A DNA stretch of 64,000 bases from Nocardioides halotolerans DSM 19273. GTDB lineage: Bacteria; Actinomycetota; Actinomycetes; Propionibacteriales; Nocardioidaceae. The stretch lies in NCBI RefSeq assembly GCF_000422805.1, contig NZ_KE383923.1, positions 133,296-197,295 on the forward strand, in the 5' to 3' direction. Of this stretch, positions 1 to 64,000 are shown one piece after another; position 1 is the first letter of the stretch; every line of letters begins with the position of its first letter. A model generated the notes under the pieces. The model saw only the letters and a program-made list of their open reading frames with translations. It was not told the origin of the DNA and searched no databases. Position numbers and translations under genes: made by a program.

Positions 1-599
1 TCCTCGAGGGCGCGGATGACGCGCACGGCCTCGAAGCAGTCCCAGCCGGTGTTGGCGTCGACGCGCAGCGCCACGTCCGGCCCGGCGCCCTCGCGGCAGG
101 CTCGGACCCGCGCCACGTCGGTGGCCGCGTCCGTGCCGACCTTGAGCTTGAGCGTGCGGAAGCCCTCGGCGACCCTCGCCCGGGCGTTCGCCGCGACCTC
201 GTCGGGCTCGCCGACCGGCACCGTGACCAGCGTCGGGAGCCGCAACGGCGGGTGGCCCACGAGGTCGTGCAGCGCGCTGTCGAGCGCGCCCTTGGCCGGG
301 CCGTTGCCCGCCACCGTGCGGTCGATGAGCGGCCACGCCGCGACCGGGTCGGCGGAGCGGCCGAGCAGGGCGTCGCGCAGCGGCCCCTCCAGGCAGGCGG
401 CCGAGCCGGCGACCGAGGTGCCGAGCACCGGCCAGTTCTGCGGCGCCTCGCCGAGCCCGACCCTGCCATCGCTGTCGGTCACCCGCACGATGACGCTGTC
501 GGCGGTCGTCGCGCTGCGCCGCGCCGTCGCGAACGGCGAGTGCAGCGGCAGGCTGAGGCGCTCGACCTCGATCCGCTCGATGGTCGCTGCGGCGTTCAC
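1..599 (-). CDS. Dipeptide epimerase-like enolase-superfamily enzyme (3' end outside window)
   Basis: The visible 199 codons start at GTG 599 and run off the left edge. The N-terminal enolase-superfamily capping domain covers about residues 1-125. It is followed by the barrel start with the K-L-K motif (K151 and K153; the second Lys is the usual catalytic base) and D181 in D-A-N, the first metal ligand. Known members with this arrangement are L-Ala-D/L-Glu epimerases and related muconate cycloisomerases or o-succinylbenzoate synthases. No menaquinone gene is nearby, so epimerase is preferred. The start overlaps the stop of the upstream serine hydrolase (GTGA), which suggests coupled translation and a joint role, possibly in muropeptide recycling (inference). 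Confidence 0.72.
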   Translation of the reverse strand, partial: MNAAATIERIEVERLSLPLHSPFATARRSATTADSVIVRVTDSDGRVGLGEAPQNWPVLGTSVAGSAACLEGPLRDALLGRSADPVAAWPLIDRTVAGNGPAKGALDSALHDLVGHPPLRLPTLVTVPVGEPDEVAANARARVAEGFRTLKLKVGTDAATDVARVRACREGAGPDVALRVDANTGWDCFEAVRVIRALE

Positions 600-1312
600 T
601 GTCGGCGCCCCCACGCCTCGCGCGCCACCTCGGCGATGCGGGCATTGCCGTCGTCGGTCGGAACGCCCGCCAGCCGGGTCAGCACGACGAGCGCGAACGG
701 CGTCGCACCGTCCGGGCGCACGATCGCCATGTCGTGGGTGTGGTCGTCGATCCAGCCGGTCTTGTTGGCGACGGGCGTGCCGGGTGGCAGCCCCGCGGGG
801 ATGCCGGACCGGTAGGTCTGGCCGCGCATCACGTCCTCCACCTCGGGGTGGGCGGTGGCGACCCGGCCGAGCAGCAGCCCCCAGTCGCGGGCCGAGGCTG
901 CGTTGACGATGCCCGCGTCGGTGGCCGGCAGGTCGCTGATCATCCGGCGCACCTGCGGCATCGCGGCGGTGACCGCGTCGACGCCGGTCTGCTCCATCAC
1001 CAGGTTGGTCGCGAGGTTGCCGGAGAACACGATCGAGCGCCGCCGCAGCTCGCGCAGCGTCTGGGTAGCTCCGACCTCGGCCCAGGTGTCGGGGTCCTGG
1101 TCGCCGTCCTCGTCGAGCTCGAACCGCTCCCCCGCGACCACCGAGCCGAAGTCGGGGTGGACAGCTACCCGCGCGTCGAGGTCGAGCGCCTCCGCCGCGA
1201 TCGCGACCGGCACCTTCATCAGGCTGGCCGCCAGCACCGGCTCGTCGGCGTCCTGCTCCCACCACGTGGTGCCGTCGAGCCCGCCGAGCCAGATCCCGAC
1301 GACGTCGCGCAT
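596..1312 (-). CDS. Class A beta-lactamase-fold serine hydrolase
   Basis: This 238-residue protein carries the penicillin-recognising serine hydrolase signature: S30-L-M-K33 (SxxK), S97-G-N (in place of SDN) and K184-T-G. It has no signal peptide and is shorter than secreted class A beta-lactamases (about 260-290 aa), so it is probably a cytoplasmic or atypically exported hydrolase rather than a resistance enzyme. The clear Glu166 region of true beta-lactamases is not obvious. It overlaps the downstream epimerase gene by GTGA, consistent with shared action on cell-wall peptides (inference). The upstream intergenic region is filled by 62-bp repeats. Confidence 0.78.
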   Translation of the reverse strand: MRDVVGIWLGGLDGTTWWEQDADEPVLAASLMKVPVAIAAEALDLDARVAVHPDFGSVVAGERFELDEDGDQDPDTWAEVGATQTLRELRRRSIVFSGNLATNLVMEQTGVDAVTAAMPQVRRMISDLPATDAGIVNAASARDWGLLLGRVATAHPEVEDVMRGQTYRSGIPAGLPPGTPVANKTGWIDDHTHDMAIVRPDGATPFALVVLTRLAGVPTDDGNARIAEVAREAWGRRQ

Positions 1313-1336
1313 GGGGCGAGCCTAGGCCGCGGGGGT

Positions 1337-1482
1337 GTTTCACCGGGTACCCGGTGAATCTGCCGCTTCCCGGCTGGAGTTCCATCGGGTCAGCGGCAGT
1401 TTCACCGGGTACCCGGTGAATCTGCCGCTTCCCGGCTGGAGTTCCATCGGGTCAGCGGCAGTTTCACCGGGTAACCGGTGAA
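1337..1482. repeat. Tandem 62-bp palindromic repeat, about 2.4 copies
   Basis: Two identical 62-bp units begin at 1337 and 1399, and a partial third begins at 1461. Each starts with a perfect 20-bp palindrome (TTCACCGGGTACCCGGTGAA). A second imperfect stem follows (CTGCCGCT paired with AGCGGCAG, with inner CCCG/CGGG and TGGA/TCCA pairs). The partial third copy has one changed palindrome base and contains the mnmA stop codon. The array fills the gap between mnmA and the serine hydrolase gene. It resembles REP/BIME-type intergenic repeats; a transcription-termination or operator role is possible but there is no T-tract. Confidence 0.9.
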
Positions 1483-2603
1483 ACGCGTGACTCGAGGGGC
1501 GCGCGGGACGTGCTCACGATCGTCGCGCTCCCGACCACCCGCGTGCCGTCGTAGATCACGGCGGCCTGGCCGGGCGCGATGCCGTACGCCGGGTCGAGCA
1601 GCTCGACCTCGACCGTGCCGTCGACCACCGTGACCGTGGCGCGGTGCTCGTCGCCGTGCGCGCGCAGCTGCACGGTGACGCCCGGCCCGTCCAGTCGCGC
1701 CGGCGGGGTGCCGCACCAGCGCGGGCGGATCGCGGTCAGGCCGTGCACCGCGAGCCGCTCGCGGGGGCCGACCGTGACCGTGCCCGCCACGGGCTCGATG
1801 TCGAGCACGAAGCGCGGCTTCCCGTCGGGCGCCGGGACGCCGAGTCGCAGCCCCTTGCGCTGGCCGATCGTGAAGCCGTAGGTGCCGTCGTGGCGCCCGA
1901 GCTCCACGCCCGCCTCGTCGAGGATCGCGCCGCCCTGGTTGGGGGCGCGGTCGCCGAGCTTCTCGCGCAGCCACCCGGGGGTGTCGCCGTCGGCGACGAA
2001 GCAGATGTCGTGGCTGTCCGGCTTGTCGGCGACGAGCAGCCCCCGCTCCGCGGCCTCGGCGCGCACGTCGGACTTGGTCGACCCGCCGAGAGGGAACAGC
2101 GCGTGCCGCAGCTGCTCCTGGTCGAGCACGCCGAGGACGTAGGACTGGTCCTTGCCGTCGTCGACCGCGCGGTGCATCTCGATCAGCCCGTCGGCGCCGG
2201 TGCGCAGCTGCGCGTAGTGACCGGTCGCGACCGCGTCGAACCCGAGGCCGAGCGCCCGGTCGAGGACGGCGGCGAACTTGATCTTCTCGTTGCAGCGCAG
2301 GCACGGGTTCGGCGTCCGCCCCGCGGCGTACTCCGCCATGAAGTCCTCGACCACGTCGTCGTGGAAGCGGTCGGAGAGGTCCCAGACGTAGAACGGGATG
2401 CCGATCACGTCGGCCGCCCGGCGCGCGTCGTTGGCGTCCTCGATCGTGCAGCAGCCGCGCGCGCCGGAGCGGTACGACGCCGGGTTGCGCGAGAGCGCGA
2501 GGTGGATGCCGGTGACGTCGTGGCCAGCCTCCGCCGCCCGGGCGGCGGCGACCGCGGAGTCCACGCCGCCGGACATGGCGGCGAGGACCTTCAGCGGGGT
2601 CAT
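1464..2603 (-). CDS. mnmA: tRNA-specific 2-thiouridylase MnmA
   Basis: MnmA makes the 2-thiouridine at wobble U34 of tRNA-Lys, -Glu and -Gln, using ATP and sulfur relayed from a cysteine desulfurase. The 379-residue protein has the PP-loop S11-G-G-V-D-S, catalytic C101 in N-P-C and the persulfide-accepting C201 in H-D-I-C, with the usual C-terminal beta-barrel. Its start ATG at 2603 overlaps the stop of the upstream cysteine desulfurase (ATGA), so sulfur donor and acceptor are translationally coupled. The last codons run into the palindromic repeat, which supplies the TGA stop, so the extreme C-terminus (S-R-V-S-P-V-T-R) is probably repeat-derived. Confidence 0.95.
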
Positions 2604-3799
2604 CGAGGAGCCTTCGCCGCCCTGGCGCGCTCCACGCAGGGGCCGATCGCCTCCACCACCGCGTCGACGTCGGCCTGCGTCGAGGTGTGGCCGAGCGAGA
2701 ACCGCAGCGAGTGCCGCGCCGCCTCGGCGTCGCAGCCCATCGCGAGCAGGACGTGCGAGGGCTGCGGCACGCCGGCCGAGCAGGCCGAGCCCGTGGAGCA
2801 CTCGATGCCGCGGGCGTCGAGGAGCATCAGCAGCGAGTCGCCCTCGCAGCCCGGGAACCCGAGGTGGGCGTTGCCGGGCAGGCGGTGCTCGCCGAGCGGC
2901 TCGAGCGGCGCGCCGTGGAGGTGGGCGTCGGGCACCTGCTCGATCACGCGGCGCACCAGGTCGTCGCGCAGGGCGCCGACCCGGGTGGCGTACGACGCCT
3001 GCTCCTTGACCGCGAGCTCGACCGCCGCCGCGAAGCCCGCGATCGCGGGGGTGTCGATGGTGCCGCTGCGGATGTCGCGCTCCTGGCCGCCGCCGTGCAT
3101 CAGCGGCGTGACGCCCAGCTCGCGGCGCACGATCAGCGCACCCACGCCGTAGGGGCCACCCAGCTTGTGGCCGGTGAGGCTCAGCGCGTCGACCCCGCTC
3201 GCCGCGAAGTCGACGGGCACCGCACCGACCGCCTGGATCGCGTCGGTGTGCACCGGGATGCCGTGCTCGGCGGCGACCGCCACGACCTCCTCGACGGGCT
3301 GGAGGCTGCCGACCTCGTTGTTGGCCCACATCACCGAGATCAACGACACCGACGCGGGGTCGCGCTCGACCGCCTCGCGCAGCGCGTCGACGCGCAGCCG
3401 GCCGCGGTCGTCGACCGGCAGCAGCTCGACGTCGACCTGCTCGGAGTCGCGCAGCCAGTCGAGCGGGTCGAGCACCGCGTGGTGCTCGATGGCGGACGCC
3501 AGGATGCGGGTGCGGCGGGGGTCCTCCGCGAGCCGGGCCCAGTGGATGCCCTTGACCGCGAGGTTGTCGGCCTCGGTGCCGCCGGAGGTGAACACCACCT
3601 CGCCCGGCCGGCAGCCCAGCGCCTGCGCGATCGTCTCCCGCGACTCCTCCACCACCCGCCGGGCGTGCCGCCCGGAGGCGTGCATGGAGCTCGGGTTGCC
3701 GACCTCCCGCAGGTGCGCGGTCAGCACGTCGACGGCCGCCGGCACCATCGGCGTCGTGGCCGCGTGGTCGAGGTAGACCGTGCGTGACGTGATGTCCAT
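2600..3799 (-). CDS. Cysteine desulfurase (IscS/NifS family)
   Basis: This PLP enzyme converts cysteine to alanine and a protein persulfide. The 399-residue product shows H106, D186, the PLP lysine K212 (T-G-H-K) and the persulfide cysteine C340 in S-T-G-S-A-C-S-A-G. The short loop around C340 is of the group I (IscS/NifS) type. Start 3799 is preferred over an upstream in-frame codon because GGGAAGG lies just before it and the family N-terminus (V-Y-L-D-H-A-A-T-T) follows. Coupling with mnmA suggests that its main client here is tRNA thiolation. Other Fe-S assembly genes are not nearby. Confidence 0.94.
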
Positions 3800-3868
3800 A
3801 GCCTTCCCAGCGTACGGCCCGCCCACGAACTTCCGGACACCGCCGATCACCTCAGATCCGGCCCGGCG

Positions 3869-4549
3869 CTACCTCAGATTGCCCGCTCCGGCTGCGGGAG
3901 CGTCCCAGGCGCCGGTCAGGGCCAGCCACGGGTGGTCGGCGCCGAGCGTCCGGTCGACGAGGTCGCGCAGCCAGGAGCGGCTCACGCCGTCGAGGAGCGG
4001 CCACGCCGCCTCGAGGTCCGCGCGGTCCTTCTCCCGGTCGAGGGCGGCCTTGTAGAGGAGGGCGATCTCCGGGCGGACGTAGCGCAGGCCGTCACCGGCC
4101 ACCCACGTCGCCTCCTCGACCGGCACCGCGTGCTCGGGCCAGCGCTTGTTGGTCCACAGGCCGTCGCGGTCGGGGGTGATCGGGAGGTCGACCACCCACG
4201 GCGAGCGGGAGTCGCGGCGGATCCAGATCTGGCTCTCGACCGAGAGCGGCTCGGGTGACCGGTCGCTCAGCGGGCGCAGCGTGCCGCCGTGGTTGGACCA
4301 CGGGGTCCAGTCGGTGCCGAGGTGCTCGCGGAACGCCGGCACGTCGCAGGCGAGGATCGACAGGTCGACGTCCTCGTGCTCGCGCGCCACGCCGGTGAAG
4401 GCCTCCACGGCCCAGCCGCCGACGATCCACCACGACCGGTCGAAGCCGCGCATCAGCTCGGCCAGGCCCGGCGGCTCGAGCGGCTCCCACGCGCCGTACC
4501 ACCGGTTGAACTCCTCGTCGTCCATCGGCGCGAGCGCGGGGTCGGCCAC
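3869..4549 (-). CDS. Nucleotidyltransferase-fold protein (aminoglycoside adenylyltransferase-like)
   Basis: The 226-residue protein contains the minimal nucleotidyltransferase core: G44-G-W and E-D60-V-D62-L, where the two Asp bind metal in this fold. The wider pattern (W-W-I-V-G-G-W-A with H-E-D-V-D) resembles the aminoglycoside-2''-adenylyltransferase-like domain family, most of whose members are uncharacterised. An antibiotic-resistance function cannot be inferred. It lies four bases downstream of the EEP-family gene on the same strand, so the two are probably cotranscribed. Confidence 0.7.
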   Translation of the reverse strand: MADPALAPMDDEEFNRWYGAWEPLEPPGLAELMRGFDRSWWIVGGWAVEAFTGVAREHEDVDLSILACDVPAFREHLGTDWTPWSNHGGTLRPLSDRSPEPLSVESQIWIRRDSRSPWVVDLPITPDRDGLWTNKRWPEHAVPVEEATWVAGDGLRYVRPEIALLYKAALDREKDRADLEAAWPLLDGVSRSWLRDLVDRTLGADHPWLALTGAWDAPAAGAGNLR

Positions 4550-4553
4550 GGGA

Positions 4554-5516
4554 TCAGCCCCGGGTTGCCACGGTGGCGACCAGCGCGAGGTGGTCGGTGC
4601 CGTCGATGTCGACGGTGTGGGTCCCGAGGGAGGCCAGCCGGTCGCCGATGAGCACGTGGTCGATCCTGACGACCGGGGGCAGCAAGGGGAAGACCCCGAC
4701 GTGGTTGGCCGGCCAGGTCGGCTGCCAGCCCTCGTTGGCGACCTCGCCCGCGTCGCGGAACCCGGCGTCGTCGAGCCGGCGCATCGGCTCGTGGTCGGCG
4801 GTGGCGTTCATGTCGCCGACGACGAGGTCGGCGTCGCCCGCCTCGGCCTGCCGCAGGATCGCGGCGTGGTCGGCCCGCCAGCCCGCCGGGTCGACCGGAG
4901 CGACGGGGTGGACACCGAGCACGGTCAGGTCGCCGTACGTCGCCTGCCAGCCCTGGAACGTCGTGCGCAGCCGGACGTGGTCGGTGAGCGGGCGGTTGGC
5001 CAGGATCATCGTGCCGGCGACCATGTAGTCGGGCTCCCCCACGCGCTCGGGCAGCAGCTCGGCGAGCCCGTCGGCGTCCAGCTCGGCGAGCAGGTCGGGG
5101 GTGATCTCCTCGAGCACCAGGATGTCCACGTCGTTGTCGCGCACCGCGGCGACGAGCTCGCCGGCGTCGGCGCGGCCCTCGAAGAGGTTCGCGTTCATCA
5201 CCGTGATCCGCTCGGCCCCGTCCGCGGGCTCCGGGACGTCGCCGAGCACCTGCGGCGCGAACCACCAGGCGTGCACGACCAGCCCGGCCAGCGCGAGCAC
5301 CGCAGCGACGAGTCGGGCCGGGCGGTCGCTGCTCTCACCGGCGGCCCCGGAGGCGCAGAGCACGAGCAGCACGGCGTAGATCGGCAGCGCGAGCGGGGTG
5401 AACGCCTCGACCCGGATGAGCGAGCCGTTGTCGGTGTCCAGCGCGCGGGCCGTCGTCAGGAGCAGCGCGGGCGCCGCCAGCACGCCGGCGGCGACCCAGA
5501 AGAGGACCCGCCACAT
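4554..5516 (-). CDS. Membrane-anchored endonuclease/exonuclease/phosphatase family protein
   Basis: The 320-residue product has two or three N-terminal hydrophobic helices (about 1-20, 38-56 and 66-85). The EEP metal-dependent phosphoesterase domain follows from about residue 105, with N-A-N-L-F, E-E-I-T-P, G-D-M-N-A-T, R-I-D-H-V and a final D-H-L. This layout matches membrane-tethered EEP proteins of Actinobacteria whose substrates are unknown; nucleic acid or phospholipid are both possible. The start codon shares one base with the proB stop (TGATG), so it is coupled to proB. Confidence 0.82.
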   Translation of the reverse strand: MWRVLFWVAAGVLAAPALLLTTARALDTDNGSLIRVEAFTPLALPIYAVLLVLCASGAAGESSDRPARLVAAVLALAGLVVHAWWFAPQVLGDVPEPADGAERITVMNANLFEGRADAGELVAAVRDNDVDILVLEEITPDLLAELDADGLAELLPERVGEPDYMVAGTMILANRPLTDHVRLRTTFQGWQATYGDLTVLGVHPVAPVDPAGWRADHAAILRQAEAGDADLVVGDMNATADHEPMRRLDDAGFRDAGEVANEGWQPTWPANHVGVFPLLPPVVRIDHVLIGDRLASLGTHTVDIDGTDHLALVATVATRG

Positions 5517-6625
5517 CAGAGCAGCACCAGGTCGTCGCGGTGGACGACCTCACGCTCGTACGCCGCGCCGAGCTCGCGCTTCAGGTCCTTCGACGAGCGG
5601 CCGAGCAGGGCCGGGAGCTCGTCGGAGTCGAAGTTGACCAGCCCGCGAGCGACCGGCGCGCCGTCGGGGCCGGCGAGGTCGACCGGGTCGCCGGCGTGGA
5701 AGGTGCCGACCACACCGGTGACCCCGGCCGCGAGGAGCGAGGCCCGGCGCTGGGTGACGGCCGCGACCGCCCCGTCGTCGAGGAGCAGGGTGCCGACGGG
5801 CTCGGTGGCGTGCGCCAGCCACAGCAGGCGGGTCGGCCGGCGGCGGCCGGTGGCGTGGAAGAGCGTGCCGACCTGCTCCCCCGCCAACGCCTCCGCGACC
5901 CGCTCGGCCGCGGTGAGCACGACCGGGATGCCGGCGCCGGTCGCGATCCGGGCGGCGTCGAGCTTGGTCTGCATGCCGCCGGTGCCGAGCCCCGCGGCGC
6001 CGGCCCTGCCGACCTTGACCGACGCGAGGTCCGCGGCGTCGCGCACGTCGCTCACCAGGGAGCTCCCGGGTGTGCCGGGATCCGCGTCGTAGAGCCCGTC
6101 GACGTCCGAGAGCAGCACCAGCAGGTCGGCGTGCACCAGGTGGGCGACGAGCGCGGCCAGCCGGTCGTTGTCACCGAACCGGATCTCGCTGGTGGCGACG
6201 GTGTCGTTCTCGTTGACTATCGGGAGCACGCCGAGCTCGAGGAGCTTGGCGAAGGTCTGGTAGGCGTTGCGGTAGTGCGAGCGCCGGGTCACGTCGTCGA
6301 CGGTGAGCAGCACCTGGCCGGCCACGACGCCGTGCCGCGCGAGCTCCTCGGTGTAGCGGTGCACCAGCAGCCCCTGGCCCACCGACGCCGCGGCCTGCTG
6401 CGCGGGCAGCGACCGGGGTCGGCGCGCGAGCCCCAGCGGCGCCAGGCCGGCGGCGATCGCCCCGGACGACACCAGCACCACCTCGGCGCCCCGGGCGCGC
6501 GCGCCGGCGAGCACCTCGGTGAGGTGCCGCACGCGGGCCGGGTCGATGCCGCCCTCGGCGGAGGTCAGGGACGTCGAGCCCACCTTCACGACGATCCGGC
6601 GGGCGGCGGTGACCTCAGCCCTCAT
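5516..6625 (-). CDS. proB: Glutamate 5-kinase ProB
   Basis: ProB phosphorylates glutamate in the first step of proline synthesis. The 369-residue protein has the amino acid kinase domain (K-V-G-S near residue 14, [15 protein letters not shown] and F-G-D-N-D-R-L), then a C-terminal PUA domain from about residue 275, matching family length. The ATG at 6625 overlaps the 3' end of obgE by 11 bases, the common actinobacterial obgE-proB arrangement. proA, which often follows, is absent: the next gene is an EEP-family protein. Confidence 0.96.
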
Positions 6626-8252
6626 GTTCTTCCGGGGTCCCCGCGGAGTTGTTCGTCCTCTGCGCGGAGCGCCCCTGTCGAAGAACTTCTTGGGGTGGCT
6701 GGTCATCGTCGAGGGCGTCGGGGTCGTCGTCCGAGCCGATCTCGTACGACGAGGGGCCGGTCGGCAGTTCCGGTCCCGTCTCTCCGCGGTCGAGCCGGCG
6801 TGCGACGTCGGCGCGCTCCTCGCCCTCGGCGCGGTCGGCCATCGCCTCGTGGATGGCGCGGCGGCGGGCGGTGGCCGGGCGCTGCTCCATGAACCGGGTG
6901 TCCTCCCCGCGCCGGGCGAGGTTCTCGCCACCGGCGTCGATGCCCGGCTTGAAGTCGAAGACCACGGAGTTGTTCGGGTCGCCGATGAGCACGGTGTCGC
7001 CCTCGACGGCCCCGAGCTGGACCAGCCGGGCCTCGACGCCGAGCCGGTTGAGCCGGTCGGCGAGGAAGCCGACCGCCTCGTCGTTGCTGAAGTCGGTCTG
7101 CCGCACCCAGCGCTCGGGCTTGGCGCCGCGGACGTGCCACCCGGGCTCGCCGGACACGTCGGTCGGGGTCACCGTGAAGTCGTCGCCGCCGTCGGCGGAG
7201 GGCGGGCGCAGCACGATCCGGGTCGCCTCGACGACCTCCTTGGCCTCGCGGGCCGCCGCGACGATCTCGGCCATCGCGAAGGACAGCTCGCGCAGGCCCT
7301 CCCCAGAGGCGGCGCTGACCGGGAAGACCCGCAGCCCCTGCGCGCGCAGGTCGTCGATCACGATGTCGGAGAGGTCGCGCCCGTCTGGGACGTCGATCTT
7401 GTTGAGCGCCACCAGCCGAGGCCGGTCGTCGAGGCCGCCGTAGCGGGTCAGCTCGTTCTCGATGACCGCCAGGTCGTCGGCCGGGTTGCGGCCCGGCTCC
7501 ATCGACGCCGTGTCGACCACGTGCACGAGCGCCGCGCAGCGCTCCACGTGGCGGAGGAACTCGTGACCGAGCCCGCGGCCCTCGCTGGCGCCCTCGATCA
7601 GCCCGGGCACGTCGGCGACGGTGTAGGTCGTCTCGCCGGCGGTCACGACGCCGAGGTTGGGCACCAGGGTCGTGAACGGGTAGTCGGCGATCTTGGGGCG
7701 GGCGCGGGAGATCGCCGCGATGAGGCTGGACTTGCCGGCGCTCGGGAAGCCCACGAGGCCGACGTCGGCCACCACCTTGAGCTCGAGCACGATCTCGAGC
7801 TCGTCGCCGGGCTCGCCGAGCAGGGCGAAGCCGGGCGCCTTCCGCTTGCTGCTGGCCAGCGCGGCGTTGCCGAGGCCGCCGCGACCGCCCTGCGCCACCA
7901 CGAGCTCGGTGCCGGGGCCGACCAGGTCGGCGAGCACGGTGCCGGCGCGGTCGGTGACGAGCGTGCCGTCGGGGACGGGGAGCACGAGGTCGGCGCCGTG
8001 GCTGCCGTTCTTGTGCGCGCCCGCGCCGTGCCCGCCGTGCTCGGCCCTGCGGCGCGAGCTGTGGTGGTAGTCGAGGAGGGTGGTCACGTCGTTGTCGACC
8101 CGCAGGATCACCGAGCCGCCAGGCCCGCCGTTGCCGCCGTCGGGCCCGCCGAGCGGCTTGAACTTCTCGCGGTGCACCGACGCCACCCCGTTGCCGCCGC
8201 GGCCGCCGCTGACGTGCAGCGTCACCCTGTCGACGAAGGTCGGGACGGCCAT
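6615..8252 (-). CDS. obgE: GTPase Obg/CgtA
   Basis: Obg is a ribosome-associated GTPase needed for large-subunit assembly and stress control. The 545-residue protein has the glycine-rich Obg fold (about 1-160) and the G domain with G168-F-P-S-A-G-K-S, D-V-P-G-L-I and N-K-I-D. An OCT domain and a charged C-terminal tail of about 100 residues follow, as in other Actinobacteria. It follows rplU and rpmA in the standard order and overlaps proB. A hairpin between rpmA and obgE may reduce read-through. Confidence 0.96.
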
Positions 8253-8269
8253 CTGGGTGATCCTCTATG

Positions 8270-8314
8270 TCGGTGGTTGAGGTGCGAGGAGCGCTAGCGA
8301 CGAGCCTCGAAACC
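8270..8314. repeat. Dispersed palindromic intergenic repeat
   Basis: The sequence between rpmA and obgE contains GAGGTGCGAGGAGCG, a central CGCTAGCG palindrome and GAGCCTCG. It folds as CGAGG...CCTCG flanked by GGTT...AACC. It resembles the short dispersed hairpins common in Nocardioides intergenic DNA. A genome self-search is needed to confirm copy number. Confidence 0.55.
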
Positions 8315-8347
8315 ACGAAAGGCGCCCCGAACCGGGACGCCTTTCGT
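8315..8347 (-). terminator. Hairpin terminator after rpmA
   Basis: A strong stem lies 20 bases downstream of the rpmA stop: ACGAAAGGCG pairs perfectly with CGCCTTTCGT, with extra CCC/GGG pairing around a short loop. On the minus strand it is followed by TGGTTT, a weak T-tract. It looks like an intrinsic or partial terminator separating rplU-rpmA from obgE. Confidence 0.6.
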
Positions 8348-8367
8348 CAAGTCTTGTCGTGACGACG

Positions 8368-8628
8368 TCAGGCGTCGTCACCCGGGACGATGTTGACGAC
8401 CCGGCGGCCCCGGCGGGTGCCGAACTGCACGGCACCGGCGGCCAGCGCGAACAGCGTGTCGTCGCCGCCCCGGCCGACGTTGGCGCCGGGGTGGAAGTGG
8501 GTGCCGCGCTGGCGGACGATGATCTCGCCGGCGTTGACGACCTGGCCGCCGTACCGCTTGACGCCGAGGCGCTGGGAGTTGGAGTCGCGGCCGTTCTTGG
8601 TGGACGCCGCGCCCTTCTTGTGTGCCAT
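8368..8628 (-). CDS. rpmA: 50S ribosomal protein L27
   Basis: This is an 86-residue L27 protein of the large subunit near the peptidyl-transferase centre. It has the canonical N-terminus [16 protein letters not shown] without the Firmicutes N-terminal extension, and the G-V-K-R-Y-G-G and Q-R-G-T-H-F-H-P-G blocks. It lies 38 bases downstream of rplU in the universal rplU-rpmA pair. Confidence 0.98.
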
Positions 8629-8666
8629 CGCTGTGTCTCCTGCTGCGCTGTCGAGTCGGTGGGCCG

Positions 8667-8975
8667 TCAGGCCTTGATGTCGGTGATCTTGACCTGGGTG
8701 TACTTCTGGCGGTGGCCCTGGCGCTTCTTGTAACCCGTCTTGTTCTTGAACTTCTGGATCACGATCTTGGGGCCCTTGGTGGCACCGAGCACCTCGGCGG
8801 TCACCGTCGCCTTGTCGAGCTTCGTCGCGTCGGACGTGACGTCGTCACCGTCGACCACGAGCACGACGGGCAGCGAGACCTCGTCGCCCACGGCGGTCGT
8901 GATCGTGTCGATCTCGATGACGTCGCCGACGGCCACCTTCTGCTGCTTGGCGCCTGCGCGCACGATCGCGTACAC
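8667..8975 (-). CDS. rplU: 50S ribosomal protein L21
   Basis: L21 is 102 residues here. The start is GTG at 8975, where the family N-terminus Y-A-I-V-R-A-G follows directly and AAGGAG lies six bases upstream; longer in-frame extensions have no such support. The C-terminal [15 protein letters not shown] block is the 23S rRNA-binding tail. The gene lies about 150 bases after rne and starts the rplU-rpmA unit. Confidence 0.97.
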
Positions 8976-9125
8976 CGCGGTCTCCTTGGTCGTTGAGCTG
9001 AGCATGATCTGGGGCGCAACGCTGGGCGCCGCACAGAGCTGGGCGCGCCGAGCGCGCACCGAGGGTCAATAGTACGGACCACCGGGGTCAGCCGCAAAAC
9101 CGCACGGACCACCCGACCACGCTGG

Positions 9126-12059
9126 TCAGCGCTTGCGCGAGCGCTTCCGCTTGATCGGGACGTGCTCGACCTGGGGCGCCTCGGTGCCCTCCGCCGACCC
9201 GTCCGCCGAACCCTCGCCACCGCCGTCGGCGTCGGCGTCGGCGCCTTCGGGTGCGGCGACCTCCGCGGGCGCGGCGACCGGCGCGGGCGGCGGGCCAGCC
9301 GGGCGGCTCGCGCTGCGGCGCCTGGTCCGGGTGACCACCGTGGGCTTCTCCGGCTCCGGCTCCGCCTGCGGCTCGGGCTCGGGCTCGGGCTCGGGCTGGA
9401 CGACGGGCTCCGCCTCGGGCTCCGGCTCGGGCTCCACCTGCTCGGCGTCCGGTGCAGGGGCGCTCTCGTCGGCGTCGCCGCGGTCGTCGAGGGACTCGAC
9501 GACCTCGGAGGTCAGTGACTCGAGGTCGTCACGCACCTCGCCGTCAGGCGCCTCGGTCTCGTCGACGTCACCGATCGCCTCAGCAGGCTCGTCGGGCTCG
9601 TCGGCCGGCGGCCGGGCCATCGCGGCGACGTCCTTGGGCGAGGGGGCCTTGGAGCCGTTGCCGTTGCCGTTGCCGTTCCCGTTGGCGTGGTCGCCGTCGT
9701 CGGACCCGCGACCCCGGCCACCGCGGCTGCGTCGGCCCGAGCGACCACCGCGGCCGCCGTCGTCGTCGGAGCGCTTCGGCTCGACCGGGTGCTCGTGGAT
9801 GACCAGCCCGCGGCCCTGGCAGTGCTCGCAGGTCTCGCTGAAGGCCTCGAGCAGCCCGGTGCCGATCCGCTTGCGCGTCATCTGCACCAGCCCCAGCGAG
9901 GTGACCTCGGCGACCTGGTGGCGGGTGCGGTCGCGCCCGAGGCACTCGACCAGCCGGCGCAGGACCAGGTCTCGGTTGGACTCGAGCACCATGTCGATGA
10001 AGTCGACAACGATGATGCCGCCGATGTCGCGCAGCCGGAGCTGCCGGACGATCTCCTCGGCCGCCTCCAGGTTGTTCTTGGTGACCGTCTCCTCGAGGTT
10101 GCCCCCGGAGCCGGTGAACTTGCCGGTGTTGACGTCGACGACCGTCATCGCCTCGGTGCGGTCGATGACCAGCGAGCCGCCCGAGGGCAGCCAGACCTTG
10201 CGGTCCAGGCCCTTGGCGATCTGCTCGTCGAGTCGGTACGTCGCGAAGAGGTCGTGGCCGCCGTGCTCCTGCGGGTCGTACTTCTCGAGCCGGTCCTCGA
10301 GGTCCGGCGCCATGTGGGCGACGTACTGCTGCACGGTCTCCCAGGCGTCGTCGCCCTGGATCACGAGCTTGGCGAAGTCCTCGGTGAACAGGTCGCGGAC
10401 CACCTTGAGGGTGAGGTCCGGCTCGCCGTAGAGCAGCTGGGGCGCGCTGCCCTTGGACTTCTTCTCGATGTCCTCCCAGCGGGCCTTGAGGCGCTCGACG
10501 TCGCGGGTCAGCTCGTCCTCGCTGGCGCCCTCGGCGGCCGTGCGGACGATGACGCCGGCGGTGTCGGGGACGATCTCCTTGAGCACCGACTTGAGCCGGT
10601 TGCGCTCGGTGTCGGGCAGCTTGCGGGAGATGCCGGAGGTGGTGCCGTCGGGCACGTAGACCAGGAACCGCCCGGCCAGGCTCACCTGGCTGGTCAGCCG
10701 GGCGCCCTTGTGGCCGATCGGGTCCTTGGTGACCTGCACCAGCACCGACTGGCCCGAGGACAGCACCGACTCGATCTTGCGCGGCTGGCCGTCCTTGTGG
10801 CCGAGGGAGGACCAGTTGACCTCGCCGGCGTAGAGCACCGCGTTGCGACCGCGGCCGATGTCGATGAACGCCGCCTCCATCGAAGGCAGGACGTTCTGGA
10901 CGCGGCCGAGGTAGACGTTGCCGATCAGCGAGGTCTGCGACTCGCGGGCGACGTAGTGCTCGACGAGCACCTTGTCCTCGAGCACGCCGATCTGGGTGAG
11001 CTCCTCACGCTGGCGCACGACCATGACCCGGTCGACCGCCTCGCGACGGGCCAGGAACTCCGCCTCGCTGACGATCGGCGCCCGCCGGCGTCCGGCCTCG
11101 CGGCCCTCGCGGCGGCGCTGCTTCTTGGCCTCGAGCCGGGTGGACCCGGAGACGGCCGTGATCTGGTCCTCGCCCGTGCGGCTGCGACGCACCCGGGTGA
11201 CGGTGTTGGAGGGGTCGTCGGAGCTGCCGCCACCGTCGTCGCCCGAACGCCGGCGACGCCGACGGCGTCGCGAGGTGCCGTCGCCGGCCTCCTCGTCGTC
11301 GCTGTCGCCCTGGTCGGCCTCGTCGTCGCCGTCCTCGCTCGCGTCGTCACCCGAGTCGGAGGTCTTGCGCCGGCGCCGGCCGCCGCGGCGCCGACGACGT
11401 CGCGCACCGGTGCCCTCGCCGTCGCCGGAGTCGCCGCCGTCGCCGGAGTCGCCGCTGTCGGCGTCCCCGCCCTCGGAGGCGTCGCCCTCGGCGGGAGCGG
11501 TCGCCTGCTCGTCGTCCGCGGGCTCGTCGGCCGCGGCCTTCTTCGCGGACTTCTTGGTGGACTTCTTCGCGCCCGCCTTCTTGGCGGCCTTCTTCGCGGT
11601 CTTCTTGGCCGGCTCGTCGCCAGCAGCGGTCTCGCCGGCCTGCTCGGTCTGCTCGGGCTGACCGGGCTGCTCGGTCCGGTCGGTCGGCTCCTCGGCGGGC
11701 TGTGCCTTCGCCGCCGCCTTCCTGGTCGACCTCTTCCGGGGCGCCTCGACCGGGTCGGGCACCTGGAACAGCACGGCCGGCGCGGACGGCGCCGACGAGT
11801 CCTCGGGCGTCGGGTCCGACACCGGGTCCGGCGCGGCCTCGGCCTTCTTGGCGGTCTTCTTGGCCGCCGTCTTCTTGGCGGTGGTCTTGCTCGCGGTCTT
11901 CTTGGCCGCGGCCTTCTTCGCCGTCTTCTTGGCGGCGGCCTTCTTGGCCGGCGCGGCCTCGGGTGCCTCGGCCGACGGGGTCGGCTCGGGGGTCGACTGG
12001 GGGGTCGACTCGCTGGTCGAGCCGGCGACCGACTCCGTGGTCGTCTCGTCCTCGGGCAT
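9126..12059 (-). CDS. rne: Ribonuclease E/G
   Basis: This endoribonuclease processes rRNA and tRNA and turns over mRNA. The 977-residue protein has a long N-terminal low-complexity region of Lys/Ala repeats (K-K-A-A-A-K-K-T) and acidic/arginine tracts to about residue 330. The catalytic core follows, with an S1 domain (Y-L-G-R-V-Q-N-V-L-P), V-V-D-V-N-T-G-K (first catalytic Asp), V-D-F-I-D-M (second) and the Zn-link C-E-H-C. An acidic Glu/Pro-rich C-terminal tail follows. Core-in-the-middle architecture is typical of actinobacterial RNase E. GAGGAG precedes the ATG, and a hairpin sits just upstream in the leader. Confidence 0.95.
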   Translation of the reverse strand: MPEDETTTESVAGSTSESTPQSTPEPTPSAEAPEAAPAKKAAAKKTAKKAAAKKTASKTTAKKTAAKKTAKKAEAAPDPVSDPTPEDSSAPSAPAVLFQVPDPVEAPRKRSTRKAAAKAQPAEEPTDRTEQPGQPEQTEQAGETAAGDEPAKKTAKKAAKKAGAKKSTKKSAKKAAADEPADDEQATAPAEGDASEGGDADSGDSGDGGDSGDGEGTGARRRRRRGGRRRRKTSDSGDDASEDGDDEADQGDSDDEEAGDGTSRRRRRRRRSGDDGGGSSDDPSNTVTRVRRSRTGEDQITAVSGSTRLEAKKQRRREGREAGRRRAPIVSEAEFLARREAVDRVMVVRQREELTQIGVLEDKVLVEHYVARESQTSLIGNVYLGRVQNVLPSMEAAFIDIGRGRNAVLYAGEVNWSSLGHKDGQPRKIESVLSSGQSVLVQVTKDPIGHKGARLTSQVSLAGRFLVYVPDGTTSGISRKLPDTERNRLKSVLKEIVPDTAGVIVRTAAEGASEDELTRDVERLKARWEDIEKKSKGSAPQLLYGEPDLTLKVVRDLFTEDFAKLVIQGDDAWETVQQYVAHMAPDLEDRLEKYDPQEHGGHDLFATYRLDEQIAKGLDRKVWLPSGGSLVIDRTEAMTVVDVNTGKFTGSGGNLEETVTKNNLEAAEEIVRQLRLRDIGGIIVVDFIDMVLESNRDLVLRRLVECLGRDRTRHQVAEVTSLGLVQMTRKRIGTGLLEAFSETCEHCQGRGLVIHEHPVEPKRSDDDGGRGGRSGRRSRGGRGRGSDDGDHANGNGNGNGNGSKAPSPKDVAAMARPPADEPDEPAEAIGDVDETEAPDGEVRDDLESLTSEVVESLDDRGDADESAPAPDAEQVEPEPEPEAEPVVQPEPEPEPEPQAEPEPEKPTVVTRTRRRSASRPAGPPPAPVAAPAEVAAPEGADADADGGGEGSADGSAEGTEAPQVEHVPIKRKRSRKR

Positions 12060-12072
12060 GTACTGCTCCTCG

Positions 12073-12096
12073 ACCCGGCTGCCTCGGCAGCCGGGT
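12073..12096 (-). promoter_or_regulatory. Hairpin immediately upstream of the rne ribosome-binding site
   Basis: ACCCGGCTGCC pairs perfectly with GGCAGCCGGGT around a two-base centre, 13 bases upstream of the rne ATG and directly before its GAGGAG. The whole 278-base region between rne and the DUF2344 gene holds further GC-rich inverted segments and no gene. RNase E is known to autoregulate through its leader in E. coli; a similar role here is only an inference. Confidence 0.4.
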
Positions 12097-12337
12097 GGTC
12101 ATCGCCGCGGCCCGGAGTCCGGGCGCAGCATCAAGCCTTCATTGGCGACGACACCCTCGTGGTGTCACATCGAGTCCGGCCGGTCCCTGCCGCGGTCGCC
12201 TGCCTGGCTTCGGTCGCTGTCACCGACCGGCCCGGCCGCGTCGCGGTCTGGAACCGACGAGCTCGCACATGAGAACGTCATCGGGTCGACGTGGCGTCAA
12301 CCACTCGCGAGTATCGCACAGCCGTCCTCGGGGCAAC

Positions 12338-13057
12338 TCATTTCGTCGTCCGCAGTGGGTCGCCGATCTCCCCGGTCGCGGGGTCGAGCGGGCCCTGGGC
12401 CAGCCGGGTGAGCAGCGGCACGCCGACCAGGTCGAGCGGGTGCAGCGAGGTCAACCCGGTGAGCACGTCGTCGGGCCGCACGGCCGGCTCGAGGTGGCGC
12501 AGCACCAGGTCGAGCGCGGCGCCGTCCTCCTCGGGCACGACGACCAGCGAGAGCACCGCCGCCCGGCTGTCGAAGGACCGGAGCCCCTTCTTGGTCATCC
12601 GCTCGACGGGCACCTCCCCGGCGGCGAGGAACGCCGTGACGGCCGTCTGCACCTCCTCGAGCGCGACCGGGAGCACGATCCGCCACCGGCTGGCCTGCAG
12701 CAGGTCGCTCAGGCCCGAGCCGGGCGACTCGACCACCTCCACGACGTCGAGGCCGTCGGGCATCGCCGCGTCGAGGGCCGCGTGCACGGCCGCAGGGTCC
12801 ACGATCTCCGCCAGGGCGAGCTCGAGGTACTCCGCCTCGCTGGCCGACCCGGTGGGCGCCGCGCCGGCGTAGGAGATGCGCGGGTGCGGGTTGAACCCCG
12901 AGCTGTACGCCATCGGCAGTCGCGCGCGGAACACCGCGCGCTCGAAGGCGCGGCTGAAGTCGCGGTGGCTGGTGAAGCGCAGCCGGCCCCGCTTGGCGTA
13001 GCGCACCCTCAGGCGCTGCACCGGCGGCGGCGCCTGCTTGGGCTGCTCCCTCACCAC
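12338..13057 (-). CDS. DUF2344 / radical SAM-linked protein (TIGR03936-type)
   Basis: The 239-residue protein opens with the family hallmark R-V-R-Y-A-K-R-G-R-L-R-F-T-S-H-R-D and S-S-G-F-N-P-H-P-R-I-S-Y. Members are fused to, or encoded next to, the TIGR03960-type B12-binding radical SAM protein. That partner is present here but 5.7 kb away (18757-20754). Function is unknown; genomic linkage to rne and ribosomal proteins suggests an RNA- or ribosome-related modification. Confidence 0.88.
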   Translation of the reverse strand: MVREQPKQAPPPVQRLRVRYAKRGRLRFTSHRDFSRAFERAVFRARLPMAYSSGFNPHPRISYAGAAPTGSASEAEYLELALAEIVDPAAVHAALDAAMPDGLDVVEVVESPGSGLSDLLQASRWRIVLPVALEEVQTAVTAFLAAGEVPVERMTKKGLRSFDSRAAVLSLVVVPEEDGAALDLVLRHLEPAVRPDDVLTGLTSLHPLDLVGVPLLTRLAQGPLDPATGEIGDPLRTTK

Positions 13058-13064
13058 GGCGCGC

Positions 13065-14252
13065 TCACGGCTTCACCCAGTCGACGGTCTTCATGGCCGA
13101 CGAAGGGTAGACCGTGCCGATCCGCACCCCGTCCAGCCAGTCGGTGAGGCGGGCGGCCTCGACCTCCAGCGCGGCGAGCGCGGCCTTCGGGAGCCTCGCG
13201 AGCGTCCGGACCTCGACCACGCCCGCGTCGTCCTGCACCCAGCAGCCGACGATGCGCCCGTCCCACCACGCCGTCGTCCCGGCGTTGCCGTTGGTGTCGA
13301 AGAGCTGCGGCCCGTGCCCGCCGAGGTAGAAGTCGCGCTGCTTCCAGCCCATCACGGTCGGGTCCAGGACCGGCAGCAGCGCCGCCCACGGCTCGACCTC
13401 GTCCACCGGGTCGACGTCGTCGGGCAGCACCCAGCCCGTCGCGCCGCCGTCCAGCGACACCTCGACGGCGCCGACCGCGGCGAGAGCGGACCGGACGGCG
13501 CCCTTGGTCGCGCCCAGCCACCAGACGAGGTCGTCCTCGGTGCCGGGTCCGAACGAGCGCAGCCAGCGGCCGACGAGCTCGGCGTACCCCTCGTCCGGCT
13601 TCGCGGCGGGAGGGACGTCGTCCAGCCAGTCCGACATGAGGGTCCAGCGGGGCTTGGAGAGGCGCCAGTGGCCGGCGTTCTCGCCGCGCACCAGCACGCC
13701 CTCGACCCCGAGCTGCGTGAGCACCCGGGGCGCGACCGACACGTTGGCGGCGTACTTCTTCCCGGTCGCGAGCTGGAGCCGGCCCTCGAGCTCGGGAACC
13801 CGCTCGCGGAGCTCCTGGGCGGTCAGGGCCACGCCCCCGGCGAGCGCGTCGACCACCGCCGCCTTGGCCTCCTCCAGCCAGGCCGCGCCGTCCGGAGCCA
13901 CCCCGTGCGCCTCGACCTCCTTGACCAGCCGGGCGCCGATCGTCGTGGCGACGCGCGCCGACGCGCTCCCCCACGCAGCTGGCAGCAGGTCGCGCGGGAA
14001 GACGAACAGCGTGCGCCGCATCGCGAGCTGCTTGACCAGCGTGCGGTCCTCGTAGAGCACCCGGTCGACCTCGGCGACCGAGAGCCCGTCGACCCGGGCC
14101 TGGAGCGAGAGGTAGACGCTCGCGGGCTCGGTCGAGTGCAGGACCGTGACCGCGCGGGTCGCCGCCTCGGGGTCGGTGGCACGGTGCCCCGGCGCCACGG
14201 CATGGCGCCGTGCCAGCCTGGCCCGCCGCTCGGAATCGGGAATATGGCGCAC
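13065..14252 (-). CDS. Winged helix DNA-binding domain-containing protein (HTH_42/YcaQ-like)
   Basis: This protein of about 395 residues resembles the actinobacterial HTH_42 (DUF1006-type) group related to the interstrand-crosslink glycosylases YcaQ and AlkX. Typical features are the N-terminal L-S-V-A-E-V-D-R-V-L segment, R-R-T-L-F-V-F-P, and a late W-K-Q-R-D-F-Y-L-G. The strict Gln-x-Asp catalytic pair of YcaQ is not evident, so DNA-glycosylase activity is uncertain. GTG 14252 is preferred, with GAGGGAA upstream; an in-frame GTG at 14282 would lie inside the foldback repeat. It is divergent from the MFS gene. Confidence 0.72.
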   Translation of the reverse strand: MRHIPDSERRARLARRHAVAPGHRATDPEAATRAVTVLHSTEPASVYLSLQARVDGLSVAEVDRVLYEDRTLVKQLAMRRTLFVFPRDLLPAAWGSASARVATTIGARLVKEVEAHGVAPDGAAWLEEAKAAVVDALAGGVALTAQELRERVPELEGRLQLATGKKYAANVSVAPRVLTQLGVEGVLVRGENAGHWRLSKPRWTLMSDWLDDVPPAAKPDEGYAELVGRWLRSFGPGTEDDLVWWLGATKGAVRSALAAVGAVEVSLDGGATGWVLPDDVDPVDEVEPWAALLPVLDPTVMGWKQRDFYLGGHGPQLFDTNGNAGTTAWWDGRIVGCWVQDDAGVVEVRTLARLPKAALAALEVEAARLTDWLDGVRIGTVYPSSAMKTVDWVKP

Positions 14253-14268
14253 GGGAACTAGTTTCCCT

Positions 14269-14436
14269 CTAGTGGCCCGCACCCGAAGCTCAGCGCACGG
14301 ATCCGTGCTCCAGGTGCGTGCCTCGCAAGGCGCCGGAGCGCGGCTCTACTTGTTCGTCCAGCAAGCGACGGCAACGCCGCGAGGTGGGTGCCTGGGGCGC
14401 GAAGTCGTGTGCCGAGCTTCGGGTGCGGGGCACTAG
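14269..14436 (+). repeat. 168-bp foldback (MITE-like or structured-RNA) element
   Basis: Two 58-base arms (14269-14326 and 14379-14436) are inverted repeats of each other with no gaps and 45 of 58 matches, around a 52-base loop that can pair further (GGCG/CGCC). In a plus-strand RNA, eight of the 13 mismatches become G-U pairs, giving about 53 of 58 pairs. Both ends carry CTAG, rare in high-GC DNA and a target type duplicated by some insertion-sequence families. It fills the divergent promoter region and ends at the MFS start codon. Confidence 0.8.
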
Positions 14437-14444
14437 TGCCCCGC
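14425..14444. promoter_or_regulatory. Perfect 20-bp palindrome over the MFS start codon
   Basis: GCGGGGCACTAGTGCCCCGC is fully self-complementary and contains the proposed GTG start (14436-14438). It could be a repressor operator or a structure that blocks initiation, or just the outer edge of the foldback element plus flanking bases. Confidence 0.45.
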
Positions 14445-15641
14445 CGCTCCACTGTCCTGGTCCTGGCCGGGGTCGTCCTGCTGTCACTGAACCTGCGTCC
14501 TGCCGCGGTGAGCGTCGGGCCGGTTCTGTCCGAGCTGCGCGACGGTCTCGGCATGGGTCCCGCGTCTGCGGGCCTGCTGACCTCGCTGCCGGTCCTGGCC
14601 TTCGCGGTCTTCGGTGCCCTGGCGCCGGCGGCCGCGGCGCGGCTCGGCCCGCACCGCGTCACCCTCCTCTCGCTGCTCGCCGTGGTGGTGGGCCTGGCCG
14701 GCCGCGCGACCGTCGGCTCGGAGGCGGCGTTCCTCGCCCTCTCGCTGGTCGCCGTCGCGGGCATGGCGATGGCCAACGTGCTGATCCCCTCGCTGGTCCG
14801 GCTGCACTTCCCCACCCGCATCGGGCTGATGACCGCGGTCTACACGACCTCGCTCGCCGTCGGGCTGACGGCGGCGTTCCTGCTGACCGTCCCGGTGGCG
14901 GACGCGTTCGGCAGCTGGCGCTACGGGATCGGCGCCTGGGCCGTGCTGGCGGCCGTCGCGGCGGTGCCGTGGGTCGCGCTGGTCCGGCGCGACGCTGCGC
15001 TCACCACGCCGGCCCGCGACGTGAGCTTCCGCGACATCGCGCGCACCCGCCTGGGCTGGGCGATGACGGCGTTCTTCGGGCTGCAGTCGCTGATGGCGTA
15101 CGCCGTCTTCGGCTGGTTCGCGACCCTGTGGCGCGACGCCGGGTTCGGCGCGGGCACGGCCAGCGCGCTGGTGGGGATCGTCGCCGCGATGTCGATCCCG
15201 CTCTCGCTCTACCTGCCGCAGGCTGTCGCGCGCCCCGGCGACCAGCGGCTCGTGCTGATCATGGTGATGAGCTGCTACCCGGTCGCCTACGTCGGGCTGC
15301 TGGTCGCGCCGCACTCCCTCGCCGTCCTGTGGGCGGTGGTGCTCGGGGCCGCGCTCACGACGTTCCCGGTGGTCCTGACCTTCCTCGGCCTGCGGACCCG
15401 CACCGCGGCCGCGACCGCCGCCCTCAGCGGCTGGACGCAGTCGACGGGCTACCTGGTGGCGGCGATCGGTCCGTTCGGCGTGGGCGTGCTGCACGACGCC
15501 AGCGGAGGCTGGACGGTGCCGCTGGTGGTGCTGCTGGCGCTGAGCGTCCCGCTCTTCGTCGTGGGCCTCTACGTCGGCAGGCCGGCCCACATCGAGGACC
15601 AGCTCCGCACCCGGGACGACGTTGGCACCGGGGTGGCCTGA
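14436..15641 (+). CDS. MFS transporter, CynX/NimT-like
   Basis: This 401-residue integral membrane protein has about 12 hydrophobic segments. It starts with the CynX-type opening (L-N-L-R-P-A-A-V-S-V-G-P-V-L) seen in cyanate/2-nitroimidazole transporter-like MFS proteins; the substrate cannot be read from sequence. GTG 14436 is chosen because the first helix follows directly and GGGG lies upstream. An in-frame codon at 14388 would place the N-terminus in the foldback repeat. The gene is divergent from the winged-helix gene, an arrangement often seen for exporter and regulator, but that link is unproven. Confidence 0.8.
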   Translation: MPRRSTVLVLAGVVLLSLNLRPAAVSVGPVLSELRDGLGMGPASAGLLTSLPVLAFAVFGALAPAAAARLGPHRVTLLSLLAVVVGLAGRATVGSEAAFLALSLVAVAGMAMANVLIPSLVRLHFPTRIGLMTAVYTTSLAVGLTAAFLLTVPVADAFGSWRYGIGAWAVLAAVAAVPWVALVRRDAALTTPARDVSFRDIARTRLGWAMTAFFGLQSLMAYAVFGWFATLWRDAGFGAGTASALVGIVAAMSIPLSLYLPQAVARPGDQRLVLIMVMSCYPVAYVGLLVAPHSLAVLWAVVLGAALTTFPVVLTFLGLRTRTAAATAALSGWTQSTGYLVAAIGPFGVGVLHDASGGWTVPLVVLLALSVPLFVVGLYVGRPAHIEDQLRTRDDVGTGVA

Positions 15642-15738
15642 GGGTCCGGCTCGGGCGAATCCCCCGGCGCACCACGCGACCGGCCGGGATGTGGAACGCT
15701 ACGCGCACCGACCACGGCGGCACCCGAGGGGGAACCCG

Positions 15739-16614
15739 ATGACCACTCCGCAGAATCCTGGCGACGGCGAGACGCCGCAGGATCCGAGCGACCCGCAGAA
15801 CCCCTACGGCACGCCACCGCCTCCGCCGCCGCCCTACGGCGAGCAGCCGCCCCCGTCCGCGGCGCCCTCCACGCCTCCGCCGTACGGCGAGCAGCCGCCG
15901 CCGCCCGCCGTGCCGCCTGCCGCGCCGGCCTACGGCCAGCCCGCCGCGCCGTCGTACGGCCAGCCCGCCGCGCCGTCGTACGGCCAGCCCGGGCAGCCCG
16001 CCTACGGCGTGCCCGGCTACCCCTCGCCGATGCCCGGGCCGGCCCAGCCGGGCAAGGGCATGGCGATCACGGCGCTGATCCTGTCGTTCATCTGCTGCCT
16101 CGACGTGGTCGGCATCATCCTCGCGATCGTCGTGCTGGTGCGCAGCCGCGACGGCCAGAACCGCGGCAAGGGCCTCGCGATCGCCGCCCTCGTCATCGGC
16201 GTCATCACGCTGGTCGCGACGATCGCCGGCAGCGTGGCGCTGGTCAACTACGCCAAGGACTTCAAGGACGTCGACAGCCTCAAGGCGGGCGACTGCTTCA
16301 CCGCCAAGGGCCTCACCGACGACTCCGAGAGCGGCGTCACGCAGATCCGGTCCGTGGGCTGCTCGGACAAGCACGACGGCGAGGTGCTGGCCACCAGCAA
16401 CCTCAGCTCCGACCAGGCCGCCAGCTACGGCCAGGCCTCCCCGGTGGAGATCTGCACGCCGTCGGTGAGCGCCGCCGGCAGCGCGGACCTGCTCGCCGAC
16501 CCCGAGAAGGTCCTCATCGCCCTCACCCAGGACGCCTCGCCGAGCTCCGGCGACAAGCTCGTCTGCGTGATCGCGAACGCCGACGGGTCCAAGCTGACCT
16601 CCAAGCTCGGCTGA
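15739..16614 (+). CDS. DUF4190 membrane protein with septum-formation-type C-terminal domain
   Basis: The 291-residue product starts at ATG 15739 after GAGGGGG. Residues 1-100 are a Pro/Gly/Tyr-rich cytoplasmic tail with repeated P-P-Y-G-E-Q and Y-G-Q-P-A-A-P-S motifs. A DUF4190 double-membrane-spanning region (about 105-170) follows. An extracytoplasmic domain comes last, with L-K-A-G-D-C-F and a later S-V-G-C...H-D-G-E-V pattern typical of the septum-formation family. The paired cysteines suggest a disulfide outside the membrane. It precedes a second protein carrying the same C-terminal domain. Confidence 0.78.
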   Translation: MTTPQNPGDGETPQDPSDPQNPYGTPPPPPPPYGEQPPPSAAPSTPPPYGEQPPPPAVPPAAPAYGQPAAPSYGQPAAPSYGQPGQPAYGVPGYPSPMPGPAQPGKGMAITALILSFICCLDVVGIILAIVVLVRSRDGQNRGKGLAIAALVIGVITLVATIAGSVALVNYAKDFKDVDSLKAGDCFTAKGLTDDSESGVTQIRSVGCSDKHDGEVLATSNLSSDQAASYGQASPVEICTPSVSAAGSADLLADPEKVLIALTQDASPSSGDKLVCVIANADGSKLTSKLG

Positions 16615-16618
16615 GCCG

Positions 16619-17062
16619 TTGCGTCGCGCCGTCCTGACGGCGGTCGCGGTGGCCCTGGCCGCCGTGGCCGTCGCCGTGGTGGTCGTCGTCCGCCACGACG
16701 GCGACCTGGGCTCGGTCCGCGACCTCGAGCGCGGTGACTGCGTCGACGCGGCGCCGTTCCAGGCCGGGCAGCAGCCCGCGCTGGCCGACCTCGCCCGGGC
16801 GGACTGCGACGGCCCCCACGACGCGGAGGTGCTGCTCCTGGTCCGGCTCGACGCCCGGCAGGCCGCGGGCTACCGGCCCGTCGTGCCCGACGAGATCTGC
16901 CTCGACGCGCTCGGCGACGAGGCGGACGCCGCGGTCAGCGACGAGCGGCTGCTCGTGGCCGGGGTCGCTGACACCCGCGAGCCTGCCACGGGCGACACCC
17001 TCGCGTGCTTCGGCTTCGCCGCCGACGGCACCCGCCTCGACGGCCACGTCAAGCCGCGCTGA
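16619..17062 (+). CDS. Single-pass protein with septum-formation-type domain
   Basis: This 147-residue protein has one N-terminal hydrophobic helix (about 4-25). A short extracytoplasmic domain follows with L-E-R-G-D-C-V, A-D-C-D-G-P-H-D-A-E-V and a late D-T-L-A-C-F. It is the same domain as in the gene four bases upstream, so the pair look like a duplication sharing one transcript. The start is probably TTG 16619 and is not certain. No enzymatic residues are seen. The stop is directly followed by a strong bidirectional hairpin. Confidence 0.7.
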   Translation: MRRAVLTAVAVALAAVAVAVVVVVRHDGDLGSVRDLERGDCVDAAPFQAGQQPALADLARADCDGPHDAEVLLLVRLDARQAAGYRPVVPDEICLDALGDEADAAVSDERLLVAGVADTREPATGDTLACFGFAADGTRLDGHVKPR

Positions 17063-17066
17063 CGCC

Positions 17067-17132
17067 GGATAGTCCCTGACGTTCTGGCCCCACGGACCGG
17101 CGGGACGCGGACACGAACGTCAGGGACTATCC
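17067..17132. terminator. Bidirectional hairpin between convergent genes
   Basis: An 18-bp perfect inverted repeat (17067-17084 and 17115-17132, core GATAGTCCCTGACGTT) encloses a 30-base loop. It lies between a plus-strand gene ending at 17062 and a minus-strand gene whose TAG stop (17127-17129) falls inside the right arm. The position fits transcription termination in both directions; there is no strong T-tract. Confidence 0.7.
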
Positions 17133-17831
17133 CGAGACCGGGACGATGGCCGTGCGGCCGTCCCAGGCGCCGTGCTCGGAGAGCGGCCGGAAGCGGTAGG
17201 TCGCGAACTCGTGGTGGAAGTCGCGGCGCTCGCGCTCGGCCATCGCGGCGGCGTGCCGCTGGGGGTCGGCTACGCCGGAGTGGCCGTGCACCATCTCCTC
17301 CATCTCGCGCACCGTGCGCCAGACCGAGAACGTCGAGATCGTGCGCGGTGGCCGGAACGCCGCCAGCGCGAGGGTGGTGCCGGGATGGTCGCGCACCAGC
17401 CGCTCGACCGGCTTGCCCCAGTGCAGGAAGCGCGGCACCTCGGGGATGCGCATCCGGGCGAGCGTTACCGCCACGACCGGCTCCTCCCGGTCCCAGGTGC
17501 CGGCGCGCACCGGCAGTCCGGGCAGCGCCGCGATCGTCGACCAGCGGCGCAGGAACTCCAGACGCACGTGCCAGCCGTGGGCGAGCCGGCGGCCGAGCGG
17601 GTCGTCGGCCAGGAACCGCTCCAGGGCGTCCTCGTCGCGCCACTGCGCGAAGACGGCCACCCGCCGTAGCTGCAGCCTCGCCGGCGAGAGCGTGGGCGCC
17701 CCGAGCCGCATCAGCGCCAGGCACTCGGCGTGGTCGAGGCCGGGCACGGTCGCGGACGACGGCTGGCGCAGCAGCGCCCGGGCGCCCACCGCACGCGGCA
17801 CCTCGGCGAGGTGGAAGGAGTGGAGAGTCAT
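17127..17831 (-). CDS. Spheroidene monooxygenase (CrtA)-like protein
   Basis: The 234-residue protein matches the CrtA-like heme/ABM-fold family in layout: an N-terminal H-L-A-E-V-P segment, W-H-V-R-L-E-F near the middle, V-A-V-T-L-A-R-M-R-I-P and T-I-S-T-F-S-V-W-R later. A C-terminal R-D-F-H-H-E-F-A-T-Y-R-F segment follows. True CrtA hydroxylates carotenoids in purple bacteria, but no carotenoid gene is visible here, so the substrate is unknown. The ATG at 17831 overlaps the stop of the upstream gene (ATGA), making a coupled pair. The stop codon lies in the terminator hairpin. Confidence 0.68.
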   Translation of the reverse strand: MTLHSFHLAEVPRAVGARALLRQPSSATVPGLDHAECLALMRLGAPTLSPARLQLRRVAVFAQWRDEDALERFLADDPLGRRLAHGWHVRLEFLRRWSTIAALPGLPVRAGTWDREEPVVAVTLARMRIPEVPRFLHWGKPVERLVRDHPGTTLALAAFRPPRTISTFSVWRTVREMEEMVHGHSGVADPQRHAAAMAERERRDFHHEFATYRFRPLSEHGAWDGRTAIVPVSG

Positions 17832-18670
17832 GCGGCGCGCTCCAGCTTGTAGTGGAGCCGGACCGCCCACGCGCCCCAGAGCCGGAGCTCGTGGTCGGTG
17901 CGCAGCACCCCGTGCGGGTCGACGTACATCCGGAAGGTCTCGTGCAGCGGGACCCGCGCCGCGTGGTCGCGCCCGCCGTCCCGGACGACGACGTACGCGC
18001 CGTCCTGCCCGAACCGGCCGCTCGGCGACTCCAGCACGAGCCCGCCGTCGTCGACGAGAGAGGGGCGCAGGAACACCTGGACGTTGCCCGACTCGAGCGG
18101 GAACGCCGCGTGCACGCTCGGCCTGTCGGCGCCGGGGAGGGTCCGGGCCGAGTAGCTGCCGCTGAACACGCGCCTCCCGCTGCCGCGCAGCGTGCGCATC
18201 CAGGCGGCAGCGAGCTGGGCGCCGTCGCCATCGCGGATCGGCGTGACCCGGCTGTCCATGCCGTGCGCCACGTCGAGCGGCCGCATCGGCAGCGCGAGCT
18301 GCTCGACCCGGCGCCCGAAGAGCCGCGCCACCAGCTCCCCTCCCGGCCAGAACACCGGCGACCAGCCCGTCCACACCTCCATCTGCCAGGCGGCGGTGTG
18401 CTCGTAGAAGTCCCGGATCTCCGGCCGCAGCCCACCGGCGTCGAACCCCGAGCCGTCGAGCAGGCCCATCGACTCGAGCAGCCCGGCCCGCGGGTCGTCC
18501 TGCGCCAGGACGCCGCCGTGTCGCGCCGCTTCGGCCTCCAGCCACTCGTCGGTGACCTCCGGCGACCGGCTCATCGGCGCGTCGAGCCACGCCTCCGCCC
18601 CGCCGAGGTCGACCTCCCGGCCGGCGAGCCGCCAGAACTTCCGTGACCCGAGGTCGAGGAGGTGCGGCAC
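17828..18670 (-). CDS. Hypothetical protein coupled to CrtA-like monooxygenase
   Basis: I do not recognise this 280-residue protein. It is soluble, with no signal peptide or membrane segment. An acidic N-terminal third is followed by aromatic-rich segments (W-Q-M-E-V-W-T-G-W-S-P-V-F-W-P). A beta-rich C-terminal half contains F-S-G-S-Y-S and H-Y-K-L-E. GTG 18670 is chosen as the start of the conserved-looking frame (P-H-L-L-D-L-G); the ribosome-binding site is weak. Overlap with the monooxygenase gene suggests that the two act on the same substrate. Only the existence of the gene is well supported. Confidence 0.6.
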   Translation of the reverse strand: MPHLLDLGSRKFWRLAGREVDLGGAEAWLDAPMSRSPEVTDEWLEAEAARHGGVLAQDDPRAGLLESMGLLDGSGFDAGGLRPEIRDFYEHTAAWQMEVWTGWSPVFWPGGELVARLFGRRVEQLALPMRPLDVAHGMDSRVTPIRDGDGAQLAAAWMRTLRGSGRRVFSGSYSARTLPGADRPSVHAAFPLESGNVQVFLRPSLVDDGGLVLESPSGRFGQDGAYVVVRDGGRDHAARVPLHETFRMYVDPHGVLRTDHELRLWGAWAVRLHYKLERAA

Positions 18671-18756
18671 GCCGTGGAGTCTGGCACGCGACCCGGATCC
18701 GCGGGTCCCCCTGCGGTACGACGCGGGATCCTCCGCTCGCCGCGCCAGACAGATCG

Positions 18757-20754
18757 CTAGACGACCGACAGCGGCAACAGCTGTCGCCCGGTCGGGCCGA
18801 TCTGGATCTCGGTGTTCATCTCCGGGCAGACGCCGCAGTCGTAGCACGGCGTCCAGCGGCAGTCCTCGACCTCGACGTCCGCGGAGCCGTCGGCGACGGC
18901 GAGCGCGTCCTCCCAGTCGGACCAGAGCCAGTCCTTGTCGAGGCCGGAGTCGAGGTGGTCCCACGGGAGCACCTCGTCGTAGTCGCGCTGGCGGGTGGTG
19001 TACCAGTCGAGGTCCACGCCTTCGAGCGCCTGCTCGCAGGCGGCGACCCACCGCTCGTAAGAGAAGTGCTCGCTCCAGCCGTCGAAGCGGCCGCCGTCGC
19101 GCCAGACCTGCTCGATGACCGCACCGACCCGGCGGTCACCGCGCGAGAGCAGTCCCTCGATGATCCCGGGCTTGCCGTCGTGGTAGCGGAAGCCGATCGC
19201 GCGGCCGTACTTCTTGTCGGCCCGGACCACGTCGCGCAGCTTGCGCAGCCGCTCGTCGGTGGTCTCGTGGTCGAGCTGCGCGGCCCACTGGAACGGCGTG
19301 TGCGGCTTGGGCACGAAGCCGCCGATCGAGACCGTGCAGCGGATGTCGTTGCGGCCCGAGACCTCGCGGCCCTTGGCGATCACCTGCTTGGCGAGCTCGG
19401 CGATGGCCAGCACGTCGTCGTCGGTCTCGGTGGGGAGACCGCACATGAAGTAGAGCTTCACCTGCCGCCAGCCGTTGCCGTACGCCGTGGCGACGGTGCG
19501 GATGAGGTCCTCCTCGGTGACCATCTTGTTGATCACCTTGCGCATCCGCTCCGAGCCACCCTCGGGTGCGAACGTGAGGCCTGAGCGCCGGCCGTTGCGC
19601 GAGAACTCGTTGGCGAGGGTGATGTTGAAGGCGTCGACACGGGTCGAGGGCAGCGAGAGCGAGACGTTGGAGCCCTCGTAGCGGTCGGCCAGGCCCTTCG
19701 CCACGTCGCCGATCTCGGTGTGGTCGGCGCTCGACAGCGACAGCAGGCCGACCTCCTCGAAGCCGGTCTGGCGGATGCCGTTCTCGACCATGTCGCCGAT
19801 GGTCTCGATCGACCGCTCGCGCACCGGCCGGGTGATCATGCCCGCCTGACAGAACCGGCAGCCGCGCGTGCAGCCGCGGAAGATCTCGACCGAGAACCGC
19901 TCGTGCACGGTCTCCGCGAGCGGCACCAGCGGCTTGGCGGGATAGGGCCACGCGTCGAGGTCCATCAGCGTGTGCTTGCGGACCCGGAACGGGATACCGG
20001 GGCGGTTGGGCACGACGGCCTCGATGGTGCCATCGGCGGCATAGGCCACGTCGTAGAACCTCGGCACGTAGACCCCGCCGCTCACCGCGAGCCGGCGCAG
20101 CAGCTCGTCGCGGCCACCGAGTCGTCCCTCGGCCTTCCACTCGCGGACCACCTCGGAGATGGCGAGCACGACCTCCTCGCCGTCGCCCAGCACCGCGGCG
20201 TCGATGAAGTCGGCGATGGGCTCGGGGTTGAACGCCGAGTGGCCGCCGGCGAGGACGACCGGGTCGTCCTCGGTGCGGTCGGCGGCGTGGAGCGGGATGC
20301 CGGCCAGGTCGAGCGCGGTGAGCATGTTGGTGTAGCCGAGCTCGGTGGAGAAGCTCAGCCCGAAGACGTCGAAGTCGCGGACCGGCCGGTGCGCGTCGAC
20401 CGTGAACTGCGGGATCGGCCCCTGCGCGTCACCGGCGCGCATCACCTTCTCCATGTCGGGCCACACGGCGTAGGTCCGCTCGGCGACGATCCAGTCGCGC
20501 TCGTTGAGGACCTCGTAGAGGATCTGCACGCCCTGGTTGGGCAGCCCCACCTCGTAGGCGTCGGGGTACATCAGCGCCCACCGGACCGTCTCGCCCGTCC
20601 CGTCGGCGGCCGCGCCGCAGTCCCAGTCCTTCAGCGTCGAGTTGAGCTCACCGCCGACGTACTGGATCGGCTTCGACACCGTCGGGAGCAGCGGCTCGAG
20701 ACGGTCGAAGATGGATCCGGTCAGCGACGCAGGCGCGGTCGCGGTGGCGGGCAT
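18757..20754 (-). CDS. B12-binding-domain radical SAM protein (TIGR03960-type)
   Basis: This 665-residue enzyme has an N-terminal cobalamin-binding-like region (about 45-240). The radical SAM core carries C-T-R-G-C-R-F-C, which binds the 4Fe-4S cluster. A Cys-rich C-terminus (C-R-W-T-P-C-Y-D-C-G-V-C) may hold another metal site. The family is fused to or adjacent to DUF2344 in most Actinobacteria and sits by rne; its product is unknown. Here about 5.7 kb of accessory genes separate it from DUF2344. Confidence 0.9.
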   Translation of the reverse strand: MPATATAPASLTGSIFDRLEPLLPTVSKPIQYVGGELNSTLKDWDCGAAADGTGETVRWALMYPDAYEVGLPNQGVQILYEVLNERDWIVAERTYAVWPDMEKVMRAGDAQGPIPQFTVDAHRPVRDFDVFGLSFSTELGYTNMLTALDLAGIPLHAADRTEDDPVVLAGGHSAFNPEPIADFIDAAVLGDGEEVVLAISEVVREWKAEGRLGGRDELLRRLAVSGGVYVPRFYDVAYAADGTIEAVVPNRPGIPFRVRKHTLMDLDAWPYPAKPLVPLAETVHERFSVEIFRGCTRGCRFCQAGMITRPVRERSIETIGDMVENGIRQTGFEEVGLLSLSSADHTEIGDVAKGLADRYEGSNVSLSLPSTRVDAFNITLANEFSRNGRRSGLTFAPEGGSERMRKVINKMVTEEDLIRTVATAYGNGWRQVKLYFMCGLPTETDDDVLAIAELAKQVIAKGREVSGRNDIRCTVSIGGFVPKPHTPFQWAAQLDHETTDERLRKLRDVVRADKKYGRAIGFRYHDGKPGIIEGLLSRGDRRVGAVIEQVWRDGGRFDGWSEHFSYERWVAACEQALEGVDLDWYTTRQRDYDEVLPWDHLDSGLDKDWLWSDWEDALAVADGSADVEVEDCRWTPCYDCGVCPEMNTEIQIGPTGRQLLPLSVV

Positions 20755-20853
20755 GCAGACACTCCGGGGAACGAGAACGGGTCAGCCCACAAGGGTACGG
20801 CGCTGGTGGGCCGCGCGCCGAATGGCGAGGCGGTCCGCCAGGCGGGGTGAGCC

Positions 20854-20882
20854 CCGACCCGGCCGGTGCCGCTCCGTAGGGT
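20854..20882 (+). promoter_or_regulatory. Candidate leaderless promoter of the antiporter gene
   Basis: A TAGGGT box (20877-20882) ends six bases before the GTG start at 20889, and a weak -35-like CCGACC lies 17 bases upstream. TANNNT boxes six or seven bases before a start codon mark leaderless transcripts in Actinobacteria. No Shine-Dalgarno sequence is present. Confidence 0.45.
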
Positions 20883-20888
20883 CACCGT

Positions 20889-21986
20889 GTGAGCCAAGCG
20901 ACGGGGTCGCCGCCCTGGTGGACCGTCGCCGCGCCCGTGCTCGGGCTGGCCGCGCTGGCGGCGTCCTGGGGTCGCCACCCCTCGGCCCTGGTCGCCGGCG
21001 TGCTCGCGGCGTTCCTCGTGGTCGCGGTGCTGGCCGCCGTGCACCACGCGGAGGTCGTCGCGCACCGCGTCGGCGAGCCGTTCGGGTCGCTGGTTCTCGC
21101 GGTCGCCGTCACCGTCATCGAGGTGGCGCTGATCGTCACGCTCATGGTCGGGGGCTCGGGGAAGGACACGGCCACGCTGGCCCGCGACACGGTGTTCGCC
21201 GCCGTGATGATCAGCGCGAACGGGATCGTCGGGCTCGCCCTTCTCTACGGCGCGCTGCGCCACCACCTGGCGCGGTTCAACCCGGAGGGCACCGGATCGG
21301 CCCTGGCCACGGTGATCACGCTCGCCTCGGTGACGCTGGTGCTGCCGCGGTTCACCACGACGACGCCCGGCCCGGAGTTCTCCCCTGCCCAGCTCGCGTT
21401 CGCCGCGGTGTGCTCCCTGGCTCTCTACGCGCTCTTCGTGTTCACCCAGACGATCCGGCACACGGACTTCTTCCTGCACTCCGGAGCGGGGCACGACGCG
21501 GACGGCGACGGGCACGCCGATCCCCCGTCGACGTCCCGGGCGCTGGCCTCGCTCGCTCTCCTGCTGCTCGCGCTGGTGGCGGTCGTGGGCCTCGCCAAGG
21601 TGGAGTCGCCCTCGATCGAGTCGGGCATCGACGCCCTCGGCTTCCCGGCCGCCTCGGTCGGCGTCGTGATCGCGCTGCTCGTGCTGCTTCCCGAGTCGAT
21701 CGCCGCCGTGCGGGCGGCCGGGCGCGACGACGCGCAGACGTCGTTCAACCTCGCCTACGGCTCCGCCATGGCGTCCATCGGCCTCACGATCCCGACCATC
21801 GCGGTGGCCACGATCTGGCTGGACGACCCGCTCGAGCTGGGGCTCGAGCCGATGCAGATGGTGCTGCTCGCGATCACGGCTGTCGTCTCGGTGCTCACCG
21901 TCGTGCCCGGCCGGGCCAAGCCGCTCAACGGCGGCGTGCACCTCGTGCTGCTGGCGACCTTCGTGTTCCTGTCGCTCAAGCCCTGA
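20889..21986 (+). CDS. Calcium/proton antiporter (ChaA-like)
   Basis: The 365-residue protein has about 11 hydrophobic segments and two related halves of the calcium/cation antiporter superfamily. Each half carries an acidic helix motif: V-T-V-I-E-V-A-L in the first, and L-P-E-S-I in the second. The first half also has G-E-P-F-G-S-L. A His/Asp-rich loop (about 200-212: H-D-A-D-G-D-G-H-A-D) between the halves may sense or bind cation. Family members export calcium or sodium for protons. It is divergent from the radical SAM gene and convergent with pxpA (21-base gap). Confidence 0.85.
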   Translation: MSQATGSPPWWTVAAPVLGLAALAASWGRHPSALVAGVLAAFLVVAVLAAVHHAEVVAHRVGEPFGSLVLAVAVTVIEVALIVTLMVGGSGKDTATLARDTVFAAVMISANGIVGLALLYGALRHHLARFNPEGTGSALATVITLASVTLVLPRFTTTTPGPEFSPAQLAFAAVCSLALYALFVFTQTIRHTDFFLHSGAGHDADGDGHADPPSTSRALASLALLLLALVAVVGLAKVESPSIESGIDALGFPAASVGVVIALLVLLPESIAAVRAAGRDDAQTSFNLAYGSAMASIGLTIPTIAVATIWLDDPLELGLEPMQMVLLAITAVVSVLTVVPGRAKPLNGGVHLVLLATFVFLSLKP

Positions 21987-22007
21987 GCGTTCGCGGCGCG
22001 TGGTGCG

Positions 22008-22781
22008 TCACCGCAGCGGGACCAGCTCGACGCCGGCGTCCTCGAGCGCCGCCCTCGTCGCCCGGGCGATCTCCACCGCGCCGTCGGTGTCGGAGTGCAC
22101 CGTGAGCACGTCGGCCCGCACCTCCACCTCGGTGCCGTCGACGGCGGCGACCCGGCCCTCGGTGACCATCCGGACCGCACGTGCGGCCGCCTCGTCCGGG
22201 TCCGTCAGCAGCGCGCCCGGCTCGCTGCGCGGCTGGAGCAGGCCCCCAGCGGTGTAGCCCCGGTCGACGAACGCCTCGGAGACCATCCGCAGTCCGGCCG
22301 CCTCGCCCAGCCGGTGCACCTCGGTGCCCGCCTGGCAGAGCACGGGCAGCTCGGGGCCGAACCCGAGCGTCGCGTCGACGATCGCCCGGGCGTGCTCGGT
22401 GTCGGTCGCGGAGGCGTTGTAGAGCGCGCCGTGCGCGCGGACGTAGCCCACCCCGCCACCGGCCAGCCGCGCGAACGCCTGGAGCGCCCCGAGCTGGTAG
22501 ACCAGGTCGGCGGTCAGCTCGGAGCTGGGCACGGCGACGTACCGCCGCCCGAACCCGTGCAGGTCGCGATAGCTCACCTGGGCGCCGATCGCGACGCCGT
22601 TCGCCACCGCCTGCTCGCACGTACGCCGCATGATCACCGGGTCGCCGGCGTGGAACCCGCAGGCGACGTTCGCGCTGGTGACGATCCCGAGCAAGGCCTC
22701 GTCGTCCGCGATCCGCCACGGACCGAGCCCCTCTCCGACGTCGGTCGCCAGCGCCACCCGTGCCGCCGCCTGTCCAGCCAC
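22008..22781 (-). CDS. pxpA: 5-oxoprolinase subunit PxpA (LamB/YcsF family)
   Basis: PxpA, with PxpB and PxpC, hydrolyses 5-oxoproline to glutamate using ATP. The 257-residue product has D-V-G-E-G-L-G-P-W, A-N-V-A-C-G-F-H-A-G-D and V-R-A-H-G-A-L-Y-N, the core family motifs. The first motif reads T-D-V-G-E where most members have N-A-D-L/M-G-E. pxpB and pxpC are not in the window. GTG 22781 is preferred; a GATACT box six bases upstream could give a leaderless message. Confidence 0.9.
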   Translation of the reverse strand: MAGQAAARVALATDVGEGLGPWRIADDEALLGIVTSANVACGFHAGDPVIMRRTCEQAVANGVAIGAQVSYRDLHGFGRRYVAVPSSELTADLVYQLGALQAFARLAGGGVGYVRAHGALYNASATDTEHARAIVDATLGFGPELPVLCQAGTEVHRLGEAAGLRMVSEAFVDRGYTAGGLLQPRSEPGALLTDPDEAAARAVRMVTEGRVAAVDGTEVEVRADVLTVHSDTDGAVEIARATRAALEDAGVELVPLR

Positions 22782-22839
22782 GCGTCGAGTATCACGCACG
22801 ACTCTGGCGCGGCGGCCGGTCCTGACGCACACTCCGGGC

Positions 22840-23319
22840 ATGGCGAGCCAGGTGAACCAGGGCCGGCGCGGTGCGCGGATCGAGGGCGACTTCGTCGTCT
22901 TCCTGATCGGCGCCCGGCCGGACACGCTGCACCCGATCCGGTCCTTCCGCGACTACGGCGCGATGCGGGGGATGCCGCACATGCTCGACTACCTCACCGA
23001 GCACCCGGAGAAGGGGCTGCTGGGTTACGAGACCTACGGGCTGTTCATGAACGTGCAGTACTGGCGTTCCTTCGGGCACCTCGAGCGCTTCGCCAAGGAT
23101 GAGTCGGATCCGCACCTGAGCGTGTGGCGTCGCTACTGGAAACGGGTCGGTCGCGACCCGCGCTCGGGCATCTGGCACGAGACCTTCCTCGTCCGCGCCG
23201 GTGAGTACGAAGCGGTCTACGGCAACATGCCACCCCACGGCCTCGGCCGCGCGAGCGAGGTGGTGCCGATCGGCGCGGACTCCTCCGCCCGCGGGCGCCT
23301 CAAGCGCCTCGCTCGCTGA
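22840..23319 (+). CDS. DUF4188 family monooxygenase-like protein
   Basis: The 159-residue protein fits the DUF4188 family, an ABM/ferredoxin-like fold annotated as monooxygenase-related with no proven reaction. Features are the early R-I-E-G-D-F-V-V-F-L-I-G, the W-R-S-F-G-H-L-E-R-F-A segment, W-H-E-T-F-L-V and Y-G-N-M-P-P-H-G-L. Start ATG 22840 is supported by the family N-terminus. It is divergent from pxpA across 58 bases. Confidence 0.8.
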   Translation: MASQVNQGRRGARIEGDFVVFLIGARPDTLHPIRSFRDYGAMRGMPHMLDYLTEHPEKGLLGYETYGLFMNVQYWRSFGHLERFAKDESDPHLSVWRRYWKRVGRDPRSGIWHETFLVRAGEYEAVYGNMPPHGLGRASEVVPIGADSSARGRLKRLAR

Positions 23320-23564
23320 CCCGGGTCCGCGCCGAGGCGCTGGTGGGGACCGCGACAGCTCACTCACCTCACGGCAGGATTGCTGCCGCGATCCCCCGGA
23401 GTCACGAATCCCCCGAAACGCAACCCCCGAGACGCGTGCGCGATGTGTGCGCACCCATCACCAAAGCGGTGACCGGCCCCGCGCGCCCGGATCCTTCCCC
23501 CAACAGGTGAATTCGTGGTCGCCGCTCTCCTCAACCACCGACCGGACCGCAGCGAAGGCACCCG

Positions 23565-23693
23565 CTGGACCACCGCTGGTCGAGCCTGTCGAGACCACCG
23601 CAGCGAAGGCACCCGAGCCAAGCGACCCCCACGCAGGCCGCGGCCATCTCGACAAGCTCGACGAGCGGTCGTCCAGTCCCAGCGCGGGCTTCA
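23565..23693. repeat. 129-bp foldback repeat, copy 1
   Basis: This unit repeats at 23767-23895 with a few substitutions and no gaps. Each unit is itself a hairpin: about 36 bases at the left end (CTGGACCACCGCTGGTCGAG...) are the imperfect reverse complement of CGGCCATCTCGAC...GTCCAG near the right end. The core GGTCTCGACAGGCTCGACC is a dispersed repeat type common in Nocardioides. The surrounding 620-base gap (23320-23939) holds no supported gene. Confidence 0.85.
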
Positions 23694-23766
23694 AGGGGCA
23701 GCGAAGGCACCCAACCGGACCCACCGCTGGTCGAGCCTGTCGAGACCACCGCAGCGAAGGCACCCG

Positions 23767-23895
23767 CTGGACCACCGCTGGTCGAGCCTGTCGAGACCAC
23801 CGCAGCGAAGGCACCCGAGCCGAGCGGGCCCTGCGCTGGCTGCGGCCATCTCGACAAGCTCGATGAGCGGTGGTCCAGTCCCAGCGCGGGCTTCA
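23767..23895. repeat. 129-bp foldback repeat, copy 2
   Basis: This is the second copy of the 129-bp hairpin unit, with terminal arms matching at about 30 of 36 positions. The 73 bases between the copies contain a third, partial left arm (around 23722-23768) with the same CTGGTCGAGCCTGTCGAGACC core and the GCAGCGAAGGCACCC segment, pointing to tandem duplication. Confidence 0.85.
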
Positions 23896-23939
23896 GAGGT
23901 CTCGAGACGGTTGCTGCGCAACCTCCTCCACCGCCGACG

Positions 23940-24377
23940 TCAGCGAGCCTCGGCCTTGGCGAGCAGCGACCGGAGCTGCGAGGCGAGCAGGCGCGAGCCC
24001 GCGACGGGGATGAGCGCGCCGACCAGGCGACCGCGGAGGCCCTTGCCCACGCGGGTCAGCGCGACGTGCACGTCGGTGCCACCGTCGGTGGCCTCGAGCT
24101 CGTAGCGCCAGCCGCTGCCGGTGTCCCAGAGGTTCGAGTCGAGGGTGTCGATCGACACGGTGCCGGCCGCGGCGTCCCAGGAGTAGCGCTCGCGCTCCCA
24201 GCCCATCGAGTTGCCCTCGGTCACCTCCGCCCAGTCCGGGCCGACCTCGTGGACCTCGAAGTGGCTCTCGGAGACGTTCGGCCACCGCTCGGCGCGACCG
24301 GGCCCGAAGTCGGTGAGCAGCGACAGCACGTCGTCCGGCGACAAGGTCGTGTGGACGGTGAACCGTGTCGACACCAT
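23940..24377 (-). CDS. SRPBCC (START/Bet v1-like) family protein
   Basis: The 145-residue protein has the helix-grip pattern: an N-terminal strand and amphipathic helix (P-D-D-V-L-S-L-L-T-D), central strands (E-V-T-E-G-N-S, T-V-S-I-D-T-L) and a long C-terminal helix (S-R-L-L-A-S-Q-L-R-S-L-L). These proteins bind hydrophobic ligands; none is indicated here. It lies nine bases downstream of rodA on the same strand and is followed by the repeat-rich region. Confidence 0.82.
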   Translation of the reverse strand: MVSTRFTVHTTLSPDDVLSLLTDFGPGRAERWPNVSESHFEVHEVGPDWAEVTEGNSMGWERERYSWDAAAGTVSIDTLDSNLWDTGSGWRYELEATDGGTDVHVALTRVGKGLRGRLVGALIPVAGSRLLASQLRSLLAKAEAR

Positions 24378-24386
24378 GGCCGGACG

Positions 24387-25550
24387 CTACCGCCCGACGA
24401 GCACCCGCCGCTCCGCCAGCGGTACGACGTACGACGGCGCCTGCGAGCGCACGTGGATGTTCTGCAGCAGGCCGACGGCGAGCATGCCGGCGAAGAGTGA
24501 CGAGCCGCCGTAGGACACGAACGGCAGGGGCACGCCGGTCACCGGCATGATGCCGAGGCACATGCCGATGTTCTGGAACGCCTGGAAGCCGAACCAGCAG
24601 GCGATGCCGGCGGCAGCGACCCGGCCGAAGACGTCCTCGGCACGTCGCGCGATCACCAGGGCCCGCCAGATGACCAGCGCCAGCAGCGCGATCAGGACGC
24701 CCGCGCCGAGCAGGCCGAGCTCCTCCCCCGCGACCGTGAACACGAAGTCGGTCTGCTGCTCGGGCACGAAGCCGGAGCGGGTCTGCGAGCCGTGGAAGAG
24801 CCCTTGCCCGAACAGTCCGCCATTGCCGATCGCGATCCGCGCCTGCTCGACGTTGTAGCCGGCGCCGCGCGGGTCGAGGTCGGGGTTCACGAAGGCCAGG
24901 AACCGGTCGACCTGGTAGGCCTTGAGCACCCCTCCGGCGAGCGCGAGCGCGGCGACCGACCCCGCGGAGAGCAGCACCAGCACGAGCCAGCGCCGCCGGG
25001 CGCCCGACACGGCGAGGACGCCGAACACCGTGGCCGAGAGCACCAGCATCGTGCCGAGGTCGGGCTGGAGCAGGATCAGCACGGCCGGCACACCGGCGAT
25101 CAGCAGCATGAGCAGCACGTCGACGGTGCCGACCCGGCGCTGCCACCGGGCCGAGGAGCGCTCGGCCAGCACCAGCGCCATGCCGATGACGACCGCGAGC
25201 TTGGCGAGCTCCGAGGGCTGGATCGAGAGCCCGAGCACCCGCAGCCACGAGCGCGACCCGTTGATGGTCGACCCCATCGTCAGCACGAGCACCAGCCCCG
25301 AGACCGAGAGCAGGTAGACGAACGGCGCCACGATCCGCACCCACCGGTGGTCGGCGACGGTGACGCCGAGCATCAGCACCAGCCCGATGACGATGTTGAC
25401 CAGCTGCTTGCGCAGGTAGGCCGTCGAGTCGCCGTCGGTCAGGTCCACGCGGTGGGAGGTGGCCGACCACACCAGCAGCGCCGACAGCGCGACGAGCGCG
25501 AGCACGGCGAGCAGCAGGATCCAGTCGAGCCGGCGCAGCGAGAGGGTCAC
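24387..25550 (-). CDS. rodA: Rod-shape peptidoglycan polymerase RodA (SEDS)
   Basis: RodA polymerises lipid II glycans together with its class B PBP partner during lateral or apical wall growth. The 387-residue protein has about ten hydrophobic segments and SEDS blocks such as Q-P-S-E-L-A-K, L-Q-P-D-L-G-T-M, G-I-M-P-V-T-G-V-P-L-P-F-V-S-Y-G-G-S and E-E-L-G-L. It begins at GTG 25550, four bases after the PBP2 stop, completing the mreBCD-PBP2-rodA operon. Confidence 0.96.
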   Translation of the reverse strand: MTLSLRRLDWILLLAVLALVALSALLVWSATSHRVDLTDGDSTAYLRKQLVNIVIGLVLMLGVTVADHRWVRIVAPFVYLLSVSGLVLVLTMGSTINGSRSWLRVLGLSIQPSELAKLAVVIGMALVLAERSSARWQRRVGTVDVLLMLLIAGVPAVLILLQPDLGTMLVLSATVFGVLAVSGARRRWLVLVLLSAGSVAALALAGGVLKAYQVDRFLAFVNPDLDPRGAGYNVEQARIAIGNGGLFGQGLFHGSQTRSGFVPEQQTDFVFTVAGEELGLLGAGVLIALLALVIWRALVIARRAEDVFGRVAAAGIACWFGFQAFQNIGMCLGIMPVTGVPLPFVSYGGSSLFAGMLAVGLLQNIHVRSQAPSYVVPLAERRVLVGR

Positions 25551-25553
25551 GGG

Positions 25554-27668
25554 TCAGTCCTTCCGGCCGGGCGGCAGGATCGAGCCGTCGTCCATGAACG
25601 TCGGCAGCGAGGCGGGCGGGGTGACGCCGCGGATGGCCGAGTCGGCAGGTACGACGTCCTCGCCGTCGATGCCGTAGAGCGACTCCCAGATCGCGCGGAC
25701 GGCGGGACCCGACGTGCCCGAGCCGGTGCCGGCCTGCGACACCATCATCACGACCACGTAGTTCTCGTCGTAGGTCGCGACCCACGACGTCGACTGCTTG
25801 CCGTAGACCTCGGCCGACCCGGTCTTGCCGCGGACGTGCACCTTGTCGAGCGGGAAGTCGGTGAACTTCCAGGCGAGCGTGCCGATCCTCGGCGTGCCCT
25901 GGAGCGCGGTGTCGACGTAGTCCAGCGCTGCCTTGGTCGACGGCACCTTGCCGGCCACCTTCGGCGGGATGCGCTTGAGGACGGTGCCGTCGGGAGACAC
26001 GATCGCCTTCGCGACGCGCGGCTCGTAGAGCGTGCCGCCGTTGGAGAGCGCGGCGTACGCGCGAGCGAGCTGCAGCGGGGTCACGATCGTGTCGCCCTGG
26101 CCGATCGCGAAGTTGACCGCGTCGCCGGCCCGGTAGCGGTTGCCGTCGAGGCAGAACTCGTGGGCGAACAGCTGCAGGTAGTCGTTCTTCGCCGACTTCT
26201 CGCGGTCGATCTTGCAGTAGTAGGACCGCATCGACTTCCAGTACGCCAACTTCCACTCGCGGTCCGCGATCCGCCCGGGGGCCTCCCCCGGCAGGTCCAC
26301 GCCGGTGCGCGACCCGAAGCCGAAGGCCTTGGCCTCCTCGACCAGCGGGTCCTTGGCGTCGACGTCGGTCTCGTCGCTGCCGTACTGCTGCCAGTACTTC
26401 AGCCCGACCCGGTAGAAGAACGTGTCGCACGAGATCTGCAGGGCCTGGTCGAACCCGATGAAGCCGAACGCCGCCGACTCGTAGTTCTTGAACAGCCGGT
26501 TGCCGACCTGGAGCCCCGAGGAGCAGTCGAGCCGGGTGTCGGTCGAGAACCCGTTGTTGAGGGCACCGACGGTCATGATCGGCTTCCACGTCGATCCGGG
26601 CGCGAACTGCCCCTGCATCGCGCGCCCGAGCAGGGGCGTGCCGGCCTTCTCGGAGTAGAGGCGGGCGAGCTCCTTCTTCGAGATGCCGCCGACCCACACC
26701 GAGGGGTCGTACGTCGGCTGGCTCGCCATCGCGACGATCCGCCCGGTCTTCGCCTCCATCACGATCGCGGCGCCGGAGTCGGCGACGTAGTTCTTGTGGG
26801 TGACCTTGTCGTAGGTCTGCCGCGCGGTCTGGATGGTGGTGGCGAGCTGCTGCTCGACGATGGACTGCACGCGCGCGTCGATCGAGGTCACGAGCGTGTC
26901 GCCGGGCTGCGCGGACACCTCCGCCTCGTCGCCGATCACCCGGCCCATCGAGTCGACCGCGACCTGCTGGTAGCCCGGCATGCCGCGCAGCCACGCGTCG
27001 TACTCCTTCTCGACGCCGGCGCGGCCCACCACCGAGGCGCCGTTGACGGACCGGTCGCCGTCGCGCTTGGCGGCGTCGTACTCCTCGCCCGTGATCGGGC
27101 TGAGGTAGCCGAGCAGGTGCGCGGCGTTGATGCCGTACGGCGCGGGGTAGGCACGCAGGCTCTGCTGCTCGGCGGTGACGCCGGGGAAGTCCTCGGGCTG
27201 CTCGAGCACCCGCAGCGCCATCGGCTGGGGCACGTCGACGGCCACCGGCACCGGCTGGAACGGCGAGCCGTTCCAGCAGTCGCCCTGCACCGCTTTCTCC
27301 TCGCCGCACGTGGTCAGCAGCCGGTGGATGCGCGGCACCGCGACGTCGGTGACCCGCGCAACGCGGTGCAGCAGCGCGCGCTGCTCGTGGTCGGAGAGCT
27401 TGGCGAGGGTTCCGCGGTCGATCGAGACGACCCACGAGGTGCGGTTGGCGACAAGCGGCCGGCCCTCGTCGTCGACGATCAGCCCGCGCTGGGGCTGCAC
27501 GACGATCTCGCGGACCGACTGCGACGCCGCCTGGGCGGCGTACTCGTCGCCGCTCACGACCTGGAGGTAGTAGAGCCGCACCATCAGCGTCGCGAACAGC
27601 GAGAACACCAGCGCCTGGATCACCACGAGCCGCAGGCGGCTGCGGCGCTCGCCCGTCGCGGCGCTCAT
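25554..27668 (-). CDS. mrdA: Penicillin-binding protein 2 (class B transpeptidase)
   Basis: This is the elongation-specific transpeptidase paired with RodA. The 704-residue protein has an N-terminal membrane anchor (about 14-35) and a PBP dimerisation domain (to about 280). The transpeptidase domain carries S-T-W-K as the active-site SxxK and K-T-G-S near the C-terminus. ATG 27668 is chosen because the anchor follows directly; the ribosome-binding site is weak and translation may depend on mreD, which ends 17 bases upstream. Confidence 0.94.
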   Translation of the reverse strand: MSAATGERRSRLRLVVIQALVFSLFATLMVRLYYLQVVSGDEYAAQAASQSVREIVVQPQRGLIVDDEGRPLVANRTSWVVSIDRGTLAKLSDHEQRALLHRVARVTDVAVPRIHRLLTTCGEEKAVQGDCWNGSPFQPVPVAVDVPQPMALRVLEQPEDFPGVTAEQQSLRAYPAPYGINAAHLLGYLSPITGEEYDAAKRDGDRSVNGASVVGRAGVEKEYDAWLRGMPGYQQVAVDSMGRVIGDEAEVSAQPGDTLVTSIDARVQSIVEQQLATTIQTARQTYDKVTHKNYVADSGAAIVMEAKTGRIVAMASQPTYDPSVWVGGISKKELARLYSEKAGTPLLGRAMQGQFAPGSTWKPIMTVGALNNGFSTDTRLDCSSGLQVGNRLFKNYESAAFGFIGFDQALQISCDTFFYRVGLKYWQQYGSDETDVDAKDPLVEEAKAFGFGSRTGVDLPGEAPGRIADREWKLAYWKSMRSYYCKIDREKSAKNDYLQLFAHEFCLDGNRYRAGDAVNFAIGQGDTIVTPLQLARAYAALSNGGTLYEPRVAKAIVSPDGTVLKRIPPKVAGKVPSTKAALDYVDTALQGTPRIGTLAWKFTDFPLDKVHVRGKTGSAEVYGKQSTSWVATYDENYVVVMMVSQAGTGSGTSGPAVRAIWESLYGIDGEDVVPADSAIRGVTPPASLPTFMDDGSILPPGRKD

Positions 27669-27684
27669 GCGTCTCGTGGGGTGG

Positions 27685-28209
27685 TCATGCGAACGCCCGG
27701 TCGGGCTCGACCCTCGCGAACAGCCCGAGGGTGAGGGGCACGACGACCAGCGCGAGCGCGACGTCCCAGACGAGGGACACGACCTCGACCCGCAGCAGCT
27801 CGCCGACACCGACGGCCGGGTCGCTCAGGAGCAGCCCGGTGAGCGCGAAGACCGACGTGCCGACGAACGCCGCCGCGGCCGCGACCGGCAGCCACTGAGC
27901 CACGCGCGGGCGACCCGCCGACGCGAGCCGCCCGGCGACGTAGCCCACGACGAGGAGCGCGAGCGCCCAGCGACCGGCGTAGTGGTCGGCCGGCGGCGCG
28001 AGGTCGAGCAGCAGCCCGGAGCCGAAGCCGAGCACCAGCCCGGCCTCCGAGCCGTGGGCCAGCCCGGCGGCGACGACGACGAGCAGCACCAGGTCGGGCA
28101 CCACTCCGCCCACCGCGACGTGCGGGAACACCGAGGCCTGCAGCACCAGCGCGGTCGAGACCGCCAGCAGCGCGGCCAGCGCGCGCGGCATCGTGAGGAG
28201 AGGGGTCAT
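27685..28209 (-). CDS. mreD: Rod shape-determining protein MreD
   Basis: The 174-residue protein has five or six hydrophobic helices with few charged loops, as expected for MreD, the membrane partner of MreC and PBP2. The identity rests on membrane topology and position between mreC and mrdA. Its start overlaps the mreC stop by four bases. Confidence 0.88.
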   Translation of the reverse strand: MTPLLTMPRALAALLAVSTALVLQASVFPHVAVGGVVPDLVLLVVVAAGLAHGSEAGLVLGFGSGLLLDLAPPADHYAGRWALALLVVGYVAGRLASAGRPRVAQWLPVAAAAAFVGTSVFALTGLLLSDPAVGVGELLRVEVVSLVWDVALALVVVPLTLGLFARVEPDRAFA

Positions 28210-29174
28210 CGCAGGCTCCCGTCGGCCTCGATGATGCCACGGTCGCTGGTCGTGCCGGACGGCACCACCACGCCGACGACGTCGAGGGCCGAGAAGTCGA
28301 CGTACGGCTCGATCACGGCGCGCTGCGTGGTCTCGCGGAGGCTGGAGTAGACCGAGTCGACGCGGCCGACCGGGATGCCGGAGACGTACGGCGCGCCGTC
28401 CTGGCTGCCCCAGGTCACCACGGACTCGCCTGCGGCCGGGACGTAGGTCTGGTCGACCAGCTCGAGGTCGAGCCGCGCGCCTTGGCCGAGGTCGCCGCGA
28501 CCGTGCAGGAAGCCGACCTTCATGCTGCGGCCGACCCGGCCGCCGACCGTGGAGTCGGCGTCGACGACCAGCAGCACCGTCGCGGTGCTCGAGGTGACCC
28601 GCAGCACCCTGCCCACCAGGCCGCGACCGTTGACGACGGTCATGTCCGGGGCCAGCCCGGCCCGCGCGCCGGCGTCGATGGTGACCGTCCGCGAGAAGGA
28701 CTGCGCCGGCCCGATGCCGATCACCCGCGCCGGCACCAACGCGTAGCCGATCGACTCGGCGGTCGCGGTGAGGTCGTCGTACTCCTGCAGCCGGTTGCGG
28801 TCGTAGTCGACGGTGCCGAGCTCGGAGCGGAGCTGGTCGTTCTCGGTCTGGAGCCGGTCGAGGTCGGACGCCAGGTCGTGGCGGCTGCGCAGCCAGTGCG
28901 GGACCGCGACGACCGGGTCGACGACGGCGCTGACGCCGGACTCGACCGGGCCGTAGACCTCGCCGACCAGGCGCCGGAGCGGGTCGACCGCGGCGCCGTC
29001 GTTGACGTGGTCGAGCGTCATCAGCGTCACGCAGGCGAGGACGAGGGCCACCACCAGCGAGCGTCGGGGCCGGCCGGGCTCGCGCGGCTCGAGGCTCCCG
29101 CGGCGGTTGAGCCGGTCCTCAGCCGGGCGCGCGGGCGTACGCCGCGGGGCCGGTCTGCTGAGGAGGTCGGTCAT
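28206..29174 (-). CDS. mreC: Cell shape-determining protein MreC
   Basis: The 322-residue protein has a basic cytoplasmic tail and a membrane helix (about 38-57). A coiled-coil stretch (about 100-130: L-D-R-L-Q-T-E-N-D-Q-L) is followed by the two beta-barrel halves with P-A-R-V-I-G and V-T-W-G-S-Q-D-G-A-P-Y. MreC links cytoplasmic MreB to PBP2/RodA. It lies seven bases downstream of mreB. Confidence 0.94.
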   Translation of the reverse strand: MTDLLSRPAPRRTPARPAEDRLNRRGSLEPREPGRPRRSLVVALVLACVTLMTLDHVNDGAAVDPLRRLVGEVYGPVESGVSAVVDPVVAVPHWLRSRHDLASDLDRLQTENDQLRSELGTVDYDRNRLQEYDDLTATAESIGYALVPARVIGIGPAQSFSRTVTIDAGARAGLAPDMTVVNGRGLVGRVLRVTSSTATVLLVVDADSTVGGRVGRSMKVGFLHGRGDLGQGARLDLELVDQTYVPAAGESVVTWGSQDGAPYVSGIPVGRVDSVYSSLRETTQRAVIEPYVDFSALDVVGVVVPSGTTSDRGIIEADGSLR

Positions 29175-29181
29175 GGCTCGA

Positions 29182-30234
29182 TCACGCGGTCCGCGCCATC
29201 CCGCGGCGTTCGGTCACGAGGACCTGCTGGAGCGCCTCGAACTCCTCCACACAGCGGCCCGCGCCGAGCGCGACCGACCGGAGCGGGTCCTCAGCGACGT
29301 GCACGGGCATGCCGGTCTCGTGGCGCAGCCGGTCGTCGAGCCCGCGGAGCAGGGCGCCACCGCCGGTGAGCACGATGCCGCGGTCCATGATGTCGCCGGC
29401 GAGCTCGGGCGGGGTCTGATCGAGGGTGACACGGACGGCGTCGATGATCGCGTGCAGCGGCTCCTCGATCGCCGTGCGCACGTCGGCGCTGGTCAGCACC
29501 ACGGTGCGGGGCAGCCCCGAGACGAGGTCGCGGCCGCGGATCTCGGCCTCGCGGTCGGCGGGGCCGGGGAACGCCGACCCGAGGGTCGTCTTGACCTCCT
29601 CGGCGGTGGCCTCGCCCAGGAGCAGCGCGTGCTCCTTCTTCATCCAGCTCGTGATCGCGCGGTCGAGCTCGTCGCCGGCGGTGCGGACGCTCAGGCTCGT
29701 GACGATGCCGCCGAGGCTGATGACGGCGACCTCGGTGGTGCCGCCGCCGACGTCGACGACCATGTTGCCGGTGGCCTTGTGGACCGGCAGCCCGGCGCCG
29801 ATCGCCGCCGCCATCGGCTCCTCGATGATGTAGACCCGGCGCGCGCCGGCCTGGTAGCCCGCCTCCTTGACCGCCCGCTGCTCCACCGCGGTGATCCCGC
29901 TCGGCACGCAGACGACCATCCGTGGCTTGGCGAGGTAGCGGCGGCGGTGCACCAGCGCGATGAAGTGGCGCAGCATCTGCTCGGTGGCCTCGAAGTCCGC
30001 GATCACACCGTCCTGGAGCGGCCGGATCGCGGTGATGTCCTCCGGCGTGCGCCCGACCATCCGCTTGGCGTCGTGGCCGACCGCGACCAGCTCACCGGTC
30101 TTCTCGTTGACGGCGACGACGCTCGGCTCGTCGACCAGCACACCCCGCCCGCGCACGTAGACGAGCGTGTTGGCGGTGCCGAGGTCCACGGCCATGTCGC
30201 GGCCGACGAGGCCAGCGGGGAATGCAGTCGCCAT
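29182..30234 (-). CDS. mreB: Rod shape-determining protein MreB
   Basis: MreB is the actin-like ATPase that guides elongation. The 350-residue protein has the phosphate-1 motif D-L-G-T-A-N-T, the E-E-P-M-A-A-A-I-G block, phosphate-2 D-V-G-G-G-T-T-E and the adenosine motif T-G-G-G-A-L-L-R-G. It leads the mreBCD-mrdA-rodA operon. The 156 bases upstream hold two hairpins and a TGATGTGAC direct repeat. Confidence 0.97.
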   Translation of the reverse strand: MATAFPAGLVGRDMAVDLGTANTLVYVRGRGVLVDEPSVVAVNEKTGELVAVGHDAKRMVGRTPEDITAIRPLQDGVIADFEATEQMLRHFIALVHRRRYLAKPRMVVCVPSGITAVEQRAVKEAGYQAGARRVYIIEEPMAAAIGAGLPVHKATGNMVVDVGGGTTEVAVISLGGIVTSLSVRTAGDELDRAITSWMKKEHALLLGEATAEEVKTTLGSAFPGPADREAEIRGRDLVSGLPRTVVLTSADVRTAIEEPLHAIIDAVRVTLDQTPPELAGDIMDRGIVLTGGGALLRGLDDRLRHETGMPVHVAEDPLRSVALGAGRCVEEFEALQQVLVTERRGMARTA

Positions 30235-30315
30235 CCGTCCTAGTCCTTGCGCGGGGAAGAAGACCGGCGGACCACCGGTCTCGGCACCTCGAGGCTAAGG
30301 AAGGACCGCGTCATA

Positions 30316-30335
30316 CCCCGGCAGGCACGCCGGGG
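30316..30335 (-). terminator. Hairpin between ndk and mreB
   Basis: CCCCGGC pairs with GCCGGGG around a six-base loop, about 55 bases downstream of the ndk stop. It is next to a tandem TGATGTGAC repeat (30337-30355) and followed by a second small stem (GACCGG/CCGGTC, 30262-30280). It may end the folC-ndk transcript before mreB; no T-run is present. Confidence 0.45.
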
Positions 30336-30390
30336 CTGATGTGACTGATGTGACTCAGGAGATCTCGTCGCTCTCCGGCGGCGGAGGCCG

Positions 30391-30798
30391 TCAGCCCAGG
30401 CCGGGGAACCAGATCGCGATCTCCCGGTCGGCCGACTCGGCCGAGTCGGAGCCGTGCACGAGGTTCTCGCGGTTGGAGAGCGACAGGTCGCCGCGGATCG
30501 TGCCGGGGGCGGCCTTGCGGCCGTCGGTCGCGCCGTTGAGCGCGCGGACAACCTCGACCGCCTCGTCGCCCTCGAGGACCAGCGAGACGAGCGGGCCGCT
30601 GGTCACGAAGTCGCGCAGCGGCGGGTAGAAGTCCTTGTCGACGTGCTCGGCGTAGTGCTGGTCGGCGAGCGAGGCGTCGATGGTGCGGTGCTCCATCGCC
30701 ACGATGGTGAGCCCCTTGGCCTCGAACCGCGACAGGACCTCTCCCACCAGCCCGCGGCGGACGGTGTCGGGCTTGAGCAGGACCAGCGTGCGTGACAT
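30391..30798 (-). CDS. ndk: Nucleoside diphosphate kinase
   Basis: Ndk moves phosphate between NTPs and NDPs through a phosphohistidine. The 135-residue protein has the phosphorylated H115 in N-L-V-H-G-S-D-S, K9 near the N-terminus and R-G-D-L-S. The length is exactly that of bacterial Ndk. ATG 30798 is the family start. Confidence 0.97.
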
Positions 30799-30824
30799 GG
30801 CCCCAGACCCTACTGACCGCGCCG

Positions 30825-31466
30825 TCAGCGCAGCTCCGCGGCCCGACGCGCGACGTCCTCGGGCACCGGTCGCGAGGTCAGGGGGTCGGTCTCGACCTCG
30901 CCCGCGGCCAGCCGCAGCGGGAGGACCCCGGCCCACGTGCCGGCCTCGACGTCCTCGGGCTCGTCGCCGACCCCGCCCTCGCGCCTCTTCAGCGACGCCT
31001 CAGCCAGCGGTACGGCGAGCACCGAGGTCGCGGCGAGCTCCTTGCGGGTGTTCGCGCGCAGGGTCGACACCCGGCCGGGCACGATCTGGTCGACGACCAG
31101 GTCGAGCGCCCGGGCCCGCTCCTCCTCCGGCTCCACCAGCCGCGCGTCACCGATGACGACCGCGCAGCGGTAGTTCATCGAGTGGTGGAACCCCGACCGC
31201 GCCAGCACCAGCCCGTCGACCGACGTGACCGTGACGCACACCGGCGACCCGGGAGCGCTGCGCATCCAGCCCGCGCCGACCGAGCCGTGCACGTAGAGCT
31301 GGTCGCCCTCGCGGTCGAGCGCGTAGGCCACCGGCAGCGCGACCGGGTAGCCGCCGGCGTCGACCGCGAGGTGCGCGATGAACTGCCCCGCGAGGAAGTC
31401 GAGCAGCTCCTCGCGGTTCTCGACCCCGCGCTCGCGGAGCCGCGTCAGCCGGGTCCGGTCGCTCAC
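30825..31466 (-). CDS. Pyridoxamine 5'-phosphate oxidase-like flavin/F420-binding protein
   Basis: The 213-residue protein has the split-barrel FMN-binding pattern: [25 protein letters not shown] and [11 protein letters not shown]. Such proteins bind FMN, F420 or heme, and the cofactor is not clear here. The GTG start at 31466 has a strong GAGGAGGGG upstream and overlaps the DUF4233 stop (GTGA), so it belongs to the folC-DUF4233 operon. Confidence 0.83.
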
Positions 31467-31840
31467 GACCCCTCCTCGTCGTACGCCGCGTACGCCGCCG
31501 CCCGTTCGCGCTCGATCTTGCGGCCGAGGAGGTAGGCGGTCGCCCAGAGCAGCGCGAAGACGGTGCCGAGGAAGAACATCAGGCCGATGACGAAGCCCAG
31601 CCCGATGGCGCCGAGCTGCACCAGCCACCCGAGCGCGTAGGCCCACTCCGAGCGCAGCAGCCCGGCGATGAGCAGGCAGAGCACGGCGAGCCCCAGCCCG
31701 ACCCCCACGGCCACGCCGGTCGGCACGTCGGCCACCTTGATCATCACCGGCGTGGTCAGCCCCAGCGTCACGGCCTCGAGCGAGAGCACCGCGGCGCACA
31801 TCCCGCGCCGCGGCGACCGCTCCGGCGTCGGCGCGCTCAC
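31463..31840 (-). CDS. DUF4233 membrane protein
   Basis: The 125-residue protein has four hydrophobic segments (about 15-33, 37-60, 70-88 and 90-110) and a basic, Tyr-rich tail (R-K-I-E-R-E-R-A-A-A-Y). DUF4233 proteins are conserved between folC and ndk in Actinobacteria; their role is unknown. GTG 31840 overlaps the folC stop (GTGA), indicating translational coupling. Confidence 0.85.
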   Translation of the reverse strand: MSAPTPERSPRRGMCAAVLSLEAVTLGLTTPVMIKVADVPTGVAVGVGLGLAVLCLLIAGLLRSEWAYALGWLVQLGAIGLGFVIGLMFFLGTVFALLWATAYLLGRKIERERAAAYAAYDEEGS

Positions 31841-33219
31841 GAGCGCCCCCGCCGCAGCATCGCCCGGGCCTCGCCCACCGTGACGACCGAGCCGGTGACC
31901 AGCACCCCGCCCGCGCCGATCGAGGAGCCCGACTCGGCCTCGGCGAGCCCGGCGGCCAGGTCGATGGCGTCGGCCAGCCGCGGCTCGACGACCACGCGGT
32001 CCTCGCCGAAGACCTCGACCGCGATCTGCGCGAGCTCGGCGGCGGGCATCGCGCGCACGGTGGAGTTCTGGGTGCAGACGACGGAGGCCAGGTGCGGCTC
32101 GAACGCCGCCAGCAGCCCCTCGGCGTCCTTGTCGCCCATCACCCCGATCACGCCGATGAGCGGATCGAGGGTGAAGGAGTCCTCGAGCGCGGCCGCGACG
32201 GCCTCGGCGCCGTGCGGGTTGTGGGCCGCGTCGAGCAGGATCGTCGGGCCGGTGCGCACGATCTCGAGCCGTCCCGGCGAGCTGACCTGGGCGAACGCCG
32301 CCCGCACGAGCTCGTCGTCGAGCGCGTCGCTGCCGCCGACGAAGGCCTCGACCGCGGCGAGCGCGATCGCGGCGTTCTGCGCCTGGTGCGCGCCGTACAG
32401 CGGCAGGAACACCTCGTCGTAGCGCCCGCGCAGCCCCTGCAGCGACACCACCTGACCGCCCACCGCCGGCACCCGCGTCACCACGCCGAAGTCCAGGCCC
32501 TCCCGCACCACGCTCGCGCCGGTCTCGGCCACCCGCGCGAGCAGCACCTCGGCCACGTCCGGCTGCTGCTCGGCCAGCACCGCCACCGCACCGGGCTTGA
32601 TGATGCCGGCCTTCTCGACCGCGATCTCCGCCGGCGAGGTGCCGAGGTAGCGGGTGTGGTCGACCGCGATCGGGAGCACGACCGCGACCGCGCCGTCGGC
32701 GACGTTCGTCGCGTCCCACGAGCCACCCATGCCGACCTCGACCACGGCCACGTCCACCGGTGCCTCCGCGAACCGTGCGTAGGCCATCGCCACGACGGTC
32801 TCGAAGAACGACAGCGGGTGCTCCTGCTCGGCGTCGACGATCGCGAGGTACGGCGCCACGTCGTTGAACGCCGCCACGAACTCCTCGTCGCTCAGCGGCT
32901 CGCCGTCGACCGAGATGCGCTCGGTCATCCGCTCGACGTGCGGGCTGGTGAAGCGCCCGGTGCGCAGGTCGAGGGCCCGCAGCAGGGTGTCGATCATCCG
33001 CGACGTCGAGGTCTTGCCGTTGGTGCCGGTCAGGTGGACGAGCGGGTAGCCCGCCTGCGGGTTGCCCAGCACGTCGAGCAGCGCGGTGATCCGCTCGAGC
33101 GACGGCTCGAGGCGGGTCTCGGGCCAGCGCGACAGCAGCGCGTCCTCGGCCTCGTCGAAGGTCTCCGCCAGTCGTGGGGCGGGCGGCGTGGAGGTGTCGG
33201 CGTTCGGCTGGTCGGTCAT
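31837..33219 (-). CDS. folC: Folylpolyglutamate synthase / dihydrofolate synthase
   Basis: FolC adds glutamate to dihydropteroate and/or folates using ATP. The 460-residue protein has the P-loop G65-T-N-G-K-T-S-T, R-F-T-S-P-H-V-E-R-M-T-E-R-I, E-V-G-M-G-G-S-W-D-A-T-N and D-A-A-H-N-P-H-G, all standard Mur-ligase/FolC motifs. valS often precedes folC in Actinobacteria. Here folC is instead divergent from an alcohol dehydrogenase gene across 64 bases. Confidence 0.95.
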   Translation of the reverse strand: MTDQPNADTSTPPAPRLAETFDEAEDALLSRWPETRLEPSLERITALLDVLGNPQAGYPLVHLTGTNGKTSTSRMIDTLLRALDLRTGRFTSPHVERMTERISVDGEPLSDEEFVAAFNDVAPYLAIVDAEQEHPLSFFETVVAMAYARFAEAPVDVAVVEVGMGGSWDATNVADGAVAVVLPIAVDHTRYLGTSPAEIAVEKAGIIKPGAVAVLAEQQPDVAEVLLARVAETGASVVREGLDFGVVTRVPAVGGQVVSLQGLRGRYDEVFLPLYGAHQAQNAAIALAAVEAFVGGSDALDDELVRAAFAQVSSPGRLEIVRTGPTILLDAAHNPHGAEAVAAALEDSFTLDPLIGVIGVMGDKDAEGLLAAFEPHLASVVCTQNSTVRAMPAAELAQIAVEVFGEDRVVVEPRLADAIDLAAGLAEAESGSSIGAGGVLVTGSVVTVGEARAMLRRGRS

Positions 33220-33248
33220 GAGGCGTCCAGCCTATGGGCCGAGCCGCG

Positions 33249-33277
33249 GTGACAACTTCTAGAACAGGTTCTAGGTT
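33249..33277 (+). promoter_or_regulatory. Promoter with KstR-type operator for the alcohol dehydrogenase
   Basis: GTGACA (33249-33254) and TAGGTT (33272-33277) are spaced 17 bases apart as -35 and -10 boxes, and the -10 ends six bases before the ATG, implying a leaderless message. Between and over them lies TAGAACAGGTTCTA (33260-33273), a perfect inverted repeat. It matches the TNNAACNNGTTNNA consensus known for KstR, the TetR-family repressor of mycobacterial sterol catabolism. No regulator gene is nearby. Confidence 0.65.
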
Positions 33278-33283
33278 GACGCC

Positions 33284-34381
33284 ATGCAGACCAGAGCCGC
33301 CGTCGTCGAGAGCCAGAGCCAACCGTTCACGATGGCGGACGTCGAGCTCGAGGACCCCCGCGACGACGAGGTGCTGGTGCGGATGGTGGCGACCGGCCTG
33401 TGCCACACCGACATCACGATGGGCAGCTTCCTGCCGCCGGAGATGTTCCCCAACGTCTTCGGCCACGAGGGCGCCGGCGTGGTCGAGCAGGTCGGCGACG
33501 GCGTGCGCGGGCTGGAGCCCGGCGACCACGTCGTGATGAGCTTCCGGTCCTGCCGCGCCTGCGCGAAGTGCCGGGCCGGGCTGGTGGGCTACTGCGACCA
33601 GACCCTCCTGCTCAACTACATGGGCATGCGGATGGACGGCTCGATGCCGATCTCGCGCGACGGCGCCCCGGTGTTCGGCAGCTTCTTCGGCCAGTCCAGC
33701 CTCGCCGCGCACGCGCTGGCGTACGCCGACAACTGCGTGAAGGTCGACCCGAAGCTCGACCTGACCCTGGTCGCGCCGTACGGCTGCGGCTTCCAGACCG
33801 GCGCCGGCACGGTGCTCAACGTGCTCCGGCCCCGCACCGACGACAGCCTGGTCGTCTACGGCGTGGGGGCGGTCGGCCTCGCGGCGATCGCCGCGGCGGT
33901 GGCCGAGGGCGTGGAGTCGATCGTCGCCGTCGACCCCCTGGCGAGCCGGCGCGAGGTCGCGGCCCGGCTCGGGGCGACCGCGGTGGACCCCACCGACACC
34001 GGCGAGCAGACCGTGGTCGACCGGGTGAAGGAGCTGACCGGCGGCGGCGCGGCGTACGCGATCGACACCACCGCGCTCCCGGCGGTCGTCAAGCAGGCGC
34101 AGCAGTCGCTGGCCGCGCGCGGGACGCTGGTCGCGCTGGGCCTCGGGGCCGAGGAGTACGTCCTTGACGCGATCGACCTGCTCCAAGGCGGCAAGCGGGT
34201 GATGTCGTCGATCGAGGGCGACGCCGACCCGCAGGAGATGGTGCCGCGGCTGCTCGCGATGCGCGCCGCCGGCACGTTCCCGATGGACGACCTCGTCACG
34301 ACCTACCCGGCCGACCAGGTCAACCAGGCCGTCTCTGACGTGACCAGTGGCGCGGTCGTCAAGCCCGTGCTGCTGTGGTGA
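33284..34381 (+). CDS. Zinc-dependent alcohol dehydrogenase (aryl/benzyl alcohol dehydrogenase-like)
   Basis: This 365-residue medium-chain dehydrogenase has catalytic zinc ligands in G-L-C-H-T-D and G-H-E-G-A-G. The structural-zinc cysteines are in S-C-R-A-C-A-K-C and Y-C-D-Q. The Rossmann motif is G-V-G-A-V-G-L-A, and acidic V-D-P-L-A-S-R after beta-2 suggests NAD(H). The closest known types are aryl-alcohol and NAD/mycothiol-type class III dehydrogenases. A KstR-like operator upstream suggests induction by steroid or related lipid catabolites (inference). Its 3' end overlaps the GNAT gene on the other strand by 23 bases. Confidence 0.88.
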   Translation: MQTRAAVVESQSQPFTMADVELEDPRDDEVLVRMVATGLCHTDITMGSFLPPEMFPNVFGHEGAGVVEQVGDGVRGLEPGDHVVMSFRSCRACAKCRAGLVGYCDQTLLLNYMGMRMDGSMPISRDGAPVFGSFFGQSSLAAHALAYADNCVKVDPKLDLTLVAPYGCGFQTGAGTVLNVLRPRTDDSLVVYGVGAVGLAAIAAAVAEGVESIVAVDPLASRREVAARLGATAVDPTDTGEQTVVDRVKELTGGGAAYAIDTTALPAVVKQAQQSLAARGTLVALGLGAEEYVLDAIDLLQGGKRVMSSIEGDADPQEMVPRLLAMRAAGTFPMDDLVTTYPADQVNQAVSDVTSGAVVKPVLLW

Positions 34382-35285
34382 CGGTCCGGGTGATCACCAG
34401 GTTGGCCATGTCGACGACCGGCTGGTAGCCGATGGCGGCGTAGATCTTGTTGGACGTCGGGTTGGCCTGGTCGGTGAAGAGGCAGACCCGCGACCCGGCG
34501 TCGCGCAGCAGCCGCGAGACGTGGGCGGTGAGCGCGCTGCCGTAGCCCCGCCCGCGCTGCGGCCCCGGCGTGTAGACCGGACCCACCCGCGCGACGCCGA
34601 AGCTCGGCGCGTTGAAGCCGACCAGGCTGACCGGCGTGCCGAGCATGTCCTCCCACAGCCAGATCCGGCCGCCGGCGATCCGCTCGTCGATGTCGGCCTC
34701 CACGAACACCTCGCCGCCGCCCTCGGGCGCCAGCCGGCCCGCCTGCGCGGCCGCGTCGGTGTGGAACGCGCGGAACCACGCGAGGGCGAGCTCGGCGTCG
34801 CCCGGCAGCGCGACCCGGGCCCGTCCGTCGGGCGCCACCCGCGGCTCCACGAGCCGCTCCAGCACGTGCAGCCGGGTGTGCTCGTGGACGTGCGCGCGGC
34901 GACCGGTGCGCCGGGCCAGCTCGGTTGCGAGCAGCCGGGCCGCGGGCAGCGCGCCGTTGATGGCGCTCACGTCGTCACCCCGCTCGACCAACGCGGCCGC
35001 GACGAGCTCGACGGCGGGCTCGGGCAGCGGCAGCACGAAGAGGGGGTGCGGCGCGAACGACGCGGTCCGCATCACCACCCCGACCGGCTGCCCCGACCCC
35101 TCGTCCACGACGGTCAGCCACCAGCGCGGGTGTGCGGGCGGCTCGTCGGCGCGCTCGACCGCCTCGACGGCGTGCGCCGTGACGGTGGAGACCACCGTGC
35201 TGAGCACCGGGTCACGCTCCAGCAGCCCGCCCGAGCGGAGGAGGAAGGTGCGCGGGTCCTCGGTGAACTCGAGGGCGAACGTCAC
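34359..35285 (-). CDS. GNAT family N-acetyltransferase
   Basis: The 308-residue protein has a C-terminal GNAT domain. Its acetyl-CoA motif is Q-R-G-R-G-Y-G-S, then N-P-T-S-N-K-I-Y-A-A-I-G-Y, typical of the last GNAT helix and strand. The N-terminal half (to about 170) is a degenerate second GNAT-like domain. The substrate is unknown. GTG 35285 overlaps the stop of the GH2 gene (GTGA), so the two are cotranscribed. Confidence 0.85.
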   Translation of the reverse strand: MTFALEFTEDPRTFLLRSGGLLERDPVLSTVVSTVTAHAVEAVERADEPPAHPRWWLTVVDEGSGQPVGVVMRTASFAPHPLFVLPLPEPAVELVAAALVERGDDVSAINGALPAARLLATELARRTGRRAHVHEHTRLHVLERLVEPRVAPDGRARVALPGDAELALAWFRAFHTDAAAQAGRLAPEGGGEVFVEADIDERIAGGRIWLWEDMLGTPVSLVGFNAPSFGVARVGPVYTPGPQRGRGYGSALTAHVSRLLRDAGSRVCLFTDQANPTSNKIYAAIGYQPVVDMANLVITRTVTTAARA

Positions 35286-37186
35286 CCGGGCGACGTTAGT
35301 GGAATCGTCCAGACGGCTTCGCGGGTGATCCCGCTCGCGGTGGTCAGCCGCGCCCGCACGCCCGCGTGCTGCGGCGGACCGAAGCGGTAGGCGTAGGTCA
35401 CGTCGGCGAACCGTCCGAGCAGCGCCTCGACCGAGCGCACCCGGTGGCTGTGCGGCGCGAGCTCCCAGGCCTCCTCGGCCGACTCCCCCGCCGAGCCGTC
35501 GTCGCGGAGCAGCTCGACGAGCAGCGTCGCCTCGTCGGGTTCGCAGCCGTCGTGGGCGACGTGGACGTCGAGCCCGTTGAGGCCCTCGTCGACGAGCCAC
35601 ACCGCGGTCGGCTGCAACGTCGGCGCGAGGGCGAGGGCGGCCGGCTTCGGTCTGCCATCGGCGTCGAGGAGTCCCCAGCCGGCGCCCGGCACCACATCGC
35701 GCAACCACAGCACGATGCCGCCGCCGCAGCCGGAGTCGGGGCGCCGCCACTCGCCGAATACGTCCGCCATCACCTCGCCGCTGACCCGCTGCGCCTGGGG
35801 GCCGTCGGGGTCGACGTCCGCGCCGTAGCGCTGTCGCAGGTAGTGCTCGCGCACGTCGGCGAAGTCCCAGTCGGCGCCGTTGTCGCGAGGCACGCCGCCC
35901 TCGACCACCGGGTCGGTGAGGTTGCTGAAGGCGAGGCACTCGGCGGCGAACCCGACGCGGCTGTGCCGGACGTCGGGCAGGTCGCGCAGGTAGGCGCCGA
36001 CACCGAAGTACTGCCCGATCCCGGTGTCCACCCGGGTCACCGGGTCGCCACCGGACGGCGACGAGTCGACCCAGACCGCGTCGAGACCCGACGCCTCGAC
36101 GACCGGCCGCAGCAGCCCGGCCAGCTCCGCGGCGTACCCGGTCGACGGGCTCACCCCGAACATCGCCGCCTGCTGCTCGTGCTCGGCCGAGCCACAGACC
36201 ACGACCGTCGACGGGTGGCGCTCCAGCCGTCCGCACTGGTCGCGCACCTCGTCGCACGCGGTCGCGGCGAAGGTCTCGTCGGCGAGCGGGTAGTCGAACG
36301 TCGCGAACATCAGGTCCTGCCACACGAGCAGCCCCAGCTCGTCGCAGCGGTCGTGGAAGGCGTCGGACTCGTACGCCGCGACGCCGGGCACGCGGACCAG
36401 GTTGAGCCCGAGGTCGACCGCGGAGTCGAGCGCGTCGAGCGGACCCGGCGTCCAGATCGCGCCGCGACAGAAGATGCGGACCCCGTTGACCCACAGGTCG
36501 AGCGAGTCCTCCGATCGGTTCTCGACGGTGCGGAACCCGACGCGGCCGACGACCTCGCCGTCCACCACCACGTCGTGCAGCTTCGGGGTGCCGTGGGTGT
36601 GGGGCCACCAGAGCTCCGCGTCGGGGATCGCGATCCGGTCCCGTCCGCCGACCTCGACCACCCCCGTCGTGCCCTCGAGCCAGGAGCGGAGCCTGGGAGC
36701 GGGCGGTCCGGTGACGAGGGTGACCGGGCGGTGGGGACCGACCACCGGCGGGCCGGGTGAGAACCCGGGCGCGCGGCCGAGCAGCTGGGTGCGGACCCAG
36801 CGCAACCGGGCGTCCTCGACCAGCATGGTCCGCCAGCGCTGGCGCGGCTTGGCGGGCAGCGCGTCGAGCACCTCGGTGAGCGGGTGCACGACGATGCGCA
36901 CCTCGTGCTCCCCGGGCCCGAGCCCGCTCAGGGCGACCACCTGGCGCTCGAACATCGAGCGGCCCTCGGCCACGGGCATCCCGTCGACGAGCAGCTCCCA
37001 CACGGTTGCGATGCCGTCGACCTCGAGCCTCGCCGGCTCGGCGTCCAGCGTGATCCGGGCGACGTACTCGTGCCTGACCGCGTCGGCGTCCGGCCCCGGC
37101 TCGGGGGTCAGCCGTTCGAACCGGAGCTCCTGCCGCACGTGAGCAGGAAACCACGCTTGCTCCCCCACCGCCGGTTTGCACCGCAT
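35282..37186 (-). CDS. Glycoside hydrolase family 2 protein (beta-mannosidase-like)
   Basis: The 634-residue protein has the GH2 order: jelly-roll sugar-binding domain (about 20-150), immunoglobulin-like domain (about 160-235) and TIM barrel. The acid/base Glu is placed at C-G-S-A-E, where most members have N-E, and the nucleophile Glu at F-A-A-E-C. Both motifs are atypical, so activity or specificity may differ. There is no signal peptide, indicating an intracellular enzyme on short glycosides. ATG 37186 follows GGAGGG. It is coupled to a GNAT gene; no sugar transporter is nearby. Confidence 0.8.
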   Translation of the reverse strand: MRCKPAVGEQAWFPAHVRQELRFERLTPEPGPDADAVRHEYVARITLDAEPARLEVDGIATVWELLVDGMPVAEGRSMFERQVVALSGLGPGEHEVRIVVHPLTEVLDALPAKPRQRWRTMLVEDARLRWVRTQLLGRAPGFSPGPPVVGPHRPVTLVTGPPAPRLRSWLEGTTGVVEVGGRDRIAIPDAELWWPHTHGTPKLHDVVVDGEVVGRVGFRTVENRSEDSLDLWVNGVRIFCRGAIWTPGPLDALDSAVDLGLNLVRVPGVAAYESDAFHDRCDELGLLVWQDLMFATFDYPLADETFAATACDEVRDQCGRLERHPSTVVVCGSAEHEQQAAMFGVSPSTGYAAELAGLLRPVVEASGLDAVWVDSSPSGGDPVTRVDTGIGQYFGVGAYLRDLPDVRHSRVGFAAECLAFSNLTDPVVEGGVPRDNGADWDFADVREHYLRQRYGADVDPDGPQAQRVSGEVMADVFGEWRRPDSGCGGGIVLWLRDVVPGAGWGLLDADGRPKPAALALAPTLQPTAVWLVDEGLNGLDVHVAHDGCEPDEATLLVELLRDDGSAGESAEEAWELAPHSHRVRSVEALLGRFADVTYAYRFGPPQHAGVRARLTTASGITREAVWTIPLTSPG

Positions 37187-37258
37187 CCGACACCCTCCAC
37201 GGCTCAGATGTGGTGCAGATCCGTGACGAGGCACGCGAGGCCTCCGCCAGGCCACGAC

Positions 37259-37296
37259 TGCACCGCATTGGGGCGTCCAGGGCGCCCAGATGCTGC
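37259..37296 (-). terminator. Hairpin downstream of the carrier-protein operon
   Basis: CTGCACCGCAT and GGGCG pair with CGCCC and ATGC-TGCA around TCCAGG, 17 bases after the DUF1839 stop. It is imperfect, with small internal bulges. Position suggests termination of the six-gene operon. The remaining bases to 37187 contain further GTGCAG/CTGCAC inverted words and no gene. Confidence 0.35.
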
Positions 37297-37312
37297 ACTG
37301 TCGTGGAACGGG

Positions 37313-38269
37313 TCAGCCCACGAGCGAGTCGAGCTCACGCACCGCGGCGTCGTACGCCTCGGCCATCGGGCCGACCACGCCGGCCACGTCGAAGGCGCGC
37401 TGGCGGGCCAGCCGGAACAGCAGCATCTTCGAGCCGCCGACGACGTCGTCGAGCTGGGCGGCGGCCTTCTCGCCGTCCGGACCGAACAGCCAGCGCACGT
37501 GCCCGGCCAGCAGCTCCATCGAGGCGCCGACCATCCGCGGGTTGTGGAACGCGTAGGCGTTGTAGTCGGCGGTGGTGCCCTCGATCAGGGCCGGCAGGTC
37601 CGCCTCGAGCCGGGCGCTGAAGCGGGCGAACGGGTTGTCCGCCGGCCGGCGGGCGAGGTAGCCCGCCAGCACCTCGCGCGCGACGTCGCGCAGCGCGCCG
37701 CCGGTCGGCACCGGCCCCGCGCCGAGGCGGAGCAGCTCGACGTACGTCGGCAGGTGGCCGTCGCCGGAGTAGGTCGCGAAGAGCTTGTCGTAGTCCTCGC
37801 CGGAGAGCTCGTGGTAGCCGGTGTTGTGGAAGTAGCGCAGCACGCGCGCCTCATCGTCGATCGACTCCGCGATGATCGTCGACTTCACGTGCTCGGTGCG
37901 GTACGCCGTCGCGGCCACGTCGGGCAGGTAGAACGAGTCGACCTCGGGCATCACGGTCTGCCCGGCCGCCAGCCGGGTGGCGATCAGCGTCGGGAAGCCG
38001 CGATAGGGCTGCACCTCGTGCAGGTCGATGCCGTAGAGCCGGAAGAGGTCGTCGGGCGTCGGCTTGAAGAACGTCCACTGGTCGAGCTCGAAGTCGGCGG
38101 CGACCGCGCCGCCCATCATCGCGTCGGCCTCGAGACCGGCGGCGTGCACGAGCTCGACGAGGCAGTCGACGTAGCAGTTGGTCTCGGAGTAGGTGCGCTC
38201 GTCGCCGTGGATCGGGTGCCCGACATAGGTCGCCGGGTCGAGGTCGAGGAGGCTGACGCGCTCACCCAC
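37313..38269 (-). CDS. DUF1839 family protein, predicted papain-like acyltransferase
   Basis: The 318-residue protein shows the DUF1839 signature: E-T-N-C32-Y-V-D-C, D-Q-W-T-F-F-K-P, E-V-D111-S-F-Y-L-P-D117 and R-T-E-H127-V-K. The ordered Cys, Asp and His resemble the BtrH N-terminal (papain-like) acyltransferase fold, in which an acyl group moves from a carrier protein to an amine. That relation is my inference from motif order. Being last in an operon with a carrier protein and its ligase, it is a good candidate for the transferase or release enzyme. Its start overlaps the hydrolase gene by eight bases. Confidence 0.8.
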   Translation of the reverse strand: MGERVSLLDLDPATYVGHPIHGDERTYSETNCYVDCLVELVHAAGLEADAMMGGAVAADFELDQWTFFKPTPDDLFRLYGIDLHEVQPYRGFPTLIATRLAAGQTVMPEVDSFYLPDVAATAYRTEHVKSTIIAESIDDEARVLRYFHNTGYHELSGEDYDKLFATYSGDGHLPTYVELLRLGAGPVPTGGALRDVAREVLAGYLARRPADNPFARFSARLEADLPALIEGTTADYNAYAFHNPRMVGASMELLAGHVRWLFGPDGEKAAAQLDDVVGGSKMLLFRLARQRAFDVAGVVGPMAEAYDAAVRELDSLVG

Positions 38270-40004
38270 GGCGGGCGTCCTCGGTGCGGTGGCCGGTCAG
38301 GGATCGGTGGAGGAACATCGTCGCCTTCTCGTAGCCCACGAGCTGCGCGGGTCTGGTCAGCAGGGAGTGGTCGAGGTCGCGCCGGGACTCGAATCCGAAG
38401 CCCCGCCGGCGCCGCATCCACCACAGCAGCGGACGCAGCGCGTAGACCTCGGTGAAGTGCTGCGCGTCGTCGGGGCAGGCGATGATCTCGACCGCGGTGC
38501 CGCGGCTCAGCACTCGCCACGGCACCAGCAGCGGAGCGTGCCAGAGCGCGACCTCGCGGTAGATCCGCCACAGCCCGCCGGCGAGGATCCGCCGCCGGCG
38601 CGCGAGCGCGGCGAACGGCCGGTTGGGCAGCATCGCCGCGCGCCGCCGGTCGGTGTAGACCGGGGATCCCTTGGCCGCGGGGTAGAGGGTCAGCCGCGGG
38701 TTGATCGCGAAGACCGCGTCGACGTGCTCCCACATGGCGACCTCGAACGCCGAGTAGGAGCCCGAGCACAGCCCGACGATGCCGACCTGCGCGCCGTCGC
38801 CCGCGAGCTCGGTGACGACGTGGCGCATGTCGTCGATCCACTCCGGCGCGAAGGCGCGGTCGTCGACCGCCCCCGGCCGGGTCGGGCTGTCGCCCACACC
38901 GCTCTGGTCGATCCGGACGACGCGGTAGCCCAGCGCCGCCCACCGGCGTCCCCACTCGACCCAGCGCCGACCCGGGCCGATGTGGTGCTCGGCCGCCACG
39001 TTGACGAGCACCACCCAGGGCGCCGGCCCGGCCTCGGGGCGCAGGTCTGCCGGCTCGTCCGCGAACCCGACGATGCGGTCGGGTCCGAGCCGGACGAGGC
39101 GCTCGCGGACGGGCACGGAGCCGTCGGGCCCGGAGCCGACCAGCACGGCGTGCTCGCCGTCGGGCGCCTTGACCGGCACCGCGGGCTCGTCCTGGACGCC
39201 GGCGGTCAGCCACCCGACCACCTGCCGCAGGGCGTCCTGGGGCACCACGCTGAGCTCGGGAGGTACGTCGAGCAGCTGGCCCTGGGCGGTCGCCGCACCG
39301 GTCTCGAGCCGCTCCTGCTCGAGACGCGCGACGATCGCCGGGGGCGCCGGCCGGTCGGTGCGGGCCAGCAGCAGCACCCGGTCGGCCAGCTGACGCTCGC
39401 TGGTGAGCTTTCCGAGGTCGACGTCACGCAGCTGTGCGGCGGTCGCGGCGTCGTACTGGAAGCCGGGGGTGTGACGGAGCCCGTCGTCGGGTGCCTCGAG
39501 GGCGGTCTCGCCGAAGCCGTGGAGTGCCTCGCCCTCGCGGAGGAAGGTGCGGCCGGACAGGCACGGGTCCCAGCAGACCAGCGACGAGAAGGGCGCCGAC
39601 GCCGCGGCCTGCACCGCCGCCAGGGTCGCGCCGAGCCGCATGCCGACCGCGGCCACGCCGGGCGCGCCGAGGTCGAGGAGGTACTGCCGGGCCGCCTCGA
39701 TGCTCGCCAGCCAGGCCGGCACCCGGTCGGGGTCGTCCTGCAGTCCGGCGGAGTCGCCCGTGCCGTCGTAGTCGAAGCGCAGCGCGACGATGCCCGCCTC
39801 GGCGAGCTGCTCGGCCAGGCGCCGGAAGGTGCGGTGCGCGGCGCGCCCCTCCTCCCCCATCGGTGGGCACAGGACCGCCCCGCCGCGGGCGAGACCGCCG
39901 GCCGGGCGCGAGACCCAGCCGTGGAGCGGGCGCGACTCCGGCCCGAACCAGACCTGGGTGTGCTCGGGTCCGTCGGCGTCCTGCTCGTGTCCCCCCATGG
40001 GCAT
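38262..40004 (-). CDS. Tandem alpha/beta-hydrolase protein
   Basis: The 580-residue protein has two alpha/beta-hydrolase domains. The first (about 20-270) resembles exosortase A-associated hydrolases; its nucleophile elbow reads G121-M-R-L-G, with Arg instead of Ser, so it is probably inactive or structural. The second (about 325-570) has G411-L-C-S-G, a Cys nucleophile elbow as in dienelactone-hydrolase-like enzymes, with a late D-D-A-Q-H-F that could supply Asp/His. In this operon it may act as a thioesterase or acyltransferase on the carrier-bound product (inference). Confidence 0.78.
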   Translation of the reverse strand: MPMGGHEQDADGPEHTQVWFGPESRPLHGWVSRPAGGLARGGAVLCPPMGEEGRAAHRTFRRLAEQLAEAGIVALRFDYDGTGDSAGLQDDPDRVPAWLASIEAARQYLLDLGAPGVAAVGMRLGATLAAVQAAASAPFSSLVCWDPCLSGRTFLREGEALHGFGETALEAPDDGLRHTPGFQYDAATAAQLRDVDLGKLTSERQLADRVLLLARTDRPAPPAIVARLEQERLETGAATAQGQLLDVPPELSVVPQDALRQVVGWLTAGVQDEPAVPVKAPDGEHAVLVGSGPDGSVPVRERLVRLGPDRIVGFADEPADLRPEAGPAPWVVLVNVAAEHHIGPGRRWVEWGRRWAALGYRVVRIDQSGVGDSPTRPGAVDDRAFAPEWIDDMRHVVTELAGDGAQVGIVGLCSGSYSAFEVAMWEHVDAVFAINPRLTLYPAAKGSPVYTDRRRAAMLPNRPFAALARRRRILAGGLWRIYREVALWHAPLLVPWRVLSRGTAVEIIACPDDAQHFTEVYALRPLLWWMRRRRGFGFESRRDLDHSLLTRPAQLVGYEKATMFLHRSLTGHRTEDARRG

Positions 40005-40013
40005 CGCGGCGCG

Positions 40014-40955
40014 CTAGAGAGCCAGCGCGGACCGCACCTCCTCGGGCCAGGCGTCGAGGTCGGTGCCGTGCACGGCGAACAGGGCCAGCGTGATCCGGTC
40101 GAGGCCGAAGCCGATGCACGCGCTGTGCGCCGGCGTCCCGTCGGCCAGGTGCAGGCCGAAGGTGTGCCCGAAGTGGTCCTCGTGGTAGTTCGACGACCCG
40201 ATAGCGGTCGGCCGCACCTCGGTGAGGTCGACGCACATCTCGTACTTCAGCGCGGACTCGAGCTGGTTGGCGGCGAGCATGCGGCCCACCCGCCCGAAGA
40301 ACGGGTCGTTGGCGGCCTCGGAGCGCACCGGGAGCCCGAGCTCGGTCAGCGCCGCGAGGCCGCGCTGCAGCCAGTCGTCGCGGTGGGCGAGCGACTGCTC
40401 GGGCGTGCCGATCCGGACGAACTCGTAGATCCGGAAGATCTGCATGCGGGCCGGGTCGAGGCTCGGCTCGTGGCGGAAGGACCAGCCGCTGCACTCCTCG
40501 TCGACCCCCTCGGCCGGCACGTCCTGGGCCAGCGTGCCGTAGAGCGGGTGGCACACCGACGACGGCAGCACCACCTCGGCCGGCGTCAGGTGGGCCGTCC
40601 AGTCGCCACCCTGCTCGAGCACCTCGAGCAGCGCGCGGTGCTCCTTGTCGCCGCCGGTGAACACGTCGATCGACCCGACCAGGTCGGGGAACGAGCGGAC
40701 GTAGTCGGTCTTGAGGAACTCCTCGCGCGGCATGATCGGCGGGAACCAGCGCTGCGTCGCGTGGGTGGCGACCCGCTTGCCCATCACGTGGCCCTCGACC
40801 CCGCGCAGCACCCGCTCCCACGCCCAGGAGCGGTGGTGGACGCCGTCGACGGCCGTGAGGTGGATGACGCCGCCGTCGACCAGCGCCTCGCGCAGGTCGT
40901 CGGGCGTGGCGTACGGCGCGGGCGTGCGCTCGACCTGCTCCCCCGCCACCGACAT
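40014..40955 (-). CDS. Amino acid:[carrier protein] ligase (class II aaRS homologue)
   Basis: The 313-residue protein is a truncated class II synthetase core without a tRNA-binding domain, like the ligases of Bradyrhizobium and Agrobacterium that activate glycine or alanine with ATP and load it on a carrier protein. Motif 2 is F-R-H-E-P-S...F-R-I-Y-E and motif 3 is G-F-G-L-D-R. C135, E178 and C280 match in order and spacing the Cys-Glu-Cys zinc site of that family and of archaeal-type SerRS. The start shares a base with the upstream stop (TGATG), and the carrier-protein and PPTase genes lie in the same operon. Confidence 0.88.
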   Translation of the reverse strand: MSVAGEQVERTPAPYATPDDLREALVDGGVIHLTAVDGVHHRSWAWERVLRGVEGHVMGKRVATHATQRWFPPIMPREEFLKTDYVRSFPDLVGSIDVFTGGDKEHRALLEVLEQGGDWTAHLTPAEVVLPSSVCHPLYGTLAQDVPAEGVDEECSGWSFRHEPSLDPARMQIFRIYEFVRIGTPEQSLAHRDDWLQRGLAALTELGLPVRSEAANDPFFGRVGRMLAANQLESALKYEMCVDLTEVRPTAIGSSNYHEDHFGHTFGLHLADGTPAHSACIGFGLDRITLALFAVHGTDLDAWPEEVRSALAL

Positions 40956-42115
40956 CAGGACTCCCGTTGCATGAGCGCGAGCTGGGCGGTGTTGCCGGCG
41001 ATCCGGTCGTTGTTGACCATCACGGCGGCACCGTGCGCGTCGCGCAGGATGCGGCCCAGCGAGTACTCGGAGTCCTCGCGGTACCCCTGGATGCCGCAGA
41101 TCAGCAGGGCCTGGTTGACGACGTCGACCACCTCGGTGGACGCCGAGATCTTCAAGGTGTTGATCGCCACCATGAAGTCGATCGCGCTGGTCGCCTCGGG
41201 GTCGTCCATGATCGAGAGGTAGCGGGTCATCAGGGAGTCGACGGTCGCCGCGAACTCCTGGCGGGTGACCATCAGCGCCGCCAGCCGGGTCGCGCCCGGC
41301 GGCACCGTGCCGGGGTCCTTGCGCGCGGCCTTCTGGACGAAGCGCTGGGCCCGCCACGAGGCCTCCTCGGCCAGGCCGAGCCACAGCGACGACCACAGCA
41401 GGTGGGCGGTCGGGAGCATCGTCTGGGCCGAGACGTCGCCGAACGGGTCGTCGAGGATCAGCATCGCGTCGCCCGAGGCCGTGAGCGTGAAGCCGAGCGA
41501 GCACGTGCCACGGAACCCCATCGTGTCCCAGCCGCTGAGCGGCTCGAGGGTCACCGCGTTGCTCTCGCAGACCGCGAGCACCTGGTCGCTGGGCGGGCTG
41601 TCGGCGTCGCGGCGCGCGGTCGTGAAGATCGCGTCGGCGTACTGCCCGTAGGAGATGACCGGCGCCTGCTTGGTCAGCGTGAACCCGCCGGCGTCGTCGC
41701 GCTCGACGTAGCAGCTGGAGCTGCGGGTGTTGCCGCCGATGCCGATCTCGGTCGTCGCCGACGCGAGCAGCAGCTGGTCGGCGGCGACCCGGCGGGCGTA
41801 GTCGCGCAGCGCCTCCGAGCGGCCGTGCCGGACCAGGCACGCCACCTGGATGTGGTGCATCGCCAGGATCATCGCCGAGGAGGCGCAGTAGCGGCCGACG
41901 GTGCGGACCACCGCGGCCGCGGTGCGCAGGTCGTGGCCGAGGCCGCCGAGGTCGGTCGGCACCAGCGCGCCGAGCAGCCCCTCGGCCCGGAAGGCGTCGA
42001 TGGTCTCCTTCGGGAACCGCGCCTGGACGTCGACGTCCGCTGCGTGGATTGCCGCGGTCTCCCTGCCGATGCGGTGGGCGAGGGCGGTGACCTCCTCGAG
42101 CGACGCCTGGGCCAT
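40955..42115 (-). CDS. Acyl-CoA dehydrogenase homologue of the carrier-protein operon
   Basis: The 386-residue flavoprotein has the acyl-CoA dehydrogenase fold, with A-T-T-E-I-G-I-G-G, W-D-T-M-G-F-R-G-T-C-S and I-C-G-I-Q-G-Y. Where fatty-acyl enzymes have the catalytic Glu in Y-E-G-T, this one has V-N-N-D-R, so a different base or reaction is likely. In context the substrate may be the aminoacyl group on the carrier protein, which could be oxidised or desaturated (inference). It overlaps both neighbours by TGATG junctions. Confidence 0.85.
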   Translation of the reverse strand: MAQASLEEVTALAHRIGRETAAIHAADVDVQARFPKETIDAFRAEGLLGALVPTDLGGLGHDLRTAAAVVRTVGRYCASSAMILAMHHIQVACLVRHGRSEALRDYARRVAADQLLLASATTEIGIGGNTRSSSCYVERDDAGGFTLTKQAPVISYGQYADAIFTTARRDADSPPSDQVLAVCESNAVTLEPLSGWDTMGFRGTCSLGFTLTASGDAMLILDDPFGDVSAQTMLPTAHLLWSSLWLGLAEEASWRAQRFVQKAARKDPGTVPPGATRLAALMVTRQEFAATVDSLMTRYLSIMDDPEATSAIDFMVAINTLKISASTEVVDVVNQALLICGIQGYREDSEYSLGRILRDAHGAAVMVNNDRIAGNTAQLALMQRES

Positions 42116-42387
42116 CACGCGCTCGCCACGGACGCGCCGTCGACCCCGAGCTCGCTCAGGGCGTCGCGGATGTTGGCGATGGAGGCGAAGGTGCTCTTCT
42201 TCAGCATCTGCTGGGGGAACTCCAGGTCCCACTCGTCCTCGCAGGCCAGCATCACCGTGACCGAGGCGTGCGAGGTCATGCCCGCGCCGTACAGGTCGTC
42301 GGTGTCGGACAGGGACGAGACGTCGACACCGAGCCGGGCGTGCTCGGCGAGGAGCCCGCGGATGGTGTCGGTCACTGACTGCGTCAT
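42115..42387 (-). CDS. Acyl/aminoacyl carrier protein
   Basis: This 90-residue acidic four-helix carrier protein has the predicted phosphopantetheine serine S39 in G-A-G-M-T-S-H-A-S. That motif differs from the D-S-L of fatty acid ACP and matches the carrier proteins paired with aa:CP ligases (G-L/M-x-S-x-A-S). Its start overlaps the stop of the PPTase gene (ATGA), and its stop overlaps the dehydrogenase start. It is the expected acceptor of the amino acid activated by the ligase two genes downstream. Confidence 0.88.
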   Translation of the reverse strand: MTQSVTDTIRGLLAEHARLGVDVSSLSDTDDLYGAGMTSHASVTVMLACEDEWDLEFPQQMLKKSTFASIANIRDALSELGVDGASVASA

Positions 42388-42827
42388 GGTGCGTCTCTCG
42401 GTTCGGTGGTGGGTGCCGGGGTGGGTTCGGTGGGCTGGGCTGGATCGGTGAGGGCGACGGCGACCGCCAGCGCGCAGTCGCCGGTGTGGCTCAGGCTGAC
42501 GTCGATCGGGCCGATGCCCGCGGCCGCGGCCAGGGTGGCCGCCAGGCCGGAGAGGTGGACGACGGGCCGGCCGGCGGCGGTGGCGATCTCGACCTCGCGC
42601 GGGTCGACCCCGTCAGCGGTGCCGATCACCTTGAGCACCGCCTCCTTCGCGGCGAAGCGGGCCGCCAGCGAGGCGGCGCCGCCGAGGCGGCCGGCCTCCT
42701 GCTCGACGGGGGTGTAGACGCGGTCGAGGTAGCGGTCGCCGAAGTCGCGGATCGCGTCCGTGACGTCGTCGATCCGCTGCAGGTCACACCCCGTCCGAGC
42801 TCGGGGCGCAGTGATGGGTGCCCGCAT
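42384..42827 (-). CDS. Holo-ACP synthase-type phosphopantetheinyl transferase
   Basis: The protein is about 147 residues from ATG 42827, with a possible in-frame TTG four codons upstream. It has the AcpS motifs: G-C-D-L-Q-R-I near the N-terminus (metal-binding Asp), A-R-F-A-A-K-E-A-V-L-K and a C-terminal S-L-S-H-T-G. It has a Pro/Thr-rich tail. As first gene of the operon and coupled to the carrier protein, it is probably a dedicated enzyme adding phosphopantetheine to S39 of that protein. The cell will have a separate housekeeping AcpS elsewhere (inference). Confidence 0.86.
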   Translation of the reverse strand: MRAPITAPRARTGCDLQRIDDVTDAIRDFGDRYLDRVYTPVEQEAGRLGGAASLAARFAAKEAVLKVIGTADGVDPREVEIATAAGRPVVHLSGLAATLAAAAGIGPIDVSLSHTGDCALAVAVALTDPAQPTEPTPAPTTEPRDAP

Positions 42828-42932
42828 GGGTGGTTCCAACCCCCGATCTGTCGCACCCCATGATGCGCGCTGGAAATGCTAACGGTGCAGGTGGTGAGCT
42901 TTCTCGTTTTCCGGGGCAGGCGCGCTGACACC

Positions 42933-42938
42933 TAACAT
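42933..42938 (+). promoter_or_regulatory. Candidate leaderless -10 box of valS
   Basis: TAACAT ends six bases before the ATG at 42945, and there is no Shine-Dalgarno sequence between them. This spacing fits a transcript starting at the A of the start codon. The -35 region is not recognisable. The 117-base region is shared with the divergent PPTase gene. Confidence 0.45.
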
Positions 42939-42944
42939 TTGGTC

Positions 42945-45575
42945 ATGACCGAGACCCAGCAGGACCAGGTGGAGACGTCGACGGCACCGCGCGCCGTCGC
43001 CGTACCCGACCGCCCGGCCCTCGAGGGGCTCGAGGCGAAGTGGACACAGCGCTGGCAGTCCGACCAGACCTACGCCTTCGACCGCACCCAGCCGCGGGAG
43101 AACGTCTACGCGATCGACACGCCCCCGCCGACCGTCAGCGGGTCGCTGCACGTGGGCCACGTCTTCTCCTACACCCACACCGACCTCGTCGCGCGGTTCC
43201 AGCGGATGCGCGGCAAGTCCGTGTTCTACCCCATGGGCTGGGACGACAACGGGCTGCCGACCGAGCGGCGGGTGCAGAACTACTTCGGCGTCCGCTGCGA
43301 CCCGTCGCTGCCCTACCAGGCCGACTTCACGCCGCCGGAGAAGCCCGACCCGAAGCGCCAGATGCCTATCAGCCGGCCCAACTTCGTCGAGCTCTGCGAG
43401 CAGCTCGTCGAGGAGGACGAGAAGGTCTTCGAGTCGCTGTGGCGCACGCTCGGTCTGTCGGTCGACTGGTCGCTCACCTACACGACCGCCGGCACCCACG
43501 CCCGCACGGTCAGCCAGCGCGCGTTCCTGCGCAACTTCGCCCGTGGCGAGGCCTACCTCGCCGAGGCCCCCACGGTCTGGGACGTCACCGACCGCACCGC
43601 CGTCGCGCAGGCCGAGATCGAGGCGCGGGAGTACCCCGGCGCCTACCACCGTGTCGCCTACCACCGCCCCGACGGCACCCCGGTCCACGTCGAGACCACC
43701 CGTCCCGAGCTGATCCCATCCGCGGTCGCGCTGATCGCGCACCCCGACGACGAGCGCTACCAGCCGCTGTTCGGCACCACCGTCACCTCGCCGGTCTTCG
43801 GCGTGGAGATCCCGGTCGTCGCGCACCACCTGGCCGAGATGGACAAGGGCGCCGGCATCGCCATGTGCTGCACCTTCGGCGATCTGACCGACGTGGTGTG
43901 GTGGCGCGAGCTCGACCTGCCGGTCCGCACCGTCATCGGCCGCGACGGCCGCCTGGCCCGCGAGACGCCTGCGTGGCTCGAGGAGGGCGCCGCGGGCGGG
44001 GGCTCGGCCGCGGCGTACGAGCGGCTCGCGGGCAAGACCGTCTTCTCGGCGCGCGAGGAGATGGTCGCGATGCTGCGCGAGACCGGCGACCTCGACGGCG
44101 AGCCCAAGCCGACGACCCGCATGGCGAACTTCTACGAGCGCGGCGACAAGCCGCTCGAGATCGTCGCGACGAGGCAGTGGTACATCCGCAACGGCGGGCG
44201 CGACGCCGACGTGCGTGCCGAGATGCTCCAGCACGGCGCCGACATCACCTGGCTGCCGGCGCACATGAAGATCCGCTTCGACAACTGGGTCTCCGGGCTC
44301 ACCGGCGACTGGCTGATCTCGCGGCAGCGGTTCTTCGGCATCCCGTTCCCGGTCTGGTACCCCCTCGACGGCGACGGTGAGCCCGACTACGCCCACCCCC
44401 TGATGCCGTCCGAGGCGGAGCTCCCGGTCGACCCCTCGACCGACGCCCCGCGCGGCTACACCGAGGAGCAGCGCGGCAAGCCCCACGGCTTCCTCGGCGA
44501 CCCCGACGTCATGGACACCTGGGCCACGTCCTCCCTGACGCCGCAGATCGCGGGCGGCTGGAGCGTCGACGACGACCTGTTCTCGCGCGTCTTCCCGATG
44601 GACCTGTGCACCCAGGCGCACGAGATCATCCGCACCTGGCTGTTCTCGCGCGTCGTCCGCGCCCACTACGAGAACCACGCGACGCCGTGGACCCACGCGA
44701 TGCTGTCGGGCTGGATCCTCGACCCCGACCGCAAGAAGATGTCGAAGTCCAAGGGCAACGTGGTCGTGCCGACCGAGATCCTCGACAAGTACGGCGCCGA
44801 CGCCGTCCGCTGGCGGGCCGCCGCCGTGCGCCCCGGCATGGACTCGCCGTTCGACGAGGCCCAGATGAAGGTGGGTCGCCGGCTCGCCATGAAGGTGCTC
44901 AACGCCTCCAAGTTCGTGCTCGGCAACGTCGGCGCCACCGAGCTCAACGCGTTCGAGGTCTCCGAGCCCGTCGACTGCGCCCTCCTGGCGCGGCTCGCCA
45001 CGGTCGTCAGCGCCGCCACCGAGGCGTTCGAGGCCTACGACTACTCGACCGCGCTGGAGACGACGGAGCGGTTCTTCTGGGAGTTCTGCGACGACTACCT
45101 CGAGCTGGTCAAGGAGCGGGCCTACGACGCCGAGGGCGGTCACGCGACCGCCTCGGCGCGGGCCACGCTCGCGATCGCGCTCCAGGTCCAGCTGCGCCTG
45201 CTCGCGCCGTTCCTGCCCTACGTGACCGAGGAGGTCTGGTCGTGGTGGCAGGAGGGCTCGATCCACCGCGCCGCCTGGCCGACCGAGACCGACCTCGGCG
45301 CCGCCGCGGCCGCCGACGCCTCCAGCCTCGACGCGGTCGCGGCCGCGCTCATCGGCATCCGGGGCGCCAAGTCGCAGGCGAAGGTCTCGATGCGCCACGA
45401 GCTCACCGGGGTCCGCATCAGCGGTCCCGAGGCGCTGGTGCGGGCCGCCGAGCTCGCCGCCGACGACCTGCGCAAGACCGGCCGGGTCACCGGTGACCTG
45501 ACGTTCGCGGTCGACGAGTCGGCCACCGAGCTGGCCGTCGAGGCCGACCTGGCGCCGGTCGAGCAGCCTCAGTAG
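42945..45575 (+). CDS. valS: Valyl-tRNA synthetase
   Basis: ValRS charges tRNA-Val and edits threonine. The 876-residue class I enzyme has H69-V-G-H (HIGH motif), a CP1 editing domain (about 200-350), K598-M-S-K-S and a C-terminal anticodon-binding domain ending in a short tail. ATG 42945 is preferred over an upstream TTG. It is on the plus strand while the surrounding clpX and folC backbone is on the minus strand, which suggests a local rearrangement. Confidence 0.96.
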
Positions 45576-45694
45576 GGCACGCCCTGACACCTGGCTGGTC
45601 GCCGTACCGAGATCTGGGTGGTTCCACGTACCTCCGCGGCGCCCGGCGGGCGGCTGCTGTGTGGTGGACGCACCACCGAGAGAAGGGCACGACA

Positions 45695-45946
45695 ATGCCG
45701 CTGTTCATGGACGTGCACGAGAAGGTCGAGGGGCTCACCGCCGAGGCGGTGGCGGGCGCGCACAAGGCCGACCTCGAGACCCAGGGCGCCTACGGCGTCA
45801 ACTACAAGCAGTACTGGTTCGACGAGGCGTCGGGGAAGGTGTTCTGCCTGGTCGAGGCACCCGACGCCGAGACCGCGACCCGGGTGCACCGCGAGGCGCA
45901 CGGTCTGGTCGCCGACGCCGTGATCCCGGTCCAGGAAGGCCACTGA
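45695..45946 (+). CDS. DUF4242 (SCO4226-like nickel-binding) protein, paralogue 1
   Basis: This 83-residue ferredoxin-fold protein fits DUF4242, whose Streptomyces member SCO4226 binds nickel. Features are P-L-F-M-D-V-H, E-T-Q-G-x-Y-G-V-N-Y, G-K-V-F-C-L-V and A-P-D-A-E-T-A-x-x-V-H-R-E-A-H-G. ATG 45695 has GAGAAGGG upstream, after a small GTGGTG/CACCAC hairpin. It is tail-to-tail with a signalling ATPase gene across 39 bases. A paralogue at 61885-62136 is 56 of 83 residues identical. Confidence 0.85.
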   Translation: MPLFMDVHEKVEGLTAEAVAGAHKADLETQGAYGVNYKQYWFDEASGKVFCLVEAPDAETATRVHREAHGLVADAVIPVQEGH

Positions 45947-45985
45947 CGGCCCGGCCGGCGGCCCCGGTCGCGGCCCAGTCAGCAG

Positions 45986-48697
45986 TCAGCTCGGCTCCAC
46001 GACGGGGAGGGCTGCCATCTCCCGCATCAGCCCCCCGAGATCCTCGGTGCGCCCCTGCGTGAAGGCGGCGTCCCACTCGTCCGGGACCAGCTCGCGGGCA
46101 CGCTCGATCGCGCGGGCGTTGTAGCGCGCTTCCGAAGCCATGGCGGGCATGCCCTCGACGAAGCGGACCATCGACGATGCGCCGAAGGCGCGGGCGGCCA
46201 GGAGCGGATAGCTCCGGCCGACCACGTCCGCAAGGAGCTCGGCGATCAGCACGGTGGTCTCCGGCTCGTCGTAGGCCAGGATCGGCTCCGTGATGTCCCT
46301 CAGTCGCGCATGGGCGGCCGCGGTGTCTCCGCGGAACGCCTCGAGCTGCGCGAACTCATAGGCCCACATGGTGAGCCAGAAGTCGTTCCCGGCTTCGCGC
46401 AGCAGTGCCCCGACCTCCGTGAGGTAGCGCTCGGCGGTCTCGAAGTCCTCGCGTTCGAGCGCGACGAAGGCGAGCTGCCTGAGTGCGTCCGAGTGCATGC
46501 CGCCGCTGATCTTCCCGGCGGCGAGCAGCCGGGTGCTGACCTCCAGGCACTCCTGCGCCGCTTGCTGCGCACCGTCCAGGTCGCGTCGTTCGATCTCGCC
46601 CGACGTGATCAGGAACAGGTCGATGACAAGGAGGTCGGGTGGGCTGAGGCGACCCGGGGTGGCCCGGGGCCAGTCCTCCTCCGGACCGGCGGAGTCCCGC
46701 AGCAGCGCCACACTGGTCCGCGCGTGCTCGATGGCCGCGTCCACCTCGCCTAGACGTTCCTTGATCTCGGCCAAGACCTGGAGACACGCCGCGGCGCCGA
46801 GCGGATCGGTAGCCCAGGATGCGTCACGCGAGGCCCTCTCCGCCCATTCGAGTCCGAGCTGGAAACGCCTGCACTCGACCGCCAGCCGGAGGAAGCGATC
46901 GATGACGCGCACTGCAGGCATGCCCTCAGTCCCCTCGAACCCCAGGTCCTTGATGCCCGCCGCGCCTCGTGCGACGGTCGCCGTCAGGTTGTCGACGTCG
47001 AGTGTGAACCGCCGCCTCACCGAGGCCCGCTCGCCGGCACCGATGGCCTTGTTCAACGAGTGCACGACCTCGAAGTAGTGCTGGGCGTGCGCTTGGGCCG
47101 CCGACGCGAGCTCACCTCTTGCCTCCAGGCGATCGAGGGCGAAGCGTCTGATCGTCTCCAGCAGGGTGAATCTCGGCTCGCCGTCCCACGACTCGCTGAC
47201 GACCACGAGACTCGCGTCAACGAGGCTCAGGACGAGGTCGACCACGTCGGCGCCGCCAAGCTCGTCCCGGGGTACGACGGCCTCGACGGCCGGCAGGTCG
47301 GCACCGCCGTCGAAGACACCCAGGTGGTCGAGGACCGTCTGTTCCGCGGTGGTGAGGAGGGCACAGCTCCACGCGATCGTGTCGCGGATCGTCTGCTGCC
47401 GCTCTGGGACCGACCGGTCGGCGGACCGGAGATCCAGCGCGCTGTCGATGCGGCCGAGGATCGCCTTGGGTGAGAAGACCTTCAGCCGCGCCGCCACGAG
47501 CTCGATGGCCAGCGGGAGACCGTCGAGGGCGACGACGAGGGCCGCGACGTCGGAGGCGTTGTCCGGGGTGAGGCCGAAGTCCTTGCGCACTCGCTGAGCG
47601 GAATCCACGAGCATCCGGACCGCCCCAGAGGCCGCGACAGCCTCGAACGAGGACCCGGTAGGGAGCAGCAGCGGGGGAACCTTGTGCTCGTGCTCGCCGG
47701 TGACGTGCAGGGGTCGTCGGGACGTGAGCAGGAGGCTCAGGTGTGGAGCCGACGCCAGAAGGGTCCGCACGACCACGTCCGCGTCCGGGATCTGCTCCAC
47801 GTTGTCCAGGATCACCAGCGCCTGCCGCTCGCCGACGTAGTCGAAGAATCCCGGCGGTATGTGTCCGTCCGGGGGGACGTCCAACACCTGCGCCATCGTC
47901 GCCCACATCGCGTAGGCACCGGTCACCGCCGCGAGAGGTACGAAGTGCACGCCGTCTGGGAACGCTGGCGCGACCTTGGCCGCGAGCGCGGTGGCGAGGC
48001 GCGTCTTGCCGCTCCCGCCCGGGCCTGTGAGCGTCACCAGCCGGACACCCTCCTCGCTGAGTGCGGCAGCGAGCTCCTCGAGCTCGCCGTCGCGTCCCAC
48101 GGTCGGCGTGAGCATCGTCGGTAGCCGGCCCGCGCCACCCTGGGTCCGCGGTGGTCCATGGACGTCGGCCAAGCCGGGCGTCAGCACCTGGAAGAGCCGG
48201 ACGCGGTCGGGCAGATCGGGCAGCTGGTGCAGCCCGAGGTCTCGCAGCTCGACGGGCGAGCCACCCGACTCGAGGACACGGGCTGCGATCTCCGAGGCGA
48301 GCACCTGCCCGCCGTGAGCCGCCGATGCCACCTGAGCAACCGTGTGCTTGTCGAGCCTGGCGTAGCCGGCCTCGTGCCGACGAGGCGCGCAGCAGTGCAG
48401 ACCGACCCGGGGGGCCACTCCTCCATGTCCGGAGGAGTGGACCTCCGAGGAGAGCCTGCGCAGCGCTTCTATCGCCGCCTGCACCGCCACGCCCGGGCTG
48501 CGGAACACTGCGAACGAGCCATCGCTGTCAGGCGCCTGGTCCGCACCGAAGGATGTCCACACCTCACGACACACGCGGCGGGCGCGGTCGCGCACGGTGT
48601 GCCAGTCCTCGGCGGGTCGCGACTGCAGAGCCGCGACGTTCTCGAGCTCGACGGCGAGCAAGGTCGTCGACTCCGGCCAGTCGTCCCTGCCACCCAT
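45986..48697 (-). CDS. Signalling ATPase with degenerate cyclase domain, NB-ARC-type ATPase and TPR region
   Basis: The 903-residue protein has an N-terminal class III nucleotide-cyclase-like domain (about 10-175) lacking the metal-binding Asp of F-T-D-I, so it is probably catalytically dead. A STAND/NB-ARC ATPase follows with Walker A G225-P-G-G-S-G-K-T and V-I-L-D-N-V-E-Q. A long helical TPR-like region runs to the end. No helix-turn-helix is visible at either end, unlike LuxR/AfsR-type relatives. Its start is coupled (TGATG) to a small membrane protein. Confidence 0.85.
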   Translation of the reverse strand: MGGRDDWPESTTLLAVELENVAALQSRPAEDWHTVRDRARRVCREVWTSFGADQAPDSDGSFAVFRSPGVAVQAAIEALRRLSSEVHSSGHGGVAPRVGLHCCAPRRHEAGYARLDKHTVAQVASAAHGGQVLASEIAARVLESGGSPVELRDLGLHQLPDLPDRVRLFQVLTPGLADVHGPPRTQGGAGRLPTMLTPTVGRDGELEELAAALSEEGVRLVTLTGPGGSGKTRLATALAAKVAPAFPDGVHFVPLAAVTGAYAMWATMAQVLDVPPDGHIPPGFFDYVGERQALVILDNVEQIPDADVVVRTLLASAPHLSLLLTSRRPLHVTGEHEHKVPPLLLPTGSSFEAVAASGAVRMLVDSAQRVRKDFGLTPDNASDVAALVVALDGLPLAIELVAARLKVFSPKAILGRIDSALDLRSADRSVPERQQTIRDTIAWSCALLTTAEQTVLDHLGVFDGGADLPAVEAVVPRDELGGADVVDLVLSLVDASLVVVSESWDGEPRFTLLETIRRFALDRLEARGELASAAQAHAQHYFEVVHSLNKAIGAGERASVRRRFTLDVDNLTATVARGAAGIKDLGFEGTEGMPAVRVIDRFLRLAVECRRFQLGLEWAERASRDASWATDPLGAAACLQVLAEIKERLGEVDAAIEHARTSVALLRDSAGPEEDWPRATPGRLSPPDLLVIDLFLITSGEIERRDLDGAQQAAQECLEVSTRLLAAGKISGGMHSDALRQLAFVALEREDFETAERYLTEVGALLREAGNDFWLTMWAYEFAQLEAFRGDTAAAHARLRDITEPILAYDEPETTVLIAELLADVVGRSYPLLAARAFGASSMVRFVEGMPAMASEARYNARAIERARELVPDEWDAAFTQGRTEDLGGLMREMAALPVVEPS

Positions 48698-49230
48698 CAG
48701 CCGGCCCCGACGGCTCCGACATCCGCGACGGTTACCGGCACCCCGAGCTCAGCGCGGGCAGCTGCGAGAAACGCCTGGAAGAGCTGCTCGGCCCGTTCCT
48801 GCCGTGTCACGAACGACCCGGCCCCGGTCCCGTGCAGCCACGCCGAGACGGCCGAGTAGAGCGCGCGAGCGATCTTCGCCGGCTCCGCGCCGCAGTAGAG
48901 GTCGACCTCGCTCAGCAGCTGCCAGAAGGGCTCGAGCTCCTCGTCGCCGGGCTGGTGGTCTGCCTGGTGGTGCTCCAGCTGCCACGCCAGCTCGGCATGT
49001 CCGTGGTACTTCTCGATGACGGCGAGCAACGCGGCGCGACGGTGGTCGAAGAGGCGCGCTTCCCGTTCTCGCCGCGCGTCGACCGCCATCCGCTGCTCCT
49101 CGCGGCGTTCCTCGGACGCCAGCCGGACCCGGTCGCGAGCGTCGGAGCGGATCTGGGTGAAGACCGTGCCGAGCAGGGTCCCGCCGACGCCGATCCCGCC
49201 GCTGAGCAGGCCGACCGTCGCTGCGTCCAT
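48697..49230 (-). CDS. Hypothetical protein with N-terminal membrane helix and coiled coil
   Basis: The 177-residue product from ATG 49230 starts with a Gly-rich hydrophobic helix (about 5-24: G-L-L-S-G-G-I-G-V-G-G-T). A highly charged coiled coil (about 27-60, R/E-rich) and a helical domain follow. I recognise no family. The stop overlaps the start of the STAND ATPase gene, so it may be the membrane anchor or sensor for that protein (inference). Confidence 0.65.
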   Translation of the reverse strand: MDAATVGLLSGGIGVGGTLLGTVFTQIRSDARDRVRLASEERREEQRMAVDARREREARLFDHRRAALLAVIEKYHGHAELAWQLEHHQADHQPGDEELEPFWQLLSEVDLYCGAEPAKIARALYSAVSAWLHGTGAGSFVTRQERAEQLFQAFLAAARAELGVPVTVADVGAVGAG

Positions 49231-49396
49231 GATGGGCAGCGTATTTCGCGGCGCCTCGCATGCCGTCGCCTGCATTGAGTACGTCCTGCTCGGGACACGG
49301 CGTCGGTCCGTCGACCGCGCCGACCCCAGAGAGCGTGCCGTCACCCGCAGGACGAGACCGCCGGATCCTCGAGGGCGGACTCGAGGGTCCGGAGGC

Positions 49397-50680
<1,284 letters not shown>

Positions 50681-50773
50681 GAGGTTCCTCCTCCTCAACC
50701 GCGCAGATAACCCAGCGCGTCCCGAACGGTACCCCGTCGTCCCCCCATTCGGTGGCGGGACACGGAGTGTCTG

Positions 50774-51421
50774 TCAGCCGGCCGTGAGCGCCGGAGTGGT
50801 CTTGAGCGACTGCAGCACGGCGTCTATCAGACCGTACTCGACCGCGCCCTCGGCGGTGAGGATCTTGTCGCGCTCGATGTCGCGGCTGACCTCCTCGATC
50901 GTCTTGCCGGAGTGGTCGCTGATCATCTTCTCGAGCAGCTCGCGCATCCGGAGGATCTCGTTGGCCTGGATCTCGATGTCGGAGGTCTGGCCGAAGGTGC
51001 CCTCGGTGTAGGGCTGGTGGATGAGGATCCGGCTGTTGGGCAGCGCGAGGCGCTTGCCCGCGGTGCCGGCCGCCAGCAGGATCGCAGCAGCCGAGGCGGC
51101 CTGACCGATGCACACGGTCTGGACGTCGGGCTTGATGAACTTCATCGTGTCGTAGATCGCGGTCAGCGCGGTGAAGGAGCCACCGGGGCTGTTGATGTAG
51201 ATGCTGATGTCCTGGTCGGGGTTCATCGACTGCAGGCACAGCAGCTGCGCGATGACGGCGTTGGCGACGTCGTCGGAGATCGGGGTGCCGAGGTAGATGA
51301 TGCGGTCCTCGAAGAGCTTGGCGTAGGGGTCGATGCGGCGGAAGCCGTACGACGTCCGCTCCTCCCACTGGGGGATGTAGTAGTTCATCGACGGGCTCGG
51401 GTCGCTCATGTGCTCACTCAT
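50774..51421 (-). CDS. clpP2: ATP-dependent Clp protease proteolytic subunit ClpP2
   Basis: This is a 215-residue ClpP with the serine triad S110 (G-Q-A-A-S-A-A-A), H135 and D185. Actinobacterial ClpP1 and ClpP2 form mixed tetradecamers. An in-frame ATG four codons in (M5) is an alternative start with a better GAG-rich upstream sequence. The gene begins eight bases after clpP1 ends. Confidence 0.95.
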   Translation of the reverse strand: MSEHMSDPSPSMNYYIPQWEERTSYGFRRIDPYAKLFEDRIIYLGTPISDDVANAVIAQLLCLQSMNPDQDISIYINSPGGSFTALTAIYDTMKFIKPDVQTVCIGQAASAAAILLAAGTAGKRLALPNSRILIHQPYTEGTFGQTSDIEIQANEILRMRELLEKMISDHSGKTIEEVSRDIERDKILTAEGAVEYGLIDAVLQSLKTTPALTAG

Positions 51422-51429
51422 GGGAGGGG

Positions 51430-52071
51430 TCAGTCCTTCTTCCGCGCGGGGCGGCCGTCGTCGGCGGCCTCACGAGCGTTGGTGATGACCTGGTCGACCA
51501 GGCCGTAGTCCTTGGCCTGCTCCGCGGTGAACCAGCGGTCACGGTCGGCGTCGGCCTCGATCTGCTCGACGCTCTGGCCGGTGTGCTGGGCGATCAGCTC
51601 GAGCAGCACCTTCTTGATGTGCAGGGACTGCTGGGCCTGGATCTTGATGTCGGACGCCGAACCACCCATGCCGGAGGACGGCTGGTGCATCATGATCCGC
51701 GAGTGGGGCAGGGCGTAGCGCTTGCCCTTGGCGCCGGCGCAGAGCAGGAACTGCCCCATCGAGGCCGCCAGCCCCATGCCGACGGTGGCCACGTCGTTGG
51801 GGATGTAGTTCATCGTGTCGTAGATCGCCATGCCGGCGTCGACCGAGCCGCCGGGGCTGTTGATGTGCAGGAAGATGTCGGTCTCGGGGTCCTCCGCCGA
51901 GAGCAGCAGCAGCTGGGCGCAGATCGCGTTGGCGTTCTGGTCGCGGACCTCGGAGCCGAGGAACACGATGCGCTCGCGGAGCAGCCGCTGGTAGATGTGG
52001 TCGTCGAGGACGGCGATCCCCGCGCCGCCACCGGCGGTCGGGTCGGGCAGCCCGGAAGTCTGAGCAGTCAC
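51430..52071 (-). CDS. clpP1: ATP-dependent Clp protease proteolytic subunit ClpP1
   Basis: This is a ClpP paralogue with the triad S104 (G-L-A-A-S-M-G), H129 in M-M-H-Q-P and D178, counting from GTG 52071. That start is preferred because TAAGGT ends seven bases upstream, giving a leaderless-type promoter. An in-frame GTG at 52107 would add 12 residues. The upstream region has a ClgR-like site. Order and overlap with clpP2 are standard. Confidence 0.94.
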
Positions 52072-52078
52072 GTCGTCG

Positions 52079-52138
52079 ACCTTAGCCGGGGCGGGTGGCA
52101 CATCCACGGCGTGTCCCGCGATGTTCGCTCAGGGCAGA
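52079..52138 (-). promoter_or_regulatory. clpP1 promoter region with ClgR-like site
   Basis: On the minus strand TAAGGT (52079-52084) lies seven bases before the proposed GTG start. Further upstream, TCTGCCCTGAGCGA (52125-52138) resembles the ClgR activator box of actinobacterial clp genes (WCGCYNANRGCGWW on the other strand), with mismatches in one half-site. Its distance of about 55-65 bases from the inferred start fits an activator. ClgR control is an inference. Confidence 0.35.
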
Positions 52139-52160
52139 TGAACGCCGGGCGCGCGTGAGG

Positions 52161-52646
52161 TCAGCGCCCTTCCACTGCGCGCTTGAGGCGGGCGACCGAC
52201 TCGGCCATGCCCTCCTCGAGCTCGTCGGCGTGCCCGCCGACGCCGCCGAGGAACGCCGACGCGAACACCTTGCTGAGCGGCGTGAGCCGGCGCGGCACCG
52301 GCCGGCGGTGCACGACCCGGGTGCCGGTCCCCTCCGGGGCGATCTCCCAGATCCACCGCGCCCCGCTCGACGTCGTGTCCCAGGCGACCGTGCGGCCGGC
52401 CTCCACGTCCGCCACCACGTTGCGCGTCGGCCAGACCACGCCCTTGCGCCGGTTGACGCCGACGTACCACTGGCCGGGCCGCAGCCCGCCCCGCTTGAGC
52501 GGGATCATCCGCACCAGCTCGGGCGAGAGCTCGGGCATCCGGCGTACGTCGCCGAGCACCTCCCACACCACCTCCGGCGGTGCGTCGATCGTGGTCTCGA
52601 CGCGCAGCTCACGCTCGGCTGTCTCGTTCGGGGCAGCCTTGGTCAC
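52161..52646 (-). CDS. SRPBCC family protein
   Basis: The 161-residue START-like protein has the entry segment V-E-T-T-I-D-A-P-P-E-V-V-W-E-V-L-G-D, a middle G-Q-W-Y-V-G-V-N-R-R, and the long C-terminal helix (E-L-E-E-G-M-A-E-S-V-A-R-L). A hydrophobic ligand-binding or aromatase/cyclase-like role is possible; nothing specifies it. The GTG start at 52646 gives the family N-terminus. It is 26 bases downstream of a lipase-like gene. Confidence 0.83.
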   Translation of the reverse strand: MTKAAPNETAERELRVETTIDAPPEVVWEVLGDVRRMPELSPELVRMIPLKRGGLRPGQWYVGVNRRKGVVWPTRNVVADVEAGRTVAWDTTSSGARWIWEIAPEGTGTRVVHRRPVPRRLTPLSKVFASAFLGGVGGHADELEEGMAESVARLKRAVEGR

Positions 52647-52671
52647 GGGCGGCAGTCTGGCAGCCGGACTG

Positions 52672-53805
52672 TCAGGCGAGCCAGCGCTGCAGCGCCGCGT
52701 GGACCTCGGGGTGGTTGAGCAGCCCGAAGTGGTCGGTGCGGCCGACGTGGAGCACGTCGGCGTCGGGGAACAGCGTGCGTCCACGACTGCGGCCGTACGC
52801 CGACTGCGGCCGCACGAGCAGGTCGCCGACGAGGCTGCCGACCGGGTGGCGCCGGCTGCGCGTCAGCGTCGCCGCCACCAGGTGGTAGCGCGCGTGCGGC
52901 AGCGGCGGGACGTCCTCGGCCAGCCCGGCGACCAGGTCGTGCACACCGCGTGAGCGCCAGTCGAGGACCCGGCCGAACGCCGCCGTCTCCTGCAGCGCCT
53001 GCAGCCCCCGGCTGCCGTGCCCGATCCCCCACGCGATCGGGGCTCCGAGGTGGGGCGTGCCGAGCGTGACGACGTCGGTGACACGGCCGCTCCACGGCTC
53101 CTCCACCTCGCTCGCGACCGCGCCGGCGGCGCGCACCACCAGGCCGCCCAGGGAGTGGCCGACCAGCGCGATCCGGGTGACCGGGACCGGCCACGCCTCG
53201 ACCACCCGCTGCATCAGGGCGGTGAGCGCGGCGCCGTTCTCGCGCAGCGGCAGGCCGGTGTTGGCCCGCAGCATCAGCGGCGTCCAGCCGCGCTCGGCCA
53301 GCATCTCGGCGTACGTCGTGCCGGTTCGGTCGCGGTGGCGCCGCCAGTAGGCCTCGTTCTCGCAGAGCCCGTGCAGGAACACCACGAGCCGGCCGGTCGC
53401 CTCCGGGAAGGCCTCCACCAGGGACGAGGCGTCGGGCTCGACGTCGGCGCCGTGCAGCCGCACCGCCATCGGGATCGCGAGCTGCGGCCGCTCCCGGAGC
53501 AGCCGGTCGCCGATCAGGCCGTTGACGGCCGCGCTGACGAACCGGCCGCGCGGGTCGGCCTCGAGCCGCGGCCCCACGCCGGTCGCGGCGACCCGGTCGA
53601 GCGCCCGTGACGCGCCGCCGAGCCCGCCGGTCAGCCCGCGGTAGACCGCGGTGGCGACGCCGCGGTGCACCCGGCCGGCCGGCGTGCGGTCGAGCAGGGC
53701 GAGGTGGGTGTCGCGCACGGTGCGGACCACGAGCTCGTCACCGACCTCGGCCAGCAGCGAGAGCGCGTCGAGCACGCTCGGACCGGGGGCAGCGACCTGG
53801 GCCAT
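52672..53805 (-). CDS. Alpha/beta-hydrolase (lipase/PGAP1-like)
   Basis: The 377-residue protein has V-F-L-H-G-L-C-E-N (oxyanion region), the nucleophile elbow G-H-S-L-G-G and a late H-F-G-L-L-N-H-P that can supply the catalytic His. The N-terminal 110 residues form a helical extension. The lipase-like core with G-T-P-H-L-G-A suggests an esterase on lipidic substrates. There is no signal peptide. It is followed by an SRPBCC gene on the same strand and lies downstream of tig. Confidence 0.82.
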   Translation of the reverse strand: MAQVAAPGPSVLDALSLLAEVGDELVVRTVRDTHLALLDRTPAGRVHRGVATAVYRGLTGGLGGASRALDRVAATGVGPRLEADPRGRFVSAAVNGLIGDRLLRERPQLAIPMAVRLHGADVEPDASSLVEAFPEATGRLVVFLHGLCENEAYWRRHRDRTGTTYAEMLAERGWTPLMLRANTGLPLRENGAALTALMQRVVEAWPVPVTRIALVGHSLGGLVVRAAGAVASEVEEPWSGRVTDVVTLGTPHLGAPIAWGIGHGSRGLQALQETAAFGRVLDWRSRGVHDLVAGLAEDVPPLPHARYHLVAATLTRSRRHPVGSLVGDLLVRPQSAYGRSRGRTLFPDADVLHVGRTDHFGLLNHPEVHAALQRWLA

Positions 53806-53859
53806 GGCGCTGACCCTAACCGTCCGGTGAACGGTCGTGCACTCACCCCCGGCGGCGTG

Positions 53860-55281
53860 TCACTCCTGCTCGGAAGGCTCCCCGTCCGCGGCCTCGTCGA
53901 CGGCGTCATCGGCGGCCTCGGCCGCACCGTCGGACCCGGACTCGTCCTCCGGCTCGCCGATGGTGCCGTCGGGGCGCAGGTTCTTCAGCTCGACGCGGTT
54001 GCCGGACCCGTCGGTGACCGTCGCCCCCTCGACCAGCTGGGCAAGGGCCTTGCCGCGCAGGATCTCCTGCACCAGCTCGGGGATGTGGTTGTGCTCGAAC
54101 ATGTGGTTGGCGAAGGCCTGCGGGTCCTCGCCGGACTGCTGGGCACGGCGGACCATGAGCTGGGTGAGCTCGTTCTGGTCGACGCCGATCGCCTCCTTCT
54201 TGGCGATGGCGTCGAGCACGAACTGCGCGGCGACGGCGTCGCGGACGCGGCGCTCGAGGTCGGCCTCGAACTCCTCCACGGTCTGGCCCTGCTCGTCGAG
54301 GTAGGCCTCCATGGTCATGCCGGCGTAGGCGATCTGCTGCTCGATGGACTGGCGCCGGGCGTTGAGCTCGTCGGTGACGATGCCCTCGGGGATCGGCACC
54401 TCCATCTTCTCCAGCAGCGCCTCGAGGACGGCGTCGCGCGCGGCGGCAGCCTGCTCGAGCCGCTTGCCGCGGCCGAGGCGCTCGCGCACGTCGTCGTTCA
54501 GCTCGGCGACGGTGTCGAACTCCGACGCCTCCTGCGCGAAGTCGTCGTCGAGCTCGGGGAGCTCCTGCTCCTGCACCTGCGAGACCTTGACGCGGACCTC
54601 GACCGACTGGCCCACCAGGTCGCCACCGACCAGCTCGGTCTCGAACGTCTTCTCGTCGCCGGCGGCCATCCCGGTCAGCGCCTCGTCGAGGCCGTCGATC
54701 ATGCCGCCGCGGCCGACCTGGTAGCTCATGCCGGTCAGCTCGGCGCCGTCGACGACCTCGCCGTCGCGGGTCGCGGTGAGGTCGATGACGACGAAGTCGC
54801 CGTCAGCGGCCGGGCGCTCGACGTCGGACAGGGTGGCGAAGCGCTCGCGCAGCGCCTGGACCTGCTCCTCGACGTCGGCGTCGGTGATCGTGATGTCGTC
54901 GACGGTCGCCTCGAGGGCGTCGTAGTCGGGCAGCGTGATCTCGGGCTTCACGTCCACCTCGGCGGTGAACTCCAGCCCCTCCTCGCCGTGCTTGGTGACC
55001 TCGATCTCCGGCTGCGCCAGGGGCTCGAGGGAGTTGCTCTGGAGCGCCTCCATGTACTTCTGCGGAAGGAGGTCGTTGATCGCCTGGTCGAGCACCGCCT
55101 CGCGACCGACCTGGCGGTCGATGACCGCCGGGGGCACCTTGCCGCGGCGGAAGCCGGGGACGTTGATCTGCTTGGCGATCTGCTTGTACGCCGCGTCGAG
55201 GCTCGGCTTGAGCTCCTCGAAGGGCACCTCGACGGTGAGCTTGGCCCGGGTCGGGCTCAAGGTCTCGACGGCGCTCTTCAA
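53860..55281 (-). CDS. tig: Trigger factor
   Basis: Trigger factor is a ribosome-bound chaperone and prolyl isomerase. The 473-residue protein has the ribosome-binding loop G-F-R-R-G-K-V-P-P, a PPIase domain (about 160-245), C-terminal chaperone arms and an acidic Ala/Asp/Glu-rich tail. The start is TTG at 55281: AGAAGGAG lies eight bases upstream and M-K-S-A-V-E-T-L is the family N-terminus. It heads the tig-clpP1-clpP2-clpX region. Just upstream a 12-bp unit (TGATGGTCCTGC) repeats twice at 55295-55318. Confidence 0.95.
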   Translation of the reverse strand: MKSAVETLSPTRAKLTVEVPFEELKPSLDAAYKQIAKQINVPGFRRGKVPPAVIDRQVGREAVLDQAINDLLPQKYMEALQSNSLEPLAQPEIEVTKHGEEGLEFTAEVDVKPEITLPDYDALEATVDDITITDADVEEQVQALRERFATLSDVERPAADGDFVVIDLTATRDGEVVDGAELTGMSYQVGRGGMIDGLDEALTGMAAGDEKTFETELVGGDLVGQSVEVRVKVSQVQEQELPELDDDFAQEASEFDTVAELNDDVRERLGRGKRLEQAAAARDAVLEALLEKMEVPIPEGIVTDELNARRQSIEQQIAYAGMTMEAYLDEQGQTVEEFEADLERRVRDAVAAQFVLDAIAKKEAIGVDQNELTQLMVRRAQQSGEDPQAFANHMFEHNHIPELVQEILRGKALAQLVEGATVTDGSGNRVELKNLRPDGTIGEPEDESGSDGAAEAADDAVDEAADGEPSEQE

Positions 55282-55361
55282 CTGCTTCTCCTTCTGATGG
55301 TCCTGCTGATGGTCCTGCTGGTGTCCTGCATGGTGGTCCTGGCTGATCTCGGCTGATCTGG

Positions 55362-55434
55362 TCGGGGCGACAGGACTCGAACCTGCGGTCTCCTGCTCCC
55401 AAAGCAGGCGCGCTAGCCACTACGCTACGCCCCG
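55362..55434 (-). tRNA. tRNA-Pro (UGG)
   Basis: A 73-nt cloverleaf on the minus strand: acceptor CGGGGCG paired with CGCCCCG, discriminator A, anticodon stem CCTGC/GCAGG with loop TTTGGGA (anticodon TGG) and T-loop GGTTCGAGTCC. CCA is not encoded. It is located 80 bases upstream of tig. Confidence 0.95.
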
Positions 55435-55482
55435 CCAAACAGGGTCCTCGGCCGGCGTTCGGCCGCCGGAGACCCGGCTTGG

Positions 55483-55553
55483 AGCGGATGACGGGAATCG
55501 AACCCGCGTAGCCAGTTTGGAAGACTGGGGCTCTACCATTGAGCTACATCCGC
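55483..55553 (-). tRNA. tRNA-Gly (UCC)
   Basis: A 71-nt cloverleaf on the minus strand: acceptor GCGGATG/CATCCGC, discriminator T, anticodon stem CCAGT/ACTGG with loop CTTCCAA (anticodon TCC) and T-loop GGTTCGATTCC. CCA is not encoded. It lies 48 bases upstream of tRNA-Pro and is probably cotranscribed with it. Confidence 0.95.
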
Positions 55554-55616
55554 GCGACCTCCACCGCCGCCCGGAGGGCGTGCGCGAAGGACCGTGGAAA
55601 TCTACCGTTCGGAGCC

Positions 55617-56726
55617 TCAGCTCCGCGAAACGACGACCATCGCGCGGTCGTCGTCGCGGGACCCCAGGGCCTCGACGAGCCGGCGGGCGGCACCCTCGAA
55701 GCTGCCGCGGAGCAGGTGCTCCGCCTCCCCCAGCATCCGGTCGATGCCGAGGTCGATGTCGCGGCGCGGCTCCTCGACCATGCCGTCGGTGTAGAGCAGC
55801 AGGGCGTCGTGGCGACCGAGCCGGCCGCGAGCGACCCGGAACTCGGCGTCCTGCATCAGGCCGAGGACCGGCCCCTCGCTCGCGAGCACGCTCCACCGCC
55901 CGGTGCCCGCCTGGCGCAGCGCCGCGGGCGGGTGGCCCGCCGAGCGGACCTCGTAGCTCCCGTCCGCGAGGTCGAGGGAGAGGTGGATGGCGGTGGCGAA
56001 CCCCTCGGACCAGTTCTGGCGGAGCAGGTAGTCGTTGGCCGCCGGCAGGAACCCCTCCGGGGGCAGCGCCCCGAGCAGCCCGCCGAACGCGCCGGAGAGG
56101 AGCAGCGCGCGGGTGCCGGCGTCCTCGCCCTTCCCCGAGACGTCGATCACGGCGAGCTCGAGGCGGGTCGGCGTCGCGAGGGTGGCCACCACGAAGTCGC
56201 CAGCGAACGCCGTGCCGCCGGCCGAGCGCAGGGCCGACTCCGCGTGCCAGCCGTCCGGCAGCTGGGGGATGCCGCCCTGCTGGAGGATCCGGTCGCGGAG
56301 GTCGACGAACATCGACTCGCCCATCGCCCCCGCGACACCGAGCCGCGAACGGCGCAGCGAGGCGGCCAGCACGATCAGGCACATCAGCACCTGGATGCCG
56401 CCCGAGGCGAAGGTCCGGCCGGTCGGGTTCACCTGCACCGACATGCAGACCACGAGGAGCGCGAAGATGTAGATGACGAACCAGGGCAGGTGCCGCGGGT
56501 TGAGCAGCAGGCTCGCGAGCAGCAGCGGCACCATCAGGCTCGTGAACGGGAAGCTGGTCGGCGCGAGGACGACCGCGGTCACGATCAGCAGCCCCATCGC
56601 GACCAGGACGGCGAGCACCTTGACGTCGAGGAAGGCGCCGCGCCGGGTGAACCGGCGCAGGGTGTGCCGGGCCGGAGCGACGTCGCCCGCGCGGGCGCGC
56701 GAGAGCTGGAGGTCGCCGCTGGTCAT
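55617..56726 (-). CDS. Membrane PP2C/SpoIIE-type serine phosphatase
   Basis: The 369-residue protein has about four membrane helices (about 35-135). A cytoplasmic SpoIIE/PPM phosphatase domain follows with G-D-F-V-V-A, D-V-S-G-K-G and a late L-L-L-Y-T-D-G-M, the metal-binding Asp motifs of this family. Such proteins often dephosphorylate anti-anti-sigma factors; no partner is encoded nearby. It lies downstream of nei2 on the same strand. Confidence 0.88.
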   Translation of the reverse strand: MTSGDLQLSRARAGDVAPARHTLRRFTRRGAFLDVKVLAVLVAMGLLIVTAVVLAPTSFPFTSLMVPLLLASLLLNPRHLPWFVIYIFALLVVCMSVQVNPTGRTFASGGIQVLMCLIVLAASLRRSRLGVAGAMGESMFVDLRDRILQQGGIPQLPDGWHAESALRSAGGTAFAGDFVVATLATPTRLELAVIDVSGKGEDAGTRALLLSGAFGGLLGALPPEGFLPAANDYLLRQNWSEGFATAIHLSLDLADGSYEVRSAGHPPAALRQAGTGRWSVLASEGPVLGLMQDAEFRVARGRLGRHDALLLYTDGMVEEPRRDIDLGIDRMLGEAEHLLRGSFEGAARRLVEALGSRDDDRAMVVVSRS

Positions 56727-56757
56727 CGCACCCCACTCTCGGGCATCGTCGAGGCCG

Positions 56758-57597
56758 TCACTGTAGGGCTCGCGACCTGAACCGGGGTTGGCATCTCGCG
56801 CACCAGTAGAGGTTGCGGCCGAGCAGCTCCCGGGTCCGCACCCTGGTGCCGCACACGCGGCACGGCTCCCCCGCCCGGCGGTAGACGTAGGAGGCCCGGT
56901 CGGAGCCGAGCCGCTCGCGCTCGGTGAGGTGCTCGGGGCGCACCGTGCGGATCACCCCGTCGCGCACGCCGTCCTGCATCAGCGCCACCAGGTCCTTCCA
57001 CATCGCCGTCCAGCGGCTCGGGCGGATGCTGGTGCCCGGTCGGAACGGGTCGACCCGGTGCCGGAACAACAGCTCGGCGCGGTAGACGTTGCCGATGCCG
57101 GCCACCACCGACTGGTCCATGAGCAGGCCGGCGATCGGCGCGCGGCTGCGACGGAGCCGGTGCCACGCGAGGTCGGGGTCCGCGTCGGGTCGGAGCGGGT
57201 CGGGCCCGAGACGGGCGATCAGCGCCTCGCGCTGCTCGGGCGTGTGGAGCTCGCAGGCGGTGGCGCCACGCAGGTCGGCGTACGACGCCGTGGCCGCGCC
57301 CGCGTCTGCGGTGACGAGCCGCAGCCGCACCTGCCCCACCGGCGCCGGGACCGCGTCGGCGTCGCGGGTCACGTCGAAGCGCCCGTAGAGCCCCAGGTGC
57401 ACGTGCACGAGGTCGTCGTGGGCGAAGTGGACCCAGAGGTGCTTGCCGCACGGCTCCGCACGCTCGACCACGCGACCGTCCAGCAACGTCGCCGACTCCG
57501 CGAACCTCCCCTGCGGACTGCTCACCCGCACGGGGTGTCCGGCGAAGGTCTCGTCGAGCGCGGTGGCGAGCCGGTGGAGGGTGTGTCCCTCAGGCAT
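56758..57597 (-). CDS. nei2: Fpg/Nei family DNA glycosylase (Nei2-like)
   Basis: This base-excision repair enzyme removes oxidised pyrimidines. The 279-residue protein has P2 and E3 of P-E-G-H-T (catalytic N-terminus after Met removal), a conserved K in C-G-K-H-L-W and the zinc finger C-R-V-C...C-A-R-C. P-E-G-H-T-L-H rather than P-E-L-P-E places it with actinobacterial Nei2. Its start overlaps the end of rpiB by eight bases. Confidence 0.93.
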   Translation of the reverse strand: MPEGHTLHRLATALDETFAGHPVRVSSPQGRFAESATLLDGRVVERAEPCGKHLWVHFAHDDLVHVHLGLYGRFDVTRDADAVPAPVGQVRLRLVTADAGAATASYADLRGATACELHTPEQREALIARLGPDPLRPDADPDLAWHRLRRSRAPIAGLLMDQSVVAGIGNVYRAELLFRHRVDPFRPGTSIRPSRWTAMWKDLVALMQDGVRDGVIRTVRPEHLTERERLGSDRASYVYRRAGEPCRVCGTRVRTRELLGRNLYWCARCQPRFRSRALQ

Positions 57598-58117
57598 CCG
57601 GCTCCTGCCCCGTCTGCTGCCCGCCGTGCTGGGCCGACTCCGGCAGCGGCGGCAGCTCGCGCGTGCGCTCGTAGCCCCAGATCTGGGCGATCCGGCGCGC
57701 GTGCCGCTCGTCGCCGCTGAACGGCGTGGTGAGGAAGACCTCGACGAACCGGGTCATGTCCTCGATCGGGTGCATCCGGCCGCCCACCGAGACGACCTGG
57801 GCGTCGTTGTGCTCGCGGGCCAGCCGCGCGGTCTCCTCCGACCAGGCGAGTGCGCAGCGGATGGCGGGGACCTTGTTGGCGGCCATCTGCTCGCCGTTGC
57901 CCGACCCGCCGATGACCACGCCCAGGCTGTCGAGGCCCTCCTTGCGGTCGAGGGCCACCCCCTCGGCGGCGCGCAGGCAGAAGACGGGGTAGTCGTCGAC
58001 GGCGTCGTAGACGAACGGCCCGTGGTCGACCGGCTCGTAGCCGTGGTCGGTCAGCCAGCCGGTCAGGTGTGCCTTGAGGTCGAGACCGGCGTGGTCCGAG
58101 CCCAGGTGGACGCGCAT
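57590..58117 (-). CDS. rpiB: Ribose-5-phosphate isomerase B
   Basis: RpiB interconverts ribose-5-phosphate and ribulose-5-phosphate. The 175-residue protein has S-D-H-A-G-L-D-L-K, G-G-S-G-N-G-E-Q and E-H-N-D-A-Q-V-V. The Glu in G-N-G-E-Q is characteristic of the mycobacterial type, which lacks the E. coli catalytic Cys. A Gly/Gln-rich C-terminal tail is present. It overlaps nei2. Confidence 0.94.
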   Translation of the reverse strand: MRVHLGSDHAGLDLKAHLTGWLTDHGYEPVDHGPFVYDAVDDYPVFCLRAAEGVALDRKEGLDSLGVVIGGSGNGEQMAANKVPAIRCALAWSEETARLAREHNDAQVVSVGGRMHPIEDMTRFVEVFLTTPFSGDERHARRIAQIWGYERTRELPPLPESAQHGGQQTGQEPDA

Positions 58118-58129
58118 GCGGTCATCTTG

Positions 58130-59011
58130 TCAGCGGCCCCTGAGGAACGCACAGGTGTGCCTGATCAGCTGCTCGGACGCCGGGAACGACGCGTCGCGCC
58201 AGAAGCCGTGGATCTGTCCGAGGTAGCGGGTGCAGGTGACCTCGCCGCCCGCCTCGGCGATGAGCACGGCGAGGTGCTCGGCCTCGTCGCGCAGCGGGTC
58301 GTGCTCGGCCGTGGTGACCAGCGTGGGCGGCAGGGTGCCGAGCCGGTCCGACCGCAGCGGCGCCAGGTCGGGATCGGTCAGGTCGGCCTCGTCGGCGGCG
58401 TACTGCTGCCAGTACCACTCCGCCTCGCGCGGGTCGAAGGCCGCGTCCGCCCCGAGCGCGTAGGACTCCCAACCCGCCTCCGGGTCGAGGAAGGGGTAGT
58501 GCAGCACCACGGCGCGGAAGCGTCCCGGGTTCCTCAGCGCCGCGACCAGCGCGAGGTTGCCGCCGGCGCTGTCGCCGTGGACGTACGTCGGTCCGCCGCC
58601 GGTGAGCGCGGCGCCCTCGCCCTCGAGCCAGGCCAGCACGGTGTCGACGTCGTCCGGCGCGGCCGGGAACCGGTGCTCGGGCGCCAGCCGGTAGTCGACG
58701 CTCAGCACCGCCGCGCCGAGTCGGTTGGCCAGCCGCCGGCACACCCGGTCGTGGACGTCGACGTCGTGGAAGACGAACCCTCCGCCGTGGAGGTGCACGA
58801 GCAGACCCGAGTCGGCGCCCGCGGGGCGGAACAGCCGGACGCGGACGCCGTCGGCGTCGAGGTCGCGGACCTCGGCGACCTCCTCGGGCGGCTCCGCCAG
58901 GGCGACCGCCCGGTTTGCGTCCCGTGCGGCCACGACGTCGTAGCCCTCGGTCCACACGCGGACGTCGGCGGCCGCCGCCTCGACGGCGGCCCTGGCCTCG
59001 GGGTAGAGCAT
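58130..59011 (-). CDS. Alpha/beta-hydrolase fold-3 esterase (HSL family)
   Basis: The 293-residue protein has the hormone-sensitive-lipase signature H-G-G-G-F for the oxyanion hole, Y-R-L-A-P-E-H, and the nucleophile elbow G-D-S-A-G-G. The catalytic Asp and His are near E-H-D-P-L-R-D-E and G-Q-I-H-G-F. It is likely a cytosolic carboxylesterase with unknown substrate. It lies 12 bases upstream of rpiB and is divergent from the YrdB-type gene. Confidence 0.92.
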   Translation of the reverse strand: MLYPEARAAVEAAAADVRVWTEGYDVVAARDANRAVALAEPPEEVAEVRDLDADGVRVRLFRPAGADSGLLVHLHGGGFVFHDVDVHDRVCRRLANRLGAAVLSVDYRLAPEHRFPAAPDDVDTVLAWLEGEGAALTGGGPTYVHGDSAGGNLALVAALRNPGRFRAVVLHYPFLDPEAGWESYALGADAAFDPREAEWYWQQYAADEADLTDPDLAPLRSDRLGTLPPTLVTTAEHDPLRDEAEHLAVLIAEAGGEVTCTRYLGQIHGFWRDASFPASEQLIRHTCAFLRGR

Positions 59012-59038
59012 GCACCGACCCTAGGACGCGCCTGGAGA

Positions 59039-59398
59039 ATGGCCGCCGTGGCTGCCTTCGGCTGGACCGTGCTCGCCCTCGTCTTCCTCGACGAGCTGCT
59101 CGCGATGGCCGGCCTGGGTGTCTACGGCTGGTCCGCCTCGCCGCGCTGGCTGCTGGTCTGGCTCCTACCCCTGCTGGGGATGCTCGTGTGGTTCCTGTTC
59201 GCGTCGCCGCGGGCGCGCTTCGGCTCCGCGGTCGTGCGGCCGGTGGTCAAGGTCGTCGTGTTCGGGGCCGCCTCGTGGGGCCTCTGGGTCGCCGGTCACC
59301 ACTCGCTGGCGGTCGCGCTGCTGGTGTTCTCCGTGGTCGTCAACGGGCTCGCGATGATCCCCGCCATCCGCGACCTGGCGGCCACCGCGACTCGGTAG
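59039..59398 (+). CDS. YrdB family (DUF2568) membrane protein
   Basis: The 119-residue protein has four hydrophobic helices (about 5-27, 37-55, 66-86 and 88-108) with F-G-W-T-V-L-A-L-V-F-L-D-E-L at the N-terminus, as in small YrdB-like proteins of unknown function. ATG 59039 is chosen; GTG 59048 is an alternative. It converges with the BTAD regulator gene. Confidence 0.72.
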   Translation: MAAVAAFGWTVLALVFLDELLAMAGLGVYGWSASPRWLLVWLLPLLGMLVWFLFASPRARFGSAVVRPVVKVVVFGAASWGLWVAGHHSLAVALLVFSVVVNGLAMIPAIRDLAATATR

Positions 59399-59424
59399 CC
59401 GGTCGCGCGTCGACGCCGATCGGC

Positions 59425-61236
59425 TCAGCTGCTCCCGGCCAGCATCGGCACCAGCACCGGGTTGTCGATCGCGCCGGCCAGCAGCACGGCTGCCTCGGCG
59501 TCGGCCGCGTGGCCGAGGCGAGCGCCGTGCAGCATGGCGCGCACGGTCAGCTCGCGCATCCCGGTGCGCGAGGCCCGCTCACGCATCTCCTCGACCCACG
59601 CCGCGGTCGAGGGGTGCCCGTGCCGGACCCCCATCCCGCACAGCGCGTCGAGGATGTGGACGTCGAGCCAGACGTAGGGGTCGGTGAGCCGGTTGGCGCG
59701 CGACCGGGCGTCGAGGAGCTGGTCGACGGCGCGGTCGGGCTCCCCGCGCGCCTCCGACAGCAGCGCCAGACCGCGGGCCGAGATGCCCTCCCAGCACGGG
59801 TCCCCGATCTGGCAGGCACGGGCGAAGGACTGCGCGAGGCACCCGGCCGCGCCGTCGATGTCACCCCGGGCGAGCAGCACGTCGCCGAGCAGCGCCTGGG
59901 GCCACGGCAGGAAGCTCAGCCAGTGCTCGTCGCCCGCGACGCCGATGGCGGCCGTCAGGTGCTCGACGGCGGCGTCCAGGTCTCCCCGCAGCAGGCCGAT
60001 CCGACCGAGCATGGACAGTCCGTAGGCCTCGCGGCGTGGCTCGCCCACCGCCCGGGAGGCGCGGATCGCCCCCTCGAGGAGGGTCGTCGCGCGGGGGTAG
60101 TCGGCCTGGTCGCTGGCGACCGACCCGAGGTAGGTCATCGCCTTGGCGCGCGTGGAGGGTGCGGCATCACCCGCCGTGAGCACCTGGTCCAGCAGCCGCT
60201 CGGCACGGTCGTAGCGCGCCCGCAGGAAGTCGACGTAGCCGAGCTCGGCACGCGCCCGTGCGACCGCGGCGAGGTCACCCATCGCGATGGCGATCCGCTC
60301 CGCCTCGGTGAGCCGTGCGAGCCCGGCCTCGTCGAGGCCGCCCCACGCGTGGATCAGCGCCTCGGCCAGCACCAGCCTCGTCTCGACCCGCGCACTGTCG
60401 ACCTCGGCCTGGTCGGCCATCCGCACGGCGGCCTCGAACGACGCCACCCCGGCCACCACCGCACCGGCGGAGACGGCCGCCGCTCCCCCCTCGGCGACCG
60501 CGTCGATGGCCGCGACGTCCACGACCTGCGCGGTCGCCGGCGGCTCCCGCAGCGCCAGGAGGACGGCGGCGCCCGGGGAGGTGCCGAGCTCGCGCTCGGC
60601 CGTCGTGGTCCAGGCTCGGAACTGGCGCTCGGCCGCGTCGGTGTCGCCGGCGAGCCGGTAGATGCGGATGAGCAGCGCCTGGTGGTTCTCGTCGAGCGGG
60701 CTCATCAGGGTCGCCCGCACGGCGAGGTCGCGCGCCCGGTCGATCTCACCGCGGGCCAGCAGCCCCAGCGCAGCCTCGTGGACGATCGACTCCGTCGCCG
60801 CGGAGAGGCGGCGGCGCTGGGAGAGCAGCCACGCCTCGAACGGCTCGGCGTGCGCGAGGCTCAGCCCGTCGAGCAGCTCGAGCCCGAGACCGGGGAGCTT
60901 GACGGCGTCGTTCCAGTGACCGTGGACGAGGACGTCGACGTCCACGCTGGTGCCGGGTGGCAGCTGCACCTGCACCGGGTCGCCGTCGAGCACGGCGGAC
61001 GGGCCGAGGCCACGGCGGACCTCGGCAAGGGACCACCGCAGCGCGCCCAGCGGGTCGTCGGCCTCGCTGAAGAGGAGCGAGGCGAGCGCGGACCGGGTGG
61101 GTGGCCGCTCGGAGAGCAGCAGCAGGGCGAGCAGGGCCCAGCTCTTGCGGCTGCGGAACCGGTAGCCGACGTCGCCGTCGATCTCGATCGAGGGACGTCC
61201 GAGCAGGTGGATCGAGAGCCCCGCCGACGCGTTCAC
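59425..61236 (-). CDS. BTAD/SARP-type transcriptional activator with TPR region
   Basis: The 603-residue protein begins with a winged-helix OmpR-like N-terminus (L-L-G-R-P-S-I-E and S-R-K-S-W-A-L-L-A-L-L-L). The bacterial transcriptional activation domain follows (about 95-240, with V-D-V-D-V and E-N-H-Q-A-L-L-I-R-I-Y). About 350 residues of TPR-like helices come last, with no NB-ARC ATPase. SARP-like proteins activate secondary-metabolite or stress genes. It is the third gene after a DUF4242 gene on the same strand. Confidence 0.85.
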   Translation of the reverse strand: MNASAGLSIHLLGRPSIEIDGDVGYRFRSRKSWALLALLLLSERPPTRSALASLLFSEADDPLGALRWSLAEVRRGLGPSAVLDGDPVQVQLPPGTSVDVDVLVHGHWNDAVKLPGLGLELLDGLSLAHAEPFEAWLLSQRRRLSAATESIVHEAALGLLARGEIDRARDLAVRATLMSPLDENHQALLIRIYRLAGDTDAAERQFRAWTTTAERELGTSPGAAVLLALREPPATAQVVDVAAIDAVAEGGAAAVSAGAVVAGVASFEAAVRMADQAEVDSARVETRLVLAEALIHAWGGLDEAGLARLTEAERIAIAMGDLAAVARARAELGYVDFLRARYDRAERLLDQVLTAGDAAPSTRAKAMTYLGSVASDQADYPRATTLLEGAIRASRAVGEPRREAYGLSMLGRIGLLRGDLDAAVEHLTAAIGVAGDEHWLSFLPWPQALLGDVLLARGDIDGAAGCLAQSFARACQIGDPCWEGISARGLALLSEARGEPDRAVDQLLDARSRANRLTDPYVWLDVHILDALCGMGVRHGHPSTAAWVEEMRERASRTGMRELTVRAMLHGARLGHAADAEAAVLLAGAIDNPVLVPMLAGSS

Positions 61237-61354
61237 GGCGTGCTCGTCCTCTCGTCCTCCACCAGGTCGTTCGCAAGATGCAGCGTCGCACAGAGGGCGG
61301 CCCTCCGGCCCGCGGCGCGATGCTCGCGCCACGGACCGGCGGGATGGCGGCGGG

Positions 61355-61888
61355 TCATGCCACCAGGTCGCCCCGGCTCGCCCCGCCGGGGTGGAGCCGG
61401 TCGCGCAGCCAGGCCTGGTCGTGCGGGGCGAGCTGCCCCATCGCGACACCATGCAGGACGCCGAACGCGCGCAGCCGCGCCACCTCGGCGCCGTCCCAGT
61501 CCACGAGCGCGGCCGCCGCCCCCGGAGCGGTCCAGCGCGTGGCCGACGCGAGCGCCTCGCACGCGGTCTGCTCGGCCTCAGTGCCGCGGGCGGCGATCCG
61601 CCCCGCGATCCGCTCCAGCAGCCCGCTCAGCTCGGCCGCCACATCCTCGGGCCGGCGGTCGGCGACGGCCGCGAGCGGCGTCCGCGCCTGCGCCCGCCAG
61701 GTCGCGAGCCGCTGCGCCCACCGAAGCCACACCGGCGTCGCCGGGCGCGAGGCCCGGTGCCTGGCACGGCGTTCGGCCTTCGCCTCGCGCCGCACGCGGT
61801 CGGCGAGGTGGCGCTCCGCCGCCGCCGCGAGCCGCGCCTGGTCGGTCGCCCGCACGACGTCCCGGTGTAGTGAGCTCATGCTGCTCAC
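61355..61888 (-). CDS. Hypothetical Arg/Ala-rich helical protein
   Basis: The 177-residue soluble protein has a basic N-terminal half (V-R-R-E-A-K-A-E-R-R-A-R-H-R-A) predicted helical, and a mixed C-terminal half ending in L-A-P-H-D-Q-A-W-L-R-D-R-L. I recognise no family. The GTG start at 61888 overlaps the DUF4242 stop (GTGA), so they are coupled; ATG 61879 is an alternative. Followed 118 bases later by the BTAD regulator. Confidence 0.65.
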   Translation of the reverse strand: MSSMSSLHRDVVRATDQARLAAAAERHLADRVRREAKAERRARHRASRPATPVWLRWAQRLATWRAQARTPLAAVADRRPEDVAAELSGLLERIAGRIAARGTEAEQTACEALASATRWTAPGAAAALVDWDGAEVARLRAFGVLHGVAMGQLAPHDQAWLRDRLHPGGASRGDLVA

Positions 61889-62136
61889 GTGCCTTCGATG
61901 ACGGCGTAGATCTCGTCGGCAACGAGACCGTGCGCCTCGCGGTGCACCGTCGTGGCGGTCTCGGCGTCCGGCGCGTCGACCAGGCAGAAGATCTTGCCCG
62001 CCGCCTCGTCCACCCAGTACCGCAGGTAGTTGACGCCGTACTTCCCCTGCGTCTCGACGTCGGCCTGGTGGGCCGCCGCGACGTCGGCGGCCGATACGCC
62101 GCCCTCGAGGGTGTGAGCGTCCATGAAGAGGGTCAT
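61885..62136 (-). CDS. DUF4242 (SCO4226-like nickel-binding) protein, paralogue 2
   Basis: This 83-residue protein has the same motifs as the paralogue at 45695-45946: T-L-F-M-D-A-H, E-T-Q-G-K-Y-G-V-N-Y, K-I-F-C-L-V and A-P-D-A-E-T-A-T-x-V-H-R-E-A-H-G. The ATG at 62136 follows GGAAGGA. It leads a three-gene unit with a helical protein and a BTAD regulator, and is divergent from a secreted protein gene. A signalling or metal-sensing role is possible. Confidence 0.85.
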   Translation of the reverse strand: MTLFMDAHTLEGGVSAADVAAAHQADVETQGKYGVNYLRYWVDEAAGKIFCLVDAPDAETATTVHREAHGLVADEIYAVIEGT

Positions 62137-62305
62137 CTCGGTTCCTTCCGTTCCTCGGCCCCGCCTTGTTGCCGGGCCGAGGAGCCCATGAGACGACGCG
62201 GCCGTGTGACGGCGGGTGTGACGACCGGACGAGTTTGCTGCCGCCCGCGGGACACGCTGCGGACGAGGCTGGCTCCGGCGCTCCCGAGAGGCGATGATCC
62301 GGGGC

Positions 62306-64000
62306 ATGACGCGGACGCGACCCCTAGCCGTCGCCACTTCCCTGACGATCGTCCTCGCCGGAGCCACCGCGCTCCTCCCCCAGCAGATCGCCGTCGCAGG
62401 CCCACGGACGCCCACGGCGACCGCGGCCGGGTCCGCCCTGGCCGGTTCGGCCCCGCTGGCCGCGCAGGGCGACGGCGGAGCCAACACCTACTTCAGCGCG
62501 CCGCCGGACCCGCTGGCGGCGAAGGCGCCGGCGCACCGCAGCGACAAGCGCCCGAAGCCCCCGCCGACCAGGGGGACCGTCACCGGCCGGGTCACCGGCC
62601 CGCAGGGCACGCCGATCGCCAACGCGCTGGTCACCGGCATCCGCTTCTCCGACCTCGGCCTGCCCGTCGACGTCACGGAGGAGAAGCGCGTGCTGGCGCG
62701 CACCGACCGCAGCGGCGCGTTCACCCTCAAGCAGCTCCGCGAGCCCTACCTCATCCGCGTGTGCTCGGAGTCGGTGTCCAGCGGCGGCGGAGGGCACCGC
62801 GCCGTCCGGTCGGGCGAGTGCGACCAGGAGAGCAGCAAGCGCTTCACGCCGTCCTACCTCGGCCCCGACGGCAACCTCAACAGCTGGATGCGGCACACCC
62901 GCTTCTTCCGCCCCCAGGCGCACCGCTCGCTCGGCCGGGTCGTGGTCCAGCCGCCGGCCGTGCTCACCGGCACGTGGAAGGCCGACGGCGCCAACCGGCT
63001 CCTCAAGCTGACCCGCGTCGACGGCAGCGTCGCCGCGACGACGCTGACCGACAGCAAGGGCAGCTTCCGCTTCGAGGTCGCGCCCGGCCCCTACCGCCTC
63101 GAGGCCGACCGCGACGAGGGCCTGCACACCGACTCGACGGTCCCCGGCTACCGCTCCAAGCGGCTCCTCCTGCGCGCCGGCCGCACCGTCCACGACTCGT
63201 TCAAGACCAGGCACGCGGGGATCGTCCGCGGCCTGGTGACCAGCGGGGGTGTCCCGCTGCCCGACCAGTTCCTCGCCATCCTCGACAAGGACGGCGACTT
63301 CGCGGCCGGCGTGGTCACCAACGAGATCGGCCGCTACGTCGTCAGCTCGCTCGAGCCCGGCGCGTACACCGTGACCACGTCGTACGCCGGGTCGGCGTAC
63401 GTGCCGAAGTCGCAGATCGTCGCGGTGTCGCAGAAGACCGTTGCGGTCGCCGACCTCGCACTCGACCCGGGCCGCTCCGTTGCGTTCTCCGCGGCCGACG
63501 TGGTCTACCCGGGCGCCAACGGCTCGGTCGACGCCGAGCTGCGCAACGCCGACGGCCGGGTCGTGAAGGTCTTCCAGGGCAACACCGGTGCGCTGCCGGG
63601 CGGCGTGGCCGTCTTCACGGGGCTCCCGATCGGCACCTACAGCCTCTACGTCCGCCGCAGCGCGGTGCCGAGCGACGGTCCCGAGCAGGTGGACTTCCCG
63701 TGGACCGCAGCGGCGGTCGACCTCGTCGCCAACACGACGGTCACGCTGCCGCTCCTGCTGAGCCAGCCGACCACGAACCTCACCGGCACGCTGCCCGCGG
63801 GCGGCCAGGTCAAGCTGACCGCGATCCCCGAGGACAGCTGGCTGCGGCCTTCGCACGTCGACGGCGACCAGGCGACGCCGCTCGCGCTCAACTGGACGGT
63901 GCAGTCCAACGGCGGCGCCTACGTCGTCCGCGGCATCGTCCCTGGCATCTACTCCGCCGCCGTCACCACCGCGCGCAAGGAGCGCGGCGACAAGCCGTCC
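62306..64000 (+). CDS. Secreted protein with carboxypeptidase-regulatory-like repeats (3' end outside window)
   Basis: The frame is open for 565 codons from ATG 62306 to the window end. It starts with a signal peptide (about 1-32, R-T-R-P then a hydrophobic stretch and A-V-A-G). A Pro/Lys-rich linker follows. At least three beta-sandwich repeats come after, with G-x-V-T-G-P-Q-G-T-P-I-A-N-A-type starts and G-S/A-F-x-F/L endings, as in carboxypeptidase regulatory-like or Cna-B-like domains. An in-frame ATG at 62294 is an alternative start. It is likely a surface or secreted adhesin-type protein. Divergent from DUF4242 paralogue 2. Confidence 0.78.
   Translation, partial: MTRTRPLAVATSLTIVLAGATALLPQQIAVAGPRTPTATAAGSALAGSAPLAAQGDGGANTYFSAPPDPLAAKAPAHRSDKRPKPPPTRGTVTGRVTGPQGTPIANALVTGIRFSDLGLPVDVTEEKRVLARTDRSGAFTLKQLREPYLIRVCSESVSSGGGGHRAVRSGECDQESSKRFTPSYLGPDGNLNSWMRHTRFFRPQAHRSLGRVVVQPPAVLTGTWKADGANRLLKLTRVDGSVAATTLTDSKGSFRFEVAPGPYRLEADRDEGLHTDSTVPGYRSKRLLLRAGRTVHDSFKTRHAGIVRGLVTSGGVPLPDQFLAILDKDGDFAAGVVTNEIGRYVVSSLEPGAYTVTTSYAGSAYVPKSQIVAVSQKTVAVADLALDPGRSVAFSAADVVYPGANGSVDAELRNADGRVVKVFQGNTGALPGGVAVFTGLPIGTYSLYVRRSAVPSDGPEQVDFPWTAAAVDLVANTTVTLPLLLSQPTTNLTGTLPAGGQVKLTAIPEDSWLRPSHVDGDQATPLALNWTVQSNGGAYVVRGIVPGIYSAAVTTARKERGDKPS

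Follow-up and report, generated by a model that had tools for sequence, protein, structure and literature searches.

A conserved cassette in Nocardioides halotolerans DSM 19273 comprises genes for a carrier protein (CP), a flavoenzyme with the acyl-CoA dehydrogenase (ACAD) fold, an amino acid:[carrier protein] (aa:CP) ligase, a DUF1839 protein, a GH2 glycosidase, and a tandem alpha/beta-hydrolase (ABH). We hold with moderate confidence that this cassette carries out the amidation of an amine by an amino acid without a nonribosomal peptide synthetase (NRPS), the amine most likely being that of an amino sugar or a glycan precursor in the cytosol. The window analyzed is a stretch of 64,000 nt (assembly GCF_000422805.1, contig NZ_KE383923.1, positions 133,296 to 197,295), and all coordinates below are those of the window.

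All of the genes lie on the reverse strand. The first is an AcpS-type phosphopantetheinyl transferase (PPTase; 42384..42827; PF01648, E = 2e-10; TIGR00556, 51 bits, cut-off 45), followed by the CP (42115..42387; NF005480, 93 bits, cut-off 72), the ACAD-fold flavoenzyme (40955..42115; PF02771), the aa:CP ligase (40014..40955; NF005479, 368.7 bits, cut-off 357), the ABH (38262..40004), and the papain-like, CcbD-type DUF1839 protein (37313..38269; PF08893, E = 8e-83). Profile matches bear out the families and the order that a sequence-only reading of this DNA had given for these six genes. Their description as six overlapping genes holds for four of the five junctions (overlaps of 4, 1, 1, and 8 nt), while the ligase and ABH genes are separated by 9 nt. 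Downstream of DUF1839, and outside the interval described in that reading, are the GH2 glycosidase of the beta-mannosidase group (about 35282..37138; PDB 5n6u, E = 2e-19) and a GNAT acetyltransferase (34359..35285; PF08445, E = 9e-8), which overlap by 4 nt. The start of the GH2 gene is ambiguous (37138, 37255, or 37298), and the gap to DUF1839 ranges from 14 to 174 nt with the start chosen. A simple promoter and terminator scan at the cassette gave nothing above chance, and a single transcript across all eight genes is a candidate only. No Condensation domain (PF00668, E <= 0.001) was found in the whole genome, in agreement with the earlier statement that NRPS modules are absent.

The predicted phosphopantetheine attachment site of the CP, Ser39, as the sequence-only reading had assigned it, is conserved in all 80 sequences of the alignment, with that of the window among them. 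The ligase (313 residues) matches PDB entries 4h2w and 3mey (E = 6e-69 and 4e-68) and aligns to residues 312–503 of the 518-residue seryl-tRNA synthetase (SerRS) model; by its alignment it is a SerRS catalytic core that lacks the tRNA-binding domain. The side chains of C135, E178, and C280 are invariant in seven sequences and are presumably the Cys-Glu-Cys ligands of the zinc ion. These families support a CP pathway that is free of NRPS condensation and has its own priming and loading enzymes, and such a pathway is co-conserved across phyla. In a table of PMC9437257, the characterized aa:CP ligases load a small amino acid, either Gly or Ala.

Gene linkage was examined in 80 loci around the ligase (81 with the window), 57 of which have enough flanking sequence for presence and absence counts. 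DUF1839 and GH2 are both present in 41 and both absent in 16 of these loci, an agreement of 57/57, and all six cassette genes fall within the fetched flanks in 33. The PPTase is a peripheral member, linked to the ligase in just 24 of 80 loci, and the GNAT gene (2/81, window counted) is a lineage-specific accessory rather than part of the core. Consequently, the six genes originally proposed were dropped as a full unit: co-conservation extends across several phyla, with GH2 belonging to the core and the PPTase outside of it. In ten further places where DUF1839 occurs, GH2 lies beside it in nine; locus L119 has a DUF1839 gene with no GH2 in the 9 kb downstream. The three non-seed genomes with DUF1839 all carry the ligase as well. 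Along the ligase tree, DUF1839 changes eight times and GH2 followed in 7/7 independent pairs (p = 0.016), while neither ABH nor PPTase followed these changes (median p = 1). The 16 loci that miss DUF1839 were at one point read as true losses, which was dropped because DUF1839 is found elsewhere in 8 of the 16 genomes: about 14 kb from the ligase in six Rhodococcus and about 32 kb in Roseiarcaceae, the contigs of the two genes being equal in length, with GH2 adjoining in all seven, the eighth being one truncated Mycobacterium match. The DUF1839/GH2 pairing therefore holds, and the changes on the ligase tree are partly mere distance. The ABH shows no association with DUF1839 (33/8/13/3 over the 57 loci, Fisher p = 1) and instead tracks the ACAD (p = 0.004), so it may serve another branch. 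Distance correlations among the five long cassette proteins (0.72–0.87) carry no species-tree control and were not counted as evidence.

The DUF1839 sequence has no usable match in the PDB, the one row returned being a ribosomal protein at E = 0.3; therefore, its fold was compared instead. An AF2 model built from a 58-sequence alignment (pLDDT 95.2) matches CcbD over its whole length, with a papain-like part plus a helical domain (Z = 19.8, rmsd 3.5, 287 residues), followed by AziU3 (Z = 17.8) and CtaG (Z = 17.2), with the next unrelated fold at 7.4. Foldseek places AziU3 first (E = 4e-9) and CcbD behind it (1e-6). The transfer that had been proposed as an end step thus gains structural support. 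Cys32 and His148 are conserved in 58/58 sequences and position 131 is Thr in 53 and Ser in 5, while the C-terminal region carries the basic residues K281 (57/58), R289 (57/58), and R/K291 (54/58). K281, R289, and R/K291 resemble the CP-binding arginines described for CcbD in excerpts of PMC12945683. According to the same excerpts, CcbD acts in celesticetin biosynthesis by condensing proline, carried on a CP, with a thio-octose at its amino group, via a ping-pong mechanism that proceeds through its Cys. A papain-like fold with a C-T/S-H triad has been described for DUF1839 (PMC10318531, in part). Because the order of this triad, Cys32-Thr/Ser131-His148, differs from the Cys-His-Glu of CcbD, we propose from the model that DUF1839 works like CcbD and is not itself a CcbD. 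The title of the AziU3 structure gives no function and, as AziU3 is the first Foldseek match, the identity of the acceptor does not follow from the fold by itself.

The glycosidase offers a hint as to the acceptor. Its catalytic Glu residues are retained in 52/53 and 53/53 sequences, and it departs from both the NE motif and the mannosidase Trp of the beta-mannosidase group. The residue preceding the acid/base is Ser in 45 sequences, Asn in 4, Ala in 3 (the window among these), and Thr in 1, and the position of the mannosidase Trp is occupied by G/P/V/A/T/S in 52/53, such that Trp is absent in at least 52/53. The window enzyme, with Ala rather than Ser before the acid/base, is also about 180 residues shorter than most of its GH2 relatives. 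According to excerpts of PMC12243196, a Ser at this position goes with space for an amino group at C2 in glucosaminidases, and with substituted substrates in GH2_14. No signal peptide was seen by eye, and a cytosolic location was judged in the same way.

A product of a different kind, namely a small diffusible molecule (a lincosamide-like or mycothiol-like pseudo-glycoside) made by the same enzymes acting on a free sugar or polyamine, is somewhat unlikely but is the best of the alternatives. The fold relatives of DUF1839 point in this direction, as CcbD belongs to such a pathway, and so do AziU3 (azinomycin) and CtaG. The genomic surroundings of the window cassette also fit, since its neighbors are housekeeping-like by eye with no polysaccharide genes, and on one R. 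leguminosarum plasmid the cassette sits between annotated transposases. Against this, the polysaccharide-priming transferase PF02397 is enriched near the cassette (6/29 loci, 0.33 expected; the other 23 of the 29 tested have no PF02397-type gene within 10 kb), GT4-like genes occur in 27/81 loci (a count with no background rate), and GumC and an O-antigen ligase lie near the Shinella copy. Moreover, no exporter was recognized by eye among the recurrent neighbor clusters beyond an ABC ATPase at 8 loci, some loci having no gene calls.

In one form of the pathway put forward in the sequence-only reading, a true ACAD-type desaturation of the aminoacyl-CP is followed by release of the free product by the hydrolase, with DUF1839 as an accessory. 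This pathway is improbable, although the fold of the flavoenzyme does favor it. The AF2 model (pLDDT 96.3) is closest to dehydrogenases (Z = 41–42): it scores 42 against ACADs and 41.2 against ColB1, the structure title of which refers to assembly-line-tethered cysteine dehydrogenation, compared to 39.7 for DszC and 38.7 for KijD3. There is also a weak NCBIfam match to a prolyl-PCP dehydrogenase, and the ABH follows the ACAD rather than DUF1839. In contrast, Glu is found at neither classical catalytic position in any of 59 sequences, where the residues are V/I (40/19) and S/A/T/C (40/16/2/1); we take these positions, mapped by alignment, to be those of MCAD E376 and IVD E254. A glycyl group has no beta-carbon, and alpha,beta-desaturation of Gly is impossible, while Gly or Ala is what known ligases load. 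Judged by sequence, a classical acyl-CoA dehydrogenase step is doubtful because of the missing Glu and the missing beta-carbon, and a plain dehydrogenase reading of the ACAD was dropped on account of the Glu positions. Oxidation or N-oxygenation of the carrier-bound aminoacyl group is proposed instead. Among the ACAD-fold N-oxygenases (KijD3, DnmZ), KijD3 has a Z below that of the dehydrogenases, and the sequence profile gives E = 3e-22 to KijD3 and 9e-28 to the best dehydrogenase. A conserved His87 was considered as an oxygenase marker and dropped, since butyryl-CoA dehydrogenase has an aligned His (by eye). A merely accessory DUF1839 also sits poorly with its presence in 41/57 loci with an intact Cys-His site.

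It is very improbable that DUF1839 is a papain-like hydrolase of glycans or peptides at the cell wall, a genomic-context proposal in part of PMC10318531 that agrees with the papain-like fold and the triad conserved here, given that the whole-length matches are CcbD, AziU3, and CtaG, that peptidases, matched over the first 186 residues, score no higher than Z = 7.0, that no signal peptide was seen by eye, and that linkage to a CP loader is fixed.

The analysis tested gene linkage, folds, and the residues of the active sites, and we infer the substrates, the order, and the chemistry of every step in the following scheme for amide formation on an amino sugar. First, Ser39 of the CP would be primed by the PPTase, or by the AcpS of the cell where none is linked. 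Next, the ligase would adenylate a small amino acid and load it onto the phosphopantetheine. The flavoenzyme may then alter the aminoacyl group on the CP; we propose Calpha-N oxidation or N-oxygenation for this step in place of classical alpha,beta-desaturation. The acyl group would pass from the CP to Cys32 of DUF1839, assisted by His148 and Thr131, and attack by the amine would yield the amide, as in CcbD. With its C2/C3 pocket opened, the GH2 enzyme would cut or transfer the modified sugar in the cytosol. Finally, the Cys half of the ABH could be either a further acyl transferase or a thioesterase with an editing role. More tentatively, DUF1839 may constitute a widespread CcbD-like branch of amide synthetases with a rearranged triad which, together with SerRS-type ligases and a flavin enzyme, places an oxidized amino acid on the amino sugars of cytosolic glycan precursors and, with a near-obligate GH2, forms a general Dlt-like but amide-forming system that aminoacylates glycans across Actinomycetota, Pseudomonadota, Planctomycetota, and Myxococcota.

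Several known systems share parts of the cassette. The aa:CP ligases, reportedly first described in 2010, include those of Bradyrhizobium and Agrobacterium (Bll0957; PDB 3mey, 4h2w), and both the curated model and the PDB matches place the window ligase in their family. Studies of these ligases end at the loading step; the Bradyrhizobium locus L093 reads CP-ACAD-ligase-DUF1839-GH2, its ligase matching 4h2w at E = 2e-95. A 2022 review calls the role of aa:CP ligases unknown in its relevant part (PMC9437257). The sequence-only reading was right, as far as experiment goes, that the downstream pathway is not established, but a specific prediction was printed in 2010: excerpts of PMC2922099, on sugar aminoacylation involving SerRS paralogues, anticipate that an amino acid is joined through an amide bond to an amino sugar of the cell surface, and they assign the joining step to a conserved ORF next to the ligase. 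That prediction shares with ours the CP, a redox enzyme, the ORF by the ligase, a glycosidase, glycan genes, and the end reaction; it rests on gene neighborhoods, and its excerpted text contains no fold for the amide enzyme, residue test of the redox enzyme, or pairing count. Similar to CcbD and LmbD, DUF1839 has the whole-length fold, the catalytic Cys and His, the basic C-terminal residues, and probably a CP-bound donor. It differs in the absence of a sequence-level PDB match and in its C-T/S-H rather than Cys-His-Glu triad, and its donor would be loaded by a SerRS-type ligase in the cassette, whereas an NRPS-type A domain serves CcbD and LmbD.

The exosortase-A exopolysaccharide module (TIGR03098 ligase, ACP, TIGR03101/03100) resembles the cassette in its AMP-forming activation, stand-alone CP, and pair of Arg/Cys hydrolases. 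Its hydrolases 2 and 1 carry Arg and Cys, respectively, at the nucleophile site (10/10 each, in loci over the TIGR03101 cut-off), and the two halves of the window ABH show the same pattern; among 57 ABH sequences, Arg is kept in the N half in 50, and Cys, Asp, and His are kept in the C half in 56, 53, and 52, respectively. In contrast, these hydrolases are encoded by separate genes while the ABH is a tandem protein, which scores below the curated cut-offs of TIGR03100 (52.7 of 168 bits) and TIGR03101 (85.2 of 203 bits). Nine proteins scanned at exosortase-A locus L109 gave no match to the SerRS-type ligase or ACAD models. In Dlt D-alanylation, the amino acid destined for polymers of the cell envelope likewise comes from a stand-alone ligase and CP, but the products are esters on teichoic acid made by membrane proteins, and we know of no papain-like amide synthetase in that system. 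For the orphan aa:CP ligases, the cassette points to DUF1839 as a candidate enzyme on the acceptor side, and it brings in an unusual flavoenzyme along with a glycosidase that is tightly linked to DUF1839. Should the acceptor prove to be an amine of a glycan, several bacterial phyla, with plant-associated rhizobia among them, would have an unrecognized route for charging their sugars with amino acids. Beyond the 2010 prediction, this analysis contributes the match of DUF1839 to the fold of CcbD, its close pairing with GH2, the lack of the classical Glu in the flavoenzyme, and the pair of Arg/Cys hydrolases common to exosortase-A loci.

The sequence-only reading proposed a six-gene pathway of priming, loading, redox change and transfer or release, encoded by a PPTase, a carrier protein (CP), an acyl-CoA dehydrogenase homologue (ACAD), an amino acid:[carrier protein] ligase, a tandem alpha/beta-hydrolase (ABH) and a DUF1839 protein (37313-38269). 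All six genes are present on the minus strand in the order described, and their families were verified with Pfam and NCBIfam. The ligase lies above the curated NF005479 cut-off and matches the solved Bradyrhizobium ligase (E 6e-69 and 4e-68), and the CP lies above the NF005480 cut-off. Among the matches listed, the closest to the ligase is from Nocardioides (N. flavescens, 85% identity). The overlapping junctions described for the operon are found from PPTase through ligase (4-nt ATGA overlap, 1 nt, 1 nt) and at ABH/DUF1839 (8-nt overlap), but a 9-nt gap separates ligase and ABH. The six genes are followed, on this strand too, by genes for a beta-mannosidase-like protein (GH2) and a GNAT protein, with a 4-nt overlap between these two; DUF1839 and GH2 are 14 to 174 nt apart, varying with the start codon chosen. 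The source genome contains one DUF1839 copy, and a genome-wide search for Condensation domains at E <= 0.001 found none, in line with the claimed absence of NRPS modules. Elsewhere in the window, two similar 83-residue proteins (45695-45946, plus strand, and 61885-62136, minus strand; starts PLFMDVH and TLFMDAH), which appear to be DUF4242-type paralogues, each lie near a large regulator-like gene.

The cassette is real, conserved and one gene larger than first reported. Genomes taken one per species were scanned with a 7-sequence ligase alignment, and the sample is weighted to close relatives because the best 80 loci (L017-L096) of at least 576 confirmed relatives were taken. Cassette members were counted by running iterated profiles against every open frame, with the window as the 81st locus, giving ligase 81, CP 80, ACAD 73, DUF1839 62, ABH 59, GH2 54, PPTase 25 and GNAT 2. 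Of the 80 loci, 57 have flanks longer than 7 kb on either side of the ligase frame; among these the counts are CP 57, ACAD 52, ABH 46, DUF1839 41, GH2 41 and PPTase 21, and 33 of these loci carry ligase, CP, ACAD, DUF1839, GH2 and ABH together. The presence or absence of DUF1839 and GH2 is concordant in 57/57 (Fisher 1.7e-14, relatedness ignored), supporting the inclusion of GH2 in a set that had been drawn one gene too small. Within the same 57 loci ABH is associated with ACAD (p 0.004) and shows no association with DUF1839 (33/8/13/3, p 1). Beyond this subset, eight loci have DUF1839 without GH2; in seven the contig stops less than 1 kb past DUF1839, and in the eighth, L057, DUF1839 is a 259-residue fragment. 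GH2 also adjoins DUF1839 in nine of ten extra DUF1839 places, L119 being the exception.

The order CP-ACAD-ligase-DUF1839-GH2 is repeated in Actinomycetota, Pseudomonadota, Planctomycetota and Myxococcota, and on three Rhizobium/Shinella plasmids according to PLSDB annotation. The loci of Mycobacterium and Williamsia are built of two divergent arms, GH2-DUF1839-CP and ACAD-ligase-ABH. PPTase (21/57) is a peripheral member of the set. DUF1839 occurs in 3/396 genomes of the phylum sample, all with ligase, and in 2/190 genomes from the alphaproteobacterial class that includes G405, again always with ligase; as G000 and G405 were seeds, three of these five genomes are independent. Ligase was found at E <= 0.001 in 10/396 (4 above its cut-off) and 10/190 (5 above cut-off), more genomes than DUF1839, and thus also exists without it.

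Several loci have unusual settings. In L122 (9646-15460) the cassette sits on a plasmid of Rhizobium leguminosarum that is typed conjugative, and annotated transposases flank it on both sides, and DUF1839 matches occur in 59 plasmid records, each below 60% identity to the query. One Roseiarcaceae genome has a split cassette (L066 and L118), with CP-ligase about 32 kb from ABH-ACAD-DUF1839-GH2, the two parts lying on contigs of equal length. In G139, an actinobacterial genome, another ligase-CP-PPTase set lies some 7 kb away from the DUF1839 cassette (L121, 4147-5889 and 12773-18770). Two MAG contigs titled Klebsiella pneumoniae (L021, L053) group with a Myxococcota-assigned contig in the ligase tree, and their labels are probably wrong.

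Glycan context was examined using PF02397 initiating sugar transferases, which number 93 in 29 cassette genomes (175.5 Mb). In 29 intervals of 20.9 kb, at 29 of the 61 DUF1839 loci, six were found against 0.33 expected (Poisson 1.3e-6; L031, L059, L072, L074, L077 and L082); most of the 29 cassettes tested have no such neighbour. GT4-like genes occur in 27/81 loci, a count without background, and the neighbours of the cassette in the window appear housekeeping-like by eye. GH2 itself, at 35282-37138 in the window, is a member of the beta-mannosidase group. In the 53 aligned of 54 matches, the catalytic Glu residues are retained in 52/53 and 53/53, Ser precedes the acid/base in 45/53 (the window protein has Ala), and the place of the mannosidase Trp is taken by G, P, V, A, T or S in 52/53. 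PMC12243196 describes Ser before the acid/base in glucosaminidases as fitting C2 amination; for GH2_14 it describes SE together with Gly, proposed to admit substituted substrates. GH2 N-termini appear non-secreted by eye. Lengths are 621 and 669 aa in the Nocardioides relatives L017/L018, 618-657 in the window and about 790-870 in most others.

The redox step was proposed from the ACAD gene. The predicted model (pLDDT 96.3) has the expected fold, with dehydrogenases ranked first (Z 41-42), followed by ColB1 (41.2), DszC (39.7) and KijD3 (38.7), differences below 1 being ties. In an alignment of the window sequence with 58/72 homologues (near-copies and fragments excluded), the classical catalytic Glu is missing from both known positions in 59/59, making the classical dehydrogenase form of this step doubtful; His87, His238, Trp241, Trp245, Asn369 and Arg371 are invariant. 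Glu loss alone is compatible with another kind of dehydrogenase, because 7p98, which leads the sequence matches in the PDB and bears the title cyclohex-1-ene-1-carboxyl-CoA dehydrogenase, has Asn and Thr where the two Glu would align, read by eye. The favourites for the reaction are Calpha-N oxidation or N-oxygenation.

For the final step, transfer or release, the DUF1839 fold offers good structural support for transfer. The predicted model (pLDDT 95.2) aligns in VIA-align with CcbD, the CP-dependent amino acid:amino sugar condensing enzyme of celesticetin (Z 19.8), AziU3 (17.8) and CtaG (17.2) over 268-287 residues, the next row scoring 7.4. Foldseek ranks AziU3 best (E 4e-9), then CcbD (1e-6) and CtaG (2e-6), followed by 0.02, and sequence identity is 10-18%. 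Among the window protein and 57/61 homologues (three near-copies and one fragment excluded), every sequence keeps Cys32 and His148, and position 131 is occupied by Thr in 53 and Ser in 5; this C-T/S-H order is reported in PMC10318531. Basic residues K281, R289 and R/K291 are conserved near the C terminus. As described in the review PMC12945683, CcbD passes CP-tethered proline via its catalytic Cys to a thio-octose amino group, and its arginines at positions 312-324 bind CP. The most probable reading is that DUF1839 acts as CcbD does, with its triad rearranged. No printed DUF1839-CcbD link was found in the literature searched, most subscription journals lying outside it. Within that literature DUF1839 is named in one paper, and two lincosamide papers alone mention at least two of CcbD, LmbD, AziU3, BtrH, CtaG and amide synthetase. 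From gene order, we infer that Atu2574 is a DUF1839 protein.

The ABH may also have a counterpart in known systems. In the 57 aligned of 59 ABH matches, Arg occupies the nucleophile site of the N half (50/57), and the C half has Cys there (56/57) together with Asp (53/57) and His (52/57). Exosortase-A hydrolases from ten of 60 sampled genomes, above the TIGR03101 cut-off, have Arg in hydrolase 2 (10/10) and Cys in hydrolase 1 (10/10). An exosortase-A EPS locus (L109, 6343-11579) encodes an ACP, hydrolases 2 and 1 with Arg and Cys respectively, an Asn-synthase-like protein and an AMP-forming ligase. Because this hydrolase pair and the window ABH share the same odd Arg/Cys nucleophile pattern, ABH looks like a fused version of the pair known from exopolysaccharide loci.
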